In this document: one piece after another, positions 1 to 64,000 of the stretch
How positions within the stretch are numbered: the stretch's first letter is position 1
How the letters are laid out: the number at the start of each line of letters is the position of its first letter
From: Ndongobacter massiliensis
Lineage (GTDB): Bacteria; Bacillota; Clostridia; Tissierellales; Peptoniphilaceae
Reading direction: 5' to 3'
DNA length: 64,000 bases
Assembly (NCBI RefSeq): GCF_900120375.1
Contig: NZ_LT635480.1
Location: 186,001-250,000, forward strand
Program-made: the position numbers and the translations under genes
The notes under the pieces: generated by a model
The model's input: the letters and a program-made list of their open reading frames with translations, nothing else
Databases searched by the model: none
Told to the model about the DNA's origin: nothing

Positions 1-1370
1 TTAACCCCTTTGTATTGATTTTTTGCGTGGTCGTTGTAGCAGGTCTTTTGAGTTTTATCATTCCGCCCGGCACGCTGGAAAACGGTGTATACACGGAGTT
101 GCCGCGCAATCCCCTGAATTTCAACAATATTTTCAATATCTTCCGTGCGATTCCGTACGGCATTAAAGACTCCGCCAACATTATGATTTTGATTCTCATC
201 GTCGGCGGCGCACTGGAAATTTACAAGCGCACCGGCGCAATCGACAACGGCATCTCTTCGATGGTGCGAACCTTCGGCGGGAAATCCCAAATGATCGTTC
301 TGATCGTCTTTACCGTTGCCTTCTCGGTCATCGGCGGATTTTTGGGCTGGATCGAGGTGTTGATCCCCTTTGTACCGCTGGTCGTCGCCGTCATGCTCGC
401 CATGGGCTTTGACAGCCTCACCGCCGTCGCCGTGTGCATTATAGGTATGATGGCCGGGTTTATGGCGGGGCCGACGAACCTGTTGACCGTCGGCGTATGC
501 AGCGGGGTTATGGTGAATATGGGCATTGTTCCGCAAGATTACGATGTGTTGACCGGCTTGGAATTTCGTTTAGTTTTATGGGTCATTATCACCATCGTCA
601 GCGTTCTCTATATCATGCGCTATGCCAAGAAAGTGCAGAAAAATCCGGACAAGAGCTTAGTGCGCGGCATTGACGTCAGCGATGTATCCGTCGATTTGTC
701 GCAGAATACAGAGAAATTGACAGGAAGGCAGATCATCGTCCTGCTCTCCATCGTTGCCGCCATGGCAATGACCGTCATCGGCATGCGCGTCGGCTTTAAC
801 GGCGTAAAGTGGATTTTTGATGACGTAGCTGCTATCTTCCTCGCTTCCGGTCTGCTTTCCGGCTTCGTTGGCGGACTTAAACCGGGTGAGATTGCCGATG
901 CTTTGATTTCCGGCGCAAAAGGCTCGATCGGTGGCGGTTTGGTCGTCGGCTTTGCCCGCGGTGTATTCTGGATTTTGGATACCGCGCAGGTCAATGCAAC
1001 CATCATTCACAGCCTGACCGAGTGGCTGCGCGGCACCTCTCCGCTGGTCGCGGCGATCGGCATCATCCTCATCGTTTCTTTGATCAACGGGCTGATTCCT
1101 TCCGGCTCCGGAAAAGGCGCACTCTTGGCGCCGATTCTCGTACCCTTGGGACTGGAACTCGGTTTGGCGCCGCAGGCGACGGTGCTGGCGTATCAATTCG
1201 GCGACGGCATCACGAACATGTTCTGGTTCAGCTACGGCACATTGCTCATTTTCCTGAGCTACGGCAAAGTGCCCATTCAGAAGTGGTGGCGTTTCTTTGT
1301 GCCGCTGATGTTGATTTTCTTTATCATCGGCTTCATTTCTGTCGGGGTCGCCATCAACGTCGGCATGTGA
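1..1370 (+). CDS. DcuC/YfcC-family anaerobic carboxylate or amino-acid carrier (5' end cut by window)
   Basis: This is a polytopic inner-membrane transporter of the C4-dicarboxylate anaerobic carrier (DcuC, YfcC-like) family. The frame is open from the first bases of the window (N-P-F-V before a TTG at 15), so the true start lies upstream and the TTG is not needed. The visible part has about ten hydrophobic segments and the glycine-rich stretches typical of the family, for example GFMAGPTNLLTVG and the late GLIPSGSGKGAL. The latter resembles the conserved helix-break motif of this fold. A strong terminator follows directly. The substrate cannot be told from sequence; YfcC relatives are linked to dicarboxylates or to amino-acid and peptide-derived anions. 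A near copy of its last 14 codons lies at 4381-4422. Confidence 0.85.
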   Translation, partial: NPFVLIFCVVVVAGLLSFIIPPGTLENGVYTELPRNPLNFNNIFNIFRAIPYGIKDSANIMILILIVGGALEIYKRTGAIDNGISSMVRTFGGKSQMIVLIVFTVAFSVIGGFLGWIEVLIPFVPLVVAVMLAMGFDSLTAVAVCIIGMMAGFMAGPTNLLTVGVCSGVMVNMGIVPQDYDVLTGLEFRLVLWVIITIVSVLYIMRYAKKVQKNPDKSLVRGIDVSDVSVDLSQNTEKLTGRQIIVLLSIVAAMAMTVIGMRVGFNGVKWIFDDVAAIFLASGLLSGFVGGLKPGEIADALISGAKGSIGGGLVVGFARGVFWILDTAQVNATIIHSLTEWLRGTSPLVAAIGIILIVSLINGLIPSGSGKGALLAPILVPLGLELGLAPQATVLAYQFGDGITNMFWFSYGTLLIFLSYGKVPIQKWWRFFVPLMLIFFIIGFISVGVAINVGM

Positions 1371-1394
1371 GAGCTTCTGCTGATTTCTGATGAG

Positions 1395-1434
1395 GGGGCT
1401 GTGTCAGAACGAGCGTTCGACACAGCCCCTTTCT
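1395..1434 (+). terminator. Intrinsic terminator of the DcuC-type transporter gene
   Basis: The perfect arm GGGGCTGTGTC (1395-1405) pairs with GACACAGCCCC (1419-1429). An inner GAACG/CGTTC pairing extends the stem, and a T-rich run follows. Confidence 0.9.
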
Positions 1435-1496
1435 TAGTTTTGGCTTATTCACCGGTCGGAAAGCGGAAAAAATTTACGGCGCGTATGCTCGGCCCA

Positions 1497-3515
1497 TTAC
1501 GCACAGAAACCTATGCGTTTTGGCATCGATTTTACAGAAATGGCAGGCATTTCAATATCTTCAGCGGTAATGGTAGCGATATCTTTTCTGCGGATGGCAT
1601 CCAAATCCATGGTCATCAAACGGTTGATCTGAGCCATTTTGACTTTTTCAATTACATTTCTAACATATCTCCCATTGCCAAAATCAGGTTCATTTCTTGC
1701 AATATCAAATAAGCGCTTCAATTTGTTGCCGGCCTCGTCTGTAAAGGTCAGATCTTTCTTTGCGGCGATGAGTTTTGCGATCTCATAGAGCGATTCGGTG
1801 TTGTAATCGTTGAACGAAATATGAAACGCAATTCGGGAGCGAAGGCCGGGGTTCTTTTGTAAAAAACCTTCCATCTTGTCGGGATACCCAGCAAAGATTA
1901 CAATAACATCGTCGCGATGATTTTCCATTTCTTGAACGATGGTGTTGATTGCCTCATCACCAAACGAACCATCTCGGTCATCAACAAGAGAATACGCTTC
2001 GTCAATGAAGAGCATGCCACCTTGTGCTTCTTTGAATTTCTTCAAGATGGTTGGCGCTGTCCAGCCAACAAATCGGCTTACGAGATCGCCACGCCCAACC
2101 TCAATCAGGTGGCCTTTGGAGAGCAGATTATTATCTTTCATGATTCTTGCGAAGAGTCTTGCGACGGAAGTTTTTGCAGTGCCTGGGTTGCCTGTGAAAA
2201 TCATGTGCATTGCGGGGCGATCTGTCTTCATCCCTTTGTCAGCAAAGAGTTTTTGGGCTTTGTAATAGTTCAACGCTTGATTAATTACTTTCTTCGGCTC
2301 GTCGAGCCCAATCATCTGATTCAGCTCATCATAGGCAGAGCCTATTGGCTTCGTTTTCACAACTTTTTGTTTCGCGGTCACGAGTGCTTTGTATTGAGGG
2401 AATATACTGGTTTTTAGCTTGTTGTTATACCATTCATCAAATATATCGCGAAGATCTGGTGTAAGGTAGGACGTTTCTTCTTCAATCTGGGAAAAGAGTT
2501 TCTTATCGGTACGAACGCCAATGCCTTTTGCCAGCATTTTTAGAAAATTTTTTGCACATTCGCCAAAGACGAAATCTTCTTTTAGCTCAATCAGACTGAT
2601 ATTGCCAAGCTCTTCGTAGAAAATATCTCTGGAACTGGTACATTCGCGAGGAAGACAGAGTACGGTAAGCACTTGATGGCGATACTTTTTCATGATTTCA
2701 CAAACGATTTCTATGGTATTTCTGCCACTCGATGCGTAGTTATCTTCGGGATCGTCATGCTCAAGATAGTTGATGATGACGCTTCCACCCACACTGCTTT
2801 TATACAGATAATCAAAAGCCATTTTTGAAAAGGGCTCACCCGGTCGAAAAGAAATTATGCTACAGCGTTGACTGTGTATTCGATCGTTGGCGTACAATGC
2901 TTGCAGCAACACTCTGCACATGCCTTCGCGCGTTACTCTGTCGTCTGTCTGAATCATATAATGTACGGGATGCCCACTGTGTAGAAGGGTTTTGCAACCT
3001 GCGTAAATACGATCGAGTTCGGGGAGAAGGGCATTCTCTGCGAGAAGGCATTCCGCTTCGCAATATAAAGTGTTTTTATCAGAATAGCCCAGCAGTTTTT
3101 CATGGTATTCAATATGGCTGAAGAATTGTCGGTCGAGTTTGTCTAAATCAAAACGCTTGAGAACCTCATCATCATCGTAGATATAATCGTTTCTGCTCGC
3201 ATAGCGAAGCAGACTGCAAAGAGAGTTGAACGTGATTTCTTCCAGGCAGGTATCTTTTAATGGCATGTTAATCGCACTAAGATATTCGTCAATCAATTTT
3301 CGGACATCTGGAGAATGCTTTACGATAGCACCAATGGAAACGGTATCGGTCGATGCATCGATCACAAAGAGAAATGCATTGCGTTGCTGATGTCGATTGA
3401 AGGTGTTCGTTTTCATTGAAATTTTTCTTGTCTTCTCACGTATTATACGAAGATTTTCGCTCTCTACAGCCGGACTTTCGGTAATGGTAAAGCCTTCAAA
3501 TTTGTAAAACTGCAT
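1497..3515 (-). CDS. CbxX/CfxQ (EccA/SpoVK-like) AAA+ ATPase with a degenerate N-terminal module
   Basis: The protein (about 672 residues) ends in a canonical CbxX-type AAA+ domain. Its Walker A is GNPGTAKTS (near residue 443), its Walker B is MLFIDEA (near 502), and it has the family GRGDLVSRFVGWTA pore region and an arginine-finger region (NPGLRSRI). The first 390 residues match no family I can name. They include a region (about 180-290) with AAA-like spacing but no Walker A, so it may be an inactive AAA module, as in two-module EccA/SpoVK relatives. The start is the ATG at 3515, because GGGAGG (3522-3527) sits 6 nt upstream of it; the in-frame GTG at 3521 would touch the Shine-Dalgarno. 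Proteins of this family remodel partner complexes. No partner is adjacent: the gene stands alone, reversed, and is AT-richer than its neighbours, which suggests transfer. Confidence 0.85.
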   Translation of the reverse strand: MQFYKFEGFTITESPAVESENLRIIREKTRKISMKTNTFNRHQQRNAFLFVIDASTDTVSIGAIVKHSPDVRKLIDEYLSAINMPLKDTCLEEITFNSLCSLLRYASRNDYIYDDDEVLKRFDLDKLDRQFFSHIEYHEKLLGYSDKNTLYCEAECLLAENALLPELDRIYAGCKTLLHSGHPVHYMIQTDDRVTREGMCRVLLQALYANDRIHSQRCSIISFRPGEPFSKMAFDYLYKSSVGGSVIINYLEHDDPEDNYASSGRNTIEIVCEIMKKYRHQVLTVLCLPRECTSSRDIFYEELGNISLIELKEDFVFGECAKNFLKMLAKGIGVRTDKKLFSQIEEETSYLTPDLRDIFDEWYNNKLKTSIFPQYKALVTAKQKVVKTKPIGSAYDELNQMIGLDEPKKVINQALNYYKAQKLFADKGMKTDRPAMHMIFTGNPGTAKTSVARLFARIMKDNNLLSKGHLIEVGRGDLVSRFVGWTAPTILKKFKEAQGGMLFIDEAYSLVDDRDGSFGDEAINTIVQEMENHRDDVIVIFAGYPDKMEGFLQKNPGLRSRIAFHISFNDYNTESLYEIAKLIAAKKDLTFTDEAGNKLKRLFDIARNEPDFGNGRYVRNVIEKVKMAQINRLMTMDLDAIRRKDIATITAEDIEMPAISVKSMPKRIGFCA

Positions 3516-4380
3516 AAACACCTCCCAATGTTTACGACATAATAAAACCAGTAGCCAGGTATCGGTTTTGGAACCACACGTTGCGAAGAAGTTTTTGTTG
3601 CGTAGAGATCAGTTGGTTAAAGTAAAATTTTCAGCATCTCTCTCGAGAAAGAACTTTATGCCACAGCGACATCAGAAATTTCTGCACCCATCGGGTGCAG
3701 GAGACAAACAAATACTTTTGGTGAATGACGTACTATTGGAAAGGCAATTATGATAACACATTTGATACCACTCGTCAAATCCCATCGGGGGATTTTGACG
3801 GCGGGGGCGAGTTGTAGAATAAAATGCAACAAAAAAAGCCCATGAATACTCTGTTACAATGCTCGGTGCAGCGAACGCGTGCTCTCGACCGATTTTCTAC
3901 AGGGCACCCGCGGTTTGCGCGCTGCCGACTGGTTAAAATCGCATTATTGCAAAAAGCACAGCATCGTCATGCTGGTTAAAAGGTAAAAAAGTTAAAAACA
4001 TCCGTTGTCATGCCTTCGAAATGAATAAAATTGACGGTCTAAATACGCAAAAAAGCTAAAATGTCAGCCGTTCTTCAAAGAATGCAGAAAAAGTTGACTG
4101 TGTAAAATCGTAAAATGAAAAAAATACCTGTCGGAAACTCTAAAATTGGAAACGCGGGTCCGATTTCATAAATCGAAATAAATTTTTATGTAAAACTTCA
4201 AGTTTCCATTCACCTTGCACAACAAGACCCGCCCACTCGACTTGACGCAACTCAATTCAATAAAAAAAGCTTAAACGCAATCTATCGCGCCGCAGAAGTT
4301 TAGTGAATTATGGAAATAGAAGAAGCAAAAGCATTTTTTTAGCGAGTGATGTATCTACACATAATCGGGAGGGCAATAGC

Positions 4381-4422
4381 GGCTTCATTTCTGTCGGCAT
4401 CGCCATCAACATCGGCATGTGC
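4381..4422 (+). pseudogene. Echo of the DcuC/YfcC transporter 3' end
   Basis: The bases encode G-F-I-S-V-G-I-A-I-N-I-G-M, a near copy of the last residues of the transporter at the left edge (1329-1370), differing at about four of 42 bases. The stop codon TGA has become TGC. No upstream part of a transporter gene is present. A separate terminator follows at 4450. This looks like the surviving tail of a second, deleted transporter copy, or a duplication made when the AAA+ segment entered. Confidence 0.7.
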
Positions 4423-4449
4423 GATCTGTTACAATTGATTTTCTGTGTG

Positions 4450-4477
4450 GGACCCGGTTGTACAACCGGGTCCTTTA
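4450..4477 (+). terminator. Intrinsic terminator after the transporter remnant
   Basis: The perfect 11-bp stem GGACCCGGTTG (4450-4460) and CAACCGGGTCC (4463-4473) is followed by TTTACAT. Its sequence differs from the terminator at 1395, so the remnant belonged to a distinct locus or copy. Confidence 0.75.
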
Positions 4478-4553
4478 CATAAATTTTACAGGACTCTAAC
4501 ATAGCCTTCGCAGCCCATACCTATAATGAAAAATAGGATACAAAGGGGGAGCG

Positions 4554-6206
4554 ATGAAAAAAATTCGGGTAGTCGCACGAGTTATGGTCCTGTTATTTCT
4601 TTTGGGGGCGATAAGCGGTTGCGACGTGGCGGAGAAGGTCCTGTCCGATATCTTTACGGAGCAGAGAGCGGAATCGTCAAAAAACGACAGCAAGGCGCAT
4701 TCGATGTTCGGCAACGGCAATCAGGTGCTGCGCATCGTTTCCGGGTCGGAAAATCGCGAACTGGAACCGCTGATTGAATCTTACGCGTCGGCGAATCATC
4801 TGCGCATCGAAATGACCTATATGGGGTCGGTGGATATGATGCGCCGTCTGCAGGAAGAAACCACAGACTTTGATGCCGTGTGGCCCGCAAGCTCCCTCTG
4901 GATTTCGATGGGAGATACCACTTTTCGCGTCAAGCACAGCAAATCGACGACAATTACGCCGGTCGTCTTCGGTGTGCGCAAATCGTTGGCGGAAGAGCTG
5001 GGTTGGATCGGCAAAGACGTTTCCATCAATGACATCATGGAAGCGATTCAAGCGGGAAAACTGAAGTTCTGCATGACCTCGGCGACGCAGTCCAATTCCG
5101 GCGCCAGCGCCTATTTGGGCTTTCTGTCCGGGCTGTCCGGCAGCCCGGAGGTTTTGACTGCGGAACATTTGCATGCCCCGGAATTGCAAACGAAGGTCTC
5201 CGAGTTATTGGCGGGCGTGGAGCGCTCGTCGGGCAGTTCCGAGTGGCTCAAAACGTTATTTCTGTCCGGTGATTTCGACGCGATGGTCAATTATGAATCA
5301 CTGATTATTACGACCAACGAAGAACGCGAAAAACAAGGCAAAGAGCCGCTTTATGTCATCTATCCTTACGACGGCTTAGCAATTGCCGATTCCCCGTTGG
5401 GCTATTTAGATCAGGGAGATGCAAAAAAGGAGGAGGCATTTCTTGCCTTTCAGAAATTTTTAGCGAGCCAGGAAGCTCAGGATGCCATGCAGAAACTTGG
5501 ACGTCGCACGGGGTATACGGGCGTTTTTGAATCCAATCAGTCGGTGTTTCGCGAGGACTGGGGTGTTGATACGAAACGCATTCTTTCCCCTTTGCCGACG
5601 CCGACGGCGGAGGTGTTGCAGGAAGCGCTGCAGCTGTACCAGACGAATTTTCGCAAACCATCCCTTTCCCTCTACTGTCTGGATTTTTCCGGTTCCATGT
5701 CCGGTACCGGTGAGCGCCAGCTTAAAGAAGCGATGGACCTCATTTTTGACCAGAAGAAAGCTGCGGAAGTTCTTCTACAGGCGGGTGAAAAGGAAAAAAA
5801 TTACATCTTTATTTTCAACAGCGCGGTGATCGACAGCTTTTTTGCCGAAGATGGCAGGGAAGAAAGTCTGGCGCGTCTGAATGAAAGGATTAAAGAGCAG
5901 GAAGCAAACGGCGGCACTGATATGTACTATGCGCTGGAAGAGGCATTGAGCACCTTGGATGGCGTGGACCTTAGTGCGTACACGCCGGCGATTATTCTTT
6001 TGACAGATGGGCGCAGCGGCGGAGATTTTGAATCATTTCGCGGAATATACGATGCCTACGGGTACGATATTCCGATTTTCTCCATTCTATTCGGCGATGC
6101 CGACCGTGAACAATTGGAACAACTGGCGGAATACACGAAGGCGCGCGTTTTTGATGGGCGTGAAGATCTGGTGAACGCCTTCCGTTCCGTTAAGGGTTAC
6201 AACTGA
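4554..6206 (+). CDS. Lipoprotein: type 2 solute-binding fold fused to a von Willebrand factor A domain
   Basis: A signal sequence with lipobox (AISGC near residue 23) predicts a lipid-anchored surface protein. Residues about 45-340 look like a type 2 periplasmic binding protein, including the ligand-loop motif SNSG at 180-183. Residues about 370-550 form a VWA domain with an intact MIDAS: D377-x-S379-x-S381, T455 and D485 (in TDG). The domain should bind a divalent metal and a protein partner. The start is the ATG after GGGGGAG. It overlaps the next gene by 1 nt, giving a tight three-gene operon (binding-VWA, XpaC-like, second binding protein). There are no importer permeases beside it, so a sensory, chaperone or assembly role is as likely as transport. 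A TATAAT box at 4522-4527 may be its -10. Confidence 0.85.
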   Translation: MKKIRVVARVMVLLFLLGAISGCDVAEKVLSDIFTEQRAESSKNDSKAHSMFGNGNQVLRIVSGSENRELEPLIESYASANHLRIEMTYMGSVDMMRRLQEETTDFDAVWPASSLWISMGDTTFRVKHSKSTTITPVVFGVRKSLAEELGWIGKDVSINDIMEAIQAGKLKFCMTSATQSNSGASAYLGFLSGLSGSPEVLTAEHLHAPELQTKVSELLAGVERSSGSSEWLKTLFLSGDFDAMVNYESLIITTNEEREKQGKEPLYVIYPYDGLAIADSPLGYLDQGDAKKEEAFLAFQKFLASQEAQDAMQKLGRRTGYTGVFESNQSVFREDWGVDTKRILSPLPTPTAEVLQEALQLYQTNFRKPSLSLYCLDFSGSMSGTGERQLKEAMDLIFDQKKAAEVLLQAGEKEKNYIFIFNSAVIDSFFAEDGREESLARLNERIKEQEANGGTDMYYALEEALSTLDGVDLSAYTPAIILLTDGRSGGDFESFRGIYDAYGYDIPIFSILFGDADREQLEQLAEYTKARVFDGREDLVNAFRSVKGYN

Positions 6207-6805
6207 TGCGAAGCGAACGAAAACGAGTGATTCTCGGCGTGCTGGCCGGGTTGGTGACGTTTTTTCTGACGGCTGCACTGCAAATGCCGTTTCCGCTGGT
6301 GTGCAGTTTGCCGATCGCCGTCTACTTCGGAGTGTATCTGCTGGTGCGCCCCGAGTGGCGTATCGGGAAAAAGCGTTTTTCACAGGCCGATCCCGAAGAG
6401 CAGCAGGCGCTGCTGCAGCGCGCGTATGACAATCTGATTACGCTGCAGTACGGCGTGAATAATCTCACGGATGCAGGCATAAAAAATAAAGTGGAGGAAT
6501 TGTACAGTCGTGGCGTTGGCATTTACTCCTATCTGCAAAAACATCAAGAAAAAATCGGCGAGGCAGGCGGGTTTTTGACGTACTATCTCGACAGTGCGGC
6601 GGAGTTGGTTAAACGCTACGAAACGGTGTTGAATTCCAAACTGCAGGGCGACTACATGACCCGGGTGACGAGGGATGTCGATCAGGGGTTGGAGGTGTTG
6701 ATTCAGAGCTTTGATAAACAATTCAGCCACCTGATGCGCGGAGAAGTAATGGGGATTGAGGAAGCGGTTCGAACGCTCTCCGAGACGTTTCGAATGGAGG
6801 AATAA
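6206..6805 (+). CDS. XpaC-like (5-bromo-4-chloroindolyl phosphate hydrolysis family) membrane protein
   Basis: The 199-residue protein has two N-terminal membrane helices (about residues 10-50) and then a helical cytoplasmic region (for example GVNNLTDAGIKNKVEEL) typical of the XpaC/halogen-hydrolase family. Despite the name, its biochemical role is not established. In many Bacillota XpaC genes sit beside telA (toxic-anion resistance); telA is absent here. The gene overlaps the preceding lipoprotein stop (ATGA-type overlap at 6204-6208) and ends just before the next start, so the three genes are very likely co-translated and may form one envelope complex. Confidence 0.7.
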   Translation: MRSERKRVILGVLAGLVTFFLTAALQMPFPLVCSLPIAVYFGVYLLVRPEWRIGKKRFSQADPEEQQALLQRAYDNLITLQYGVNNLTDAGIKNKVEELYSRGVGIYSYLQKHQEKIGEAGGFLTYYLDSAAELVKRYETVLNSKLQGDYMTRVTRDVDQGLEVLIQSFDKQFSHLMRGEVMGIEEAVRTLSETFRMEE

Positions 6806-7858
6806 ATGAAAACAAAGTGGATCGGCTTGGGGATTTTGGGCGGCGTCATGGCGATTGTGGCTGCCTGGTTTGCATTTCGTCCGCAGCCGACGCAGGCAAT
6901 TCAGGGCTACTTGGGCGGGGAAAAGATCGGATTGTTTGAGGATGCCAATTTTCAAGAGGAAGTGAAGAAGATCAGTGGGCTGCAGATCGGATACCGCAAG
7001 GCGGGTTCCCTAGATATGGTGCGCGCGGATCAAACGGGGATGAGTTACCTTTTTCCGGCGTCACAGACGGCGCTCGAGTTGTATAAAGAAGAAATCGGGT
7101 CACCGCGCCGCGCGGAGATTATATTTAATACGCCGCTGGTACTGTACACGCACACCGTGGTGCGCGATTGCCTGCAAAAAGCGGGGTTGATCACCGAGAC
7201 GGACGGCTGTTATTTTATGGATATGGAAAAATTTGCGCAGGCGATTGTCGACGGAAAAACCTGGGCGGATGTCGGACTGCCGGAATTGTACGGTTCGATT
7301 TCCGTAAAAACGACCGATCCGACGAAATCCAATTCGGGCAATATGTTTGCCGCTCTCGTTGCCAATGCGATGAATGGCGGAACGGTCGTGACGCGCGAGA
7401 CAGTCCAAGCGATTTTGCCGGACTTGCAAAAATTCTTTTCGCGCATGGGGTATCTCGACACCAGTTCGGCGGATCTGTTTACCCAATTTCTGAAAATGGG
7501 AGTGGGTGCCTATCCCATGATTGCCGCCTATGAAAATCAGCTTTTGGAATTTGCCGTGGCCAATCCCGAGGACTGGAAAGTGCTGGGGAAAGACATTGTT
7601 ATTATCTATCCCACGCCCACACTTTATGCCAGCCATGTCATAATTTCTCTGGATGAGTTTGGTGATCGTGCCATTGATGCCCTGTTGGCGCCTTCCGTGC
7701 AGGATCTCGCGTGGAAAAAGCACGGGTTTCGCACGGGCGTTGCGGGATCACAACCGACGGATGCCTTCGGCGTACAGGGTGTGCTGCCGCAGGTAACGCG
7801 CATCATGCCGATGATTGATTTTCAAACGATGGAGCAGATGTTGCAGGCCTTGCAATAG
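6806..7858 (+). CDS. Membrane-anchored solute-binding-like protein
   Basis: The 350-residue protein begins with one hydrophobic helix (GLGILGGVMAIVAAWFAF) and no lipobox cysteine, so it is probably anchored by an uncleaved signal. The rest resembles a type 2 binding protein. It shares the SNSG ligand-loop motif (residues 175-178) with the VWA lipoprotein two genes upstream, suggesting duplication or binding of similar ligands. It starts 1 nt after the XpaC-like stop with AATGGAGGAATAA as ribosome binding site. The ligand is unknown, and no ABC importer genes are attached. The downstream ABC genes are of the MacB type, which do not normally use soluble binding proteins. Confidence 0.7.
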   Translation: MKTKWIGLGILGGVMAIVAAWFAFRPQPTQAIQGYLGGEKIGLFEDANFQEEVKKISGLQIGYRKAGSLDMVRADQTGMSYLFPASQTALELYKEEIGSPRRAEIIFNTPLVLYTHTVVRDCLQKAGLITETDGCYFMDMEKFAQAIVDGKTWADVGLPELYGSISVKTTDPTKSNSGNMFAALVANAMNGGTVVTRETVQAILPDLQKFFSRMGYLDTSSADLFTQFLKMGVGAYPMIAAYENQLLEFAVANPEDWKVLGKDIVIIYPTPTLYASHVIISLDEFGDRAIDALLAPSVQDLAWKKHGFRTGVAGSQPTDAFGVQGVLPQVTRIMPMIDFQTMEQMLQALQ

Positions 7859-7943
7859 TCTGCTTTTTCTTTATTTGTTTTCTTGTTTACGGGCTTCACA
7901 GTAAATTTCAGAAATTATTAAGAATTTCCCCTTTCTTTTCTGT

Positions 7944-7949
7944 TACAAT
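7944..7949 (+). promoter_or_regulatory. Extended -10 promoter for the MacB-like ABC operon
   Basis: TG-T-TACAAT forms an extended -10 box. No good -35 is visible at the right distance. It lies about 70 nt before the ABC ATPase start. Confidence 0.4.
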
Positions 7950-7964
7950 ATCTACTGAAGATGC

Positions 7965-7997
7965 AGACCGAGGCGCAATACTGCGTCGGCGGTCTTT
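7965..7997 (+). promoter_or_regulatory. Attenuator-like hairpin in the short leader of the ABC operon
   Basis: AGACCG (7965-7970) pairs with CGGTCT (7990-7995), and inner GGCGCA pairs with TGCGTC around an ATAC loop. Four T residues follow. The hairpin sits between the -10 box and the ABC ribosome binding site. It could be a terminator for the upstream operon or a leader attenuator. Confidence 0.45.
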
Positions 7998-8016
7998 TGC
8001 ACAGAAGGAGGGACGG

Positions 8017-8772
8017 ATGGGACAAGACCCGAAGGCCTTCATCCACGTGCGAAACCTGTACAAAGTGTATCGCATGGGCAGTGAGAAAATTCGCGCATTA
8101 AACGGTATCAATCTGGACATTGCGCGCGGGGAATTTATCTGTTTGCTCGGCCCTTCCGGGTCGGGAAAGTCAACACTGCTGAATGCGTTGGCGGGGCTGG
8201 AGAAGCCGGAACGTGGAGAAATTGTGATTAACGGCATTCATTTGGAGCAGCTGAATGAAAGCCAAGTGACTCTGTTTCGCAGTCAGAATGTGGGCTTTGT
8301 ATTTCAATCCTACAATTTAATACCGACATTGACGGCATTGGAAAATGTCAGCCTGGGGCTGAGTTTGAAGGGCGTCGCAAAAAAGAAACGCGTGGAGATG
8401 GCCCGGGAGATGCTGGAAAAAGTGGGTCTGAAAGATCGAATGCGACACCACCCCAAGGAACTGTCCGGCGGACAGCAGCAGCGCGTTTCCATTGCGCGCG
8501 CTTTTGTCGGCCGTCCCCACATCGTCTTTGCCGATGAACCGACGGGCAATCTCGATACAAAGACGAGCTTTGAGGTCATGGACCTGATCTCGGAGATGGC
8601 ACGGGAGAATCAGCAGACTTTAGTGATGGTGACGCATGATGAAGAGATGACGATCTATGCCGATAAGCGCTTCCATATGCGTGACGGCGTGATCGAAAAA
8701 GTACACCACCGTATGCGACCGGAAGAGGTCGAAGAAATTAAGGAGAGATACCATGAAGCAATTAAAAAATAA
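8017..8772 (+). CDS. MacB/LolD-type ABC transporter ATP-binding protein
   Basis: The 251-residue ATPase has Walker A GPSGSGKST, the signature LSGGQQQR, Walker B VFADEPTG followed by NLDT, and the H-loop histidine in MVTHD. This is the hallmark set of the MacB/LolD/FtsE class, which pairs with FtsX-like permeases to move or extract envelope molecules rather than import solutes. The start is the ATG after GGAGGG. It overlaps the next gene, and the permease follows that, so the three genes form one operon. Confidence 0.92.
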   Translation: MGQDPKAFIHVRNLYKVYRMGSEKIRALNGINLDIARGEFICLLGPSGSGKSTLLNALAGLEKPERGEIVINGIHLEQLNESQVTLFRSQNVGFVFQSYNLIPTLTALENVSLGLSLKGVAKKKRVEMAREMLEKVGLKDRMRHHPKELSGGQQQRVSIARAFVGRPHIVFADEPTGNLDTKTSFEVMDLISEMARENQQTLVMVTHDEEMTIYADKRFHMRDGVIEKVHHRMRPEEVEEIKERYHEAIKK

Positions 8773-10513
8773 GAGCCGGATTTTTGGCGTTTGTGCATTA
8801 AGTTTGTTGCTGATCGGAACGATGCCGCGGGTAACCCGGGCGGACGAGCCGTCATCCGAGCAACCGGCGTCCTCGGAAACACAGCAGGTGTCGGAAAAGG
8901 CACCGGCGCAAGAGCCGAAGGTGACGGTAGAAGGCGCGCAGACGCTGGCAACGGATTCGGATGCGCTGGAGGCATATGTTGAGGCGAATCAGATTAAAAA
9001 AGGCACGGAGTTTAAGATTCGCATCACGATTCAGAACCCGATGGATCAATTGCTCAGTTCTCCGAAGGTGTCTTTGCTTCTTCCGAAAAATGCGCCCTAT
9101 CAGTTGAAAGACAAAGATCCGAATGTGGCAATTTCTTTAGCGCCCGGGGAAAGTGTAAGTTTGGATTTCGTCGCGGTCGCCAATGAGAATTTGCAAAAGG
9201 GTACCTATGATGTTGCGTTGTCCATGGAACAGTTGCGTGTAGGCGAAGAGGAACCGAAAAGCGAACCTCTGGTGTGGAAGACGACCTTTGCACTGGTTGC
9301 GAATAAAACGGAGTTGACGCCGGCGCAGCGGGAACAGCTGCACAAGTTGATGAAGGCCTGGGAAGAAGGACGCGTCAAAATTGTGGAAGCGGGCGGGGAG
9401 AAACCGGCGGATCCGAAACAGCCGGAGGAACCGAAAAAGCCGGAAGAAATGCCAAATCCGGAATTGCCCACTATCAGCGGCGGAAGTTCCGGCGGGGAGA
9501 TCCTCGGCGGCAGTTTTGGCGGTTCCGGCGGCGGCTCGGAAGGCGGAGAGGGTTCGGTGAAAAACAAGCCGAAACTCATCATTTCCAATTATCAGTTGGA
9601 GCCGGCCATGGCAAAGGCGGGGGAAAACTTCACCATCAATCTGACATTCTTAAATACGAATGAAGAGAAAAGTGTCAATAACATTAAGATTACGCTGAAC
9701 GGCGGCGAACAAAGCGCCACGGCGGACGGAAAACAGCAGCAGGGGTCCGTCTTCACGCCGGTCAACTCTTCCAATACCTTTTACATCGGGAAGATCAGCC
9801 CGCAGGAAACGGCGACAAAACAAATTACGCTGCGCGTCGTACCGAATGCGGTGGCACAAAGCTATACCGTAAAAGTCGATTTTGAGTATGAAGACGGCGA
9901 CGGGAACCAGTTTACGGCACAAGAGCTTATCGGTGTGCCAGTGGTGCAACAGGCAAAGATTTTAATCGGCGAGATTCCGCCCATTACGGCCTCGGTCGGA
10001 GAACCGGTATCCTTGGATCTCGATTTCTATAACACGGGAAAAGATACCCTTTCCACTTTCATGGTGACCTTGGAAGGAGAGGGCTTTGAGGCGGATGAAT
10101 ATCGGCAATTTGTCGGCAACTTTGCTCCCGGGGCATCGGATCGTTTTTCGACCATGATAACGGCGACGGAACCCGGAAAGATTTCGGGGAAACTCGTATT
10201 CACTTATGAGGATTCCACCGGAGCGCAGCAAAGGGAAGAACGCGCCTTTGAAGGGGAAGTCATGGAAATGGGCGGAATCGACGGCGAGGGCATGGTCGAC
10301 CCGGAAACGGGATTCCCGATCGATCCGGAAACCGGAATGGTGATCGATCCGAAGACGGGGATGCCGCTGAATCAAGGCTCTTGGTGGAAGAATCCCATTC
10401 TGTGGTGCATTGTGGCGGCACTGGTTATTCTCGGTACCGTACTCTTCCTGCGTCGGCGCAAAAAAAAGAAGGAGCAGCAGGATCTGCTGATTGATATTGA
10501 TGAAGGTCAGTGA
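8753..10513 (+). CDS. Secreted, C-terminally membrane-anchored protein with CARDB/NEW3-like domains
   Basis: An N-terminal signal peptide (cleavage near TRA-DE, about residue 31) precedes an acidic linker. Three beta-rich regions follow (about 65-190, 275-385 and 400-500) resembling CARDB or NEW3 immunoglobulin-like domains. A Gly/Ser-rich hinge lies near residues 240-268. Near residue 515 come three tandem units of the form D-P-(E/K)-T-G-x-P/M. A C-terminal membrane helix and a basic tail (RRRKKKK) anchor the protein with its bulk outside. It sits between the ABC ATPase and permease and overlaps both, so it is probably an accessory subunit of that transporter. No sortase motif is seen. The exact function is unknown. 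Confidence 0.75.
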   Translation: MKQLKNKSRIFGVCALSLLLIGTMPRVTRADEPSSEQPASSETQQVSEKAPAQEPKVTVEGAQTLATDSDALEAYVEANQIKKGTEFKIRITIQNPMDQLLSSPKVSLLLPKNAPYQLKDKDPNVAISLAPGESVSLDFVAVANENLQKGTYDVALSMEQLRVGEEEPKSEPLVWKTTFALVANKTELTPAQREQLHKLMKAWEEGRVKIVEAGGEKPADPKQPEEPKKPEEMPNPELPTISGGSSGGEILGGSFGGSGGGSEGGEGSVKNKPKLIISNYQLEPAMAKAGENFTINLTFLNTNEEKSVNNIKITLNGGEQSATADGKQQQGSVFTPVNSSNTFYIGKISPQETATKQITLRVVPNAVAQSYTVKVDFEYEDGDGNQFTAQELIGVPVVQQAKILIGEIPPITASVGEPVSLDLDFYNTGKDTLSTFMVTLEGEGFEADEYRQFVGNFAPGASDRFSTMITATEPGKISGKLVFTYEDSTGAQQREERAFEGEVMEMGGIDGEGMVDPETGFPIDPETGMVIDPKTGMPLNQGSWWKNPILWCIVAALVILGTVLFLRRRKKKKEQQDLLIDIDEGQ

Positions 10514-11885
10514 TCTTCTGGCGATGGCGGGGCGCAATCTGCTGCGCCGCAAGTCGCGGACGATCTTGACGATTCTCAGTGTCGTCATCGGGTCGATATC
10601 CATTATTCTCATGTTGTCGCTCGGTTTCGGATTCAGCCGACAGATGGAAGAAAACATGCGCAACATAGGAAGCTTGACGGTTTTGCAGGTCAATCCGTCG
10701 CAATACGTCGATCCGTACGATCCGAATGCGAAGGAGCCGACTTCGGGTGTAATCACGGATGCCGTTGTAAAAAAAATTCAGGAAATACCGCATGTCGAGC
10801 GCGTTTTACCCACCGCAAATGTACAAACGAATTTACAGTTTCGAAGGAAGGGCTACGAAATTTGGTCCAATGTACGGGCGATAGACTTCAGCGCACTAAA
10901 AGAGGGTGATGTCGAGCTTGCGGAGGGACGATTGCCGGAAAACAAGCCGAATTTTGAAATGATTTTCGGCTCAGAAATGCGTGTATTCAAAGTTTCTCCG
11001 AATGGTCGGGGCGGCATGACCGGCAGGCCAGCGCCGGCGGATGATTTTGACTTGAAAAAAGAGCGTTCATTTCTACGCGCCGGTTATAAAGATGAGAGTT
11101 TAATGCCCTCCGGAGTTGGCGGAAGAACTTATGAAGATTTTCCGACCAGCGTCGTCGGTCGCATTGCACAAAGCGATTTGCTTGATTCCTACAGCATTTA
11201 TATTTCCATGGAAAGTTACCGGAAATTCCAGGAAGTCACCATGGAATTAGAGGAAAAGCAGATGGGCGGTTCTCCCGAAGACGGAGCGGCGCAGCCGATG
11301 CGACCGCGCAAAAAACAAAAAACGACCTACTACGAAGAATTGCGTGTTAAAATTGATCGAATGGAAAATGTGGAGGAGGTTGGAAAAAAACTAGAAGAGG
11401 ATTTCCGGCTCAATCCGTACTCGGAGGCACAGTGGATTGAGGAGATGAAAAAACAGGCGCAGCAGGTACAACTCCTGCTGGGTGGCATCGGCTCAGTGGC
11501 ATTGTTGGTTGCTTCGATCGGCATCAGCAATACCATGCTCATGTCCATCTATGAGCGCACGCGGGAGATCGGCGTGATGAAAGTCATCGGCGCGCAGGTC
11601 AAAGACGTGCGGCGGCTGTTTCTCGTCGAAGCGATGCTCATCGGGGTGATTGGAGGCATGATTGGCGTTGCTGCATCCTACGGCTTATCTCACCTGATCA
11701 ATTCTCTGGTTGCCCAGTCCAATCAGGGATTCGGCGGTGATGTCGAAACGCAGCTGAGTTACATTCCAGTGTGGTTGCCGCTCGCGGCGATGGCATTTTC
11801 CGCCGTTGTCGGTCTGGCGGCGGGGTATTTCCCTGCACGGCGGGCGACAAGGCTGTCTGCAATTGAAGCCATTCGTACCAACTGA
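10500..11885 (+). CDS. MacB-like FtsX-domain ABC transporter permease
   Basis: The protein has one N-terminal membrane helix after a NLLRRKSRT-type entry, a large extracytoplasmic MacB_PCD-like region (about residues 45-320) and three C-terminal helices with the FtsX motif (SIGISNTMLMSIYERTREIG). I chose the ATG at 10500 (M-K-V-S-D-L-L) over the TTG at 10491 because it gives the usual family N-terminus. It overlaps the upstream stop by 14 nt, implying translational coupling. The periplasmic part holds a charged low-complexity insert near residue 260-275 (PRKKQKT). With the ATPase and the anchored CARDB-like protein it should form a mechanotransmission-type exporter or extractor of an unknown substrate. 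Confidence 0.88.
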   Translation: MKVSDLLAMAGRNLLRRKSRTILTILSVVIGSISIILMLSLGFGFSRQMEENMRNIGSLTVLQVNPSQYVDPYDPNAKEPTSGVITDAVVKKIQEIPHVERVLPTANVQTNLQFRRKGYEIWSNVRAIDFSALKEGDVELAEGRLPENKPNFEMIFGSEMRVFKVSPNGRGGMTGRPAPADDFDLKKERSFLRAGYKDESLMPSGVGGRTYEDFPTSVVGRIAQSDLLDSYSIYISMESYRKFQEVTMELEEKQMGGSPEDGAAQPMRPRKKQKTTYYEELRVKIDRMENVEEVGKKLEEDFRLNPYSEAQWIEEMKKQAQQVQLLLGGIGSVALLVASIGISNTMLMSIYERTREIGVMKVIGAQVKDVRRLFLVEAMLIGVIGGMIGVAASYGLSHLINSLVAQSNQGFGGDVETQLSYIPVWLPLAAMAFSAVVGLAAGYFPARRATRLSAIEAIRTN

Positions 11886-11903
11886 TCATCCGAAGGGGGT
11901 GTC

Positions 11904-12659
11904 ATGTCCGAAAAACCATCGGCTCTGCGTACCGTTGCGATTCTTTCCGCGGCAGGGCGGGGAATACGCGTTGGGAGCGTACGCAATAAAGTACTTCTTC
12001 CGCTCCTCGGAAAACCGATCTTAGCTTATGCATTGGAAGCGCTTCGCGCGGTTCCTAGGCTGGATGGTTTTGTCCTTGTCGTGCGCAAAGAAGAGCGTGA
12101 AGAGATTTTGAATCAAGTGGTGAAAAAGGTCTTGGCAGGAGATCCAAGACCTTTTTGGCTGTGTTCCGGTGGGGAAACGCGCGAAGATTCCATGTGGAGC
12201 GGTCTGCAGACGTTGCCGGATTCCTGTGAGACCGTTCTGTACCACGACGGGGCGCGACCTTTTCTTGCGCCGGCTGTCGTCGAGGCTGCACTGGATCGCT
12301 TTTTTGCCGGAACGGAAGACGGCGTCGTGTGTGCCGTGCCCGTGAAAGATACGATTAAAGTCGTCGGAAAAAACGATCGGGTCACGGCGACGCCCATACG
12401 CGCCGGTTTGCGTGCCGTGCAGACGCCCCAGATTTTTCGGCGGCAAGCCATTGTTCATGCGTATGAAGTAGCACGGGATGAATCGATTCAAACGACGGAC
12501 GATGCACAGATTTTAGAGATCGCCGGTGGAAAAATTGCCGTAACGGCGGGCGATTATGGTAATATAAAGATCACGACGCCGGAAGATCTTGCGTATGGGG
12601 AATGGCTTTTACGCACCCAGAAAAAAGATGCAGGCGCAGGACACGGACGGGAATCATAG
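11904..12659 (+). CDS. ispD: 2-C-methyl-D-erythritol 4-phosphate cytidylyltransferase
   Basis: IspD forms CDP-methylerythritol from MEP and CTP in the non-mevalonate isoprenoid pathway. The N-terminal nucleotide-binding loop ([11 protein letters not shown]) lacks the more usual SAG pattern by one residue but keeps glycines and basic residues. The following [11 protein letters not shown], the HDGARPF motif and the TPQIF motif are all present. At 251 residues it is slightly longer than typical because of a basic C-terminal tail. The start is the ATG behind GAAGGGGG. It lies 18 nt after the ABC permease, and ispF follows after 26 nt, so it may be read through from the ABC operon. Confidence 0.93.
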
Positions 12660-12685
12660 TAACGCCTGTGTCAAAGGAGGAAGGT

Positions 12686-13183
12686 ATGCAAAAGGAACCT
12701 CGCATTGGACACGGGTATGATGTGCATCAACTGGTGGAAGGACGCCGTCTGGTTCTGGGCGGAGTTGACATTCCCTTTGAACGGGGACTGCTCGGTCACT
12801 CGGATGCGGATGTATTGGTTCATGCCATTATGGACGGCATTTGCGGCGCACTGTGTTTGGGAGATATCGGACAACTATTTCCCGACACCGATGCAGCATA
12901 TAAAGATATTTCATCCATCAAATTATTGAAAGAGGTTGTGACGCGCATGGACGCTGCGGGATATCGCTTGGGCAATGTCGATGCAGTTGTGTGTTGTGAG
13001 CGGCCGAAGTTGGCGTCTTATATTCCGGAAATGAGGCGGCGATTAGCCGCTGTTTTACAGGCGCCGACCGATTGTGTGAGCGTGAAGGCGACAACCACCG
13101 AAAAGCTCGGGTTTGTCGGACGCGAAGAGGGCATTGCAGCGCATGCAGTGGTGTTGCTGTTTCCGCGCATCGCGGCAGAATGA
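12686..13183 (+). CDS. ispF: 2-C-methyl-D-erythritol 2,4-cyclodiphosphate synthase
   Basis: IspF cyclises CDP-ME 2-phosphate to MEcPP. The metal-binding GHGYDVHQL motif (D and H ligands), [13 protein letters not shown] and the C-terminal [13 protein letters not shown] are intact. The length is 165 residues. The start is the ATG 4 nt behind AGGAGGAAGG; the frame is open further upstream but that part overlaps ispD and is not coding. It follows ispD, the classic pairing that supplies the cell's isoprenoids through the MEP pathway. Confidence 0.95.
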
Positions 13184-13220
13184 TGCGCCGGTTTCGGCTG
13201 TGCAACGGAACGTGTAGAAA

Positions 13221-13244
13221 TCCGTCTAGCCTTTGTAAGACGGA
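13221..13244 (+). promoter_or_regulatory. Hairpin next to the metK ribosome binding site
   Basis: TCCGTCT (13221-13227) pairs with AGACGGA (13238-13244) around a loop of about 10 nt. The 3' arm abuts the purine-rich Shine-Dalgarno region (GAAGGGAG). It may modulate metK translation. It does not match the SAM-I riboswitch layout. Confidence 0.35.
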
Positions 13245-13257
13245 GAAGGGAGTGTGT

Positions 13258-14445
13258 ATGAGACATTTATTTACATCGGAATCGGTTACGGAAGGACATC
13301 CGGATAAACTGTGCGATCAGGTGTCCGATGCAATTTTGGATGCGTTACTGGAACAGGAGCGCGAGGCGCGCGTGGCTTGTGAATGCTTTACGACAACCGG
13401 CGCCGTGTTCGTCATGGGCGAAATTTCGGCAAAGGATGCCTATGTTGACATTCCGAGCATTGTGCGCAAGACGGTATGCGAGATCGGTTACGACAATCCC
13501 GCATCGGGGTTTGATGGACATACCTGTGCGGTGTTGACGGCCATCAACGAACAATCGCCGGATATTGCGCAGGGGGTTAACGCGGCGCTGGAAGCGCGCG
13601 AAGGGGACACAGATCCGTACGATCGGATCGGCGCAGGCGATCAGGGCATGGTGTTTGGCTACGCCTGTGACGAGACGGAAAGCTTTATGCCGCTTCCGAT
13701 TTCATTGGCGCACGCCTTGGCGCAGCGGTTGGCGCTCGTGCGCAAGGAAGGGCGCGTCGCTCACTTGCGTCCGGACGGGAAAACGCAGGTGACAGTCGAA
13801 TACGAAGACCAAAAACCAGTGCGCGTCGATACTGTTTTAATTTCGACCCAGCATGATCCACAGGCGAAGATCGCGGAACTGCGCAAGGCGCTCTGGGAAG
13901 AGGTCGTCTGTCCGGTAATAGATGCCTCTTTGCTGGACGAAAAAACGAAATTTCTGGTGAATCCGACCGGTCGCTTTGAAATCGGCGGGCCGCAGGCAGA
14001 TACCGGTTTGACCGGGCGAAAAATAGTCGTCGATTCCTACGGCGGTTTCGGTCGCGTCGGTGGGGGTGCATTCTCCGGCAAAGACCCCACAAAAGTGGAT
14101 CGCTCCGCCAGCTACTATGCGCGCTACATTGCGAAAAACCTGGTTGCTGCGGGCGCAGCGAGTCACGTGGAAGTCGGCGTCGCCTATGCCATCGGCGTGG
14201 CAAAGCCCTTATCCCTTTATGTGGACAGCTTTGGAACCGGCTGTGTTTCCGATGAACGCCTGCGGGCCATTGTGGAAAGCTGTTTCGATTTGCGCCCGGC
14301 AGCGATCATTGACGCATTACAGCTGCGCCGCCCCATTTATCGCAAAACGGCAGCCTATGGGCACTTTGGCAGAGAAGATGCGGACTTCACATGGGAACGC
14401 ATCGATCGCGTTGCGGAGATCCGCGCGTGTTTGACGAAAGCATAG
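13258..14445 (+). CDS. metK: S-adenosylmethionine synthetase
   Basis: MetK makes SAM from methionine and ATP in the cytoplasm. Conserved blocks are [13 protein letters not shown] (catalytic His and metal Asp), the GAGDQG active-site loop, and [16 protein letters not shown]. The length from the chosen ATG is 395 residues, normal for the family; the frame extends upstream, but the ATG behind GGAGAAGGGAG gives the conserved N-terminus M-R-H-L-F-T-S-E. It lies 74 nt after ispF and 8 nt before arcA, so it probably belongs to the same transcript. Confidence 0.97.
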
Positions 14446-14453
14446 GAGGCAGT

Positions 14454-15683
14454 ATGTCGGTCATTCAGGTCACCAACGAGATTGGAACGCTGCGGGAAGT
14501 GTTGATTCATTGCCCCGGCGATGAGTTGCTCCAGCTGGTTCCCCAAAATTTAACGGAACTTCTGTTTGATGACATTCCCTACCTGCGACAGGCGCGTCGG
14601 GAACACGAGGCATTTTGCAAAATTTTCACCGACCATCAGGTGCGCGTCGTTGCACTGCGCGACTTGGTGGCGGAGACAATGGAGGCGCATCCGGAGCTGG
14701 TCGAGCCGTTTCTCGAGCGCTTCATCCGCGAGGGCGATGTTCGCCTTCCTGCATATCGGCAGGCATTGCTAGCCTATTTCGAGCAATTTACAGACCGTCG
14801 TGCCTTAGTCGATGCGACGATGCGCGGGGTGACGCTCTCCGAGATCGATGGTGGACGTCAGCCGACGAATCTCTTTGAGTACCTAGGCGGGCCTTCGATC
14901 TTTCTCCTCGACCCGATTCCGAACCTCTATTTTACGCGCGATATGCTTTCCACCATGGGCAGTGGCGTTGTCATTCCGCGGATGTTTTCGAAAACGCGCA
15001 GCCGTGAGACGATCTATACGGATTTCTTCCTACAGCACCACCCAAAATATGAAGGAAAAGTCCCGGTCTACTACCGGCGCGACAGCGAATTCAATATTGA
15101 AGGCGGGGACATTCTTAACCTTCGGGCAGATTTGATCGCCGTAGGGCTCTCGCAGCGCACGTCGCCCGAAGCCGTAGAGCAGTTGGCACAAACGCTCTTT
15201 TTCGAGTCGGATTCCGCGGTGCGGAAAGTGCTTGCCATTCAGATTCCCAATACGCGCGCCTATATGCACTTGGATACCGTCTTTACGCAAATTGATCGCG
15301 ATGCGTTTACCTACCATCCGGGGATCATGCAGTCGCTGCGTTTCTTTGAATTGACGCCGAACCATGGAACCATTGCCATTCGCGAGCGCGAGGGTCGTCT
15401 GGAGGATCTGCTTGCCGAAGCGCTGGAATTGGATGCGGTGCGCCTGTTCCCCTGTGCCGGTGGCGATTGGATTGCCGCCGAGCGCGAGCAGTGGAACGAT
15501 GGTTCAAATACCTTGGCAATTGCACCGGGCGTTATTTTGACCTATGATCGCAATGAAATGACCAATGCTTTGTTGCGCGAGGCGGGCTTTACCGTTCTGG
15601 AAATGCCGAGTTATGAATTGTCAAAAGGTCGGGGCGGTCCACGCTGTATGTCGATGCCGCTGTGGCGTGAAAATTTAGAGTAA
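14454..15683 (+). CDS. arcA: Arginine deiminase
   Basis: ArcA hydrolyses arginine to citrulline and ammonia, the first step of the arginine dihydrolase pathway. The FTRD motif is at residues 160-163. Also present are the IEGGD block, the MHLDTVFT block with the catalytic histidine, and the nucleophile C398 in GGPRCMSMP. The length is 409 residues, as expected. The start is the ATG behind AGGAGG. No arcB (ornithine carbamoyltransferase), arcC (carbamate kinase) or arcD is visible in the window, so the rest of the pathway must be elsewhere if it exists. The gene sits 8 nt after metK. Confidence 0.96.
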   Translation: MSVIQVTNEIGTLREVLIHCPGDELLQLVPQNLTELLFDDIPYLRQARREHEAFCKIFTDHQVRVVALRDLVAETMEAHPELVEPFLERFIREGDVRLPAYRQALLAYFEQFTDRRALVDATMRGVTLSEIDGGRQPTNLFEYLGGPSIFLLDPIPNLYFTRDMLSTMGSGVVIPRMFSKTRSRETIYTDFFLQHHPKYEGKVPVYYRRDSEFNIEGGDILNLRADLIAVGLSQRTSPEAVEQLAQTLFFESDSAVRKVLAIQIPNTRAYMHLDTVFTQIDRDAFTYHPGIMQSLRFFELTPNHGTIAIREREGRLEDLLAEALELDAVRLFPCAGGDWIAAEREQWNDGSNTLAIAPGVILTYDRNEMTNALLREAGFTVLEMPSYELSKGRGGPRCMSMPLWRENLE

Positions 15684-15694
15684 CGGGGCAAAAT

Positions 15695-16753
15695 ATGGCT
15701 TATTTTCGTAAAAATGTGGCGATTGACTTGGGAACGACCAGCATTCTGGTCTTTACGCGCGCGGGCGGGGTGTTGTTAAATGAACCGTCCGTCGTTGCCA
15801 TCGACACTTTCACCGATCGCATTGTCGCCGTCGGGCAGGAAGCGCGGGAAATGTTGGGACGTACCCCCGGAAATATCGTGGCGCAGCGCCCGCTGCGCGA
15901 CGGGGTGATTGCAGATTATCGCTCGACGGAGCGCATGCTGAAATACTTCATCCGCAAGGCCGTGGGGCGTACGTTACTGCGCCCGGATATCATCGTATGC
16001 ATTCCCTCCCAAGCGACACAGGTACAAAAACGCGCCGTCATACAGGCAGCTACGGCGGCCGGCGCGCACAGCACCTATCTGATTGAAGAACCGCTGGCTG
16101 CGGCGATTGGGTCGGGCGTGGATATTGCCGATCCCGGCGGAAATCTGATCATCGATATTGGCGGCGGAACGACGGATGTGGCACTCATTTCGCTGGGCGG
16201 CATTGTGTTGTCCCGTTCGATACGCATTGCCGGCGATGAATGCGACCGCGCCATCGCTACCTACATTCGAAAGAAATACGACATTATCATTGGGGAAAAA
16301 TCGGCGGAAGAGATCAAAATCCGGTTGGGTTCTTCGGCGTCGACGGGTATGGAAGAAACGTTGGAAGTGAAAGGGCGCAGCCTTGTCGACGGGTTGCCGG
16401 TACACGTGTATGTCAGCTCTGCCGATATTGCCGAAGCGTTGGACGAACCGCTGGAGCACATTGTGGATGCCGTGCACAAGGTGCTGTCGGAAACACCACC
16501 GGAGCTTTCTTCGGATCTTTTCGATCGCGGGGTGCTTTTAACCGGCGGCGGCTCGCTCGTGCGCGGGTTGGATCAGCGCATCCGCGACCGCATCGGCATT
16601 GAAGTGAAACACACGGAAAGCCCCATTACCTCGGTGGTACGCGGCACGGGACGGGCCTTGGCGTGGATTCGGCGTCTCAATCCCGGCGATGAAATTTTAG
16701 CGGAAAATACAAGAAAACAAATTATGCAGCGCGAGGGATTGCGCAAGCGCTAG
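15695..16753 (+). CDS. MreB/Mbl-family rod-shape actin homologue
   Basis: The 352-residue protein has the actin-fold motifs: phosphate 1 (AIDLGTTSILVF), phosphate 2 (DIGGGTTDVALIS) and the adenosine motif (LTGGGSLVRGL). MreB filaments on the inner membrane guide lateral wall synthesis. mreC and mreD do not follow, so this may be an Mbl or MreBH-type paralogue rather than the main mreB. The gene lies 11 nt after arcA with a weak ribosome binding site (ACGGGGC). A hairpin (16731-16762) covers its stop codon and lies between it and the convergent murI. Confidence 0.9.
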   Translation: MAYFRKNVAIDLGTTSILVFTRAGGVLLNEPSVVAIDTFTDRIVAVGQEAREMLGRTPGNIVAQRPLRDGVIADYRSTERMLKYFIRKAVGRTLLRPDIIVCIPSQATQVQKRAVIQAATAAGAHSTYLIEEPLAAAIGSGVDIADPGGNLIIDIGGGTTDVALISLGGIVLSRSIRIAGDECDRAIATYIRKKYDIIIGEKSAEEIKIRLGSSASTGMEETLEVKGRSLVDGLPVHVYVSSADIAEALDEPLEHIVDAVHKVLSETPPELSSDLFDRGVLLTGGGSLVRGLDQRIRDRIGIEVKHTESPITSVVRGTGRALAWIRRLNPGDEILAENTRKQIMQREGLRKR

Positions 16754-16762
16754 ATCCCTCGC
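16731..16762. terminator. Possible hairpin between convergent mreB-like and murI genes
   Basis: GCGAGGGAT (16731-16739) pairs with ATCCCTCGC (16754-16762), with inner GCGC pairing, spanning the mreB-like stop codon. It lacks a clear T-run on either side, so intrinsic termination is uncertain. Confidence 0.35.
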
Positions 16763-16769
16763 CGTTCCC

Positions 16770-17654
16770 TCAGGAAAGATGCACCGTCTCCATGGAAAAA
16801 GGAAGGTGCGGGAAAATACGTGTTGCCACCGCGTGTACAGCGGCGGCATTTCCGGTGGTGCAGATGTGAACGGAAGGCGATGCCGGCGCAGGTTGGGAAG
16901 GGACGGAATTTTTCTCGGTCCCTTCTTTTTTCAGGCGTTCGTTTTGTCCACCTATTTTCCATGCCGTGCGCATCGTTGCCATCGCAGCGTCCGCAACGAA
17001 GGTTTGCAAAAAGGCGCGCAGAATTTCCTCCGCTGGATCAAGCAGGGGGACGCCCGGTAAAAGCTGTTCAATTTCCCGGCGCAGGAATGGAAAATGGGTG
17101 CAGCCGAGGAGAACGGCTTCTGGTGGATTTTGCATCCAGGGGCGCACCGTGTTTTCAACGGTGTGCAAGGCATGGGTCGTGCCAAATTGATTTTGTTCGA
17201 CGAGCGGAACCCAGTTTGGGCAGGCGATGCTTTCCATGTGCATCGCGGGATCTTGCGCCAACAGCTTTTCTTCGTAACAGCGCGAGTGCACTGTGGCCGC
17301 CGTCGCGAGCAGGCCCAAATGACGGGGGTGGTGCTTTGCCACCAGTGCGCAAACCGCCGCCGTTGTATCGAAAAGCGGCAAATTCGGGTATTCTCTGCGC
17401 AAAGCGTCTCCGGCGAGTACACTGGCCGTATTGCACGCGAGCAGGAGCGCATCGACGCCCCGTTCCAGTAGAAAAGCAGCGCCTTCTTTTACGAACGCGA
17501 TGATCTCTTCCGGTGGGCGATCTCCATAAGGAGCACGTGCATTATCGCCGAGATATAGATAGTTTGCGGGATAGGCGGCGACAAAAGGGCGCAGAACGCT
17601 GAAACCGCCGATGCCCGAATCGAAAATACCGATGGTTTGAATTGCGGGTGTCAT
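16770..17654 (-). CDS. murI: Glutamate racemase
   Basis: MurI converts L- to D-glutamate for peptidoglycan. The two catalytic cysteines are present: C74 in LACNTAS and C185 in GCTHFP. The DSGIGG motif is at residues 12-17 and the GDNARAPYG block follows. At 294 residues it is longer than usual because of a basic, proline-containing insert before the last strand. It is transcribed against its neighbours, with a good promoter at 17675-17703 and its own ribosome binding site (AAAGGAG). Confidence 0.95.
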   Translation of the reverse strand: MTPAIQTIGIFDSGIGGFSVLRPFVAAYPANYLYLGDNARAPYGDRPPEEIIAFVKEGAAFLLERGVDALLLACNTASVLAGDALRREYPNLPLFDTTAAVCALVAKHHPRHLGLLATAATVHSRCYEEKLLAQDPAMHMESIACPNWVPLVEQNQFGTTHALHTVENTVRPWMQNPPEAVLLGCTHFPFLRREIEQLLPGVPLLDPAEEILRAFLQTFVADAAMATMRTAWKIGGQNERLKKEGTEKNSVPSQPAPASPSVHICTTGNAAAVHAVATRIFPHLPFSMETVHLS

Positions 17655-17674
17655 AATGCTCCTTTCCGCTTTTT

Positions 17675-17703
17675 ATTATCCGAGCAATGTTTCGTTTCGT
17701 CAA
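17675..17703 (-). promoter_or_regulatory. Sigma-A promoter for murI
   Basis: On the reverse strand TTGACG (17698-17703) is followed after 17 nt by GATAAT (17675-17680), about 20 nt upstream of the start codon. Confidence 0.65.
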
Positions 17704-17820
17704 ACAATGCTTGAAAAATCGCAGGAAGCGTCGTCATGCCGCTGAAGCCGCGGCGCAAACGGGGCGTGACAGGGTTTGAAACTTCCGATATACTAAAGCA
17801 TATAATAGAAGGGAGCGACG

Positions 17821-18501
17821 ATGAAAGCACTGTTGTTTGATATGGACGGTACGCTGATTGACTCCATGGGGATGTGGATGTCCCTGGAGAGTGACTATAT
17901 GCGAACGCTCGGTGTGGATCCGCAGGAAGTCGATACCGATCAAATTGCAACCCTGGGCGTTGAGGAGACATTGGCGCTTTTGAAAAAGCAATTCGGTATT
18001 CAGGCATCGACCGAAGATGTCGAGCGTTATGTGCATGACCGACTCCATCATTTTTTCGAGCAGGAGGTGCAGCTGCGCCCGGGTGTGCGGGAAACGCTGC
18101 GCGCATTTCGAGAATTGGGCGTTCCGATGGGGGTTGGCACGGCGTCGCAGTATGAACTGGCGGAGATGGCACTGAAGACCGTGGGTATTTTCGATCAATT
18201 TGACTTTGTACAGAGTGTTTCCACGGTGGGTTACTCCAAAAACGATCGCCGATTCTTCTATAAGGCGGCCGAGCGCTTCGGTGTGCAGCCGCAGGAAGTT
18301 TGCCTGTTTGATGATGCGCTCTATGCGTGTGTTACCGCAAAGGTAGCGGGGTACTACGTCGTTTCGGTGATTGATCCCGCCTACGAACAGGATGTACAGG
18401 CGCTTCTGCGCGAATCGAACGAGCAGCTGCCGGATTTTGTAAATTTTGATGTCCGTGCATGGGCACAGAACCATGGATTGGTGGAGGCATACAATGAATG
18501 A
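17821..18501 (+). CDS. HAD-superfamily phosphatase (beta-phosphoglucomutase-like)
   Basis: The 226-residue protein has HAD motif I FDMDGTLID (nucleophile D9 and acid D11), motif II threonine in GVGTAS, motif III lysine in GYSKND and motif IV acids in CLFDDALYA. A helical cap lies at residues 15-80. It belongs to the PGM/phosphoglycolate phosphatase-like subclass; the substrate cannot be assigned. The start is the ATG behind GAAGGGAG. TTGAAA (17776) and TATAAT (17801) upstream may be a promoter but are 19 nt apart. It overlaps the next gene by 8 nt. Confidence 0.85.
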   Translation: MKALLFDMDGTLIDSMGMWMSLESDYMRTLGVDPQEVDTDQIATLGVEETLALLKKQFGIQASTEDVERYVHDRLHHFFEQEVQLRPGVRETLRAFRELGVPMGVGTASQYELAEMALKTVGIFDQFDFVQSVSTVGYSKNDRRFFYKAAERFGVQPQEVCLFDDALYACVTAKVAGYYVVSVIDPAYEQDVQALLRESNEQLPDFVNFDVRAWAQNHGLVEAYNE

Positions 18502-18811
18502 TTTCAAAAATGGAACGGTACAGGTAGCCAATACGGTCATTGATCGCATTATTGCGCACACAGCGGCGTCGGTGGAAGGGGTTGCTGAAGTGAAGGGCTA
18601 TCACAGTAAAGAGGAACGTTTACGCCGCAGTGCGCCGAAGTATATTTTGACCGAGGTGGAGGACGATCGCCTTTCCACGTCCCTCGTGCTGTCTGTGGAG
18701 CCGGGATTTTCCGTTCTTGCGGTGGCAAGAGAAGTGCAGGAATCCGTCGCGAAGCAGGTAGAGAGCATGCTCGGTTTGTATTGCGAGCGGGTCAATATTG
18801 CCGTCGAATAG
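18494..18811 (+). CDS. Asp23/Gls24-family envelope stress protein
   Basis: This 105-residue protein matches the Asp23/Gls24 (YloU-like) family: NGTVQVANTVIDRIIAHTAA, EGVAEVKG and a C-terminal VAREVQESVAKQVESMLGL with VNIAVE. Such proteins are small, cytoplasmic, often membrane-associated and linked to envelope stress. The start is the ATG that overlaps the HAD phosphatase stop; the longer frame from 18446 is not needed. Translation is coupled to the HAD gene. Confidence 0.88.
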   Translation: MNDFKNGTVQVANTVIDRIIAHTAASVEGVAEVKGYHSKEERLRRSAPKYILTEVEDDRLSTSLVLSVEPGFSVLAVAREVQESVAKQVESMLGLYCERVNIAVE

Positions 18812-18865
18812 TTGACACCGCGACTGTCCCGATTGGGCAGGCTGCTGTGTTCCTTAGGAGACCGG

Positions 18866-20242
18866 ATGGAACAACGAAAAGATTTGCTGAACGGGCCGAT
18901 CCTCTCCGGCTTGTGGCGCTTCGCCACGCCGCTGATGCTGACGGCCTTTGTTCAGATGACGTACAACTTAACGGACATGGTATGGATTGGCCAGATCGAT
19001 TCGGATGCCGTAGCGGGAGCCGGAACGGTGGGCTTTTTTCTATGGATTTCCAATGCATTGGGCTTGATTCCCAAAACGGGTATGGGTGTCTTGGCGGCGC
19101 AGCGCTTTGGCGCCGGCGATACGAAGGGGACCCGGGCTGTATTTTGCGCCGGATTTCAGGTCGCGGCAGTGGTGGCACTTTTGTTTTTTCTTTTTACGCA
19201 GACGATTCTCGCGTCCTTTGTTTCTTTTTACCAATTGGGCGAACGCGTGAATGCGTACGCCATGGCCTACGGGCGGTGGGTGCTTTTTGTCAATCCGCTT
19301 TCCATGGCGAATATTGCCTTTTCCCAATGTCACCAAAGCTTGGGAAACAGCATGACGCCGTTTCGCATCAATGCGTTTGGATTGGCGGCCAACATTGTTT
19401 TAGACCCCTTGTTGATTTTCGGTTGGGGACCGATTCCCTCGATGGGGATTGTCGGCGCAGCGGTGGCGACGGTTCTGGCACAGGCGCTGGTGCTTGCTCT
19501 TTTTCTTTATGCACGGCGTCGGGAAGATCTGATTCATCGCATTTCCTTGCGCATCCGGCCGGATTTGCGCCTATGGGTTGCAATTTTGGAATTGGGCGTA
19601 CCGGCTTCGCTGATTTCTTTATGTCATGCGCTGATTTCGATGTTTCTGAATAAATTGACGGCGCAATACGGCGCCGTCGCCATTGCGGTTGCGACCGTCG
19701 GATCGCAGCTCGAATCAATTGCGTGGATGACCAGCGAGGGCTTTTCCGTTGCGATTACGGCCATGGTTGCGCAAAATTACGGAGCCCGCCAGTATACGCG
19801 GATGCGCCGCGTCATGCACAACGGCGTCGGATCCATGGTTGTGATGGGGTTGGTCGCCGCGGTGATTCTCGTGTTCGGGCGACAACCGCTCTTTGCGCTT
19901 TTCTTTCCAAACAATGCCGAAGCCGTTCGATTGGGTGGACTATACCTGCTGATTTTCGGGATCGTGGAACCCTTTGTCACCCTTGAAATCAGCAGCAGCG
20001 GCTGCCTCAATGGCGTTGGCAAGACGCATATTTCTTCTTTTATTGCGACGACTTCCAATCTGCTTCGGATTCCGGGAGCACTGCTGCTTTCCCCTTTTTG
20101 GGGCATTACCGGCATCTGGCTGGCAATGAGTTTTTCCAACGTATTCAAGGGACTCTGGTGTTTTTCCTATCTTTTTCGGGAGCAAAGGCGGGCTTGTTAC
20201 CGCGAAAGGGAAACCGGGTTGTCAGGAGAACGCCAGCATTGA
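18866..20242 (+). CDS. MATE-family multidrug/organic cation exporter
   Basis: The 458-residue membrane protein has two six-helix halves characteristic of MATE transporters, including the opening GPILSGLWRFATPLMLTAF and the repeated pattern in the second half after residue 235. MATE proteins export cationic or zwitterionic compounds using H+ or Na+. The start is the ATG preceded by TTAGGAGACC; the frame from 18812 begins too early. It overlaps the -35 of the htpG promoter at its stop codon. Confidence 0.92.
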   Translation: MEQRKDLLNGPILSGLWRFATPLMLTAFVQMTYNLTDMVWIGQIDSDAVAGAGTVGFFLWISNALGLIPKTGMGVLAAQRFGAGDTKGTRAVFCAGFQVAAVVALLFFLFTQTILASFVSFYQLGERVNAYAMAYGRWVLFVNPLSMANIAFSQCHQSLGNSMTPFRINAFGLAANIVLDPLLIFGWGPIPSMGIVGAAVATVLAQALVLALFLYARRREDLIHRISLRIRPDLRLWVAILELGVPASLISLCHALISMFLNKLTAQYGAVAIAVATVGSQLESIAWMTSEGFSVAITAMVAQNYGARQYTRMRRVMHNGVGSMVVMGLVAAVILVFGRQPLFALFFPNNAEAVRLGGLYLLIFGIVEPFVTLEISSSGCLNGVGKTHISSFIATTSNLLRIPGALLLSPFWGITGIWLAMSFSNVFKGLWCFSYLFREQRRACYRERETGLSGERQH

Positions 20243-20267
20243 CAGCTTCCATGGAAAGAGGTATCAT
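20239..20267 (+). promoter_or_regulatory. Sigma-A promoter for htpG
   Basis: TTGACA (20239-20244), 17-nt spacer and TATCAT (20262-20267), with the CIRCE operator beginning about 10 nt downstream. The -35 overlaps the stop codon of the MATE gene. Confidence 0.88.
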
Positions 20268-20276
20268 AAAAATAAA

Positions 20277-20303
20277 TTAGCACTCAGAAGAAAAGAGTGA
20301 TAA
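20277..20303 (+). promoter_or_regulatory. CIRCE operator (HrcA-binding site) upstream of htpG
   Basis: TTAGCACTC-N9-GAGTGATAA matches the CIRCE consensus TTAGCACTC-N9-GAGTGCTAA in 17 of 18 positions. It lies at the expected start of transcription, 18 nt before the htpG start codon. HrcA repressor bound here would block htpG until heat or unfolded protein titrates GroE. Confidence 0.92.
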
Positions 20304-20320
20304 CAACACGAGGAGGTACT

Positions 20321-22267
20321 ATGAAGCAATTTCAAGCGGAATCGAAACGGTTGATGGACTTGATGATTCACTCCATCTATACGAATCCTGAAATATTTTT
20401 ACGTGAGTTGATTTCCAATGCGAGTGACGCGACGGATAAATTGTATATCAAGAGTCTGTCCGATGCCTCGCTGCAGTTTGATCGCGATCGATTTATTATT
20501 GAATTGGAAGCGGACTCCGAGGCGCGTACGCTGCGCATTCGCGATTATGGCATCGGCATGACGGATGCGGAAATGGAAGAAAATCTCGGGACCATTGCGC
20601 ATAGCGGCTCGCTGGAATTCAAAAAAGCGCTCTCCGGCGAAGAGACGGCGAAGGAAGCGGCAAATCTCATCGGACAATTTGGCGTCGGTTTTTATTCCGC
20701 CTTTATGGTGGCACAGAAAGTGACCGTGCTGTCGCGCGCACTGGGCGAGGAAACGGCGCATTTGTGGACGAGCGAGGGGGTCGATGGATATACCCTAGAA
20801 GCGGCAGAAAAGGGAGAAGTCGGCACGGAAATCACGTTGTATCTGCGTCCGGATACGGAAGAGGAAAACTACAGTCGTTTTTTGGAAGAATATACGCTTC
20901 GCGACCTCGTGCGTCGCTACTCAAATTACATCCGCTACCCGATTCGCATGGAAGTGACAAAGTCGCGTCGCGTGGAGCCGGAAAAAGAGGGTGACGAGCC
21001 GAAGTGGGAAGAGTATCGGGAAGTTGAAACCCTGAATTCCATGACCCCTATTTGGGAGAAGAGTAAGAACGATCTTACACAAGAGGACTACGACGCCTTC
21101 TACCAACAGGAACACTTCGGCTACGACAAGCCGCTGGCCCATATCCACCTGGTGGCGGATGGAACGCTGTCCTACCGCGCCATTCTCTACATTCCCGGCG
21201 AACCGCCCTTCGATTTTTATACGAAAGAGTACGAGAAGGGCTTGGCGCTTTATGCGAAGGGCGTTAAGATTATGGATCGCTGCTCCGAACTCGTGCCGGA
21301 ATACTATCGCTTTGTCAAGGGCGTGGTGAGTTCGGAAGATCTGTCGCTGAATATTTCCCGTGAAATGTTGCAGCAAGACCGGCAGTTGACTGCCATCGCG
21401 CGGAAAATCGAAGGCAAGATCACCGATGAGCTGAAAAAAATGCTGGCCGACGACCGAACAACCTATGAGAAATTCTTCGCGGCATTCGGCAATCAATTGA
21501 AGGCGGGCATCTACACCACATATGGCGCCAAAAAAGATCCACTCGCCAACTTACTGCTGTTCCATACGTCAAAAGGCGGGGAATTGCGCACGCTGCGCGA
21601 GGTCGTAGACGGGTATGGCGCCTCCAAAAAGGCCATTTACTATGCAACGGGGGACCGCGCGGAGCAAATTGACCGCTCGCCGGCGCTGGTGGGTCTCAAA
21701 GAACGCGGCATTGAAGTGCTATATTTGACCGATGAAATCGACGAGTTTGTCCTCAAGGCCATGCGCGATTACGAGGAGTTGCCCTTTGTATCGGTGTTGG
21801 ATGCTGAATTCTCTCTGGCGGACACGGAAAAAGAAAGCGATGCCAAAGAATCGAACGCGGAAAAGCCGGAGGAGGCGGATGCCGAAAAGGAGCAACCGGA
21901 AGATGCCGATCAAAAGGCGCTTTTCGATAAGATGAAGACACTTCTGGGAGAGGAAGTTGTCGCCGTTACGGCTTCTCGCCGGTTGGTCAACGACGCGGTG
22001 CTCCTCGTCTCCAAAGGCGAAGTTTCCATTGAAATGGAGAAGACCTTCGCGCATCAGCCGGGCGGCGCGGCTCTGCGCGCCCAGAAGGTGTTGGAGCTCA
22101 ATACGGCGCATCCGCTCTATCAAAAACTACAGAGCTTGTTCCGGGCGGACGATGAAGAGGGATTAAAGACGTATACCGAGCTGCTTTACGACCAGGCGCG
22201 TCTTATGGCGGGACTGCCGATCGCCGATGCAGTTGCCTTTGCGAAGCGGGTGCAGAAGCTCATGTAA
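20321..22267 (+). CDS. htpG: Molecular chaperone HtpG (bacterial Hsp90)
   Basis: HtpG is an ATP-driven cytoplasmic chaperone. The GHKL ATPase motifs are intact: LISNASDATDKL, DYGIGMT, GTIAHSGS and GQFGVGFYSAFMVA. The middle and C-terminal dimerisation regions follow. There is a charged, Glu/Lys-rich insert near residues 505-545 that is more acidic than usual. The length is 648 residues from the ATG behind AGGAGG, normal for the family. A CIRCE site and strong promoter lie just upstream, and a shared terminator closes it. Confidence 0.97.
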   Translation: MKQFQAESKRLMDLMIHSIYTNPEIFLRELISNASDATDKLYIKSLSDASLQFDRDRFIIELEADSEARTLRIRDYGIGMTDAEMEENLGTIAHSGSLEFKKALSGEETAKEAANLIGQFGVGFYSAFMVAQKVTVLSRALGEETAHLWTSEGVDGYTLEAAEKGEVGTEITLYLRPDTEEENYSRFLEEYTLRDLVRRYSNYIRYPIRMEVTKSRRVEPEKEGDEPKWEEYREVETLNSMTPIWEKSKNDLTQEDYDAFYQQEHFGYDKPLAHIHLVADGTLSYRAILYIPGEPPFDFYTKEYEKGLALYAKGVKIMDRCSELVPEYYRFVKGVVSSEDLSLNISREMLQQDRQLTAIARKIEGKITDELKKMLADDRTTYEKFFAAFGNQLKAGIYTTYGAKKDPLANLLLFHTSKGGELRTLREVVDGYGASKKAIYYATGDRAEQIDRSPALVGLKERGIEVLYLTDEIDEFVLKAMRDYEELPFVSVLDAEFSLADTEKESDAKESNAEKPEEADAEKEQPEDADQKALFDKMKTLLGEEVVAVTASRRLVNDAVLLVSKGEVSIEMEKTFAHQPGGAALRAQKVLELNTAHPLYQKLQSLFRADDEEGLKTYTELLYDQARLMAGLPIADAVAFAKRVQKLM

Positions 22268-22320
22268 GCGCGACGAAGCGTTGCGGGGCGCGAAGGGCGC
22301 TTTGGTACAAAATAAAACGA

Positions 22321-22366
22321 AAAATCGAGCGAAAAGCGCAAAGCTTCTCGCTCGATTTTTTATTAA
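22321..22366. terminator. Bidirectional intrinsic terminator between htpG and the flavoprotein gene
   Basis: AAATCGAGCGA (near 22323) pairs with TCGCTCGATTT, with A-rich and T-rich flanks on both sides, so it can stop transcription from either convergent gene. Confidence 0.9.
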
Positions 22367-22381
22367 ACTTCTGTGTTACTG

Positions 22382-24442
22382 TTACTTTGTGACATCCTCG
22401 ACCAGTGTATCAGCAGCGAGCTTTCCGAAGACGACCGTGTCGACAACGGCGTTTCCGCCCAAACGGTTCGCGCCGTGGATGCCGCCTGTTACTTCACCTG
22501 CCGCATAGAATCCGGCAATGGGTTCCTGCGCTTCGTTGAGCACATGACCCTTCGTGTCAATTGTCACACCGCCCATCGTGTGGTGGATGCACGCTTGCCG
22601 TGCGGTGGCCACCCACGGACCGTTTTCCAGTTTCGTCGAATACAGGGTACGTCCGAATTCATCTTTTCCGGAGTCTACACTGGCATTGAACGTGTCAACC
22701 GTTTTCTGTAGCGCTGCCGGATCACAGCCAATCTGTTTGGCAATCTCCTCCAGCGTATCGCCGACAAAGATATATCCGTTCTCCTTCAGATAGTCGAAGG
22801 TAAAGCCGTCCGCCGAACGCCATTCGGGATCCGTAATATCCTTGTAACCGGCACCGTCCGCCGATTCCAACATATAGAACATCGAATCGGGTTGGGAAAG
22901 CACACCGAGGCAGATTTCATCGCGGCGACCGTCTTCGCGGACAAAGCGCTCTCCATTTTTATTGACGAAGATGATCTGATCCGTTCCGTTCACGTCGCGC
23001 GGCGGATACTTCGTCAGCTGTCCGTCTTTGGTATTTCCGAGATAGAGCAGCTGAATTTGTTCCATGTCCGTCAAAGAAGCACCTGCCGTTAAAGCCATCG
23101 CAATGCCGTCGCCTTGCGAGCAGGAGAAGCGGTTTGTCGTTGCGACTTTGGACAAGTCGGCCCATTTGCCGCTTGTGTTGTATTTCTGCACCATTTCGCT
23201 GTTCGCGCCAAATCCGCCGGAAGCAAGAATCACACCATCTTTTGCCTTGACTTCATACTCGGCTTCGCTGTGATTATCTTTGACTTTGACGCCGACGACT
23301 TTTTGTTCCTCGGTCAACAGTTCGGTAGCCGTGGTTTCGAGGAGTATTTGAATTTTATCGGCATACTTATCCAGCTGTGCGCTGTACGTCGCCATGAAGC
23401 CGGTACCCATGGGGAGGGTGCTCGTGTGCGTACGCTGCCACAGCGAGCCGGCGCCCTGTGCGATTTTATCGCTGAATTCCATGCCCATGGCGCGAATCCA
23501 CTGATATTCGTCGAACGAATTGTAGCAGAGCACCTTTACGAGATCGAGGTTGCCCACCTTATCACCGTTGATCCACGTTTGCAGGGCATACCATTCTTTC
23601 GAATCAAAGAGATCCGTGCGACCGTCCGCTTTGTACTGTTCCCACTGCGCTCGCACCTCATCCTGCAGCGCCTTGTGCTCCTCATTGATGGGTTCTTCGC
23701 TCAACGCCGCTTCCAGAGTTGCCTTGACCGGGTCGGTCATAGTGACTGCTTTTTGAAGCTCTTGATCTGGCGTATTGTAAATGGCGCCGCAAACGAGGGT
23801 ATCGCCGCCCATGGAACCATTCTTTTCGATCAGCGTAACGGTCTTGCCCTGTTCCGCTGCGGCAATCGCCGCAGCCAGTCCGGCACCGCCGGCGCCGACG
23901 ACAACGACATCGGATTCGACCGTATTAAAGGCGATATCCGTGCCAATTTTATGTTTCCAATCATCTACATTGGCGCCCGCCTGTTTCAGGCAGTCCTCGA
24001 CGGCACTTTTGATGACAGCGGAGGTAATGGTTGCACCCGTAACATTATCAACGGCGATGTTTTGTGTGCTGACAATTTTTTCTGGGATGGCACGCACCGG
24101 AATCGTGAAGCCCGTTTCCATCGGCTTTCCGCCCTTGTCCAGCAACTCCCCGCCAATGCCAGGCGTTTCGGCATTTTTGGTGACTTCGACGCTCTTAATG
24201 GCATCTTCCGTGACTTCGACGGTGACTTCCACAAGGTCGTTCATGCCCTGTGCGGAAGCGGTGTAGGTGCCCGGCTTCATCGCTCCACTTTTTTCACCCG
24301 AACTTGCAACGCTTTCCGAGGATTCAGATGCGGTGCTGTCTTCCGGTTTGCTTTCTTTCTGTGGTTTTCCGCCGCAGGCGGCAAGGGAAAGTATCATGGT
24401 GGCGCTCAGCGCCACAGAAAGAAACTTCTTCACTTTTTTCAT
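22382..24442 (-). CDS. Secreted flavoprotein reductase: FMN-binding domain plus FAD-dependent fumarate reductase-like domain (lipoprotein)
   Basis: A signal sequence with lipobox (SLAAC, C23) makes this an extracytoplasmic lipoprotein. Residues about 55-155 are an FMN-binding domain with the flavinylation motif DNVTGAT; T138 would carry FMN added by ApbE. Residues about 175-680 are an FAD-binding 2 domain with GAGGAG (183-188) and the FCC3/UrdA-like ending AAGEVTGGIHGANRLGG. Relatives reduce fumarate, urocanate or other enoates as respiratory electron acceptors, fed through membrane flavins. The substrate cannot be read from sequence. No apbE or electron-donor gene is adjacent. It lies downstream of glgB on the same strand but has its own promoter. 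Confidence 0.9.
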   Translation of the reverse strand: MKKVKKFLSVALSATMILSLAACGGKPQKESKPEDSTASESSESVASSGEKSGAMKPGTYTASAQGMNDLVEVTVEVTEDAIKSVEVTKNAETPGIGGELLDKGGKPMETGFTIPVRAIPEKIVSTQNIAVDNVTGATITSAVIKSAVEDCLKQAGANVDDWKHKIGTDIAFNTVESDVVVVGAGGAGLAAAIAAAEQGKTVTLIEKNGSMGGDTLVCGAIYNTPDQELQKAVTMTDPVKATLEAALSEEPINEEHKALQDEVRAQWEQYKADGRTDLFDSKEWYALQTWINGDKVGNLDLVKVLCYNSFDEYQWIRAMGMEFSDKIAQGAGSLWQRTHTSTLPMGTGFMATYSAQLDKYADKIQILLETTATELLTEEQKVVGVKVKDNHSEAEYEVKAKDGVILASGGFGANSEMVQKYNTSGKWADLSKVATTNRFSCSQGDGIAMALTAGASLTDMEQIQLLYLGNTKDGQLTKYPPRDVNGTDQIIFVNKNGERFVREDGRRDEICLGVLSQPDSMFYMLESADGAGYKDITDPEWRSADGFTFDYLKENGYIFVGDTLEEIAKQIGCDPAALQKTVDTFNASVDSGKDEFGRTLYSTKLENGPWVATARQACIHHTMGGVTIDTKGHVLNEAQEPIAGFYAAGEVTGGIHGANRLGGNAVVDTVVFGKLAADTLVEDVTK

Positions 24443-24505
24443 TCTTTCCTCCTTTTCTATGAGCAGGCGTCGGGAAATCCGACACGCCGTGCAACAAACA
24501 TAGTT

Positions 24506-24533
24506 ATTGTAGCAAAATGAAAACGTTCGTCAA
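24506..24533 (-). promoter_or_regulatory. Sigma-A promoter for the flavoprotein reductase gene
   Basis: On the reverse strand TTGACG (24528-24533), 16-nt spacer and TGC-TACAAT (24506-24511, extended -10). The transcribed leader also forms a GGCGTCGG/CCGACACGCC hairpin near 24467-24489. Confidence 0.7.
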
Positions 24534-24579
24534 GTGTAGAAAATTGCAGATCCTGTCATGCAACACTGGCTTGAGGCAA

Positions 24580-26736
24580 TCACACGGGGACTTTTCGATT
24601 GCCCAGCGCCGCCTGCGCCAATGCCTCCGCGTGCAGAAGCTGTTCGACGGCTTGCTGTTCCGAGGAATGCGCCGCTTTTTCTTCCCGGATTTGCGCGCTC
24701 TCTTTTTCTTCCTGTTTGGAAGCACGTCGCAGAACCAGGGCGGTGCGCGCGGGAATATAGATCTGCACGCCATTGGAATAATCTGCACCAATCAGTGGAT
24801 GCGATTCGTAATACAGATTTTCGGGGATGCGTGAAAAACCGCCGTATTCTTTGCGATCGGTGGAAAAGACGACGCGATAGTAGCCCTCCTGATGAATGGG
24901 GAGGGAAAAACTCTCATAGGAGTCAATGGGGTGGAAATTGTAGAGGAAAATGTAATTGTTCTTCCGGTAGGCGAGGATTTTGCGCTGTTGATCGACCCAG
25001 AGCAACTGCGTACCGGGTGAACCCAGCAAGTGCCCTTTTTTAACGAAAGCGAGCATATCCCGGTCGAAGGCGGCAAGGTACTCGTATTTCAAATCCGGGT
25101 TATCCACTAGGCTCCATTGCCGCCGACAGTAGTGGAAACTCCAGCCATTTTCTGCGCGCGGGAAATCCACCCACTCGGGATGTCCAAATTCATTGCCGAT
25201 AAAATTGAGATACCCATCCGCACCGGTGGAAATCGTGACGAGACGGATCATCTTGTGTAGGGCAATCGCGCGATCAATATTAAAGTGTGGGTCATTTTTC
25301 TGCATATGCCAGTAGATGTCCGGTCCGGTCAGCCAGAAGAACAGCGTTTTGTCCCCCACGAGCGCCTGATCGTGACTTTCCGCATAGGCAATGCGCTTCT
25401 CTCCGGGACGCGCTGTCGTCAATTCGTAATAGATGTGGTGCATGTCCCAGTCGTAGTCGCTTTTTTTCATCAGACGGATCCACAAATCCGGTACGCCCAT
25501 CGCCAATCGATAATCAAAGCCGACGCCGGCGCTCTCAATGGGCAGGCACAACCCGGGCAGCCCGCTCATGTCTTCCGCGATGAGCACGGTTTGGGGATCC
25601 ATGGTATGCAGGAGTTCCGAAGCGAGCGTCAGGTAGGTGATGGCGTCGATATTCGTGTTCAGCGAGAAGTATTTTTCGTAGTTGTCAAAATCCGTTCCCA
25701 TGCCGTGATCCCAATACAGCATGGATGTGATGCCGTCGAAGCGGAAGCCATCGAAATGGAATTCTTCTTTCCAATATTTCAGGTTGGATAGCAGGAAGTG
25801 CAGCACCTCATTTTTTCCATAGTCGAAGCACATGGAATCCCAGTAGTTGTGGAGGCCGCGTTCATCCGGCAGGAAAAACTGCGACTGGGATCCGTCGAAG
25901 CGGTTGATGCCTTCCACGGTATTTTTTACCGCGTGAGAGTGCACCAGATCCATGTACACGGAAAGTCCGTATCCATGTGCCTGATCAATCAGGTAGCGCA
26001 AGTCGTCCGGTGTGCCAAACCAGCTGGACGGTGCGTAAAAATTGGATACGTGGTAACCGAACGAGCCATAGTAGGGATGTTGCATAATCGCCATGAGCTG
26101 TACGGCATTGTAGCCGCTTTTGGCGATGCGCGGCAAAATTTGATCGGCAAATTCGCGGTAGGTGCCGACGCGGGCTTCTTCGAGCGCCATGCCGACGTGC
26201 GCTTCATAAATCAGCGGCTCCACGTTCTTTTTTGGCGTATACGCATGCTGCCACACATAGGGCGTTTCGGGTGCCCAGAGTTCTCCGATAAAATCATTGG
26301 AACCGTCGTCATGGACTTCCTGTATCACGTAATTCATGAATAGCGGAATTTTGTAGTGATCCTGTCCGTCGAAGCGAACGATGACTTTGAGGCGGGAACG
26401 GTGGCGCAGTGCCTCAGGACCGAGGTGAATTTCCCAATCACCGTTTTCCAGGCGTGCCAGTGGATGCGACCGCGGCGCCCAGTTATTAAAATCTCCGACG
26501 AGAAAGAGCGACTCAGCAGCCGGCGCCCATTCGCGATACACCCAGCCGTCTTCCGTGCGATGAAACCCATAGTATTGATGGGCATTGGAAAAATCGACGA
26601 GAGAATCGGATGCGCCCACTAATTCCGCCCGCTTTTCCGTATAACGTTCCACACGCAGTTCAAGATCGGAACGAAATTCTTCCAGCCAAGCGTCCTTTTC
26701 CAGGAGCGATTCGATCCGCTGCTTTTCATTTTTCAT
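24580..26736 (-). CDS. glgB: 1,4-alpha-glucan (glycogen) branching enzyme, eukaryotic-like GH13 type
   Basis: The 718-residue enzyme cuts alpha-1,4-glucan and rejoins it as alpha-1,6 branches. An N-terminal CBM48-like region (VGDFNNWAPRSHPL) precedes the GH13 barrel. Catalytic residues are D334 (FDGFRFDGITSM), E388 (IAEDMSG) and D456 (ESHDQAL). The motif set resembles the eukaryotic-type GH13_8 enzymes rather than the usual bacterial GH13_9. A Glu/Ala/Gln-rich tail of about 45 residues follows the last beta domain. No glgA, glgC, glgD or glgP gene lies in the window, so it is isolated from a typical glycogen operon. A TATAAT box at 26782-26787 (reverse strand) may be its -10. Confidence 0.92.
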   Translation of the reverse strand: MKNEKQRIESLLEKDAWLEEFRSDLELRVERYTEKRAELVGASDSLVDFSNAHQYYGFHRTEDGWVYREWAPAAESLFLVGDFNNWAPRSHPLARLENGDWEIHLGPEALRHRSRLKVIVRFDGQDHYKIPLFMNYVIQEVHDDGSNDFIGELWAPETPYVWQHAYTPKKNVEPLIYEAHVGMALEEARVGTYREFADQILPRIAKSGYNAVQLMAIMQHPYYGSFGYHVSNFYAPSSWFGTPDDLRYLIDQAHGYGLSVYMDLVHSHAVKNTVEGINRFDGSQSQFFLPDERGLHNYWDSMCFDYGKNEVLHFLLSNLKYWKEEFHFDGFRFDGITSMLYWDHGMGTDFDNYEKYFSLNTNIDAITYLTLASELLHTMDPQTVLIAEDMSGLPGLCLPIESAGVGFDYRLAMGVPDLWIRLMKKSDYDWDMHHIYYELTTARPGEKRIAYAESHDQALVGDKTLFFWLTGPDIYWHMQKNDPHFNIDRAIALHKMIRLVTISTGADGYLNFIGNEFGHPEWVDFPRAENGWSFHYCRRQWSLVDNPDLKYEYLAAFDRDMLAFVKKGHLLGSPGTQLLWVDQQRKILAYRKNNYIFLYNFHPIDSYESFSLPIHQEGYYRVVFSTDRKEYGGFSRIPENLYYESHPLIGADYSNGVQIYIPARTALVLRRASKQEEKESAQIREEKAAHSSEQQAVEQLLHAEALAQAALGNRKVPV

Positions 26737-26871
26737 AACTTCCTCCTTGCGGCCTTGGAATCGATTGCCTATTTCGCTCTTATTATACCCTATTTCCTTT
26801 TTTACAACAGCGATTCCCCCAAACCCTTTGACGAAAAGTCAAGAGACGATGTGTACCGGCGGCGCATGTGG

Positions 26872-26877
26872 TAAAAT
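26872..26877 (+). promoter_or_regulatory. Extended -10 promoter for phosphofructokinase
   Basis: TGG-TAAAAT, an extended -10 box, lies about 27 nt before the start codon. The same TGGTAAAATG string occurs before gltX (50650-50659). No clear -35 is seen. Confidence 0.45.
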
Positions 26878-26903
26878 GAAAAAAACACCAAGGGGGGAAA
26901 ACT

Positions 26904-27980
26904 ATGGCATTACGAGTGGGCGTTCTGACCAGCGGCGGGGATTGTCAGAGTTTGAATGCAACGCTGCGCGGTTTCGGCAAGGCATTATATCGATTTGATG
27001 AGAATGCGACAATACTTGGTTTCCAACAGGGCTATAAGGGCCTGATGTACAATCTTTTTCGTGAAATGAAATTTCAGGAGTTTTCCGGACTCCTCAGTTT
27101 AGGCGGAACCATCCTCGGCACGAGCCGACAGAGTTTTAAGACGATGCGCGATCCGGATGAATACGGAAACGACAAAGTCGAACTGATGAAGGAAACCTAC
27201 CGGAAAAATCGCCTCGATGCGCTGGTTGTGTTGGGCGGGAACGGATCGCAGAAAACGGCGAATTTGCTGACGGAAGAGGGACTGTGTGTGGTCGGCTTGC
27301 CCAAGACGATTGATAACGACCTGTGGGGGACGGATATGACCTTCGGCTTTCACAGCGCCCTTCGCATCGCCACCGATGCTATTGACTGTATCCATACGAC
27401 GGCGGCTTCGCATGGTCGCGTATTTATTGTCGAAATCATGGGGCACAAGGTGGGCTGGTTGACCTTGGCCGCCGGCATTGCGGCAGGTGCGGATGTCATT
27501 TTGATCCCGGAAATTCCTTACTCCATTGACAGCGTCTGTGAAACCATTCGCTATCGACGCGAGCACGACAATAAATTCTCCATCATCGCAGTTGCTGAGG
27601 GAGTGAAAACCCGGGAAGAAGCGGAGATGAAAAAGAAGGACTACAAAAAATTGGTGGAAAAGCGCGTGCATCCGTCTGTTGCGTATGAGATTGCGGAATG
27701 TGTGGAGACAAAGTTAGGTGCGGAAGTGCGCGTGACTGTCCCAGGTCACATGCAGCGCGGTGGATCGCCCAATGCCTTTGACCGCTTGCTGGCAACGCGC
27801 ATCGGTGCGCGCGGCGCCCAGGCGATCATAGAGAAGGACTTCGGAAAACTCGTCGTTTTTCGCGGCGATGATCTGTGCACCATTCCCTTGTCGGAAAGTG
27901 CCGGACGGCTGAAATCTGTTCCGGTGGATCATCCATGGATTCAAGAAGCGCGTATGATCGGCATTGGGTTCGGCGATTAA
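26904..27980 (+). CDS. 6-phosphofructokinase (PfkA superfamily, Lys124 type)
   Basis: The enzyme phosphorylates fructose 6-phosphate in glycolysis. Motifs are SGGDCQSLNA (N-terminal phosphate loop), GGNGS (111-115), PKTIDND (133-139, catalytic D137) and EIMGHKVGWL. In E. coli numbering it has Gly104 and Lys124, a combination seen in ATP-dependent group III enzymes; Asp104 would have pointed to pyrophosphate. GGNGS replaces the usual GGDGS, a change I recall from clostridial relatives. The 358-residue length fits. The start is the ATG behind AGGGGGG. An SH3b protein follows 18 nt downstream. ATP use is inferred, not shown. Confidence 0.9.
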   Translation: MALRVGVLTSGGDCQSLNATLRGFGKALYRFDENATILGFQQGYKGLMYNLFREMKFQEFSGLLSLGGTILGTSRQSFKTMRDPDEYGNDKVELMKETYRKNRLDALVVLGGNGSQKTANLLTEEGLCVVGLPKTIDNDLWGTDMTFGFHSALRIATDAIDCIHTTAASHGRVFIVEIMGHKVGWLTLAAGIAAGADVILIPEIPYSIDSVCETIRYRREHDNKFSIIAVAEGVKTREEAEMKKKDYKKLVEKRVHPSVAYEIAECVETKLGAEVRVTVPGHMQRGGSPNAFDRLLATRIGARGAQAIIEKDFGKLVVFRGDDLCTIPLSESAGRLKSVPVDHPWIQEARMIGIGFGD

Positions 27981-27998
27981 ACGGGCTGGGAGGAAAGA

Positions 27999-28511
27999 AT
28001 GAGAGAATCGAAACAGAAAAAAGCACGCGAACCGCGCGAGGACGGACTGGGCAGTGTAATCACAGTAGCCGTGAGTACCGTTGTCATTTTATTGGTGATT
28101 TGGTTCGGCGCAACACGTTTTATCGCAATGACCGGTAAGAAGACGGAAGCGGAGAGTGCTGAGTCGGCGGCTTCCGTTTCCTCACAGAGTGAGGTGAGTT
28201 CCGTTGCCTCCGAATCATCCGTCGAGGCGTCCTCCGAATCGGAGAGCATCGATGGCCCGGCGAATCGCAAAGAACCGGGGACATGGCCCGGAAAAACCTT
28301 TCGCACGGCGGAAAGTGTCAATGTACGCAGCGCCATGGGAACGGATTCCGAAGTGCTCTTGACGCTTCAACCGGACGTGGAAATTCACGTAACCGATGCG
28401 GATTTTGACGGCGAAAGCGTGTGGGTGCATGCCACGTTTGAAGTGGACGGCGCGACGAAAGAAGGTTGGCTGTATTCGGAATTGATCGATCCGAATCCCG
28501 TGCAGCCGTAA
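27999..28511 (+). CDS. Membrane-anchored SH3b-domain protein
   Basis: The 170-residue protein has a basic N-terminus, one membrane helix (about residues 20-42), a Ser/Glu-rich linker (about 48-83) and a C-terminal bacterial SH3 domain (VNVRSAMGTDSEVL to EGWLYSELID). SH3b domains commonly bind peptidoglycan or cell-surface ligands. The domain should lie outside. It follows pfk by 18 nt with a GGGAGGAAAG ribosome binding site, and its transcript ends at the terminator at 28541. Confidence 0.75.
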   Translation: MRESKQKKAREPREDGLGSVITVAVSTVVILLVIWFGATRFIAMTGKKTEAESAESAASVSSQSEVSSVASESSVEASSESESIDGPANRKEPGTWPGKTFRTAESVNVRSAMGTDSEVLLTLQPDVEIHVTDADFDGESVWVHATFEVDGATKEGWLYSELIDPNPVQP

Positions 28512-28540
28512 AGGCGGCGCTGGTGCACGAATGCAAAAGG

Positions 28541-28566
28541 AAGGACCCGAGAGGGTCCTTTTTTGA
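28541..28566 (+). terminator. Intrinsic terminator of the pfk-SH3b transcript
   Basis: GGACCC pairs with GGGTCC around a short GAGA loop, followed by six T residues. Confidence 0.9.
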
Positions 28567-28652
28567 AAGCACACAGGACGATCCGAATCCAGTGGGCTAT
28601 AATGAAGAAAAGAATCTAGAAAGCCGCTGCAATTGGGCGGAGGGAGGATACT

Positions 28653-30617
28653 ATGGACGGATTTTTACGTGTGGCAGCGGCGACGCCGCGAGTGCAACTG
28701 GCGGATCCGCAGGAAAATGCCAAACGTATCGAAAAAATGATTTGGGAAGCCGGGGCGGCGGGCGCTTCCATTCTTGTCTTTCCCGCGTTGAGTTTATGTG
28801 GGGCGAGTCTGGGAAACCTTTACAGCCAAACCCTGCTTTTGCAACGTTGTGAAGAAGAATTGGCCAACTTGATCGATCGTACGGAGAGCTTGGATATTTT
28901 ATGCGTCGTCGGGCTGCCTTTGCGGCGCGCCGGGCGTATTTACAACGGATTGGCGGTATTTCAGAGCGGACAATTATTGGCCCTGTACGGACATGGCGCG
29001 AATGTGGCACTTCCGTCCGCCTTTGGCGCAACGGGCAGCCCACTGGGCGGAATGGGCGGAGGGCTCACTGCCGAGACGGGCGTTTTTGCCCCGGCGCCGT
29101 ATCGTCCACAGCTCATTTCTTATGCGGGATTTGATGAGGTGCCTTTTGGGCAGCATCTGCTTTTCACTTCGGAGGAAGCGCCTTCGCTGCGTATGGCACT
29201 ATGTTTTGGCGATGAACGTCTTTCTCCGGCGTTTCTTCCGCCGAAATCGGCGACGTTGCTTTTGTGTGCGGCGGCCTATTCGGATGGCTTGCGTATGAGG
29301 GAACGGCGCAACGCCCGATTGATTTCGCAGACGATGGGGGAGGCGGGCCTGGTGTTGGCGGGTGCCGGCGCGGGCGAAGCCGGCGCTGGATGCCTGTATT
29401 CGGGAGAACGGTTGCTGGTGGAGGACGGAATGCTGCTGGAGAAAAGCGCGTTGCACAGCGCGGAGGGGATGTGCTGTGCGGATTTCGATCTGGAGCGCCT
29501 CGGACCGGCCCGCGCAGCGGGCGGGTCCGAGGGGGACGCGGTGGAGCCCCGGGAGGTTTCCTTCGCATTGCCGCTTGCTTTTCCACAGGTTGATTTTCTG
29601 CGACCGGTGGAGCGTCAGCCATTTCTGCCGCAGGGACCGGAGGCGGAGACGGCTTATGAACAACTGTTCACTTTGTTGGGGCGCGGTCTTGCCCAGCGGG
29701 TGACGCATATCGGCGCAAAAAAAATATTTTTAGGGCTCTCCGGCGGGTTGGATTCGACATTGGCCCTGCTGCTTGCCGTCCGCGCCGCGGAAATGGGGGC
29801 ACTTGCAAAAAAAGATATTGTTGCAATTTCGATGCCGGCCTTCGGGACGAGTCGCCGCACGGCGGACAATGCAGAAAAATTGGCAGGAGTTCTTGGCGTT
29901 TCTTTTCGCACAATTCCGCTTGCCGATGTTTTACGGCAGCATTTTCGCGATATCGGTTTGCCGGAGGGCGAACGCAGCACGGCGTATGAAAATGCACAGG
30001 CGCGCGAACGCACGCAGGTGCTGATGGACAGCGCAAACCGCGAGCAGGGGGTGGTGGTCGGAACCGGTGATTTAAGCGAGGCGGCGCTGGGCTGGTCCAC
30101 TTATAATGGGGATCATATGTCGATGTACCACATCAATGCGTCGATTCCGAAAACATTGGTGCGCGCGCTGGTGTATTACGCAGGGGCGCGCCGGGGTTCG
30201 GAAGCGCTGCGCCCAATATTGGAAGAAATTCTCGCCACGCCGGTTTCCCCGGAGCTCCTTCCACCCACTGAGGGCGCGCAGGAAACGGAATCCATCATCG
30301 GTCCCTATGAGCTGCACGATTTCTATCTTTACTATACGCTGCGCTGGGCAACGGCGCCATCAAAACTGTTGCGCTATGCAAGCAAGGCATTTGCCGACAC
30401 CTATGATCGCAAAACGCTGTTGCATTGGATGGATGTGTTTTATCAACGCTTTTTTGCGGCGCAGTTCAAACGCAATGCGATGCCGGATGGACCGACGATT
30501 GGCGCGTGGTCACTTTCCGCGCGGGGTGGATGGCAAATGCCGTCGGATGCGCATGCCACCCTTTGGCGCCGGGAAGTGGAGAGCCTTCGCGAAGCGCAGG
30601 ACGATGTGTTAAAATGA
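28653..30617 (+). CDS. nadE: NAD+ synthetase with a degenerate N-terminal glutaminase (nitrilase-fold) domain
   Basis: The 654-residue protein has the architecture of glutamine-dependent NAD synthetase. The C-terminal domain is intact, with the PP-loop SGGLDS (363-368), GTGDLSEAALGWSTYNGD and the family ending, so it should amidate NaAD to NAD. The N-terminal nitrilase domain (1-290) aligns with family members but has lost key residues. The usual FPEL-x-x-TG reads FPALSLCG (Ala45 for the catalytic Glu), and the catalytic Lys region (normally PKT-x-x-PNY) has no lysine. A cysteine (C184) remains where the nucleophile should be. It therefore probably uses free ammonia. The start is the ATG behind GGGAGG, with a TATAAT at 28598-28603. 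tmk follows. Confidence 0.88.
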   Translation: MDGFLRVAAATPRVQLADPQENAKRIEKMIWEAGAAGASILVFPALSLCGASLGNLYSQTLLLQRCEEELANLIDRTESLDILCVVGLPLRRAGRIYNGLAVFQSGQLLALYGHGANVALPSAFGATGSPLGGMGGGLTAETGVFAPAPYRPQLISYAGFDEVPFGQHLLFTSEEAPSLRMALCFGDERLSPAFLPPKSATLLLCAAAYSDGLRMRERRNARLISQTMGEAGLVLAGAGAGEAGAGCLYSGERLLVEDGMLLEKSALHSAEGMCCADFDLERLGPARAAGGSEGDAVEPREVSFALPLAFPQVDFLRPVERQPFLPQGPEAETAYEQLFTLLGRGLAQRVTHIGAKKIFLGLSGGLDSTLALLLAVRAAEMGALAKKDIVAISMPAFGTSRRTADNAEKLAGVLGVSFRTIPLADVLRQHFRDIGLPEGERSTAYENAQARERTQVLMDSANREQGVVVGTGDLSEAALGWSTYNGDHMSMYHINASIPKTLVRALVYYAGARRGSEALRPILEEILATPVSPELLPPTEGAQETESIIGPYELHDFYLYYTLRWATAPSKLLRYASKAFADTYDRKTLLHWMDVFYQRFFAAQFKRNAMPDGPTIGAWSLSARGGWQMPSDAHATLWRREVESLREAQDDVLK

Positions 30618-30634
30618 ATGCGAAAGAGGTGGGT

Positions 30635-31258
30635 ATGCGCAAAGGATTGTTTGTGACATTGGAAGGATCGGACGGATCCGGAAAAACCACGCTGGCGCAC
30701 GGCTTGATGCACCGCTTGGAAGCCGCGCACATAGATTACGTGTACACTCGGGAACCGGGCGGGACGCCAATTTCGGAAGAAATTCGCCACCTGCTTTTAG
30801 ATACCAAGAACCGTGCGATGGGCGCACGTTGTGAGGCACTTCTCTATGCAGCTTCCCGCGCGCAACATACAGATGCCTGTATTGTTCCGGCTTTGGAGGC
30901 GGGAAAGTTGGTCCTTTGTGATCGTTATGTACTCAGTTCACTTGCCTATCAGGGTGCGGGGCGCGAGCTCGGGTTGGAACCGGTTGCTGCGATCAATCGC
31001 TTTGCGACAGACGGGCTGACGCCGGATGTGATCCTATTTTTGGAGGTGGATCCGATGCGCGTACTGCAGCGAAAGGCGCAGGTGCAAATGAAGGATCGCC
31101 TTGAAGAAGAGGGCGAGGCGTTTCATCGGCGCGTCTATGAGGGATACCGAAAAGCGTTGCCGCTCTTTGCGAATGTCCACCGGTTGGATGCCGATCGACC
31201 GGCGGATGTAGTGGTTGAATCGGCGTGGAATGTAATCAAGGATGCGTGGAGGGAATGA
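30635..31258 (+). CDS. tmk: Thymidylate kinase
   Basis: Tmk converts dTMP to dTDP. The P-loop EGSDGSGKTT, the DR(Y)-type motif in LCDRYVLSSLAYQG and the C-terminal half are standard, and the length is 207 residues. The start is the ATG behind GAGGTGGG; an in-frame ATG at 30614 overlapping the nadE stop is less likely. TGT-TAAAAT (30607-30615) upstream could be an extended -10 promoter. It begins the widespread tmk-darA-holB-ricT-rsmI gene order, overlapping darA by 1 nt. Confidence 0.95.
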   Translation: MRKGLFVTLEGSDGSGKTTLAHGLMHRLEAAHIDYVYTREPGGTPISEEIRHLLLDTKNRAMGARCEALLYAASRAQHTDACIVPALEAGKLVLCDRYVLSSLAYQGAGRELGLEPVAAINRFATDGLTPDVILFLEVDPMRVLQRKAQVQMKDRLEEEGEAFHRRVYEGYRKALPLFANVHRLDADRPADVVVESAWNVIKDAWRE

Positions 31259-31584
31259 TGAAACTGTTGATTGCTGTCGTGCAGGACAGTGATGTCAATC
31301 CGTTAATGGATGATTTAGTGGACGCGGGATACCGTGTGACGAAACTGTCTTCCACCGGTGGTTTTTTGAAGAGTGGCAATACCACTTTATTTCTTGGCGT
31401 CGAAGAGGAGCAGGTGGAAGAGGCGCTTGCTGTCATCGATCGCAACTGCAAACGTCGCAAGACAATGACGACGATGATGAATCCACAGTTGGACGGCGGC
31501 GTTTATCAGAGTTTTCCCATTGAAATTGAGGTTGGCGGGGCGACGGTCTTCCAGTTGGATGTGGACCGCATGATCCGGCTGTGA
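31258..31584 (+). CDS. darA: PII-like cyclic-di-AMP receptor protein
   Basis: This 108-residue protein (DarA, also called PstA or YaaQ) is a trimeric PII-like cytoplasmic sensor of c-di-AMP. Diagnostic stretches are LLIAVVQDSD near the N-terminus and TKLSSTGGFLKSGNTTLF. The C-terminal VGGATVFQLDVDR is typical too. I chose the second of two adjacent ATGs because GGAGGG ends 4 nt before it. It is tightly coupled to tmk and holB. Confidence 0.92.
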   Translation: MKLLIAVVQDSDVNPLMDDLVDAGYRVTKLSSTGGFLKSGNTTLFLGVEEEQVEEALAVIDRNCKRRKTMTTMMNPQLDGGVYQSFPIEIEVGGATVFQLDVDRMIRL

Positions 31585-32381
31585 GGCTGCCGGAAAGTCC
31601 GCGCGATCTTTCGCACGCGTATGTGATTACCTCGCCCGACCGCATGCGGGGAATCGCGGCGGCGCGTGCGTATGCAAAGCGCATTCTCTGTGATTTCGGA
31701 GGGGCCGAAGAAGAAAAATGGGCGCGCGGTACACTGCCGGATTTCTGGTTGGAGGAAGCGGAAAAAATTCCCATTGACCGCATCCGGACAATTTGCGCCC
31801 GCCTGTACCAAAAGCCCTTGGAAAGCACCTACCGGGTGGTTTTGCTGGCGCACGCAGATGCCATGCGCGACGAAGCGCAGAATGCGCTGCTCAAATCGCT
31901 GGAGGAGCCGCCGCTTTATGTGGTATGGCTGTTGGTGTGCGAAAATGAAACGCGTCTGCTTCCCACGATACGTTCGCGTTGTCGGATTCTGCGCATAGAG
32001 GGGAAAAATGCCGAATCGACGCCAATCGATGCGCAGGTACTTGCCATGACGCGCGCCGCGTTGGCGGGTGACCGCTTGCGCGTCCTGACGGATCGCGGGT
32101 TTTATGAGGACAGGAAAGAAGTTTGTGCACAAACCTTGGAGATGGTACGCACGTTTCTGCTGTTGTGCCTGAAAGAGCGTACACAGGCAAATGCAGATAT
32201 TCCGGCGACATTGATGCAGGCAGTGCGCGAGACGTCCGCCAAGCGGTCGGCGGTACAATGGGCGGAGGCGCTATCGATGGTGGAAGAGACCCGACAGGCA
32301 TTGGATGTCAATGTCAATGCAGTTTTGGCTTTAGAACATATATTTTTATCGCTTGCCCGTGGGCAGCGTTTCAATAGATAG
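31581..32381 (+). CDS. holB: DNA polymerase III delta' subunit (clamp loader)
   Basis: The 266-residue protein matches HolB: SHAYVITSPDRMRG near the start, the QNALLKSLEEPP block and the LPTIRSRCR motif (SRC). It has no Walker A, consistent with a clamp-loader subunit that does not hydrolyse ATP. The start is a GTG whose bases overlap the darA stop (GTGA), so translation is coupled. The position in the tmk-darA-holB-ricT series supports the call. It is shorter than many HolB proteins, and the cysteine pattern of a zinc module is missing. Confidence 0.88.
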   Translation: MRLPESPRDLSHAYVITSPDRMRGIAAARAYAKRILCDFGGAEEEKWARGTLPDFWLEEAEKIPIDRIRTICARLYQKPLESTYRVVLLAHADAMRDEAQNALLKSLEEPPLYVVWLLVCENETRLLPTIRSRCRILRIEGKNAESTPIDAQVLAMTRAALAGDRLRVLTDRGFYEDRKEVCAQTLEMVRTFLLLCLKERTQANADIPATLMQAVRETSAKRSAVQWAEALSMVEETRQALDVNVNAVLALEHIFLSLARGQRFNR

Positions 32382-32390
32382 GAGGAAAGC

Positions 32391-33524
32391 ATGACGGAGA
32401 TGATCGGCGTGCAATTAAACCACTCCGGCAAGGTGTATTATTTTTCCCCGGATGGGGAGCAGCTTGCCAAGGGGCAGCGTGTCATTGTCGAGACGGCGCG
32501 CGGTATCGAGTGCGGCATAGTGAGCATAGGTAATGCACAGTGGTCGGAGGAAAGTATTCAAAAAGACTTGAAACCGATTCTCCGTGTGGCAAATGAGGAG
32601 GATCTTGCCACCGTCGAAGAGAGCGAACGCTTGGCGAAAGAGGCGCTTGCGGTTTGTCAGGAAAAGGTAGAGGCGCACGGACTTGCCATGCGTTTGATTC
32701 ACAGTGAGTACACCTTTGACAGGAATAAACTGATATTTTATTTTACCGCCGAGGATCGCGTGGATTTTCGGGAATTGGTGCGCGATCTGGCACAGACATT
32801 TCGTACGCGCATTGAACTGCGGCAGGTCGGAGTGCGAGATCAGGCGAAAATGGTTGGCGGGTTGGGCGCCTGCGGACAGGAAATGTGTTGCCATCGCTAT
32901 ATGGTGAATTTTGATCCCGTATCGATCAAGATGGCAAAAACGCAAGGACTCTCCTTGAATCCGACAAAAATTTCAGGCGTTTGCGGCCGCCTCATGTGCT
33001 GCTTGAATTTTGAGCAGGAAGTGTATCTCGAACACAACAAGCAGGCGCCGGACATCGGTTGTTTGGTATTGACGGTGGATGGACAGGGGTATGTAGTCGA
33101 CCGCGATGTACTGCAGCGACGCGTTCGAGTGCGTGTTTACAAGGAAGACGAAAGTCAGGACGAAAAGTATTATACCTTTGAAGAACTGCAGGTGATTGAA
33201 AAACGCAAAAAGGGTCATCGCCGTCCTGCGCTGCGCCCGGAATTGATGGGGGAAACGTATCGCCCGGAAAAGTCTGGGGAAAATTTACCTCAGGCGCCGG
33301 ACTGCGCGTCATGCGCTTGCCCAATGCATACGCAGGAAGAGATCATGGCGGTTTCGGAAGAGATTCCTACACCGCCCGCGCCGCAATCAGAGCATCGGAA
33401 AGGTGCACGGCATGGTGAAACGCCGGACAAAAAAGATCCACGGCGACATCCGACGCGCGAAGGGAAACGTTCGGAAGTCAAGCGCAAGCGACGATCGAGA
33501 AAACGCGAAGCCGGACGGCGTTGA
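32391..33524 (+). CDS. ricT: PSP1-domain regulator RicT (YaaT)
   Basis: RicT in Bacillus acts with RicA and RicF to adjust RNase Y processing, and the complex carries iron-sulfur clusters. The PSP1 domain (about residues 1-240) keeps the cysteine motifs GACGQEMCCHRYM and GVCGRLMCCLNFE. Unusually, the C-terminus (about 300-377) extends into a second cysteine patch (CASCAC) and a strongly basic Lys/Arg-rich tail that could bind RNA or acidic partners. Start ATG behind TAGGAGGAAA. The ferredoxin promoter overlaps its stop codon. Confidence 0.9.
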   Translation: MTEMIGVQLNHSGKVYYFSPDGEQLAKGQRVIVETARGIECGIVSIGNAQWSEESIQKDLKPILRVANEEDLATVEESERLAKEALAVCQEKVEAHGLAMRLIHSEYTFDRNKLIFYFTAEDRVDFRELVRDLAQTFRTRIELRQVGVRDQAKMVGGLGACGQEMCCHRYMVNFDPVSIKMAKTQGLSLNPTKISGVCGRLMCCLNFEQEVYLEHNKQAPDIGCLVLTVDGQGYVVDRDVLQRRVRVRVYKEDESQDEKYYTFEELQVIEKRKKGHRRPALRPELMGETYRPEKSGENLPQAPDCASCACPMHTQEEIMAVSEEIPTPPAPQSEHRKGARHGETPDKKDPRRHPTREGKRSEVKRKRRSRKREAGRR

Positions 33525-33549
33525 GTTGAGATATTGTTTGTGCTACACT
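33521..33549 (+). promoter_or_regulatory. Sigma-A promoter for the ferredoxin gene
   Basis: TTGAGT (33521-33526), 17-nt spacer, then TGC-TACACT (extended -10, 33544-33549). It overlaps the ricT stop codon and gives the ferredoxin its own short transcript ending at the terminator at 33782. Confidence 0.75.
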
Positions 33550-33593
33550 GTGAGAGGAAGAAATAATTCCAATTTGCTGAAAGGAGAATGAGT

Positions 33594-33761
33594 ATGGCCT
33601 ATAAGATTTTGGATTCCTGCATCGCATGCGGAACCTGCCAGCCGGAATGTCCAACGGACTCGATTTCCGATGGAGACATTTACGTCATCGATCCGGACAC
33701 CTGCATTGATTGCGGAGCCTGCGCAGCGGTTTGCCCGACGGATGCGATTATCCCTGAATAA
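33594..33761 (+). CDS. Clostridial-type 2[4Fe-4S] ferredoxin, 55 residues
   Basis: The 55-residue protein carries two classic cluster motifs: C-I-A-C-G-T-C-Q-P-E-C-P and C-I-D-C-G-A-C-A-A-V-C-P. This is the small electron carrier of fermentative anaerobes, serving enzymes such as pyruvate:ferredoxin oxidoreductase. The ATG at 33594 has AAGGAG 7 nt upstream; a second in-frame ATG two codons earlier is too close. It has its own promoter and terminator, which suggests high expression. It is inserted between ricT and rsmI. Confidence 0.95.
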   Translation: MAYKILDSCIACGTCQPECPTDSISDGDIYVIDPDTCIDCGACAAVCPTDAIIPE

Positions 33762-33781
33762 GCAAACTACATAGCGAGAGA

Positions 33782-33804
33782 AGTCCCCGGAAGGGGACTT
33801 TTTT
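33782..33804 (+). terminator. Intrinsic terminator of the ferredoxin gene
   Basis: AGTCCCC pairs with GGGGACT around a GGAA loop, followed by a run of T. Confidence 0.92.
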
Positions 33805-33838
33805 CATATTATATTAGAGAGAAAAGAAGGGAGAGCGA

Positions 33839-34690
33839 ATGGAGGAAACTTTCACGGAAGGCGCTATTGTTTTTGTGCCGACGCCCATCGGAAATCGGGA
33901 AGATCTTACGCTGCGCGCCTTGCGTGTGCTGCGCGAAGCGGATTCTATTGCCTGCGAGGATACGCGGCATACGCGCCTTTTACTGGACTATTACGATATT
34001 AAAAAGCCGCTGCTCTCCTATCATCAACATAATGAGAACAGTCGGGCGGAAGAGTTAATCGTCCTCGCGCAGCGCGGAGCGCGCATTGCCGTTGTGAGTG
34101 ATGCGGGCATGCCCGGCATTTCGGACCCGGGGCGCCGGCTAATTCGCCGGTGTCAGGAAGTCGGGCTCTCCTATACAGTTCTCCCGGGACCCTCGGCGGT
34201 GACGACGGCTGTCGTGGCCTGTGGTGTGGGGGATGGAACATTTACGTTTTATGGCTTTTTGGAACGGCGCGGCGCAGCGCGGGAAAAACAGTTGGAGCAG
34301 ATCGATCGGTCCTATACAACGTCCGTCTTGTATGAGTCGCCGAAGCGCATCCGGGCGACGGTGCGGGAATTCAGCACCCGTTGGCCCAATCGTCTTTTTG
34401 CAACAGCGCGGGAACTTACGAAGCGATATGAGGAAATCCGGCGGTTTTCCGGCGAAGATGCCCCCTGGGATACCTTGCCGGAAAAGGGCGAGTATGTCCT
34501 GCTCGTCGGACCGGCGCGCCCTACGATCGTCGGAGAAGCGGAGGTGCTCGCTCAACTCGAAGCCTTAAAAGTGGAGGGTGTGCGCTCAAAAGAGGCAGTA
34601 CAACGGGTGAGCGTGGCGTGTGGATGGTCAAAAAATGCTGTCTATCAATTGATGGTGGGGCAGAAGAAAAAAAGCGCAGAACGGGAATAA
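33839..34690 (+). CDS. rsmI: 16S rRNA (cytidine1402-2'-O)-methyltransferase
   Basis: RsmI 2'-O-methylates C1402 in the ribosomal P site. The family N-terminus is clear: VPTPIGNREDLTLRAL, then EDTRHTRLLLDYY, and the SAM-fold loops VSDAGMPGISDPG and LPGPSAVTTA. The length (283 residues) is normal. The start is the ATG behind GGGAGAGCG. It closes the tmk-holB-type block, separated by the ferredoxin gene, and its terminator overlaps the next promoter. Confidence 0.95.
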   Translation: MEETFTEGAIVFVPTPIGNREDLTLRALRVLREADSIACEDTRHTRLLLDYYDIKKPLLSYHQHNENSRAEELIVLAQRGARIAVVSDAGMPGISDPGRRLIRRCQEVGLSYTVLPGPSAVTTAVVACGVGDGTFTFYGFLERRGAAREKQLEQIDRSYTTSVLYESPKRIRATVREFSTRWPNRLFATARELTKRYEEIRRFSGEDAPWDTLPEKGEYVLLVGPARPTIVGEAEVLAQLEALKVEGVRSKEAVQRVSVACGWSKNAVYQLMVGQKKKSAERE

Positions 34691-34721
34691 TATTACAAAA
34701 ACGTAATAAATAGGAAAAAGT

Positions 34722-34746
34722 AGGCGAAAAAACGCCTCTTTTTTTT
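34722..34746 (+). terminator. Intrinsic terminator of rsmI
   Basis: AGGCG pairs with CGCCT around an A6 loop, followed by a C and a run of T. The T-run merges into the -35 of the next promoter. Confidence 0.85.
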
Positions 34747-34773
34747 GACATTTTTTTCAGACCTGTATAGAAT
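34745..34773 (+). promoter_or_regulatory. Sigma-A promoter for the YabE-like protein
   Basis: TTGACA (34745-34750), 17-nt spacer, TAGAAT (34768-34773). Confidence 0.75.
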
Positions 34774-34789
34774 AGCTCAGTATTCAAAA

Positions 34790-34825
34790 GTAACAAAACA
34801 GTTACAAACAGGAAACAATTGTAAC
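34790..34825 (+). promoter_or_regulatory. Mutually exclusive hairpins in the YabE-like leader
   Basis: GTTAC at 34801-34805 can pair with GTAAC at 34790-34794 or, extended to GTTACAA, with TTGTAAC at 34819-34825. Only one pairing can form. The segment lies in the predicted 5' leader, a layout often seen in RNA switches or protein-binding operators. Confidence 0.35.
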
Positions 34826-34867
34826 GATTCGCACGGCCTTGACTGTTGCGGAGGAATGGGAGGAACT

Positions 34868-35851
34868 TTGAATAACTTTGTTTTGAAACGCTCTCTGGGG
34901 ATTATGGCGGGCGTCTTGGCGGCAAGCATTGCAGGAGGCAGTATCGTCTATGCGCAGCGCCCCAAGGAAATCAGCGTGGATTGGGATGATCGTCCGGTCG
35001 AGTTGTATACGAGTGCGGGAACGGTACGCGAGGCACTGGCGGAAGCCGGTTTGACGGCGTTGGATGAAGTACAGATTTCTGAGGATCCGTCGGAACCGAT
35101 TCGCGAAGGGATGCACCTGGAGCTGGATACCAAAAAGCAGGTGAAACTGCAAGTGGGCGGCGTACAACGCACCGTGGCGACGTACGTCAATACGATCGGT
35201 GCACTTTTAGAGGAGCAGGGTGTTGTGTACGATGCCGATGATGAAATCTCGCCGGCGCGCGCAGAGGCTTTGAAGGACGGCACCGAGGTACGGGTGGATT
35301 CCATTCAGGTGATTACCTCGACGGAAACGAAGGCGGTGCCTTATGAGACAATCGTTGAAGAAACGGCAGATCTTTACACAGATCAGGAAGAAATCGTCCA
35401 GGAAGGACAGGACGGGATCTGTGAAGTAACCAAAGAAATGATCGTGCGCAACGGCGTCATCGAAACGCGGCGCATCGCAAGCGAAAAGGTGGTGCAGGAG
35501 CCGATCACCGAGCAGATTCGAAAAGGAACTGCGGAGCGTCCGTCGGCGCGCTACGCCGGACCGTCGGGAGCGCCAAGCGGCGGTACGACCCTTGTCATGG
35601 AAGCAACGGCGTATACGCATACGGGAAATCCAACGGCAACGGGCGCATGGCCCACGGCGTATTACACCGTAGCGGTCGACCCGTCCGTTATTCCGATGGG
35701 CACCCGGCTCTACGTCGAGGGCTACGGGTATGCGGTCGCTCAGGATACCGGCGGTGCCATCATCGGGAATCGCATCGATGTATTCTTCGACTCTGAGGGC
35801 GAGTGCATCAACTGGGGACGCCGCAGCGTCGTGGTGCATGTGCTAGACTAA
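34868..35851 (+). CDS. YabE-like secreted cell-wall protein: DUF348/G5 repeats and 3D (lytic transglycosylase-like) domain
   Basis: The protein starts with a signal anchor (GIMAGVLAASIAGGSIVYA). One to two DUF348-type modules follow (residues about 30-145), then a G5 domain (about 150-225). The C-terminal 3D domain has its signature acids in VAVDPSVIPMGTRLYV, AQDTGG and RIDVFF. Such proteins (YabE, resuscitation-factor-like) cleave or remodel peptidoglycan. I prefer the TTG at 34868, 4-5 nt behind GGGAGG, over the ATG at 34856 that lies inside this site. This gives 327 residues. It has its own promoter, a structured leader and terminator. Confidence 0.88.
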   Translation: MNNFVLKRSLGIMAGVLAASIAGGSIVYAQRPKEISVDWDDRPVELYTSAGTVREALAEAGLTALDEVQISEDPSEPIREGMHLELDTKKQVKLQVGGVQRTVATYVNTIGALLEEQGVVYDADDEISPARAEALKDGTEVRVDSIQVITSTETKAVPYETIVEETADLYTDQEEIVQEGQDGICEVTKEMIVRNGVIETRRIASEKVVQEPITEQIRKGTAERPSARYAGPSGAPSGGTTLVMEATAYTHTGNPTATGAWPTAYYTVAVDPSVIPMGTRLYVEGYGYAVAQDTGGAIIGNRIDVFFDSEGECINWGRRSVVVHVLD

Positions 35852-35864
35852 AAATGTGAAAAGG

Positions 35865-35899
35865 CTGCACCGGAATGAAGGATTCCGGTGCAGTTTTTT
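35865..35899 (+). terminator. Intrinsic terminator of the YabE-like gene
   Basis: CTGCACCGGAAT (35865-35876) pairs perfectly with ATTCCGGTGCAG (35882-35893), followed by six T residues. Confidence 0.95.
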
Positions 35900-35912
35900 G
35901 TAGAGATGGAGT

Positions 35913-36563
35913 ATGAAAATGCGGCCTTTAAAAGCCATCTATCAAACTTTATACGCGTATTACGGCGACCTACATTGGTGGCCGGCAGACAGCCCCTTTG
36001 AAGTGATGGTCGGGGCGGTGCTTACGCAAAATACAGCATGGACGAATGTCGAAAAAGCAATTCGACAATTCGAAGGGGAGCTTTCACCGGAACGGGTTGT
36101 TCAACTTTCTTCAGATGAATTGGAAGCAATTATCCGACCGGCAGGATTTTATCGACAGAAAGCACAGTACTTAAAAGCGGTGAGCGAGTGGTTTTTGTGC
36201 TATGATGCCGATCCGAAGCGCGTGCGAAGCTGTTCACCGGATGCCATACGTTCCGAGTTGTTAGCAGTGCGAGGAGTTGGAAATGAGACGGCGGATTCGA
36301 TACTTCTCTATGCATTTGATTTTCCAGCCTTCGTTATTGATGCATATACGATTCGACTGTTTCAACGAATCCCGCTTAATGCGGGGAACAAGTATATGGA
36401 AATCAAAAGGTTTTGTGAGGCGCAGATACCGAAGGACGCCATTCTTTATAATCGCTTCCATGCTCTCATCGTGGAAAATGCCAAAGAACATTGCCGTAAA
36501 AAGCCGCTCTGTGACGACTGCCCATTGGCGAACATATGCGCGAAACAAGGGCTGCCTTTGTAA
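35913..36563 (+). CDS. Endonuclease III-like HhH-GPD DNA glycosylase with [4Fe-4S] cluster
   Basis: The 216-residue base-excision repair protein has the helix-hairpin-helix LLAVRGVGNETADSILLYAF, the catalytic Asp in FVIDAYT and the C-terminal cluster motif C-X6-C-X2-C-X5-C (CRKKPLCDDCPLANIC). The lysine that makes Nth a bifunctional lyase (GRKTA in E. coli) is replaced by Glu (GNETA). This matches the archaeal-like 'endonuclease III domain' subgroup, and it is probably a monofunctional glycosylase. The substrate base is not predictable. Start ATG behind GATGGAG. The gene stands alone between terminators. Confidence 0.88.
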   Translation: MKMRPLKAIYQTLYAYYGDLHWWPADSPFEVMVGAVLTQNTAWTNVEKAIRQFEGELSPERVVQLSSDELEAIIRPAGFYRQKAQYLKAVSEWFLCYDADPKRVRSCSPDAIRSELLAVRGVGNETADSILLYAFDFPAFVIDAYTIRLFQRIPLNAGNKYMEIKRFCEAQIPKDAILYNRFHALIVENAKEHCRKKPLCDDCPLANICAKQGLPL

Positions 36564-37120
36564 AGAACTTCAAGAGCGTGATTTGAAAACAGTTTTCTAT
36601 TTAATGGGGAAGCAGACGCCAAAGGTTGCAGGATTTTCGAGGGGATTTACAAAAAACAGCGTCAAGAGGTAGGGAAGCAATGTATGATATAATATAAATA
36701 CAAAGACGGAATTTGCTTGCTGAACCGTTATCATAACAAATTTGAAAATTTTTCCAATGCTGTCGAACTTCTGCATGAAGGTGTACAAGCGTATTAAGAG
36801 CAACCTGCAAAAATTATTCGGAACCAGGTGATTTCGTGCTTTGGGTTCGTCAAATTGATCGAACAGCTGAAGCGCGAATCCTTACAATAGAGGAGCGTGC
36901 ATTTTGACGCAGTGAAAAGTCCACATGATTCCTATCAACACAATTTTTATGTCGTTCCCGGTCGATTTTAAACTCTTTCCTTTCGGCGTTTTGATATAGT
37001 GTTTTACAAGCTTTGTTTCAGTTTTACAAGGAGTCTCTAAAAAGAAAGGGATAACGTTTGTCTTTCTTTTTTAGGAATAGAATAAGAACCGCATGAATAG
37101 ATGAAGAGAAAGGAGTACAT
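36564..37120. other. AT-rich intergenic region with HEPN-like pseudogene and kamA leader hairpin
   Basis: About 557 bp without an intact gene. The middle holds the HEPN-like remnant (36717-36890). Near the right end CTAAAAAGAAAG (37037-37048) pairs with CTTTCTTTTTTAG (37062-37074), a terminator-like hairpin 47 nt before kamA that could attenuate or end upstream transcription. Nothing else is recognised. Confidence 0.6.
36717..36890 (+). pseudogene. Remnant of an HI0074-like (HEPN) nucleotidyltransferase partner gene
   Basis: One frame reads NRYHNKFENFSNAVELL, then a TAA stop at 36795-36797, and continues in the same frame with KIIRNQVISCFGF until TAG at 36888. The two parts match, in order, the start of HEPN 'nucleotidyltransferase substrate binding' proteins (pattern RFENFxKALxxL, then IIRDxVIQRFEF). 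Such proteins pair with minimal nucleotidyltransferases as a toxin-antitoxin. The internal stop, the lack of a start and the missing second half make it a decayed copy. No MNT partner gene is seen. The identification rests on remembered family patterns. Confidence 0.45.
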
Positions 37121-38248
37121 ATGATCCAATCCTGGAAAGAAGAATTACAGAACAATATCACAAAACTCGAAGATTTGAAAGATCCGTTCTCGATCCCACC
37201 GGAAGAATGGGCAGATTTAAAAACTGTAATCACGCGGCATCCCATGAATATCACACGTTACTATGCGTCCCTCATTGATCTGAAAGACCCGAAAGATCCG
37301 ATTCGCCGGATGTGTATTCCCCATATAGAAGAGTTGGATGGAACGGGCAGCTATGATACAAGCGGGGAAGAGAGCAATACCGTTTTATCAGGCGTGCAGC
37401 ATAAGTACCCGCAGACGGCACTTGTGTTGACGACGAATATTTGCTTTATGTATTGTCGCCATTGTTTTCGTAAGCGCCTGGTCGGATATACACGGGATGA
37501 AATCCTTTCCCGAAGAAGAGAAGCCGTGGAGTATATATGGGATCACAAAGAAATTGACAATGTTTTGTTGAGCGGAGGGGATTTTCTTACACTGAATAAT
37601 GCGCAAATTGCAGAATATTTTAAAGAACTTACTAGAATTTCACATTTAGATTTTATTCGGATGGGAAGTCGGATTCCGGTGGTGTTTCCTATGCGAATCT
37701 CGGAAGACACAGAACTCCTCGATATATTCGAAAAATATAATCAGAAAAAGCGCATTATGCTCGTCAGTCAGTTTAATCATCCGCGCGAATTGACGAACGA
37801 ATCAATTGCTGCAATACGTGCTGTGCAAGAGACGGGGGTGGACGTGCTCAATCAGACGGTATTACTCAAGGGGATTAATGATTCAGTGGAGACGTTGACC
37901 GCACTGATGAAAGGTCTGATGAGGATCGCTGTTACACCGTATTATATTTTCCAATGCCGCCCTGTAAAACATGTAACGCAGCATTTTCAAATTCCCATCA
38001 ATCAAGGCATTGAGCTTGTCAATGTGGTGCGGGATCAGTTGAGCGGTCCCTCTAAGCAATTCCGCTACGCTATGAGTCATCCGCGCGGCAAAATTGAACT
38101 GCTTGGGAAAATTGGCGAAGAAACGATCTTTAAGTTCGCGCAGGCAAAGGCACGTAGTGATGCCAACAAAATGTTTGCACGGAAAATGGGCAATGCAGGG
38201 TGGTTAGATCCGGATTTAAACCCGACTCCAAGTTTGACAAGCGCGTGA
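37121..38248 (+). CDS. KamA-family radical SAM aminomutase-like protein
   Basis: The 375-residue protein belongs to the lysine 2,3-aminomutase (KamA/EpmB/EAM) family. The radical SAM cluster motif C108-x3-C112-x2-C115 sits in NICFMYCRHCFRKR. The SAM-binding LLSGGDFLTL follows, and K324 in SHPRGKIELLG is the candidate PLP lysine. The family moves an alpha-amino group to the beta carbon (lysine, glutamate or EF-P-related). Typical KamA is somewhat longer, and the fermentation partners kamDE, kdd and kce are absent, so catabolic lysine fermentation is not supported here. A YkvI-like transporter follows. Start ATG behind AAAGGAG. The gene is AT-richer than its neighbours. Confidence 0.88.
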   Translation: MIQSWKEELQNNITKLEDLKDPFSIPPEEWADLKTVITRHPMNITRYYASLIDLKDPKDPIRRMCIPHIEELDGTGSYDTSGEESNTVLSGVQHKYPQTALVLTTNICFMYCRHCFRKRLVGYTRDEILSRRREAVEYIWDHKEIDNVLLSGGDFLTLNNAQIAEYFKELTRISHLDFIRMGSRIPVVFPMRISEDTELLDIFEKYNQKKRIMLVSQFNHPRELTNESIAAIRAVQETGVDVLNQTVLLKGINDSVETLTALMKGLMRIAVTPYYIFQCRPVKHVTQHFQIPINQGIELVNVVRDQLSGPSKQFRYAMSHPRGKIELLGKIGEETIFKFAQAKARSDANKMFARKMGNAGWLDPDLNPTPSLTSA

Positions 38249-38328
38249 ATGCGATGATACTCTGTGCGGGGAGAGTAGCACGGTTTATTCAGAAACCGTT
38301 TAGAAAAGTTGATAGTAGGCTATTATTA

Positions 38329-38366
38329 AAGAAGGAATGCCTGCCACACGGCTTTCCTTCTTATTC
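38329..38366 (+). terminator. Possible terminator between the KamA-family and YkvI-like genes
   Basis: AAGAAGGAA (38329-38337) pairs with TTCCTTCTT (38354-38362), followed by ATTCATTT. A smaller CGGTTT/AAACCG hairpin lies at 38281-38298. The U-run is weak, so partial read-through is likely. Confidence 0.5.
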
Positions 38367-38390
38367 ATTTCATCAAGCAAAGGGGAAGTT

Positions 38391-39617
38391 TTGAGGAAAA
38401 TCGCTTTTATCGCACTTGCTTATGTGGGCGTATTAACCGGTGCCGGATTGGCATCCGGACAGGAATTGTTACAATACTTTACCGCTTTTGGAAGCATGGG
38501 GTTGATCGGGGTCTTGATTACCGGGCTGCTTCACGCGCTTTTCGGGGGCATGATCCTGCAATTAGGATCTTATTATCGTGCGGATGATCACTCTTCCGTA
38601 TTGTCGGAAATCACCCACCCGATTGTGGAAAAATTTTTGGACCTCGGGTTGATTATCACCTGCTTTATTGTCGGCTTTGTTATGATTGCCGGGGCGGGCA
38701 GCAATTTGAACCAGCAGTTTGGCATATCGCCGTGGATCGGTTCCACCATTTGTACAGTGATGACGATTGTCATCGGTCAAATGAACTTTGAAAAAGTGAC
38801 AAAAATCATCGGCACCTTTACGCCTTTTATCATCGCTTTTATTCTCCTTGCCGCCGGAGTAACCTTAGTGGGGTTTGATGGAGATATCGCCTCCCTGGAT
38901 CAAGTAGCGCGGACCATTCCAACCAATTTACCGAATTGGTGGCTGTCCGTATTGAACTATTTCGCCATGTGTATGATTACCGGAACCAGCATGGCTTTTG
39001 TCTTGGGCGGCAGCGTTCTGTATCCGGGGAATGCACGAAAGGCGGGGCGGATCGGCGGCGGCATAGTCGGGCTTATTACGATAGTACTGGGATTCACTAT
39101 TTTTGCGGAAGCGGGTGCAGTCAAGGATGCCGATTTGCCGCTGCAATTTCTGGTTTCCCGTATCCATCCTATTCTCGGTTTCATCATGTCCCTTGTCATT
39201 TACGGAATGATTTTCAACACTTGTATCAGTCTTTTTTATGCCTTGGCCTCCCGTTTCAGCGGTGGTGACGAAAAGAAATTTAAAATTCTATTGGTGAGCA
39301 TTACTTTTATCGGATACCTTGTCAGCTTTTTTGGCTTTAAGACCCTGTTGTCCGTGATGTATCCCCTACTGGGTTATGCGGGGATGGTTCTGATAGCGGC
39401 CATTTTTGTCGGCTGGCTGAAGAAACGTGGAGATTTTAAGCAGGAGGGAAAACTGCGGCGGTTAATGGTTCGACTCTTGCAACGAAAACATCAAGAGGAC
39501 AAGGTGTTCACAGAAAAAGATCAAAACAGACTTGAAAAGATCGCAGATACGGCGCAAATCGATCTGGAAGATATTGAGGGATATGTGGCTGCAAAAGTCG
39601 AACAGGACAATGAATAG
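38391..39617 (+). CDS. YkvI-family integral membrane transporter
   Basis: The 408-residue protein has about ten membrane helices of the LeuT/APC-like YkvI type. An unwound first helix lies at LTGAGLASGQE and a GTSMAFVLGG stretch in a later helix. YkvI relatives are uncharacterised amino-acid-type transporters. The start is probably the TTG at 38391, directly after AAGGGGAA, giving the family start RKIAFIALAYVGV. A frame from 38337 has no ribosome binding site. The last 70 residues are a charged cytoplasmic tail. It lies 142 nt after the KamA-family gene on the same strand, so a shared substrate is plausible. Confidence 0.82.
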   Translation: MRKIAFIALAYVGVLTGAGLASGQELLQYFTAFGSMGLIGVLITGLLHALFGGMILQLGSYYRADDHSSVLSEITHPIVEKFLDLGLIITCFIVGFVMIAGAGSNLNQQFGISPWIGSTICTVMTIVIGQMNFEKVTKIIGTFTPFIIAFILLAAGVTLVGFDGDIASLDQVARTIPTNLPNWWLSVLNYFAMCMITGTSMAFVLGGSVLYPGNARKAGRIGGGIVGLITIVLGFTIFAEAGAVKDADLPLQFLVSRIHPILGFIMSLVIYGMIFNTCISLFYALASRFSGGDEKKFKILLVSITFIGYLVSFFGFKTLLSVMYPLLGYAGMVLIAAIFVGWLKKRGDFKQEGKLRRLMVRLLQRKHQEDKVFTEKDQNRLEKIADTAQIDLEDIEGYVAAKVEQDNE

Positions 39618-39644
39618 TTTTCCTATCGCATAAACTCTCTCTTC

Positions 39645-39673
39645 GTGACAACCGAGCCGAATTTTTCTATAAT
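39645..39673 (+). promoter_or_regulatory. Sigma-A promoter for glmM
   Basis: GTGACA (39645-39650), 17-nt spacer, TATAAT (39668-39673), about 25 nt before the start codon. Confidence 0.75.
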
Positions 39674-39698
39674 GGGGAAGGAAAAATAAGGAGGGCGT

Positions 39699-41048
39699 AT
39701 GAAATATTTTGGAACGGACGGTTTCCGCGGGGAAGCCAATCGGCAATTGACGGCGGAGCACGCCTACCGCATCGGTCGCTTTTTGGGTCATTTCTATGGA
39801 GAAAAAAACGGAGCGCGGGCGCGCATTGTCATCGGAAAGGATACGCGGCGCTCCAGCTATATGTTGGAAGCGGCGCTGTGCGCCGGTATTACGTCAAGCG
39901 GGGCGGATGCGTACCTGCTGCACGTCACGACGACGCCGAGTGTTTCGTATGTCGTGCGCGCCGAGGACTTTGACGCGGGCATCATGATTTCGGCAAGCCA
40001 TAACCCCTATTACGACAACGGCATCAAACTGCTCGACAACGAAGGTGCAAAGATGAATGACCCGGTGTTGGAACAGATTGAAGCCTACATCGATGCCAAA
40101 GAGGATTACTTGCCCCTTGCGGAGCGCGCGAAAATCGGTGCAACCAAGGATTATGTTTTCGGTCGAAATCGATACATCGGGTATCTCATTACGACGATCC
40201 GTCGTTCGTTTAAGAAATATCGCGTGGGACTGGACTGCGCCAACGGGGCATCCTTTACCATCGCCAAGAGCGTTTTCGATGCACTGGGTGCGGAAACCTA
40301 CGTCATTAACAATATGCCAGATGGCGTGAACATCAATGTCGATTGCGGGTCCACACATATTGATTCTCTCGTCGAGTTGGTGAAACGGGAACGTCTCGAC
40401 GTCGGCTTTGCGTTTGACGGTGATGCGGATCGCTGCATCGCCGTGGACAACCGGGGCGTCGTCATGGACGGCGACTGCATTCTCTATATCTGTGGAAACT
40501 ACCTGAAGGAAACCGGTGCGCTGGTCAATAATACGGTCGTTACAACGGTGATGTCCAATTTGGGGCTCTATAAGGCGCTGGATCGGCTGGGCATTGCTAC
40601 CGTCCAGACGGCGGTGGGCGATAAATACGTCGCGGCCAATATGCAGGAGACGGGCAACTGCATCGGCGGCGAGCAGTCCGGACACATTATCTTCTCCAAA
40701 TATGCCGCCACGGGAGACGGAATTTTGACGGCGCTGCGCATGATGGAGGTTATGATCGAATCGAAAACGGACTTTGCTTCGCTGCATCGTGATTTGATCG
40801 TTTATCCGCAGGAATTGCGCAACGTGCGCGTACAAGACAAGAACCGCGTGTTGGAAAATGCGCATGTCAAGGAAGCCATTCGACGCGTGGACGAACGGCT
40901 GGGTGATGAGGGTCGTACGTTGGTGCGCCCGTCCGGAACCGAGCCGCTGCTGCGCGTCATGGTGGAAGCAAAACAGTCCGGCGCCTGCTCGGAAGCGATT
41001 GACGAAATCGTAGAAGCCATTCGCGCCGAAGGTCTGTTGGTACAATGA
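39699..41048 (+). CDS. glmM: Phosphoglucosamine mutase
   Basis: GlmM interconverts glucosamine 6-phosphate and 1-phosphate for UDP-GlcNAc and the cell wall. Motifs are FGTDGFRG at the N-terminus, the catalytic phosphoserine loop ISASHNPYYDNGIK, the Mg site DGDADRC and the C-terminal phosphate-binding VRPSGTEPLLRVMVE. The length is 449 residues. Start ATG behind AAGGAGGGC. It overlaps cca by 4 nt (ATGA), so the two are coupled. Confidence 0.96.
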   Translation: MKYFGTDGFRGEANRQLTAEHAYRIGRFLGHFYGEKNGARARIVIGKDTRRSSYMLEAALCAGITSSGADAYLLHVTTTPSVSYVVRAEDFDAGIMISASHNPYYDNGIKLLDNEGAKMNDPVLEQIEAYIDAKEDYLPLAERAKIGATKDYVFGRNRYIGYLITTIRRSFKKYRVGLDCANGASFTIAKSVFDALGAETYVINNMPDGVNINVDCGSTHIDSLVELVKRERLDVGFAFDGDADRCIAVDNRGVVMDGDCILYICGNYLKETGALVNNTVVTTVMSNLGLYKALDRLGIATVQTAVGDKYVAANMQETGNCIGGEQSGHIIFSKYAATGDGILTALRMMEVMIESKTDFASLHRDLIVYPQELRNVRVQDKNRVLENAHVKEAIRRVDERLGDEGRTLVRPSGTEPLLRVMVEAKQSGACSEAIDEIVEAIRAEGLLVQ

Positions 41049-42340
41049 GTCCCGTGCATCGCATCGTCGATCCCTTTTCGGGCATTCCTTCGGCTGTGCA
41101 CCGCTTTTTGCGATGCTTGGAAGCGGCGGGGTATGAAGCATTTTTGGTCGGGGGTGCGGTGCGCGATGCACTATTGGGACGGCAGCTGCACGATTGGGAC
41201 GTAGCGACATCGGCGCGTCCGGACGCCTGTGCGGCACTTTTCGGCGAAGCGGTTGTGTCTCGTGCGGGTGCACGCTTCGGCACATTGGGCATTCTTTATG
41301 AACAGACCTATTTTGAGGTCACCTCATATCGCGGGGACGGCGCTTATGACGGGCGGCGTCCCGCCCGGGTGCAGGCGGTGCGGACGCTGGAGGAAGATCT
41401 TGCGCGACGAGATTTTTCTATCAACGCAATGGCGTGGAGTGAAGCGACCGGGCTCGTCGATCCGTATGGCGGACAGAGGGATTTGCAGCGTCATGTTTTG
41501 CGCACCGTGGGAGATCCTCGGGTGCGCTTTTCCGAAGATGCGCTGCGTATGCTGCGCGCCGTGCGCTTTTCCGCGGCGTATGCATTGGAGCCGGTGCCGG
41601 AGCTGGTTTTTGCCATTCAAAAATTGGCGCCCTCTGTTTCTTGCTTGAGTGAAGAACGCATTTTTTGGGAATTGGACCGGATGGTGCAAAAGGAGTCCTT
41701 TTTTCAGGCCATGGATTTTCTATCGAAATGGGGACTTTGGCCGACTTTATTTCCGAATGCATCGGAGCAATCACCGCCACTTTCGCTGCGTATCGCCGAA
41801 GGACGCGTCGCGCGCTGGATGCTTTTGTGTGAAGCGACCGAGACGTGGTATTTGGTCGAAAAGGATCGGGCGCTGCGTCGTTCGGTGCAGAAGCTGCGGG
41901 AACTTCCGAAGCCGACTGCGCTTCCTGCCGCACAGACGGATCTGCGCCGCCTGATGGGTCGTGCGGGAACGGATTTTTCGGCATATTGCGACTATTTGCG
42001 CGCTTGGGTTGAGGGAAAGAAAGCGGCTGCCGAAACGGACGGCGAATGGACCCATGCTACGGCACTTGCCAAGCGCGTGTCCAACTTTTTTTATCGGGCA
42101 CGGGAGGTAAAAAAACAGGGACTTGCGCTTTCCCAAAAAGATTTAGCTATCAAGGGCGCAGATTTATTGCAAATCGGGTACAATGAAGGAAAAGAAATTG
42201 GCGAGACATTGGTGGCGTTGGAGGAAGCGGTTTTGAGCGATCGGGTGGCAAACACGAAGGTCGCTTTGTTGGCACAGGCGCGCCGATGGAACGAGGAAAA
42301 GAGGGAAAGAAGTGGAAACCAAGCGGCTCATCGTGAGTGA
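41045..42340 (+). CDS. cca: CCA-adding tRNA nucleotidyltransferase (class II)
   Basis: The enzyme adds or repairs the 3' CCA of tRNAs. The class II head is clear: FLVGGAVRDALLGR, metal-binding HDWDVATSA (DxD), the RRDFSINAMAW motif, then EDALRMLRAVRFSA. The length is 431 residues. No HD phosphohydrolase motif is obvious at the C-terminus. The start overlaps the glmM stop, and a TGG-TACAAT string at 41038-41046 might add an internal promoter. It overlaps degV by 29 nt. Confidence 0.93.
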   Translation: MSPVHRIVDPFSGIPSAVHRFLRCLEAAGYEAFLVGGAVRDALLGRQLHDWDVATSARPDACAALFGEAVVSRAGARFGTLGILYEQTYFEVTSYRGDGAYDGRRPARVQAVRTLEEDLARRDFSINAMAWSEATGLVDPYGGQRDLQRHVLRTVGDPRVRFSEDALRMLRAVRFSAAYALEPVPELVFAIQKLAPSVSCLSEERIFWELDRMVQKESFFQAMDFLSKWGLWPTLFPNASEQSPPLSLRIAEGRVARWMLLCEATETWYLVEKDRALRRSVQKLRELPKPTALPAAQTDLRRLMGRAGTDFSAYCDYLRAWVEGKKAAAETDGEWTHATALAKRVSNFFYRAREVKKQGLALSQKDLAIKGADLLQIGYNEGKEIGETLVALEEAVLSDRVANTKVALLAQARRWNEEKRERSGNQAAHRE

Positions 42341-43148
42341 TTCCAGCGCAGATTTGAATGCAGCGCTGCGCGATCACGTACAATTGCAACAGGTGGCTTT
42401 TCCAATTGAGGTGGGTGGACGCAGCTTTTTGGATGACGGGTCCATCGATTTGGATGAATTTCTGCGGGCCATTGCTGAATCAGATGAGGTGGCGAAGACG
42501 GCGGCACCGTCGCCGGGCGGCTTTATCCAGGCATTGGAAGAGGCGACGGAGGGCTTTATTGTTACGATTACCAGCAAATTGTCTTCCTGTTATAATAATG
42601 CCTGTTTGGCGGCGCGTGAGTTGATGGAAAGCGGCAAGCGCAAGATCCACGTTTTCGATTCCAAGTCCGCATCGGTTGGAGAAACCGCACTTTGCGTGAA
42701 AATTCAATCTTGGATTGATGAAAATTGCAGCTTTGAGGAGATTGTTCAACGCGGAGAGGCCTTTGTGGAAAGCATGCACACATTTTTTGTTCTAAAGGAC
42801 TTGTCCACCTTGGTCAAATCGGGGCGCATTCCTTCGCTGGCGGGCAAGATTGCCCAGCGGCTCTCTATCTGCCCAGTCTGTACCGGACACGATGGAGAAG
42901 TTAAAGTCAGCAATGTGCGGCGCGGTATCAAGGGCGCCTTGGGAAAGATGGCGCAGATGATTGCCGACAGCGCGACAGATTTTTCAGAGCGAGTGCTTTA
43001 CATCGCACATGTGAATTGTCCGCAGCGGGCAGAGGCGGTGCGGGGGCTTATTATGGAACGGGCGAATTTCAAAGATTGCCAGATTGTCGAAGCGGGCGGT
43101 TTGAGTTCGACCTATGCCAATAACGGCGGCATTATTGTCGCCTACTAA
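42312..43148 (+). CDS. DegV-family fatty-acid-binding protein
   Basis: The 278-residue protein has the DegV/FakB fold. It shows VSDSSADLN at the start, the phosphate/lipid loop TITSKLSSCYNNA and the SGRIPSLAGKIA block. Family members bind a fatty acid and present it to FakA for phosphorylation. The DAK-type FakA gene is not in the window. A GTG start at 42312 is supported by GAGGGAAAG upstream; it overlaps the cca 3' end. Confidence 0.88.
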   Translation: METKRLIVSDSSADLNAALRDHVQLQQVAFPIEVGGRSFLDDGSIDLDEFLRAIAESDEVAKTAAPSPGGFIQALEEATEGFIVTITSKLSSCYNNACLAARELMESGKRKIHVFDSKSASVGETALCVKIQSWIDENCSFEEIVQRGEAFVESMHTFFVLKDLSTLVKSGRIPSLAGKIAQRLSICPVCTGHDGEVKVSNVRRGIKGALGKMAQMIADSATDFSERVLYIAHVNCPQRAEAVRGLIMERANFKDCQIVEAGGLSSTYANNGGIIVAY

Positions 43149-43198
43149 TCGGGAAATTTCCGGCGGGAGCGCTGTGTCGCGCCCATTTACCGGTGTGA

Positions 43199-43204
43199 TA
43201 TAAT
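43199..43204 (+). promoter_or_regulatory. Extended -10 promoter for the tig-clp operon
   Basis: TGA-TATAAT forms an extended -10 about 30 nt before tig; no convincing -35. Confidence 0.5.
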
Positions 43205-43233
43205 TAAACAATATGTTATGAAAAGGAGAGATA

Positions 43234-44598
43234 ATGAAAGCAGTACTCATTTCCCATGAAAACGACAAGGCAGTCTACACGACCGAGGTTGCCTATGAGA
43301 CCTTTGAACAGGCGGTGGACGCCGTCTACCATCGGACCAAGGCGCGCTATCGCGTGCCGGGATTTCGCAAAGGGCATGCACCGAAGAAGATCATCGAAGC
43401 GAATTACGGCAAGGGCGTTTTTTATGAAGACGCACTGAATGAAGTGCTTCCTGCGGCGATGGACGATGCCGTGAAGGAACTCGGTTTGGAGCCAATTGGG
43501 CGCCCGGATGTGGATGTCAAAGAATTTGAAGAGGGCAAGCCCATCGTTTTTGAGTTGACGACGGAGACGAAGCCGCATCCCGAGATTGGCGACATCAGCA
43601 AAATAGAAGTGACAAAGCAGGAAGCGAAAGTGACAGAGGAACAGGTCGATCAGCGCGTCAATCAGGAGCGCGAGAAGAATTCGGTGCTGCGTCCGGTGGA
43701 ACGGCCGGCGCAGGATGGCGATGAGGCGACCATTGACTTTGAAGGCTTTTTGAACGACAAGCCCTTTAAGGGGGGGAAGGCGGAAAAGCATAAACTGGTG
43801 CTGGGTTCGCACACCTTTATCCCGGGTTTTGAGGAACAACTGATTGGGCACAGCGCGGGAGAAGAATTTGACATTCAGGTGACTTTCCCGGAGGATTATC
43901 AAGCGAAGGAATTGAAGGGCAAAGAGGCCCGTTTCCACATTGTACTGCACACGGTGTCAGAAAAAGAAGTGCCGGAAGCGGATGATGATTTTGCACAGGA
44001 CGTCTCTGAATTTGATACATTGGCGGAATACCGCGATTCCATTCGCGCGGATTTGCAAAAGGCGCTGGATCAGCAAGTCAAGGTTGCTCAGCAGACGGAA
44101 GCCATCGACAAGATCGTCGAGCAGGCGGGCGTCACGGCGCCGGAAGCCATGGTGGAGGAGCAGATCAGCCGCGAGCTGGAAAACATCGCCAACCAAGTGG
44201 CGCAGATGGGCATGAGTTTTGATCAGTATCTGAAATACGCGGGCGGCGACCTGGAAGCCCTGCGCAAGCAGCATCGTCCGCAGGCGGAACGTCAGGTGAA
44301 GGCGGATTTGGTCATGGATGCGTTGGTGGAACAATTTCAGCCTGAAGTGACCGATGAAGAATTGGAAGAAGAGCTGCATCGTATGGCAAGCGTGTATGGC
44401 GCACATGATGCAGATGATTTCATCAAGCGAGTCAAGGAATTAGGAAATGAAGAGCGCGTACGCGACAATGTGAAGGTGCAAAAGGCGTTGGATCGCCTCA
44501 TGGAAACCGTCACGTATGTGGATGCTCCGGAAAAGCCGGAAGAGGAATCGTCGCCGGAGACAAAAAGCGAGGATGCACCGACTGCGGAGGAAAACTAA
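43234..44598 (+). CDS. tig: Trigger factor (ribosome-associated prolyl isomerase chaperone)
   Basis: The 454-residue protein has the three trigger-factor domains. The ribosome-binding N-domain carries the signature GFRKGHAPKK. The FKBP-type PPIase (about 160-245) contains DGDEATIDFEGFLN. A long helical C-domain follows, ending in an acidic tail rich in Glu and Pro. It docks at the exit tunnel via the signature loop. Start ATG behind AAAGGAGAG. It opens the tig-clpP-clpX block, a classic order. Confidence 0.96.
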   Translation: MKAVLISHENDKAVYTTEVAYETFEQAVDAVYHRTKARYRVPGFRKGHAPKKIIEANYGKGVFYEDALNEVLPAAMDDAVKELGLEPIGRPDVDVKEFEEGKPIVFELTTETKPHPEIGDISKIEVTKQEAKVTEEQVDQRVNQEREKNSVLRPVERPAQDGDEATIDFEGFLNDKPFKGGKAEKHKLVLGSHTFIPGFEEQLIGHSAGEEFDIQVTFPEDYQAKELKGKEARFHIVLHTVSEKEVPEADDDFAQDVSEFDTLAEYRDSIRADLQKALDQQVKVAQQTEAIDKIVEQAGVTAPEAMVEEQISRELENIANQVAQMGMSFDQYLKYAGGDLEALRKQHRPQAERQVKADLVMDALVEQFQPEVTDEELEEELHRMASVYGAHDADDFIKRVKELGNEERVRDNVKVQKALDRLMETVTYVDAPEKPEEESSPETKSEDAPTAEEN

Positions 44599-44632
44599 CG
44601 CGTTTTTTCCCAGAAAGAGATAAGGAGGAAGC

Positions 44633-45214
44633 ATGCCACTGGTACCTACAGTGATTGAACAATCCAATCGAGGCGAGCGTGCGTATGATATTTATTCACG
44701 CCTGCTGGAAGAACGGATTATTTTTGTTACCGGTCCGATTGAAACGCAGATGGCGAATCTCGTCGTTGCGCAGCTGCTCTACTTGGAGTCCAAGGATCCG
44801 AGCAAGGACATTCAACTTTATATCAACTCCCCCGGCGGAGAAGTCACGGCAGGGCTTGCCATTTATGACACGATGCAGTACGTCAAATGTGATGTGTCGA
44901 CGATCTGTGTCGGCATGGCGGCGAGCATGGGAGCGATCCTGCTGGTCGCAGGCACACAGGGGAAGCGCTTTGCGCTGCCGAATGCTGAAATTATGATTCA
45001 TCAGCCGTCGGGCGGTGCACAGGGCATGGCCTCGGATATTGAAATTTCAGCAAAGCAGATCGTGAAAACGCGCCAGCGCTTGAATGGCATTCTGGCAGAT
45101 CGCACGGGGCAAACGCTGAAAAAGATCGAGCGCGATACGGAACGCGATCGCTGGCTGGATGCGGAAGAAGCGAAAGAGTACGGCATTATCGACAGTGTCA
45201 TTGCGCGTAAGTAG
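44633..45214 (+). CDS. clpP: ATP-dependent Clp protease proteolytic subunit
   Basis: The 193-residue serine peptidase has the catalytic triad S98 (GMAASMGA), H123 (MIHQPSGG) and D172 (ERDRW). The handle helix and the N-terminal axial loop ([19 protein letters not shown]) are typical. It forms a 14-mer chamber that works with the adjacent ClpX. Start ATG behind AAGGAGGAAG. The clpX start follows after 8 nt. Confidence 0.98.
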
Positions 45215-45222
45215 GAGACGAA

Positions 45223-46491
45223 ATGGCCAAGTATAAAGAAGAGGACGTTCGCTGTTCCTTTTGCGGCAAAAAAGCGGGAGAAGTGGACCGCATTCTGGCG
45301 GGACCGGGCGTTTACATCTGCAACGAGTGTGTCGAGCTGTGTATGGATATTATGGAAGAAGAACAGCGCGCGCTCGACACGCGAAAAATTGAAGAAGTGC
45401 TGCCCACGCCCATGCAGATCAAGGCGGCGCTGGATGATTACGTCATTGAACAGGAGCAGGCGAAAAAAGTACTCTCCGTGGCAGTGTACAACCACTACAA
45501 ACGCATTTTTCGTAAAGACGAGAGTGATGTTGAGATTCAAAAATCGAATATTTGTCTGCTGGGACCGACCGGGAGTGGCAAGACCCTTCTGGCACAGACC
45601 TTGGCGCGCATTCTCAACGTTCCCTTTGCCATTGCGGACGCGACGACGCTGACGGAAGCCGGCTATGTCGGAGAAGATGTGGAAAACATCGTCCTGAAGC
45701 TGTTGCAAAACGCGGAGTATGATGTGGAACGCGCCGAACGCGGCATCATCTACATCGACGAAATCGATAAAATTACGCGTAAGTCGGAAAACCCGTCCAT
45801 CACCCGGGATGTGTCCGGAGAAGGCGTGCAACAGTCTCTGCTGAAGTTGATCGAAGGAACGGTTGCCAACGTACCGCCGCAGGGTGGGCGCAAGCACCCG
45901 CAACAGGAATATATTCAAGTCGACACGACGGATATTCTGTTCATTGTGGGTGGCGCATTTGACGGTATGGAAGAGATTATCAAGAAGCGGGAAGATAAGA
46001 ACCCCATCGGTTTCGGCACGGAGGTGCGCGATCCGGGCAAAGAGACGCTGGGCGAAACCCTGGCGAAGGTGACGCCGGAAGATCTGATGAAGTACGGTTT
46101 GATTCCGGAGTTTGTCGGGCGTGTGCCGGTCATTGTCACATTGGATGAACTCAGTGTGGCAACGCTTGAACGTATTCTCGTCGAGCCGAAAAACGCGCTG
46201 CTCAAGCAGTATCAAGAGTTGTTCCGTTTGGATGGGGCAGCGCTAAACATCGATGAGGATGCCATTCGTGCCATTGCCGAAAAGAGTTATGCGCGCAAAA
46301 TGGGCGCACGCGGTCTTCGCTCCATCTTGGAGGATCTGCTGTTGGATCCGATGTATGCGCTTCCTGAAAATGATGCCATATCCGAGTGCGTCATTACTCG
46401 GGATGTGGTCGAAGGGACGGCTCCGCCCCGCCTGTTGTCGCGCGAGGTGGCTGCCTCTAAGACAAAGGCGTCGAAAAAAAAGACATCGTAA
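45223..46491 (+). CDS. clpX: ATP-dependent Clp protease ATP-binding subunit ClpX
   Basis: ClpX unfolds substrates and feeds them to ClpP. It has the N-terminal zinc finger (CSFCGKK then CNECVELC), Walker [12 protein letters not shown], Walker [10 protein letters not shown], the GYVG pore loop and an IGF-type ClpP-docking loop in the form NPIGFG. The length is 422 residues with a Lys-rich end. The start is the ATG after a short GGAGACGA. A palindromic terminator follows the stop. Confidence 0.98.
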
Positions 46492-46494
46492 CCG

Positions 46495-46520
46495 ACAGCC
46501 GGCATATGCCGGCTGTTTTA
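46495..46520 (+). terminator. Intrinsic terminator after clpX
   Basis: The perfect palindrome ACAGCCGGCATATGCCGGCT... (46495-46516) is followed by TTTTATC. It separates the tig-clpP-clpX transcript from the repeat/hairpin leader of lon. Confidence 0.8.
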
Positions 46521-46537
46521 TCACCTAACCGTGCACA

Positions 46538-46622
46538 GCTACCCGAAGGGCACAAGTACCCGAAGGGCACAAGTACCCGAAGGGCACAAGTACCCAAAGG
46601 GCACAGGTACCCGAAGGGCACA
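46538..46622 (+). repeat. Tandem repeat, five 17-bp units, between clpX and lon
   Basis: Five consecutive 17-bp copies of AGTACCCGAAGGGCACA lie at 46538-46554, 46555-46571, 46572-46588, 46589-46605 and 46606-46622. Units 1, 4 and 5 differ from the core at one or two bases. Each unit contains an ACCC-GAA-GGG mini-hairpin, and the copies lie in the lon leader. The units are not multiples of three, and there are no unique spacers. Confidence 0.95.
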
Positions 46623-46633
46623 GGCGCGGCAGA

Positions 46634-46659
46634 CGTTGAAAGGCCACATCCTTTCAACG
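46634..46659 (+). promoter_or_regulatory. Strong hairpin in the lon leader
   Basis: CGTTGAAAGG (46634-46643) pairs perfectly with CCTTTCAACG (46650-46659) around a CACAT loop. It has no T-run and ends about 10 nt before the lon Shine-Dalgarno, so it looks regulatory or stabilising rather than terminating. Confidence 0.7.
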
Positions 46660-46679
46660 AGAGAAAGAAAGGAGGTCAC

Positions 46680-49190
46680 ATGATCCCTTCCTACTATGAA
46701 ACCAGAAAAAGTGTACGCCCGCTGATTATTGTCAATGACCTGACGTTGTTTCCGGGACAGGTTGCACATTTCGATATTGGCGGATCCGAATCCGTCCATG
46801 CTTTGGAATGGGCGGAACGTGAAAATGGAGAGGTATTGGTCATCACCCTGCGGGCGGATGCGATGATGAAGCAAGGCGGTCCGACGACGGACGACCTGTT
46901 TTCCATGGGGACCATTGCGACCATTCGGCAGTCCTTCCGCATCGGAAACGGACGCATCAAATTGTTGGCAGAAGGACAGCGCCGCGCCCATATCAACGCG
47001 CTCATTCGCCAAGAGCCTTATTATGAAGCGGAAGTTGTCGAGTATCTGTATCATCCGGAAAAAGTCGAAATCGATGACAAGTTTCAAATGATGCTGCGCC
47101 TGACTTCGCAGGCGGCATTAGCGCATCTGCGCAAGCAGGAAACCATTCCCGAAGTGTTTCTGTATGCCCTGGTGAATACGGAAGACCCCGGGCGTTTCAG
47201 TGATGAGATCGCCCCGCAATTGGACTTGCAACAGGATGAGGCAGAGGAACTGCTTACCGAGCTGGATCTCGTGCATCGCGTCGAACGGCTCTATGAAACT
47301 CTACAACTTTTGACGAAGCTTTCTTCGCTGGAAGATGAACTCAACGAGCGGGCAACGGAGCGGATGAATCAGTCGCAAAAAGAGTATATGCTGCGCGAGC
47401 AGATGCAGATTATTCGCGACGAATTAGGGGAAGATCCCTTTGATCCGGATACGATTGAGGCACAGTATCGGGAACGCATTGAAGCGCTTCCGATGCCGGA
47501 CGATTCGAAGAGCGTCGTACTCAAAGAAGTCGAGCGACTGAGTTATTTACCGCCCAGTTCTCCGGAGATCAGCGTGACGCGTGCGTACTTGGATACGGTT
47601 TTGGACTTGCCTTGGGGCGTGTACACGAAAGATTTTTCCGATTTGGAACGCAGTCAGAAAATTCTGGATAAAAGGCACTACGGACTCAAAGAAGTCAAGG
47701 AGCGCATCTTAGAATTTATTGCCGTTCGCAAGCTGCGCGGTGACAGCAAAGGGTCCATTCTCTGTTTGGTCGGGCCGCCGGGCGTCGGAAAGACCTCCGT
47801 TGCGCGTTCGATTGCCGAGGCGTTGAACCGCGAATTTATTTCGATGCGGTTGGGCGGCATGAGCGACGAGTCGGAAATCCGTGGACATCGACGCACCTAC
47901 GTCGGCTCCATGCCCGGGCGGATTATTACGCATATGACAAAGTGCCGCTCGATGAATCCGGTTTTTTTAATGGATGAAATCGACAAAGTGGGCAATGACT
48001 ACCGCGGCGATCCGGCAAGCGCGCTTCTGGAAGTGTTGGATCCGGAGCAAAATCGTGAATTTGCCGATCGATATCTGGAAATTCCTTTTGACCTGTCGCA
48101 AGTGATGTTCGTGACGACCGCGAATACAGTGGACACGATTCCCTCCGCACTGCTCGATCGTTTGGAGATCATTTCCATTTCCGGCTACACTGAGTTTGAA
48201 AAGTACGAGATTGCTCGCAAATATCTCATTCCAAAACAGCGCGAGGCGTGCGGTTTGACGGGCAAGGATTTTGTCCTTCCGGCAGCGGCGCTCAAGGAGA
48301 TCATTCGCAATTATACGCGGGAATCCGGCGTGCGCGAATTGGAGCGGCAGATCGGAACGCTTTGCCGGAAAGTCGCACGCAACATCGTAGAAGGTGGCGG
48401 GACATTCACACTTGGCGTAAAGACCGTACAGTTCTATTTGAAAAAGCCCGTCAATCCGGACGAAAGCCTAGTGGACAAGCCACAGGTCGGCGTGGTTAAC
48501 GGGCTTGCCTGGACGGAGACGGGCGGGGAAATCCTTCAAATTGAAGCCAATATTATGCAAGGACATGGCGGCGTGCAGCTGACGGGATCGCTCGGCAATG
48601 TCATGAAAGAGTCCGCACTGGCGGCAATTTCCTATGTGCGCGCCAATGCGAAGCGCTTCGGCATCGACGAAGCATTTCATGAAAATACGGACATTCACAT
48701 TCATCTGCCAGAAGGCGCCGTTCCCAAAGACGGTCCGTCCGCGGGCATCTCCATGCTTACGGCAGTCGTCTCCGCATTGACGCATCGACCGGTGCGCAAT
48801 GATATTGCCATGACCGGCGAAATGACCCTGACGGGGCGCGTCCTACCGGTGGGCGGCATTAAAGAAAAAATCTTGGCGGCACATCGCTACCGCCTGAAAA
48901 AAGTTTTTTTGCCGAAAGATCCGAGTTCCCCTTTGGCGGAAATTCCATCGGAAGTCATGCATGACATCCGCTTTGTCGAAGTATCGCATGTCGACGAAGT
49001 ATTGGCAAAAGCGCTGCTTGCTCCGGTGGAGGAGAAGCGCCCGATTGTCTTTGCCGCGGAGGAGTCTCCTACAACCATGGGATTCGTAGCGGAACAGCAA
49101 GCGCCGGCCGAGACGGCGCCAACGAATCCGTCGCGCAAATCCACAAAAAGGCATACGCAAATTCCGGCCCCTGTGCGAGGCGTTCAATGA
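46680..49190 (+). CDS. lon: ATP-dependent protease Lon (LonA)
   Basis: The 836-residue protease has an N-terminal substrate-binding domain and an AAA+ domain with [20 protein letters not shown] and arginine-finger region. The protease domain carries the Ser-Lys dyad: S687 in GPSAGISM and K728 in GGIKEK. The start is the ATG behind AAAGGAGG; the frame is open further upstream through the tandem repeat, but that is not expected to be translated. A C-terminal Lys/Thr/Pro-rich tail of about 50 residues follows the protease domain. The stop overlaps the ysxC start (ATGA). Confidence 0.97.
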
Positions 49191-49783
49191 ACTTTTCGAA
49201 TGCCGTTTTGGAGGCGATGGCAGTTTCGCCGGAACAATATCCGGAAGCGAATCTACCGGAAATTGCACTTGCCGGGCGCTCCAATGTCGGAAAATCGACG
49301 CTGATCAATCGAGTTTTGCAGCGCAAAAAGCTCGCCTATACGAGCTCCAGTCCGGGAAAGACGCGCACCGTCAATTTTTACACGGTTGGCGCACAGTTTC
49401 GGCTGGTTGACTTGCCGGGCTATGGATTTGCCCGCGCGTCGAAGCAGGCGCAGGCTGCCTGGGCTAAAAGCATCGATACGTATTTGCACACGCGGGAGAA
49501 TCTTTGTGACGTCTTTCTTCTGGTCGATCTGCGGCACCCGCCCACTGCACTCGATCGGCAAATGTATGCGTGGATTACGGAGGCGGGCTTTCCGGGTCAT
49601 GTCATCTGTACCAAGGCGGATAAAGTGCCGCGTACGCGGCAAGCGCGTCACAAAAAAGAAATCGAATGTGCGCTGGGGGCGGCACAGGATCTTCTATTTT
49701 CCTACTCCGGATTGGATCGTCAGGGAATCGATGCGGTGCAGGCGTTGATCGGTAGAATTATCGGCGAGAGGAGCGCGTCGTAG
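49187..49783 (+). CDS. ysxC: Ribosome-biogenesis GTPase YsxC/EngB
   Basis: The 198-residue GTPase helps assemble the 50S subunit. It has G1 GRSNVGKST, G2/Switch region SSSPGKTRTVNFY, G3 DLPGYGFA and G4 TKAD. The start overlaps the lon stop (ATGA), a conserved lon-ysxC linkage. A bidirectional terminator follows. Confidence 0.96.
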   Translation: MNFSNAVLEAMAVSPEQYPEANLPEIALAGRSNVGKSTLINRVLQRKKLAYTSSSPGKTRTVNFYTVGAQFRLVDLPGYGFARASKQAQAAWAKSIDTYLHTRENLCDVFLLVDLRHPPTALDRQMYAWITEAGFPGHVICTKADKVPRTRQARHKKEIECALGAAQDLLFSYSGLDRQGIDAVQALIGRIIGERSAS

Positions 49784-49792
49784 GCGGCGTTC

Positions 49793-49828
49793 CCACGAAA
49801 AAAAAGGGGGCAAGCCCCTTTTTTTCGT
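49793..49828. terminator. Bidirectional terminator between ysxC and the LiaF-like gene
   Basis: AAAAGGGG pairs with CCCCTTTT around a GCAAG-type loop, with A-run on one side and T-run on the other, serving the convergent genes. Confidence 0.9.
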
Positions 49829-49856
49829 ATAAGAGAGAGAAAAGAGAAGATAGATT

Positions 49857-50570
49857 TTACAGAATGCGTAGAACGCCGGCGAAAACGGAACTGTCGACGA
49901 CGAGTGTATGAGCGGCACCTTCCGCAGCGTCAGACTCCGGGTGCTCTTTTTCCGCGTGTGCGTAGCAGTGCTTGCCGTTGACGATGCAATGCCAATCGGC
50001 AGGAATCGCAATTTCCAATTCGCCGAAGCGAATGGAAACGTTCAAATGCGTCTCTTCTTCCAAGGGCCATACATCGCGCAGATCGAGGTGTACGGACGAA
50101 AAATTGCTGCGCACCTCGCCGCCGGAAAAGGTCTTTGAGTGATAGACACGGTGTGCGCTTGTAAACGAGAACGACTCGTCTAATAGATCGCGTTCAACAT
50201 GGCGCACTTGCTGTCCGGCGGGATAAACGCGGCTTTGTTGATTGGAGAAGCGCGGGTCACTGCCGTCCGTTCCGTCAAAATTATTCGGGCGAATGATGAA
50301 GCGCAGACCCAGAAGGATGAGCAGTATGCTCAGGAGAACGGTCCACGCGCTGCCGTTCAATACACCGAGGGTAGTTGCCTGGAGAATGCCGCCGACGGCA
50401 ATGAAACAAAGACCGAACCACTTTGACTTTGCGCGAAAGAGTTGCGCCAAGCCGTAGAGAATCAGCAACACCGGCCAGTAGAGCCGGCAAACGGTCCAAA
50501 AAGACAGGGCGAGCAGTTCACTAGCGAGGAGTGTGCCTCCGAGTAGAATTAATAGCAAACCAAAAAACAT
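49857..50570 (-). CDS. LiaF-like cell-envelope stress protein
   Basis: The 237-residue protein has four N-terminal membrane helices (two LiaI-like hairpins, about 1-90) and a cytoplasmic C-terminal domain of the LiaF type (about 140-237; NFSSVHLDLRDVWPLEEETH and IRFGELEIAIPADW). In Bacillus, LiaF represses the LiaSR envelope-stress two-component system. Here liaS and liaR are not adjacent, so the partner is unknown. It is transcribed opposite to both neighbours. Confidence 0.8.
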   Translation of the reverse strand: MFFGLLLILLGGTLLASELLALSFWTVCRLYWPVLLILYGLAQLFRAKSKWFGLCFIAVGGILQATTLGVLNGSAWTVLLSILLILLGLRFIIRPNNFDGTDGSDPRFSNQQSRVYPAGQQVRHVERDLLDESFSFTSAHRVYHSKTFSGGEVRSNFSSVHLDLRDVWPLEEETHLNVSIRFGELEIAIPADWHCIVNGKHCYAHAEKEHPESDAAEGAAHTLVVDSSVFAGVLRIL

Positions 50571-50677
50571 AGAAAACTCCTTTCGGTTCCTTTCATTTTG
50601 AGTATAGGGCGACTTTGTGTGCTTTTTGTGAAGAATGCGGGAAGGGATATGGTAAAATGGGAAAAAAGGAGGCGGGT

Positions 50678-52171
50678 ATGCAGGAAGTCAGATTACGCTT
50701 TGCGCCCAGTCCCACCGGTTATTTGCACATCGGCGGGCTGCGTACGGCTTTATTCAATTATTTATACGCCCGACATTGTGGCGGCTCTTTCATTTTGCGC
50801 ATTGAAGATACCGATCGGACGCGCTATGTGGAAGGGGCATTGGAAAATTTATTGGCAATTTTGGAATGGGCGGGACTGGAGGCGGATGAAGGACCGCGTC
50901 TCGTGGACGGAAAAATCGTTCAGCGGGGCGATGCCGGACCCTACATTCAATCGCAGCGCGTGGCGGAGGGCTTTTATTCACAAAAAGCGCGGGAACTGGT
51001 GGAGGCAGGCAAAGCCTACTATTGCTTCTGCACACAGGAACGGTTGAATGCGGTACGCGACGCTCAGCGGAAACGTGGGGAAACGCCCCGCTATGACGGC
51101 CATTGCCGGGACTTGTCTTTGGAAGAGGCGGATCGGCGCATTGCTGCCGGGGAAGAATATGTCATTCGTCTGAAGTTGCCGGCCCATCGCGATATCGTTT
51201 TTGACGACGCGATCAAAGGGCGCATTGTCATCAATACGGATGAGTTGGATGATCAGGTGCTCATTAAATCCGATGGCTTCCCGACCTACCATTTTGCGGT
51301 GGTGCTGGACGATCACGCCATGGGCATTACGCATGTGGTACGCGGGGAGGAGTGGATTTCTTCAACGCCGAAACATGTCTATCTTTACGAATGTTTCGGA
51401 TGGGAAGCGCCGACATATGTCCATTTGCCGACCGTATTGGGCGAGGATCACAAAAAGTTGTCCAAGCGAAACGGGGATGTCAGCGTCGGACTTTTTGTCG
51501 AACGCGGCTATTTGAAAGAGGCGTTGCTCAATTATATTGCGCTGCTGGGGTGGTCTCCGGACGGCAATGAAGAGATCTTCAGTCTGGAACAATTGGTGGA
51601 AGCCTTTGATTTTGACCGCGTTTCCAATACCGGCGGCATCTTTGACGTCAAAAAGCTGGATTGGATGAACGGACAGTATATCAAGCGATGTAGCGACGAG
51701 GAATTGGGCGAAAAAATTCGCCCCTATCTGGAAAAGGCAGGACTCATCACCGAAACGGAGGATCCAACGCGCATTGCGCTAGCTGCTTCGATCTACAAGG
51801 ATCGCATGGAACGCCTGGATCAGGCACCGGAATTGATGCGGCGTCTGTTTTGTTCGGCGCGGGAACTGGCGTATGAACCGGATGCCGTGGAAGCGCTATC
51901 GACACCGGAAGCGAGACAGGTGGTGGAACGTTTCTGTGAGAAATTGAAACAGGACGGCTTAACGGAAACCTTCGCCAACGGCGTTGTGAAAGCGATTCAG
52001 AAAGAATCCGGTATTAAGGGCAAGGCATTGTGGTTTCCGATCCGCGCGGCAGTCGTCGGCGTGACCTCGGGGCCGGATTTTGCAAAAACCCTCCGGGTCA
52101 TTGGAGAAGCAGATTTGTGGGCGCGCATGGCCCGGGTAAGGAAAGAACAGTTCTTGGAAATCGACGCGTAG
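50678..52171 (+). CDS. gltX: Glutamyl-tRNA synthetase
   Basis: The 497-residue class I synthetase has the HIGH-type motif SPTGYLHIGGLRTALFN and the KMSKS-like KKLSKRNG. The first in-frame ATG with a ribosome binding site is 50678 (AAGGAGGCGGG); earlier frame lies in the leader. TGG-TAAAAT (50650-50658) looks like an extended -10. It charges tRNA-Glu, and tRNA-Gln too if GatCAB is used. cysS follows after 23 nt. Confidence 0.96.
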   Translation: MQEVRLRFAPSPTGYLHIGGLRTALFNYLYARHCGGSFILRIEDTDRTRYVEGALENLLAILEWAGLEADEGPRLVDGKIVQRGDAGPYIQSQRVAEGFYSQKARELVEAGKAYYCFCTQERLNAVRDAQRKRGETPRYDGHCRDLSLEEADRRIAAGEEYVIRLKLPAHRDIVFDDAIKGRIVINTDELDDQVLIKSDGFPTYHFAVVLDDHAMGITHVVRGEEWISSTPKHVYLYECFGWEAPTYVHLPTVLGEDHKKLSKRNGDVSVGLFVERGYLKEALLNYIALLGWSPDGNEEIFSLEQLVEAFDFDRVSNTGGIFDVKKLDWMNGQYIKRCSDEELGEKIRPYLEKAGLITETEDPTRIALAASIYKDRMERLDQAPELMRRLFCSARELAYEPDAVEALSTPEARQVVERFCEKLKQDGLTETFANGVVKAIQKESGIKGKALWFPIRAAVVGVTSGPDFAKTLRVIGEADLWARMARVRKEQFLEIDA

Positions 52172-52194
52172 AAGAATGCAAATGGAGGGGTGAA

Positions 52195-53616
52195 ATGATT
52201 GTTTATAATACGCTGACTCGAAAAAAAGAAGAGTTGATTCCCATTGAAAAGGGAAAAATTCGGATGTACGTCTGCGGTCCCACGGTGTACGATTACATTC
52301 ACATTGGAAATGCACGTCCCCTGGTGGTCTTTGATACAATGCACCGCCATCTGCTGTCGCAGGGCTATGAAGTCAAATATGTCGTAAACTTCACGGATAT
52401 CGACGACAAAATCATCCGGCGCGCCAACGAAGAAGCGGTGGATTTTCACGAGATTACCGAGAAATATATCGCCGCTTTCAACGAGAACGCGTGCGGCTTG
52501 AATTTGTTGGAGTCAGAAACCATTCACCCACGTGCGACGGAGATGATTCCCGAAATTATCGAGTTTGTGGCGGGGCTGGTAGAAAAAGGTGCCGCGTATG
52601 ATGCAGAGGACGCGGTGTACTTTGATGTTTCCAAAGCGAAAGACTACGGGAAACTGTCGCGCAAAAACATCGAAGATTTACAGGCGGGCGCGCGCATTCA
52701 GGTCAACGAAAAGAAACGCGCGCCGATGGATTTCGCACTTTGGAAAAAACAGAAAGATCCGAGTGAACCCGCATGGGACAGCCCGTGGGGGCCGGGGCGA
52801 CCGGGTTGGCATATTGAGTGTTCAACCATGTCGCAGACGCTGTTGGGAACGACCATCGACGTGCACGCCGGCGGTTCGGATTTGCAGTTTCCGCATCATG
52901 AAAATGAAATTGCGCAGTCGGAAACGCTGCATGAAACGGATTTTGCGCACTACTGGATGCACAACTCCATGATCACCGTTTCGACGGCGGACGGTGAACA
53001 CGAGAAGATGTCAAAGTCCAAGGGCAATTTCTTTACGCTGCGCGATATTGAAAAAGAATTTGATCTGATTTTAGTACGCTTGTGGCTGCTTTCGGCACAC
53101 TATCGTTCGCCGATTGATTTTTCACGTGCGGTCATGGAGCAGACGCGCAATGGCTACCACCGTCTCATCAACGGCAAGAAGCGGATGGAACGGTTGTTGG
53201 CGAATGTTTCCGAGGAGGACATACACGAAGAGGAAAATTCCTTGTTGGAAGCGGTGCAGGGTTGCCGGACGCGTTTTTCCGAGGAATTGGACGATGATCT
53301 GAACACGGCGGATGCGTTGGCGTCGCTGTACGAAGTGGTGCGCCTTGCCAATGCGAATCTCGATGAGCAAAGCTCCCGCAAAGCGGTGGAGACGGTTTAC
53401 CGGCAGTTCAATGAAATGATGAATGTGTTGGGCATTGCCGACCGTTCTGCCGAAGAAAGCCTCGACGAACAGGTGCAGGCTTTGATCGAAGAACGTACAG
53501 AAGCGCGCGCCGCCCGCGATTTTCAACGTGCGGATGAAATTCGGGATCAATTGGCGGATATGGGCATCGAGTTGAAAGACACGCCGACCGGCGTCGTGTG
53601 GTCAAGAAAGGCGTAA
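52195..53616 (+). CDS. cysS: Cysteinyl-tRNA synthetase
   Basis: The 473-residue class I enzyme has the zinc ligands in MYVCGPTVYDYIHIGN, GWHIECSTM and HHENE, the HIGH motif (HIGN) and KMSKSKGN. The C-terminal anticodon domain is complete. The start is the ATG 8 nt behind GGAGGGG; the longer frame overlaps gltX. In many Bacillota mrnC sits between cysS and rlmB; here rlmB follows directly, so Mini-III is not in this block. Confidence 0.97.
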   Translation: MIVYNTLTRKKEELIPIEKGKIRMYVCGPTVYDYIHIGNARPLVVFDTMHRHLLSQGYEVKYVVNFTDIDDKIIRRANEEAVDFHEITEKYIAAFNENACGLNLLESETIHPRATEMIPEIIEFVAGLVEKGAAYDAEDAVYFDVSKAKDYGKLSRKNIEDLQAGARIQVNEKKRAPMDFALWKKQKDPSEPAWDSPWGPGRPGWHIECSTMSQTLLGTTIDVHAGGSDLQFPHHENEIAQSETLHETDFAHYWMHNSMITVSTADGEHEKMSKSKGNFFTLRDIEKEFDLILVRLWLLSAHYRSPIDFSRAVMEQTRNGYHRLINGKKRMERLLANVSEEDIHEEENSLLEAVQGCRTRFSEELDDDLNTADALASLYEVVRLANANLDEQSSRKAVETVYRQFNEMMNVLGIADRSAEESLDEQVQALIEERTEARAARDFQRADEIRDQLADMGIELKDTPTGVVWSRKA

Positions 53617-53617
53617 T

Positions 53618-54361
53618 ATGGCAAATTACATTGTCGGAAGAAATGCCGTTCTCGAGTATTTGCGCGGGGACGGCGATGCGGAAAAACTCTTTTTACTCAA
53701 GGGGGAACGCAAGGGCTCTGTGCATAAAATTGTAGCCTTGGCCAAAGAAAAAGGACTCATCATCGCCGAGTGCGACCGCGAAAAACTGGATGAATTGGCG
53801 GAAGGACAGGTGCACCAAGGCGTGGCGCTTTTTGCGCAGGATTACCGCTATGCGACGGTGGAAGAGATGCTATCGGGTGCGCGCGCCGCGGGTCATGCGC
53901 CGCTTTTGATCCTTTTAGACGAGGTTACGGATCCGCATAATCTTGGAGCCATTATTCGCTCAGCGGAGTGCGCAGGGGCGGACGGCGTCATCATTCCGAA
54001 GCGTCGCAGTGCAACGGTGACATCCGTCGTGCATAAAAGTGCGGCCGGGGCGACCACATATGTGAAAGTGGCACGTGTGAACAATCTCAACGCCGTGATC
54101 GATCGGCTGAAAAAGGAAAATATCTGGGTGTACGGTGCCGCCGGGGAGGCGCCGGCCAATTTTTGGGACACCGATCTGACGGGCGGCATCGCCCTTGTGG
54201 TGGGCAGCGAGGGGCGCGGCCTTTCCCGGTTGACCGCGGAAAAATGTGATGGTCTGGTTTCCATTCCGCTTTGCGGGAAAATCGAGAGTTTGAATGCCTC
54301 GGCGGCGACGGCGGTGTTGCTCTATGAGGTTTTACGGCAGCGTCGCAAGGGGAAGGCATGA
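53618..54361 (+). CDS. rlmB: 23S rRNA (guanosine2251-2'-O)-methyltransferase
   Basis: The 247-residue SPOUT-class enzyme methylates G2251 of 23S rRNA. An N-terminal substrate-binding region (YIVGRNAVLEYL) precedes the knotted catalytic domain: DEVTDPHNLGAIIRSAECAGADG, the SAM-binding GSEGRGLSRLT and IPLCGKIESLNASAATAVLLYE. The start follows cysS by 1 nt. It overlaps the next gene by 4 nt. Confidence 0.95.
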   Translation: MANYIVGRNAVLEYLRGDGDAEKLFLLKGERKGSVHKIVALAKEKGLIIAECDREKLDELAEGQVHQGVALFAQDYRYATVEEMLSGARAAGHAPLLILLDEVTDPHNLGAIIRSAECAGADGVIIPKRRSATVTSVVHKSAAGATTYVKVARVNNLNAVIDRLKKENIWVYGAAGEAPANFWDTDLTGGIALVVGSEGRGLSRLTAEKCDGLVSIPLCGKIESLNASAATAVLLYEVLRQRRKGKA

Positions 54362-55728
54362 GTACGAACGCCATCGATTTCCGTGCGGAGACATTGCCGT
54401 TTCCACTTTGGCACACATCATCCCATGAGGTGCTGATACGCCTGCAACTTGCAACGCGGGATGAGAATCGACGGTATCCGGAAGCGTATTACCTCGTAAC
54501 CAGCGGCTTTTACAAGATGCTGCACGAGTTGGATGTCACCGCTTTTCGTCACTCATTTGGTGAAAAGGGATTGCGCTTTTACATGGAGGTGCAGGGCTCT
54601 TTCGCTTCAGTCAAAGCCTATTTGATGAATTTGAAGCAGTGGCATGCGCTGGGGGAAGCCTGGGATCTGGTGATACTCGACGGCATTCGGGAGTATCCCG
54701 TTCTGGGTCCGGAAGATCGCAAGAAGCTTTTGCCGAGTCGCAATGAACTTTGGAATTTGGCGCGCGGGCATATGCGCATGGGATCGCGCCCGTTGCGTTT
54801 TTCGCGCTATCTGCTTTATGCGGCGCTGGCACCTTTCGGCCGTCGACGTTGCTATGGCAGTTGTTCCATGCGCTATGAAGATGCCGCCGGGGAGGCGGAT
54901 TTCACGCAGTATTTGCAGGCATTGGCGGTGCTTACGGAAAATTTTCGACGGACCGATTTTTCGCGAATCGCTTCTTTCTCTGCGCTTCGAGCGATGGGCC
55001 TTTCCATAGAGGCGCAGCTGCCGAAAAAAGAAATTCGGCGCCAAGAAATGGATGCGACCCTGCCGCAAGCGGCAGATTCTTTTTTGAAGGAGTCGCTTTC
55101 CACGGCGGAAGAACAGTTTTCTTCGGAAATGTTCACGGAACTTTTTCAGGACAAAGGATCCGTTTCACAGGCTTCGCTTGCCGCGCCTCGGGCGGCGTCT
55201 TCGAATATTCTTTTTCACGGACTTCTCTTTCATGCGCTGTTTTTTGCGGCATGTTACCATCAAAAAGTGCCCTTTGCGGAGATGCCGGAGGCGATTATTC
55301 GCCTGAGTGCGGGGCTGGAAAAGGACTATTTTCGCGCAGACGATTCGGACGGCTTGCGCTTATTTCGCGCTTTCGGTATGGGTGGCGCGCGGCGCCTTGC
55401 TTTAGCGGGCTATGAGCCGCTTTTTTCGGAAGCGTTGCCTTTTTGGCGAGCGCATCCGAATGAAGAGGATCGCAGTCTTTTCCTGATCGGACAAATCTAC
55501 GACACCACCGCATTGATGCGCACCGGCGTGCAGCGTTACCGCGCTTTGCAGGCGATTTGCCGGAAAGCGCTGTCGGACGATACGATTCGGCGCGCTTCTC
55601 TTTCTGCATTTTTTGAAGAAAACGGCATTGTTACGGACGGTTGCCGCGATCTTTATGCCTTGGTATTGCTCTTGGAGTTATTGGAAGAGGAGTCGCGAGA
55701 GGATGCGGAGTCCGGAACGGTTTGTTAA
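54358..55728 (+). CDS. Degenerate CitX-CitG-like fusion protein
   Basis: The 456-residue protein aligns by eye with the CitXG fusion that equips citrate lyase with its prosthetic group. The N-terminal part has the CitX-like HALGEAWDLVIL (96-107; family HPLGRLWDIDVL). The C-terminal part has CitG-like blocks: ALRAMGLSIEA (209-219), then LRLFRAFGMGGARRLALAGY (333-352), matching family RLYxxLGLTGARGEAEAGY in spacing. The CitG active-site motifs NTHKG, GDTNVASRGG and SPGGSADL have all changed (NILFHG, YDTTALMRTG, VTDGCRDL), and the CitX RxxRQ region is absent. No citrate lyase genes are present, so it has probably lost or changed function. It overlaps the rlmB stop (ATGA) with a GGAAGG ribosome binding site. 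Confidence 0.62.
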   Translation: MSTNAIDFRAETLPFPLWHTSSHEVLIRLQLATRDENRRYPEAYYLVTSGFYKMLHELDVTAFRHSFGEKGLRFYMEVQGSFASVKAYLMNLKQWHALGEAWDLVILDGIREYPVLGPEDRKKLLPSRNELWNLARGHMRMGSRPLRFSRYLLYAALAPFGRRRCYGSCSMRYEDAAGEADFTQYLQALAVLTENFRRTDFSRIASFSALRAMGLSIEAQLPKKEIRRQEMDATLPQAADSFLKESLSTAEEQFSSEMFTELFQDKGSVSQASLAAPRAASSNILFHGLLFHALFFAACYHQKVPFAEMPEAIIRLSAGLEKDYFRADDSDGLRLFRAFGMGGARRLALAGYEPLFSEALPFWRAHPNEEDRSLFLIGQIYDTTALMRTGVQRYRALQAICRKALSDDTIRRASLSAFFEENGIVTDGCRDLYALVLLLELLEEESREDAESGTVC

Positions 55729-55807
55729 TTTCCGGTAAAGATTGTTTTAATTTCTTTCGTGCGAGACCAAATATGCTATGATGGGGCAGACAATAAAGGA
55801 GGTTGCT

Positions 55808-56632
55808 ATGCAGTTTTCAGACCCACGTTATGATTCAAATCGAAAGGACGCCCGGTACGACTCCAATGCGGAGAAGCCAAACGCTGCGCCGGGAACGTCG
55901 CAGACCCGCTATGACTCTTCCACAGAGAATGCCGGTACCTCGACAGACTCCGGTCGTTATGATTCCAGAGAAGAGGTTCACCCGCAGGGACCCTATCAGG
56001 CGTATAGACCGGATCAGGATGGTGGCGGATATCGGGCAAATGGCACGCCAAATGGCTTTTTATCTTCATTTGAGAAAATTTTCCATGTGGTGAATCCCTA
56101 TGTGGAACGCTTTTTTGCCCTGTCCAACTCTTTCTGGATCGGTCTTGGTATTATTTTCTTATTCAATGTATTAATGAGCCCCTCAATCAGCGGTTTTATT
56201 GGTTCCATTTTCGGGACACTGATCGGCTACGGAGTGACCTGGTTACTGTTTAAGCTATGGAGTGCACTTTCTGATGTGCGCTATAACAAAGGGCGTACGC
56301 GGCAGATGGTTCTTATTTGGATGGCAATAAGTACCTTATCGAAAATCTTTCGGGGAGGGCTTTTCATCCGTCTTCTCTTCTCACTGCTATGCACCTATAT
56401 TTTGACCGCACTGTCTTGGCCGGAAATTCATTGGACCGCACAAACGTTGAACCTTGTGCCCGAACAGGTTGCAAAGAAACACTTCCTCGTCTGGGCAATC
56501 ATTCAGGTTGTGATTACGATTTTACTTTTTATCCTGATTACGTTTATTACGACGGTGGCTTTTGGCTTTTTCATGGATGTGCTCCCCGGAATTTTCGGCG
56601 AATTTTCAGATCTCTTCCAAAATTACTACTAA
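55808..56632 (+). CDS. Multi-pass membrane protein with N-terminal RYDS repeats
   Basis: I do not recognise a family. The 274-residue protein begins with a hydrophilic region holding four R-Y-D-S repeats (within residues 5-60), spaced by about 9-20 residues and rich in Asn, Ser, Thr and Glu. From about residue 85 there are four to five membrane helices (for example FWIGLGIIFLFNVLM and VITILLFILITFI), with a basic loop (RYNKGRTRQM) between helices 2 and 3. It could be a Yip1-like or related membrane protein. Start ATG behind AAGGAGG. TGC-TATGAT (55774-55782) may be an extended -10. A terminator follows. Confidence 0.65.
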   Translation: MQFSDPRYDSNRKDARYDSNAEKPNAAPGTSQTRYDSSTENAGTSTDSGRYDSREEVHPQGPYQAYRPDQDGGGYRANGTPNGFLSSFEKIFHVVNPYVERFFALSNSFWIGLGIIFLFNVLMSPSISGFIGSIFGTLIGYGVTWLLFKLWSALSDVRYNKGRTRQMVLIWMAISTLSKIFRGGLFIRLLFSLLCTYILTALSWPEIHWTAQTLNLVPEQVAKKHFLVWAIIQVVITILLFILITFITTVAFGFFMDVLPGIFGEFSDLFQNYY

Positions 56633-56670
56633 TACGAAGTCGTCAAAACAGGATCAAATCTATCAAATTT

Positions 56671-56698
56671 GCGCGTTCCCTGCGGAGCGCGCTTTTTG
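56671..56698 (+). terminator. Intrinsic terminator of the RYDS-repeat membrane protein gene
   Basis: GCGCGTTCC (56671-56679) pairs with GGAGCGCGC (56684-56692), followed by five T residues. Confidence 0.85.
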
Positions 56699-56712
56699 CT
56701 GCTTCAGGGCAT

Positions 56713-56740
56713 TTGTTTTTTTCGCGGAATCGTGTATAAT
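56713..56740 (+). promoter_or_regulatory. Promoter of the tRNA-Leu gene
   Basis: TTGTTT (56713-56718) and TATAAT (56735-56740) with a 16-nt spacer, ending 25 nt before the mature tRNA 5' end. Confidence 0.7.
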
Positions 56741-56765
56741 AACGGAGTCACCCCGAGGGGGCCGC

Positions 56766-56852
56766 GCAGAGGTGGTGGAATAGGCAGACACGCTACTTTG
56801 AGGGGGTAGTGAGCATTCGCTTGTGTGGGTTCGAATCCCATCCTCTGCACCA
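56766..56852 (+). tRNA. tRNA-Leu (anticodon GAG)
   Basis: The acceptor arms GCAGAGG and CCTCTGC pair, a long class II variable arm is present (as in leucine tRNAs), the T-arm reads GGGTTCGAATCCC, and the anticodon stem CTACT/GGTAG encloses TTGAGGG with anticodon GAG, reading CUC and CUU. The terminal CCA is encoded (56850-56852). It has its own promoter and terminator, as a single-tRNA unit. Confidence 0.97.
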
Positions 56853-56891
56853 ATAGTGATTCGGAGGCGTTGCAACGCGCCCCGCCATGAT

Positions 56892-56933
56892 GGGACTGTG
56901 TCGGACGATACATGTTTGGACAGTCCCTTTTTT
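56892..56933 (+). terminator. Intrinsic terminator of tRNA-Leu
   Basis: GGGACTGT pairs with ACAGTCCC around a partly paired loop, followed by six T residues. Confidence 0.85.
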
Positions 56934-57168
56934 GTATTCCTGCACCGCGTGTGCTTTCATTTTTTTATCCTTCACACCAAGAAGAGTCCAAAAATCAAAT
57001 CTATTTCACCGAGGAAAAAGTATTCTTTTCTTACAAAAATGTGAAATGCCTATAAACTAATTTTTATATCGAATATTGGAACATCATTCGAAAACGTTTT
57101 ACACAGAAAAGCAATAAAGAAAATCGTCTACTACATGGAAATATAACAATCTTCTGCGAAAAGTTCGT

Positions 57169-57197
57169 TTGCAAACTCTTTTTCTCTCTGGTAGAAT
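57169..57197 (+). promoter_or_regulatory. Sigma-A promoter of the oligopeptide importer operon
   Basis: TTGCAA (57169-57174), 17-nt spacer, TAGAAT (57192-57197). Confidence 0.7.
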
Positions 57198-57312
57198 ACG
57201 AAAAACCTTTTTAACACGGCAATGCGTCAACTCAGCAATATATATTGTCAAAGAGAAGATGCCCATTCTCGACTCGCTATGTTGAATCGGAAAAGGAAAG
57301 AAGGAGGAAAGT

Positions 57313-58905
57313 ATGAAAAAGAGTTTTCACAAAGTCATCAGTTTCGGACTGGCAGCGCTCTTGCTTGTTGCATGCGGCGGAGGAAAAGAAGGTGCTTCGT
57401 CAACAATGGACGCTTCGGACAATGCGGGCGCCTCAGACAGTGCGAGTGTCGTAGAATCCGGTGACGGAAAAACGGTCGTTGTTGCGACCAGTTATGAAGC
57501 CTCTTCATTGGATCCGGTTGCGCAGAATGAAGTAGCGGCGACCAATGCCATGGTGCAGATTTTTGAAGGCCTGTTAATTGTGGAAGAGGACGGAAGTTTC
57601 ACACCGGTTTTAGCCGAAAGTTGGGATGTGGAAAATAATCAGAAATTTACTTTCCACCTTCGCAGCGGCGTCAAGTTTCACAACGGGGAACCGTTTACGG
57701 CGGCAGATGTCGAATTTTCACTGCGTCGCGCGGCAGAAGCGCCGGCGGTTTCCAGTTACTTCGGCGACATCAATTTGGATTCCTTTAACTGCCCGGATGA
57801 CCTGACGATCTCCTTTGAACTCAATCATCCGAATAGCGCATTTTTGTCCTACCTGACGCACAGTGGAGCGCTGATCACGAATAAAAAAGCCGTGGAAGAA
57901 GCCGGGGATCGCGTCGGTGTGGAACCGGTCGGAACCGGTCCGCTGAAGCTCGAAAGCTGGAGTCAAAATGACAAAATGGTGCTGGTGCGCAATGATGACT
58001 ATTGGGGCAAGAAAGTCGCCTTTGAGCGCATGGAACTGAAGCCGATTGTCGAGCAGCCGAACCGTGCGGTGGAGATTGAAACGGGCAATGCGGATATCGC
58101 CTACGATCTGGCGGGACTCGATGTGGAGCGACTCAAGGATAACAAAGATGTCGTTTTGTATCCAAAGCAGCAGAACAATATCACCTATCTCGGTTTTAAC
58201 CTGAAAAATGAAATTCTTTCCAAACTTCCCGTTCGCCAGGCCATTCAAGCGGCCATCGATGTCGACGCCATGGTCGAGTCCGTCGGAAAGGGCATCGGAA
58301 AATCGGCATCGGGTTATGTTGCATCCGTCATGAAGTATTCGGTAGCGGCAGAACATCCGAACGCGAAGCCGGATTTGGAAAAGGCGAAAGCATTACTCAA
58401 GGACGCCGGTTATCCGGACGGTTTCTCGATTCGCCTGATGACCAATGAAAATCCGGCGCGCATTGCCTATGCAACCATTATCAAAGAAGAGCTGAGCAAA
58501 ATCGGCATTCAGGTGGAAATCTCCAATCTGGAATGGACGACATTCCTCGAGAACATTAAAAATCCGGACAATTACGACATGTACCTGTTAGGGTGGTCGT
58601 CCACGATCAATGACCCGGATGTCGGACTCTATCCGCTGTTGCATTCCAGCGCATCTGCTACAGGTTCCAACTACGCGCACTTTGAAAATGAGGAATTCGA
58701 CGCCCTGATGGATCAGGGACGCCTATTGGAGGATGGCCCAGAGCGGGAAGAAGTTTACAAAAAGGCACAGGAAGTCCTGTACCGCGAACTGCCATTCATC
58801 CCCGTTGCGGAATCGGAATACGTCTCCGCCGCCCGCAGCAATATCGAAGGCTTTGAACAGTTGTCCATCGCCTATAACCGGCTGTACCCGGTAGTAAAGA
58901 AGTAG
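57313..58905 (+). CDS. Oligopeptide/dipeptide ABC transporter substrate-binding lipoprotein (SBP family 5)
   Basis: The 530-residue lipoprotein has a lipobox (LLVAC, near residue 21) and the family 5 solute-binding signature: ATSYEASSLDPVAQNE near the N-terminus, VKFHNGEPFTAADVEFSLRR and the late IIKEELSKIGIQVEI. It captures peptides (or similar solutes such as nickel or glutathione) and hands them to the permeases encoded downstream. Start ATG behind AAGGAGG. The terminator at 58926 lies between it and oppB-type permease, an arrangement that makes the binding protein more abundant than the rest. Confidence 0.93.
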   Translation: MKKSFHKVISFGLAALLLVACGGGKEGASSTMDASDNAGASDSASVVESGDGKTVVVATSYEASSLDPVAQNEVAATNAMVQIFEGLLIVEEDGSFTPVLAESWDVENNQKFTFHLRSGVKFHNGEPFTAADVEFSLRRAAEAPAVSSYFGDINLDSFNCPDDLTISFELNHPNSAFLSYLTHSGALITNKKAVEEAGDRVGVEPVGTGPLKLESWSQNDKMVLVRNDDYWGKKVAFERMELKPIVEQPNRAVEIETGNADIAYDLAGLDVERLKDNKDVVLYPKQQNNITYLGFNLKNEILSKLPVRQAIQAAIDVDAMVESVGKGIGKSASGYVASVMKYSVAAEHPNAKPDLEKAKALLKDAGYPDGFSIRLMTNENPARIAYATIIKEELSKIGIQVEISNLEWTTFLENIKNPDNYDMYLLGWSSTINDPDVGLYPLLHSSASATGSNYAHFENEEFDALMDQGRLLEDGPEREEVYKKAQEVLYRELPFIPVAESEYVSAARSNIEGFEQLSIAYNRLYPVVKK

Positions 58906-58925
58906 CCGCAACAAGTAAGCGAAGC

Positions 58926-58958
58926 GGGGGAAAGGAGATATTCTTTCCCCCCTTTTTT
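58926..58958 (+). terminator. Partial terminator inside the oligopeptide operon
   Basis: GGGGGAAAG (58926-58934) pairs with CTTTCCCCC (58943-58951), followed by six T residues. The transporter genes continue downstream without another promoter that I can see, so read-through is expected. Confidence 0.85.
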
Positions 58959-59005
58959 GCTAGAGCGGGGACAACAGGTCTTCACGGAAAGATAAAGGAG
59001 ACGCT

Positions 59006-59932
59006 ATGAAATATGTTCTACGTAGAATTCTCTATATGATTCCCACCCTGGTGGGCGTCACATTGATCATTTTCACTTTGCTGCACTTTTCACCCGGCAG
59101 CCCGGCAGTGGCCATTTTGGGCGAAAATTCTTCGCCGGAAAAATTGGAACAAATGGAAGAGGAAATGGGATTGAATGATCCCTTTTTTGTGCAGTATGGA
59201 CGCTATTTGAAAAAATTGGTTTTTGAACAAGATCTGGGCAATTCCTATCGCCGCAAAGATACAGTCGCGAATTTGCTGGCCGATGCCTTTCCGACCACGG
59301 CGCGTCTGGCGACCTTGTCGGTTTTGGTGGCTACCGTAATTGGCGTACCGCTGGGCATTCTTGCCGCTGTGAAACGCTATTCGATTTTCGATGTACTGAC
59401 CAATGCATTCGGACTCTTTGGATTGTCGATTCCGGTTTTCTGGCTGGCGATGATGTTGATTATTCTCTTTGCCACGATGCTCCACTGGCTGCCGCCCTCC
59501 GGCTTTTCGACCCCGCAGCAGATGGTGTTGCCCGTGGTTTCGCTGTCCTTGCAGTCCGTCGCGATTATCATGCGTATGACGCGTTCGGCGATGTTGGAAG
59601 TGTTGGGACAAGATTACATACGCACTGCTACGGCAAAGGGGCTTCGCACGCGCAGCGTCATCGTGATTCATGCGTTGAAGAACGCCTTCATTCCCGTTCT
59701 CACCAGCATCGGCCTGCAATTCGGCTCCTTAATGGGCGGCGCGGTTCTGACCGAATCCATATTTTCCATCGCCGGGGTCGGGCGTCTGATGTTGGATGCC
59801 ATTCGCATGCGCGACTACCCCGTGGTGCAGGGTTGTGTTCTGGTCATCGCCGTCTGCTATTGCCTGATCAATTTGATTGTGGATCTTCTGTACGGTGCCT
59901 TGGATCCGCGCATTCGCGCACGCTATCGGTAG
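59006..59932 (+). CDS. Oligopeptide/dipeptide ABC transporter permease (OppB/DppB type)
   Basis: The 308-residue permease has six predicted helices: one N-terminal helix followed by an extracytoplasmic segment, then five helices. The family motif is MLEVLGQDYIRTATAKGL, the EAA loop that couples to the ATPases. It starts with the common MKYVLRRILYMIPTLVGVT. Start ATG behind AAGGAGACG; the dppC-type gene follows after 8 nt. Confidence 0.94.
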   Translation: MKYVLRRILYMIPTLVGVTLIIFTLLHFSPGSPAVAILGENSSPEKLEQMEEEMGLNDPFFVQYGRYLKKLVFEQDLGNSYRRKDTVANLLADAFPTTARLATLSVLVATVIGVPLGILAAVKRYSIFDVLTNAFGLFGLSIPVFWLAMMLIILFATMLHWLPPSGFSTPQQMVLPVVSLSLQSVAIIMRMTRSAMLEVLGQDYIRTATAKGLRTRSVIVIHALKNAFIPVLTSIGLQFGSLMGGAVLTESIFSIAGVGRLMLDAIRMRDYPVVQGCVLVIAVCYCLINLIVDLLYGALDPRIRARYR

Positions 59933-59940
59933 GAGGCATT

Positions 59941-60825
59941 ATGAAACAGATAAAAAATGGGGCGTCCAATGAAATTGGAAAACGCCCGAGCGGTTTTTCC
60001 GCCTTTTTGAAGCGCTATGCTCGCTCCAAGGTAGCTGTTTTCGGTCTTTGTATCTTGTTGATTTTAACGTTGTTGGCAATTTTTGCACCACTCGTTGCTA
60101 CGCATAGTTACAGCGAGCAAAACTTGTCGAACGCATTTCAGGGACCCTCTGCCGAACACTGGTTCGGCACCGATGATTACGGGCGCGATGTTTTCAGCCG
60201 CGTCATTTACGGGGCGCGACTATCCTTACGCATCGGCTTTATTTCCGTGGGCATTGCTCTCTTTGCCGGCGGATTTATCGGTGCTGTTGCCGGTTATTAC
60301 GGCGGTTGGCTGGATAATATTTTAATGCGGCTGATGGATATTTTGCTGTCCGTGCCGCAGTTTCTCTTGGCCATTGCGATTGCCGCCTCCCTCGGCCCCG
60401 GCATCACCAACCTGATGATTGCCGTCGGCATCTCCGCAACGCCCACCTATGCCCGCATTATGCGCGCCTCCATTCTTTCGGCGAAGGAACAGGAATACGT
60501 CGAAGCGGCGCGCCTGAGCGGAGCGAAAAACTTGCGCATTATTCTGCGCCATATTTTACCGAACTGCGTGGCGCCGCTGATTGTGCAGATGACCCTCGGC
60601 ATCGCCGCGGCGATTCTAAATGCCGCCGGGCTTTCCTTTATCGGTTTAGGACCTGAACCGCCGATTCCCGAATGGGGTGGTATGCTTTCCGAAGGGCGCG
60701 AATTTTTCCGAACCTATCCTTTGCCGGCATTTTTCCCGGGGCTGTTTATTTCCATCACCATTTTCGCCCTGAACGTCGTCGGCGACGGCCTGCGCGATGC
60801 GCTGGACCCGAAACAAAGGAGGTAG
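59941..60825 (+). CDS. Oligopeptide/dipeptide ABC transporter permease (OppC/DppC type)
   Basis: The 294-residue permease has the OppC N-terminal domain (FGLCILLILTLLAIFAPL), HWFGTDDYGRDVFSRVIYGAR and the EAA loop KEQEYVEAARLSGAKN. The true start is the ATG at 59941 behind AGGAGG; the frame open from 59833 overlaps the previous gene. It forms the heteromeric channel with the OppB-type subunit. Confidence 0.94.
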   Translation: MKQIKNGASNEIGKRPSGFSAFLKRYARSKVAVFGLCILLILTLLAIFAPLVATHSYSEQNLSNAFQGPSAEHWFGTDDYGRDVFSRVIYGARLSLRIGFISVGIALFAGGFIGAVAGYYGGWLDNILMRLMDILLSVPQFLLAIAIAASLGPGITNLMIAVGISATPTYARIMRASILSAKEQEYVEAARLSGAKNLRIILRHILPNCVAPLIVQMTLGIAAAILNAAGLSFIGLGPEPPIPEWGGMLSEGREFFRTYPLPAFFPGLFISITIFALNVVGDGLRDALDPKQRR

Positions 60826-60826
60826 T

Positions 60827-61837
60827 ATGCAGACACCGGATGTTTTGGTACGTTTTGAAAATTTACACACCTGTTTTCATACCGAAGCCGGAACCGTGCA
60901 GGCGGTCAATGGCGTCAGTTTTGAAGTGCGCCGTGGACAGACACTCTGTGTCGTAGGAGAATCCGGCTGTGGAAAATCTGTGACGAGCCTGTCTTTGATG
61001 GGCTTGTTAAAAAAACCGAGCGCGGAGATCGTCGAGGGACATATTTATTACGACGGGAAGGATCTTGTGCAGGCCTCTGAAAAAGAAATGCGCGCCATTC
61101 GCGGAAATCGCATCTCCATGATCTTTCAGGAGCCTATGACGTCGCTCAACCCTGCATTAAAAATCGGATTTCAGATGACCGAAGTCCTGCGCTTGCACGC
61201 GAATATGCGCGGAAAAGAAGCAGAAGCCCGCGCAATTCACATGCTTGGCGAAGTGCGAATTCCCAATCCCGCCGGCGTGATGAAGCGCTATCCGCACGAA
61301 TTGTCCGGCGGTATGCGTCAGCGCGTTATGATTGCCATGGCGTTGGCGTGTCGGCCCGAGCTGCTCATTGCCGATGAGCCGACGACCGCGCTGGATGTGA
61401 CCATTCAGGCGCAGATCCTTGATTTGATGCGCATCATTAAAAAAGAAACACAGACGTCCATCATGCTCATCACCCATGATTTGGGTGTGGTGGCGGAAAT
61501 GGCGGATTATGTCGTTGTCATGTACGCCGGGCGCGTCGTAGAGCAGGGGCGCGTATTGAATATTTTCGATGATCCGCACCACCCCTACACCAAGGGGCTG
61601 ATGCAGTCGCGCGTCCGCATCGGCGAACGCAGCGATCGCCTGTTTACGATTCCCGGTCAAGTGCCCAGCCCGTTGGAACGCCATGCTGGCTGCGCCTTCG
61701 CCGAACGCTGCCCTTATGTTATGGAGCGCTGCCGGGCAGCAAAACCGGGGCTGACGCGTTTGGGAAAGGGGCACGAAGTGCGCTGCTTTTTGGAGGAAAA
61801 AGAATCCGTTGCGGAACAGGAGGCGGTCCATGGTTGA
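60827..61837 (+). CDS. Oligopeptide ABC transporter ATP-binding protein (OppD/DppD type)
   Basis: The 336-residue ATPase has Walker A GESGCGKSV, LSGGMRQR signature, Walker B IADEPTTALD and the C-terminal oligopeptide-transporter extension with cysteines in GCAFAERCPYVMERC (a possible Fe-S or metal site in this family). Start ATG at 60827 behind AAAGGAGG, starting 1 nt after the preceding stop. It overlaps the OppF-type gene by 8 nt. Confidence 0.95.
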   Translation: MQTPDVLVRFENLHTCFHTEAGTVQAVNGVSFEVRRGQTLCVVGESGCGKSVTSLSLMGLLKKPSAEIVEGHIYYDGKDLVQASEKEMRAIRGNRISMIFQEPMTSLNPALKIGFQMTEVLRLHANMRGKEAEARAIHMLGEVRIPNPAGVMKRYPHELSGGMRQRVMIAMALACRPELLIADEPTTALDVTIQAQILDLMRIIKKETQTSIMLITHDLGVVAEMADYVVVMYAGRVVEQGRVLNIFDDPHHPYTKGLMQSRVRIGERSDRLFTIPGQVPSPLERHAGCAFAERCPYVMERCRAAKPGLTRLGKGHEVRCFLEEKESVAEQEAVHG

Positions 61838-62933
61838 AATTGCAAAATGTCCGAAAAAAGAGGCACCCATCCTGGAAGTTCGCGCCTTTCGAAAATATTT
61901 TCCTATTCGCGGCGGGCTGTTCAATCGTGCCCAGGGAGCAGTGCGTGCCGTGGATGGGGTGGATTTTGATTTGCAAAAGGGAGAAACGCTCGGCATCGTT
62001 GGGGAATCCGGATGTGGCAAGTCAACGTTGGCGCGCGCCATCTTGGGGCTTTACGAAGGCGTGGAGGGTTCCGCAAAGTTGGACGGAGAAGAATTGGTCG
62101 GCATGGATAAATCGCGGCGTCGGGCGCTTTCACCGCGGATGCAGATGATTTTTCAGGACCCCTACAGTTCACTCAATCCGCGTATGACCGCGCGGGCGAT
62201 GATTGAAGAACCGTTGATCAATCACCCGGAGTTACCGCAGTCCGCCAATCGCGACGAGAGCGTTCGGCGGGTAATGGAAGAATGCGGACTCGCATCCTAT
62301 CATGCGGAGCGTTATGCGCATGAATTTTCCGGCGGCCAGCGGCAGCGCATTGGCATTGCTCGCGCGCTGGTGCTGGATCCGGATATTATCTTTTGCGACG
62401 AAGCGGTCTCCGCGCTCGACGTGTCCATTCAGGGGCAAATCATCAATCTGCTCATGGATTTGCAAAAGGAACGCGGGTTTTCCTACGTATTTATCTCACA
62501 CGACTTATCCGTCGTCGAGCATATTTCCCACCGCGTCGGCGTAATGTATTTGGGCGGATTTGTAGAAATGGCGGGCAAAGAGGCGCTTTTTGCCACCCCC
62601 ATGCATCCGTATACGAAGGCGCTGATGTCCGCCGCACCGGTTGCCGATCCGCGCGCCCAACATGATCGCATCCTATTGACCGGCGATTTGCCTTCTCCGG
62701 CGGATCCACCAACCGGTTGTAAATTTCACACGCGCTGTCCGTTCGCTACGGAGCGCTGTCGCTGTGAGACGCCACTTTTACGCGCAGTCGGAGAAACCGC
62801 TGATGACGTTCAACCGCATTTTGTCGCGTGTCATTACGCGGAGCAGCTGAAAGACACCACGGCTGCCGATTGGGAAAAAGCGGCTGCCGTGTCCAGCGAG
62901 GCCATGGCTGGGAATGCCGCGCCCGGCGAATAG
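61830..62933 (+). CDS. Oligopeptide ABC transporter ATP-binding protein (OppF/DppF type)
   Basis: The 367-residue ATPase partners OppD. It carries Walker A GESGCGKST, a slightly altered signature FSGGQRQR, Walker B IFCDEAVSALD (Ala for the usual Pro in DEP) and the cysteine extension GCKFHTRCPFATERC. The start is the ATG at 61830 with AGGAGG 6 nt upstream; an earlier in-frame start is not supported. It ends the operon, with a hairpin terminator downstream. Confidence 0.95.
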   Translation: MVEIAKCPKKEAPILEVRAFRKYFPIRGGLFNRAQGAVRAVDGVDFDLQKGETLGIVGESGCGKSTLARAILGLYEGVEGSAKLDGEELVGMDKSRRRALSPRMQMIFQDPYSSLNPRMTARAMIEEPLINHPELPQSANRDESVRRVMEECGLASYHAERYAHEFSGGQRQRIGIARALVLDPDIIFCDEAVSALDVSIQGQIINLLMDLQKERGFSYVFISHDLSVVEHISHRVGVMYLGGFVEMAGKEALFATPMHPYTKALMSAAPVADPRAQHDRILLTGDLPSPADPPTGCKFHTRCPFATERCRCETPLLRAVGETADDVQPHFVACHYAEQLKDTTAADWEKAAAVSSEAMAGNAAPGE

Positions 62934-62972
62934 GGCGGGAAAAGAGCGAAAACATTCAATCGATGTGAAACG

Positions 62973-63021
62973 AAGAAAGTTTACTGCGTGTTACGACACC
63001 ATGTGGACTTTCTTTTTTTTG
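62973..63021 (+). terminator. Intrinsic terminator of the oligopeptide operon
   Basis: AAGAAAGT (62974-62981) pairs with ACTTTCTT (63008-63015), followed by a long T run; outer AATCGATG/GCATCGATT arms (62959 and 63022 regions) can extend it. Confidence 0.8.
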
Positions 63022-63091
63022 CATCGATTCTTGTAACTCTTTTGGTGTCGACGCAAGGTGCCGTTCTTGTCGAAAAACTTTTTTATTGCCC

Positions 63092-63120
63092 TTGACATGC
63101 GCAAAGTAAATTTGTATACT
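63092..63120 (+). promoter_or_regulatory. Sigma-A promoter of the GntR-ABC operon
   Basis: TTGACA (63092-63097), 17-nt spacer, TATACT (63115-63120); a near-consensus promoter. Confidence 0.88.
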
Positions 63121-63130
63121 ACACATGTAC

Positions 63131-63150
63131 TTAATTACTTGAGTAACTAA
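63131..63150 (+). promoter_or_regulatory. Candidate operator for the YtrA-type GntR regulator
   Basis: The inverted repeat TTAATTACT-TG-AGTAACTAA (one mismatch between arms) lies just after the -10 box, where a repressor would block transcription. Self-regulation by the adjacent gene is the likely use. Confidence 0.6.
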
Positions 63151-63168
63151 CCAAGAAGGAAGAGGAGA

Positions 63169-63549
63169 ATGAAAATTGAAGACCACAATGCAAAGCCATT
63201 ATTTCTTCAGATTCGTGACGGATTGGAGACGGCAATTTTGAGTGGGACCTATGGTCCCGAGATGCAGATTCCCTCGACGACGGAGCTGTCGCTCGCGTAC
63301 AAGATCAACCCGGCGACGGCGCTCAAGGGAGTCAATGCGTTGGTGGATGAGGGAATTTTGTATAAACAACGCGGGATCGGTATTTTTGTCTGTGCAGACG
63401 CGCCGGCACGCCTGCGCAAAAAACGACGCCTTTCTTTTCGGGAGGATTATATTCGGCCCTTGAAGGAAGAGGCGTTACGCCTTGGAATTTCTACCGAGGA
63501 ACTCATTCACTGGATCAACCAGGAAGGAAGTGAAAATGCAAACCATTGA
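63169..63549 (+). CDS. GntR-family regulator, YtrA subfamily
   Basis: The 126-residue protein has an N-terminal winged helix (PLFLQIRDGLETAILSGTYG, then IPSTTELSLAYKINPATALKGVNALVDEGILYKQRG) and the short C-terminal helical region of the YtrA subfamily. These regulators repress the ABC operon they precede, usually until cell-wall antibiotics act. Start ATG behind AAGAGGAGA. It overlaps the ABC gene by 14 nt, and a candidate operator lies in the promoter. Confidence 0.92.
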   Translation: MKIEDHNAKPLFLQIRDGLETAILSGTYGPEMQIPSTTELSLAYKINPATALKGVNALVDEGILYKQRGIGIFVCADAPARLRKKRRLSFREDYIRPLKEEALRLGISTEELIHWINQEGSENANH

Positions 63550-64000
63550 AATACGGGGACTTACGAAAAGGTTTAAGCGGCTACGCGCCGTTGATCAACT
63601 GGATCTCACATTGGAAAAGGGTAAAATTTATGGGCTGCTTGGCAGAAATGGCGCCGGAAAATCCACGTTGCTGAACTTGATCAGCGGGCGTCTGCGACCC
63701 ACTTCCGGTGCGATCCTTTTTGACGGCAGAGAAAAAGCGACACCTGCCGACTATCAGGCGCTTTATCACGCAAGCAGTGAGAATTTGCTGCCGCCATCGA
63801 TGAAGGTGCGTGACATCTTCCGAATGACGCAGACCTATTTTCCGTCTTTCGATACCGAAGGCGCGATGGCGGATGCCCGGCATTTCGACCTCGATGTGAA
63901 TCAAAAATTCCACAAACTCTCGACCGGATATGCGTCCATTACCAAGACGATCCTGGCGCTGCGCACGCATGCCGACTTTCTATTTTTGGATGAGCCGACG
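63536..64000 (+). CDS. ABC transporter ATP-binding protein, YtrB-like (cut by the right edge)
   Basis: The visible 155 residues contain Walker A GRNGAGKST, a Q-loop region SSENLLPPSMKVRD, the unusual signature LSTGYAS and Walker B FLFLDEPT at the very end. The LSTGY signature is typical of YtrB-type ATPases that follow YtrA regulators. The ATG at 63536 has AGGAAGG upstream and overlaps the GntR stop by 14 nt. The gene continues beyond the window, where a permease is expected. Confidence 0.92.
   Translation, partial: MQTIEIRGLTKRFKRLRAVDQLDLTLEKGKIYGLLGRNGAGKSTLLNLISGRLRPTSGAILFDGREKATPADYQALYHASSENLLPPSMKVRDIFRMTQTYFPSFDTEGAMADARHFDLDVNQKFHKLSTGYASITKTILALRTHADFLFLDEPT

Follow-up and report, generated by a model that had tools for sequence, protein, structure and literature searches.

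A two-domain NAD synthetase of Ndongobacter massiliensis without a glutaminase triad, predicted to depend on free ammonia

How does a fused NAD synthetase obtain ammonia when its glutaminase half appears to be dead? This question is raised by nadE of Ndongobacter massiliensis, which is located in the window, that is, the whole stretch of 64,000 nucleotides of contig NZ_LT635480.1 analysed here. NAD synthetases have been sorted into fused or otherwise two-component glutamine users and single-domain ammonia users, and in the portion of PMC3376133 available the classification contains no fused NadE with a dead glutaminase. For the glutamine-dependent enzymes, the available portions of PMC3376133 and PMC6946656 describe a committed glutaminase whose ammonia is channelled onward. 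A search of the open-access literature, with most subscription papers outside its scope, listed no paper describing a naturally occurring NadE whose glutaminase is dead. The sequence-only reading of this locus proposed an enzyme that uses free ammonia and keeps the inactive domain for structural reasons.

The gene (Table 1) begins with ATG directly downstream of a GGAGG-like stretch, and all of its 654 codons are open; the interval 28653-29523 of the sequence-only reading covers the N-terminal nitrilase-like domain only and not the whole nadE. The protein passes the cut-offs of the NCBIfam model NF002730, NAD(+) synthase (570.1 bits, cut-off 473), and of the synthetase-domain model TIGR00552 (80.6 bits, cut-off 63.65), and it falls below both short-form equivalogs, NF010587 and NF001979. 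With 654 amino acids and an N-terminal nitrilase fold it is not a short NadE with a single synthetase domain, and its top solved relatives in phmmer are the Mycobacterium tuberculosis NadE entries (E 1e-91). By type, the window NadE belongs to the two-domain NAD synthetases represented by M. tuberculosis NadE (tbNadE). It has no close relative and is placed on a long tree branch (0.85). It shares with tbNadE (3DLA, 6OFC; NF002730 / PRK02628) the architecture, the predicted fold, the synthetase motifs and the ammonia-site Asp, but has lost the C-E-K triad, the YRE loop, Lys644 and Asp656.

The available portion of PMC6946656 gives Cys176, Glu52 and Lys121 as the glutaminase residues of tbNadE and further names another glutamate, Glu132, and the YRE loop (127-132). 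Alignment with this glutamine-dependent enzyme of known structure shows that all three triad residues are absent from the window NadE. The sequence-only reading had noticed alanine in place of the catalytic Glu and a catalytic-Lys segment without lysine. Both observations hold, and there is no lysine at all from residue 29 to residue 197 (the lysines among the first 340 residues are 24, 28, 198 and 264), but the picture was understated, because the nucleophile is also gone, and the missing nucleophile is a stronger fact than the losses of Glu and Lys. The YRE region has become a glycine-rich stretch in which residues 117-141 are modelled at pLDDT <50, and Glu141, which aligns with Glu132(TB), is the only one of these active-site or YRE positions with a counterpart. 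Neither the C-E-K triad nor the YRE loop with tunnel Lys644, the marks of a glutamine-dependent NadE, is thus found in this enzyme, its pocket being judged from sequence alignment and pLDDT. That NF002730 accepts a protein without any glutaminase triad is a warning for annotation.

Table 1. Features of the window NadE (TB, numbering of tbNadE)
Feature	Position	Strand	Details or basis
nadE, two-domain NAD synthetase	28653..30617	+	654 aa; only nadE found in the genome
Pseudo-glutaminase, predicted nitrilase fold, about residues 1-299	28653..29549	+	PF00795, 35.7 bits over residues 6-116; AlphaFold2 model
Ala45 (codon GCG) replacing catalytic Glu52(TB)	28785..28787	+	Alignment to tbNadE
Degenerate Lys121/YRE-loop segment, residues 110-141, glycine-rich, without lysine	28980..29075	+	Alignment; model pLDDT
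Gly186 replacing nucleophile Cys176(TB)	29208..29210	+	phmmer and MAFFT alignments agree
Synthetase domain, conserved, from SGGLDS PPi loop (residues 363-368) to C terminus	29739..30614	+	PF02540, 100.5 bits; invariant columns
Conserved Asp487, matching Asp497(TB) at the last ammonia position	30111..30113	+	Alignment
Thr615 replacing tunnel-constriction Lys644(TB)	30495..30497	+	Alignment
Gly626 replacing Asp656(TB)	30528..30530	+	Alignment

The synthetase half is intact, as the sequence-only reading had stated. In a 26-sequence alignment that includes the window NadE, the SGGxDS loop and Asp487 are invariant; in the SGGLDS PPi loop five of the six positions are invariant and the Leu is nearly so. 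Asp497, the last ammonia position of tbNadE according to the available portion of PMC6946656, is conserved in the family clades of 32, 5 and 10 rows and in 28/28 intact rows. The PPi loop and the ammonia-site Asp of a tbNadE-type enzyme are both present in the window NadE. In addition, an AlphaFold2 monomer model (pLDDT 81, pTM 0.83), for which 58 aligned rows were the input, superposes on tbNadE with Z 43 and rmsd 2.4-2.6 (585-598 residues aligned, 32% identity), and about residues 1-300 of the model match stand-alone nitrilases (Z 26-29); both domains are thus predicted to keep their fold. The C176A structures of tbNadE match the model as well as the wild type does, which indicates that loss of the Cys alone leaves the fold undisturbed.

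The one-contig genome (99.99% complete) was searched with PF02540 for a second NAD synthetase, a check that the sequence-only reading had called for. None was found; the three places matched are nadE, MnmA and GuaA, which gives no sign of a back-up NadE. GuaA retains the Cys and His-x-Glu motifs of its glutaminase (by eye), so that glutaminases have not been lost wholesale in this genome.

Since the triad is gone, the enzyme is the sole NadE found and the synthetase half is conserved, the dependence on free ammonia proposed earlier is supported as a prediction: the window NadE is very probably an ammonia-dependent enzyme with a retained structural pseudo-glutaminase. Its ancestor would have been a glutamine-using NadE of the octameric tbNadE type; on the tree, the nucleophile appears to have been lost in the ancestor of the two-domain NadEs of the family, and Glu and Lys later in much of the clade of the window NadE. 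Free NH3, probably abundant in the cell, would reach the synthetase site directly or via a loosened tunnel and would amidate the adenylated NaAD. The dead domain may have been kept since it is needed for the fold and probably also for the octamer and the synthetase site, as is suggested by the predicted fold, purifying selection in relatives and homology. tbNadE itself also takes free ammonia, according to the available portion of PMC6946656.

The loss of the nucleophile is not confined to this gene. In a sample of 120 family genomes from 39 genera (the window's genus being represented by one genome), counted by eye from NadE-level PF02540 matches, 38 genomes of 10 genera have the two-domain NadE only, 76 have only the short NadE, which replaces it, none has both forms and six have neither. 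Three of the short forms (G016, G048, G091) read as two pieces. G107 (family f1, 99% complete) gives no NadE-level PF02540 match (best 3.5e-8) and so seems to lack an NAD synthetase. The Cys is absent in 49/49 two-domain NadE rows of the window's family, which correspond to 48 distinct proteins, 38 from the 120-genome sample and 10 from further family genomes; the check for a second NadE covered the 120 genomes. Depending on the alignment, the five rows of clade L014-L018 show Glu or Phe at the Cys position, and in no case Cys.

Of 34 rows from the order's other families, 29 carry E-K-C, four rows of one genus (g58) carry E-K-G and one is cut with Lys and Cys kept, so that the loss in the window NadE is more than chance. 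Among the best 80 named matches listed, which were ranked against a dead NadE as query, 69 carry E-K-C, two are partial and nine are without Cys (Gly in seven, Ser in two); these nine are from Lachnospiraceae, Oscillospiraceae, other Clostridia or Eubacteriales and Treponema socranskii ATCC 35536. A phylum sample of 299 genomes, for which the query was an intact NadE (E 1e-60) and the bias hence runs in the opposite direction, gave 27 two-domain NadEs besides that of the window, 25 of them E-K-C and two without Cys and Glu. Outside the family 15 losses were counted across several lineages, 11 of them from Cys to Gly. The partial rows L055, L089 and L122 were not counted as losses, and L160, with a cut start, lacks the Glu52 reading only.

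In a 159-row tree of the synthetase domain one branch separates the family rows from the rest (support 98), and in a 186-row tree the family is set apart from two rows, L195 and L196 (support 89). On the latter tree, in which many branches are weak and the two long rows L195 and L196 join each other, a minimum of 11 state changes is required for the Cys. L035 (a cut copy of L169), L089, L122, L167 and L168 were dropped from the tree, and L168 had no open reading frame for the triad count. Several independent losses of the Cys are secure from these sequences, and 11 state changes are to be taken as an estimate. Each of the 15 Cys-lost genomes outside the family has one NadE-level match (88-114 bits), the dead enzyme, the remaining matches being at most 35 bits and several of the genomes being incomplete or of untold completeness; the dead enzyme therefore probably has to serve as NadE in them. 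The finding on a single odd gene extends to what looks like a recurrent evolutionary switch.

Changes at Lys644 and Asp656, the latter presumably a functionally important residue in tbNadE, tend to accompany the loss of the Cys. Lys644 is lost in 55/63 Cys-lost rows and in 2/122 readable others (kept in 120/122), and Asp656 is lost in 57/63 and in 3/122 (kept in 119/122). In tbNadE, Lys644 is described as the constriction-2A residue that bonds to Glu129 of the YRE loop (PMC6946656, available portion). Outside the family, 12/15 Cys-lost rows are without at least one of the two residues, whereas L104, L137 and L153 keep both. The independent pairs on well-supported branches are few (n=5), with 4:0 for Asp656 (median p 0.125) and about 2:0 for Lys644 (median p 0.5), so that the association, although it seems to be a tendency, is thin. 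Moreover, L193 and L194 have an intact Cys-Glu-Lys triad, yet Lys644 is changed to Gln and Asp656 to Gly in them, possibly an early stage or a different tunnel; L098, among the rows not scored as Cys-lost, is without Asp656.

Selection on the dead domain was estimated from relatives and not from the window NadE itself. In 14 overlapping close pairs of the family, which share species, the median dN/dS of the dead domain is 0.21 (0.11-0.45) against 0.075 for the synthetase domain; in intact pairs the values are 0.096 for the glutaminase (9/10 pairs with a value) and 0.048 for the synthetase. The dead domain in these relatives is relaxed about twofold yet still under purifying selection. Together with the predicted nitrilase fold, these values support the structural role that the sequence-only reading had suggested for the domain.

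The largest clade of the family, the sister clade of 33 rows (32 usable), shows a different pattern. Its dead domain has a mean column conservation of 0.56, but the equivalents of Glu52, Lys121, Glu132 and Glu177 are kept in 32/32 rows and the position of Cys176 is Gly in 32/32. The 28 intact relatives share 70 invariant columns; in this clade the residue survives in 15 of these, all four pocket residues included (p 0.0015), where the four columns were chosen with prior knowledge and not blindly and the test ignores ancestry. Residues 127-130 of the YRE loop are deleted in the clade and positions 203 and 209 have drifted. It looks as though this pocket is kept for something besides glutamine hydrolysis. 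An unlikely alternative is that the dead pocket has been given a new job, intake of ammonium or sensing of a ligand, rather than that of a scaffold. The strict conservation just described would be its best evidence, although packing by salt bridges could explain the kept residues. Furthermore, in the 10-row clade of the window NadE the Glu is kept in 4/10 rows and the Lys in 1/10, with an adjacent Lys in three more, so the pocket there looks like plain decay, and the new-job reading would not hold for the window NadE. Doubtful, though put forward tentatively, is a wider proposal of a recurrent directed switch in which the tunnel gates Lys644 and Asp656 would change to mostly small residues and the Cys-less Glu-Lys-Glu-Gly-Glu pocket of the one clade would be strictly selected as an ammonium intake or sensing site and not be a relic.

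It is very improbable that a separate glutaminase feeds ammonia to the synthetase in trans with the N-terminal domain as a docking site. The only other match to PF00795, the nitrilase superfamily, in the genome (L063, G000:C1:739277-740098) does have a complete Glu-Lys-Cys triad by eye, but its gene is about 0.5 Mb from nadE, with neighbours that look by eye like pnp and ribF, and the window NadE has lost both tunnel residues. Scarcely credible is a glutaminase that still works with shifted or substitute residues, such as Cys184 as the nucleophile. This Cys is located two residues upstream of the aligned nucleophile position, and the loop 117-141 is modelled at low confidence in a pocket judged from alignment and pLDDT; however, Cys184 is not a conserved residue of the 10-row clade, no Lys occurs in the stretch described above, Ala stands at the Glu position, and the positions of Tyr127, Ser203 and Arg209, the last two presumably glutamine contacts, are not kept. 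Equally hard to credit is a decaying gene or a sequence error, with NadE non-functional and NAD coming from elsewhere, for although the branch is long and the pocket strongly degenerate, the frame is fully open, the synthetase motif columns are invariant, no other NadE was found, and the 47 other distinct family rows, like T. socranskii ATCC 35536, have no nucleophile either.

An enzyme dependent on free ammonia, the preferred reading, was thought by the sequence-only reading to suit an ammonia-producing amino-acid fermenter, and this lifestyle is supported only indirectly. The genome gave no hit to PF00120 (glutamine synthetase) or PF00909 (Amt) in searches that each matched 14/14 control genomes. 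A scan covering 20 of the 51 predicted open reading frames of the window gave an ammonia-releasing arginine deiminase (14391-15680, + strand; PF02274, 374 bits) and an oligopeptide ABC transporter. This gene context fits an ammonia-producing cell and is no proof of one. The arginine deiminase gene adjoins that of an S-adenosylmethionine synthetase with all three domains. In this genome, without a PF00120 match, glutamine would have to come from import or another route of synthesis.

Loss of glutamine synthetase as the general driver of the switch is rejected, for 29/48 family genomes with a dead NadE (counted by eye) still have one. The enzyme is also found in 14/15 genomes with a dead NadE outside the family (4/4 in family f14, 10/11 others), in 30/30 genomes of the order whose NadE keeps the Cys (by eye) and in 14/14 other intact ones. 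Since all genomes with an intact Cys and many with a dead NadE have glutamine synthetase, the association is one-sided and is confounded by ancestry. Two weak family matches (L197, L198), the only two read, are type III glutamine synthetases by eye.

The window NadE is a variant of a known enzyme and not a new kind of system. Like the single-domain ammonia-dependent NadE of the E. coli type (PMC3376133, available portion) it is predicted to use ammonia, but the short form is without the N-terminal nitrilase domain that the window NadE has. The closest functional parallel is human carbamoyl phosphate synthetase 1 (CPS1). The glutaminase triad of CPS1 is of the Cys-His-Glu class, a different glutaminase type. 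According to the available portion of PMC4655335, CPS1 keeps a glutaminase-like domain without the catalytic Cys (Ser instead), takes external ammonia as its donor and has an altered ancestral tunnel; unlike the window NadE, it is not an NAD synthetase, is a vertebrate enzyme and is activated by NAG. A glutaminase half apparently switched off more than once, in an enzyme kept as the only NadE found, would be a bacterial counterpart of CPS1, and the related anaerobes with the same loss are implied to make NAD from free ammonia with the dead domain kept. Such proteins are natural mutants in which the non-catalytic role of the glutaminase domain and the route of entry of free ammonia can be asked about. 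In addition, the open frames of two rows are long against the usual 650 amino acids, 886 in L049 and about 870-912 in L114, possibly by an N-terminal extension or a late start.
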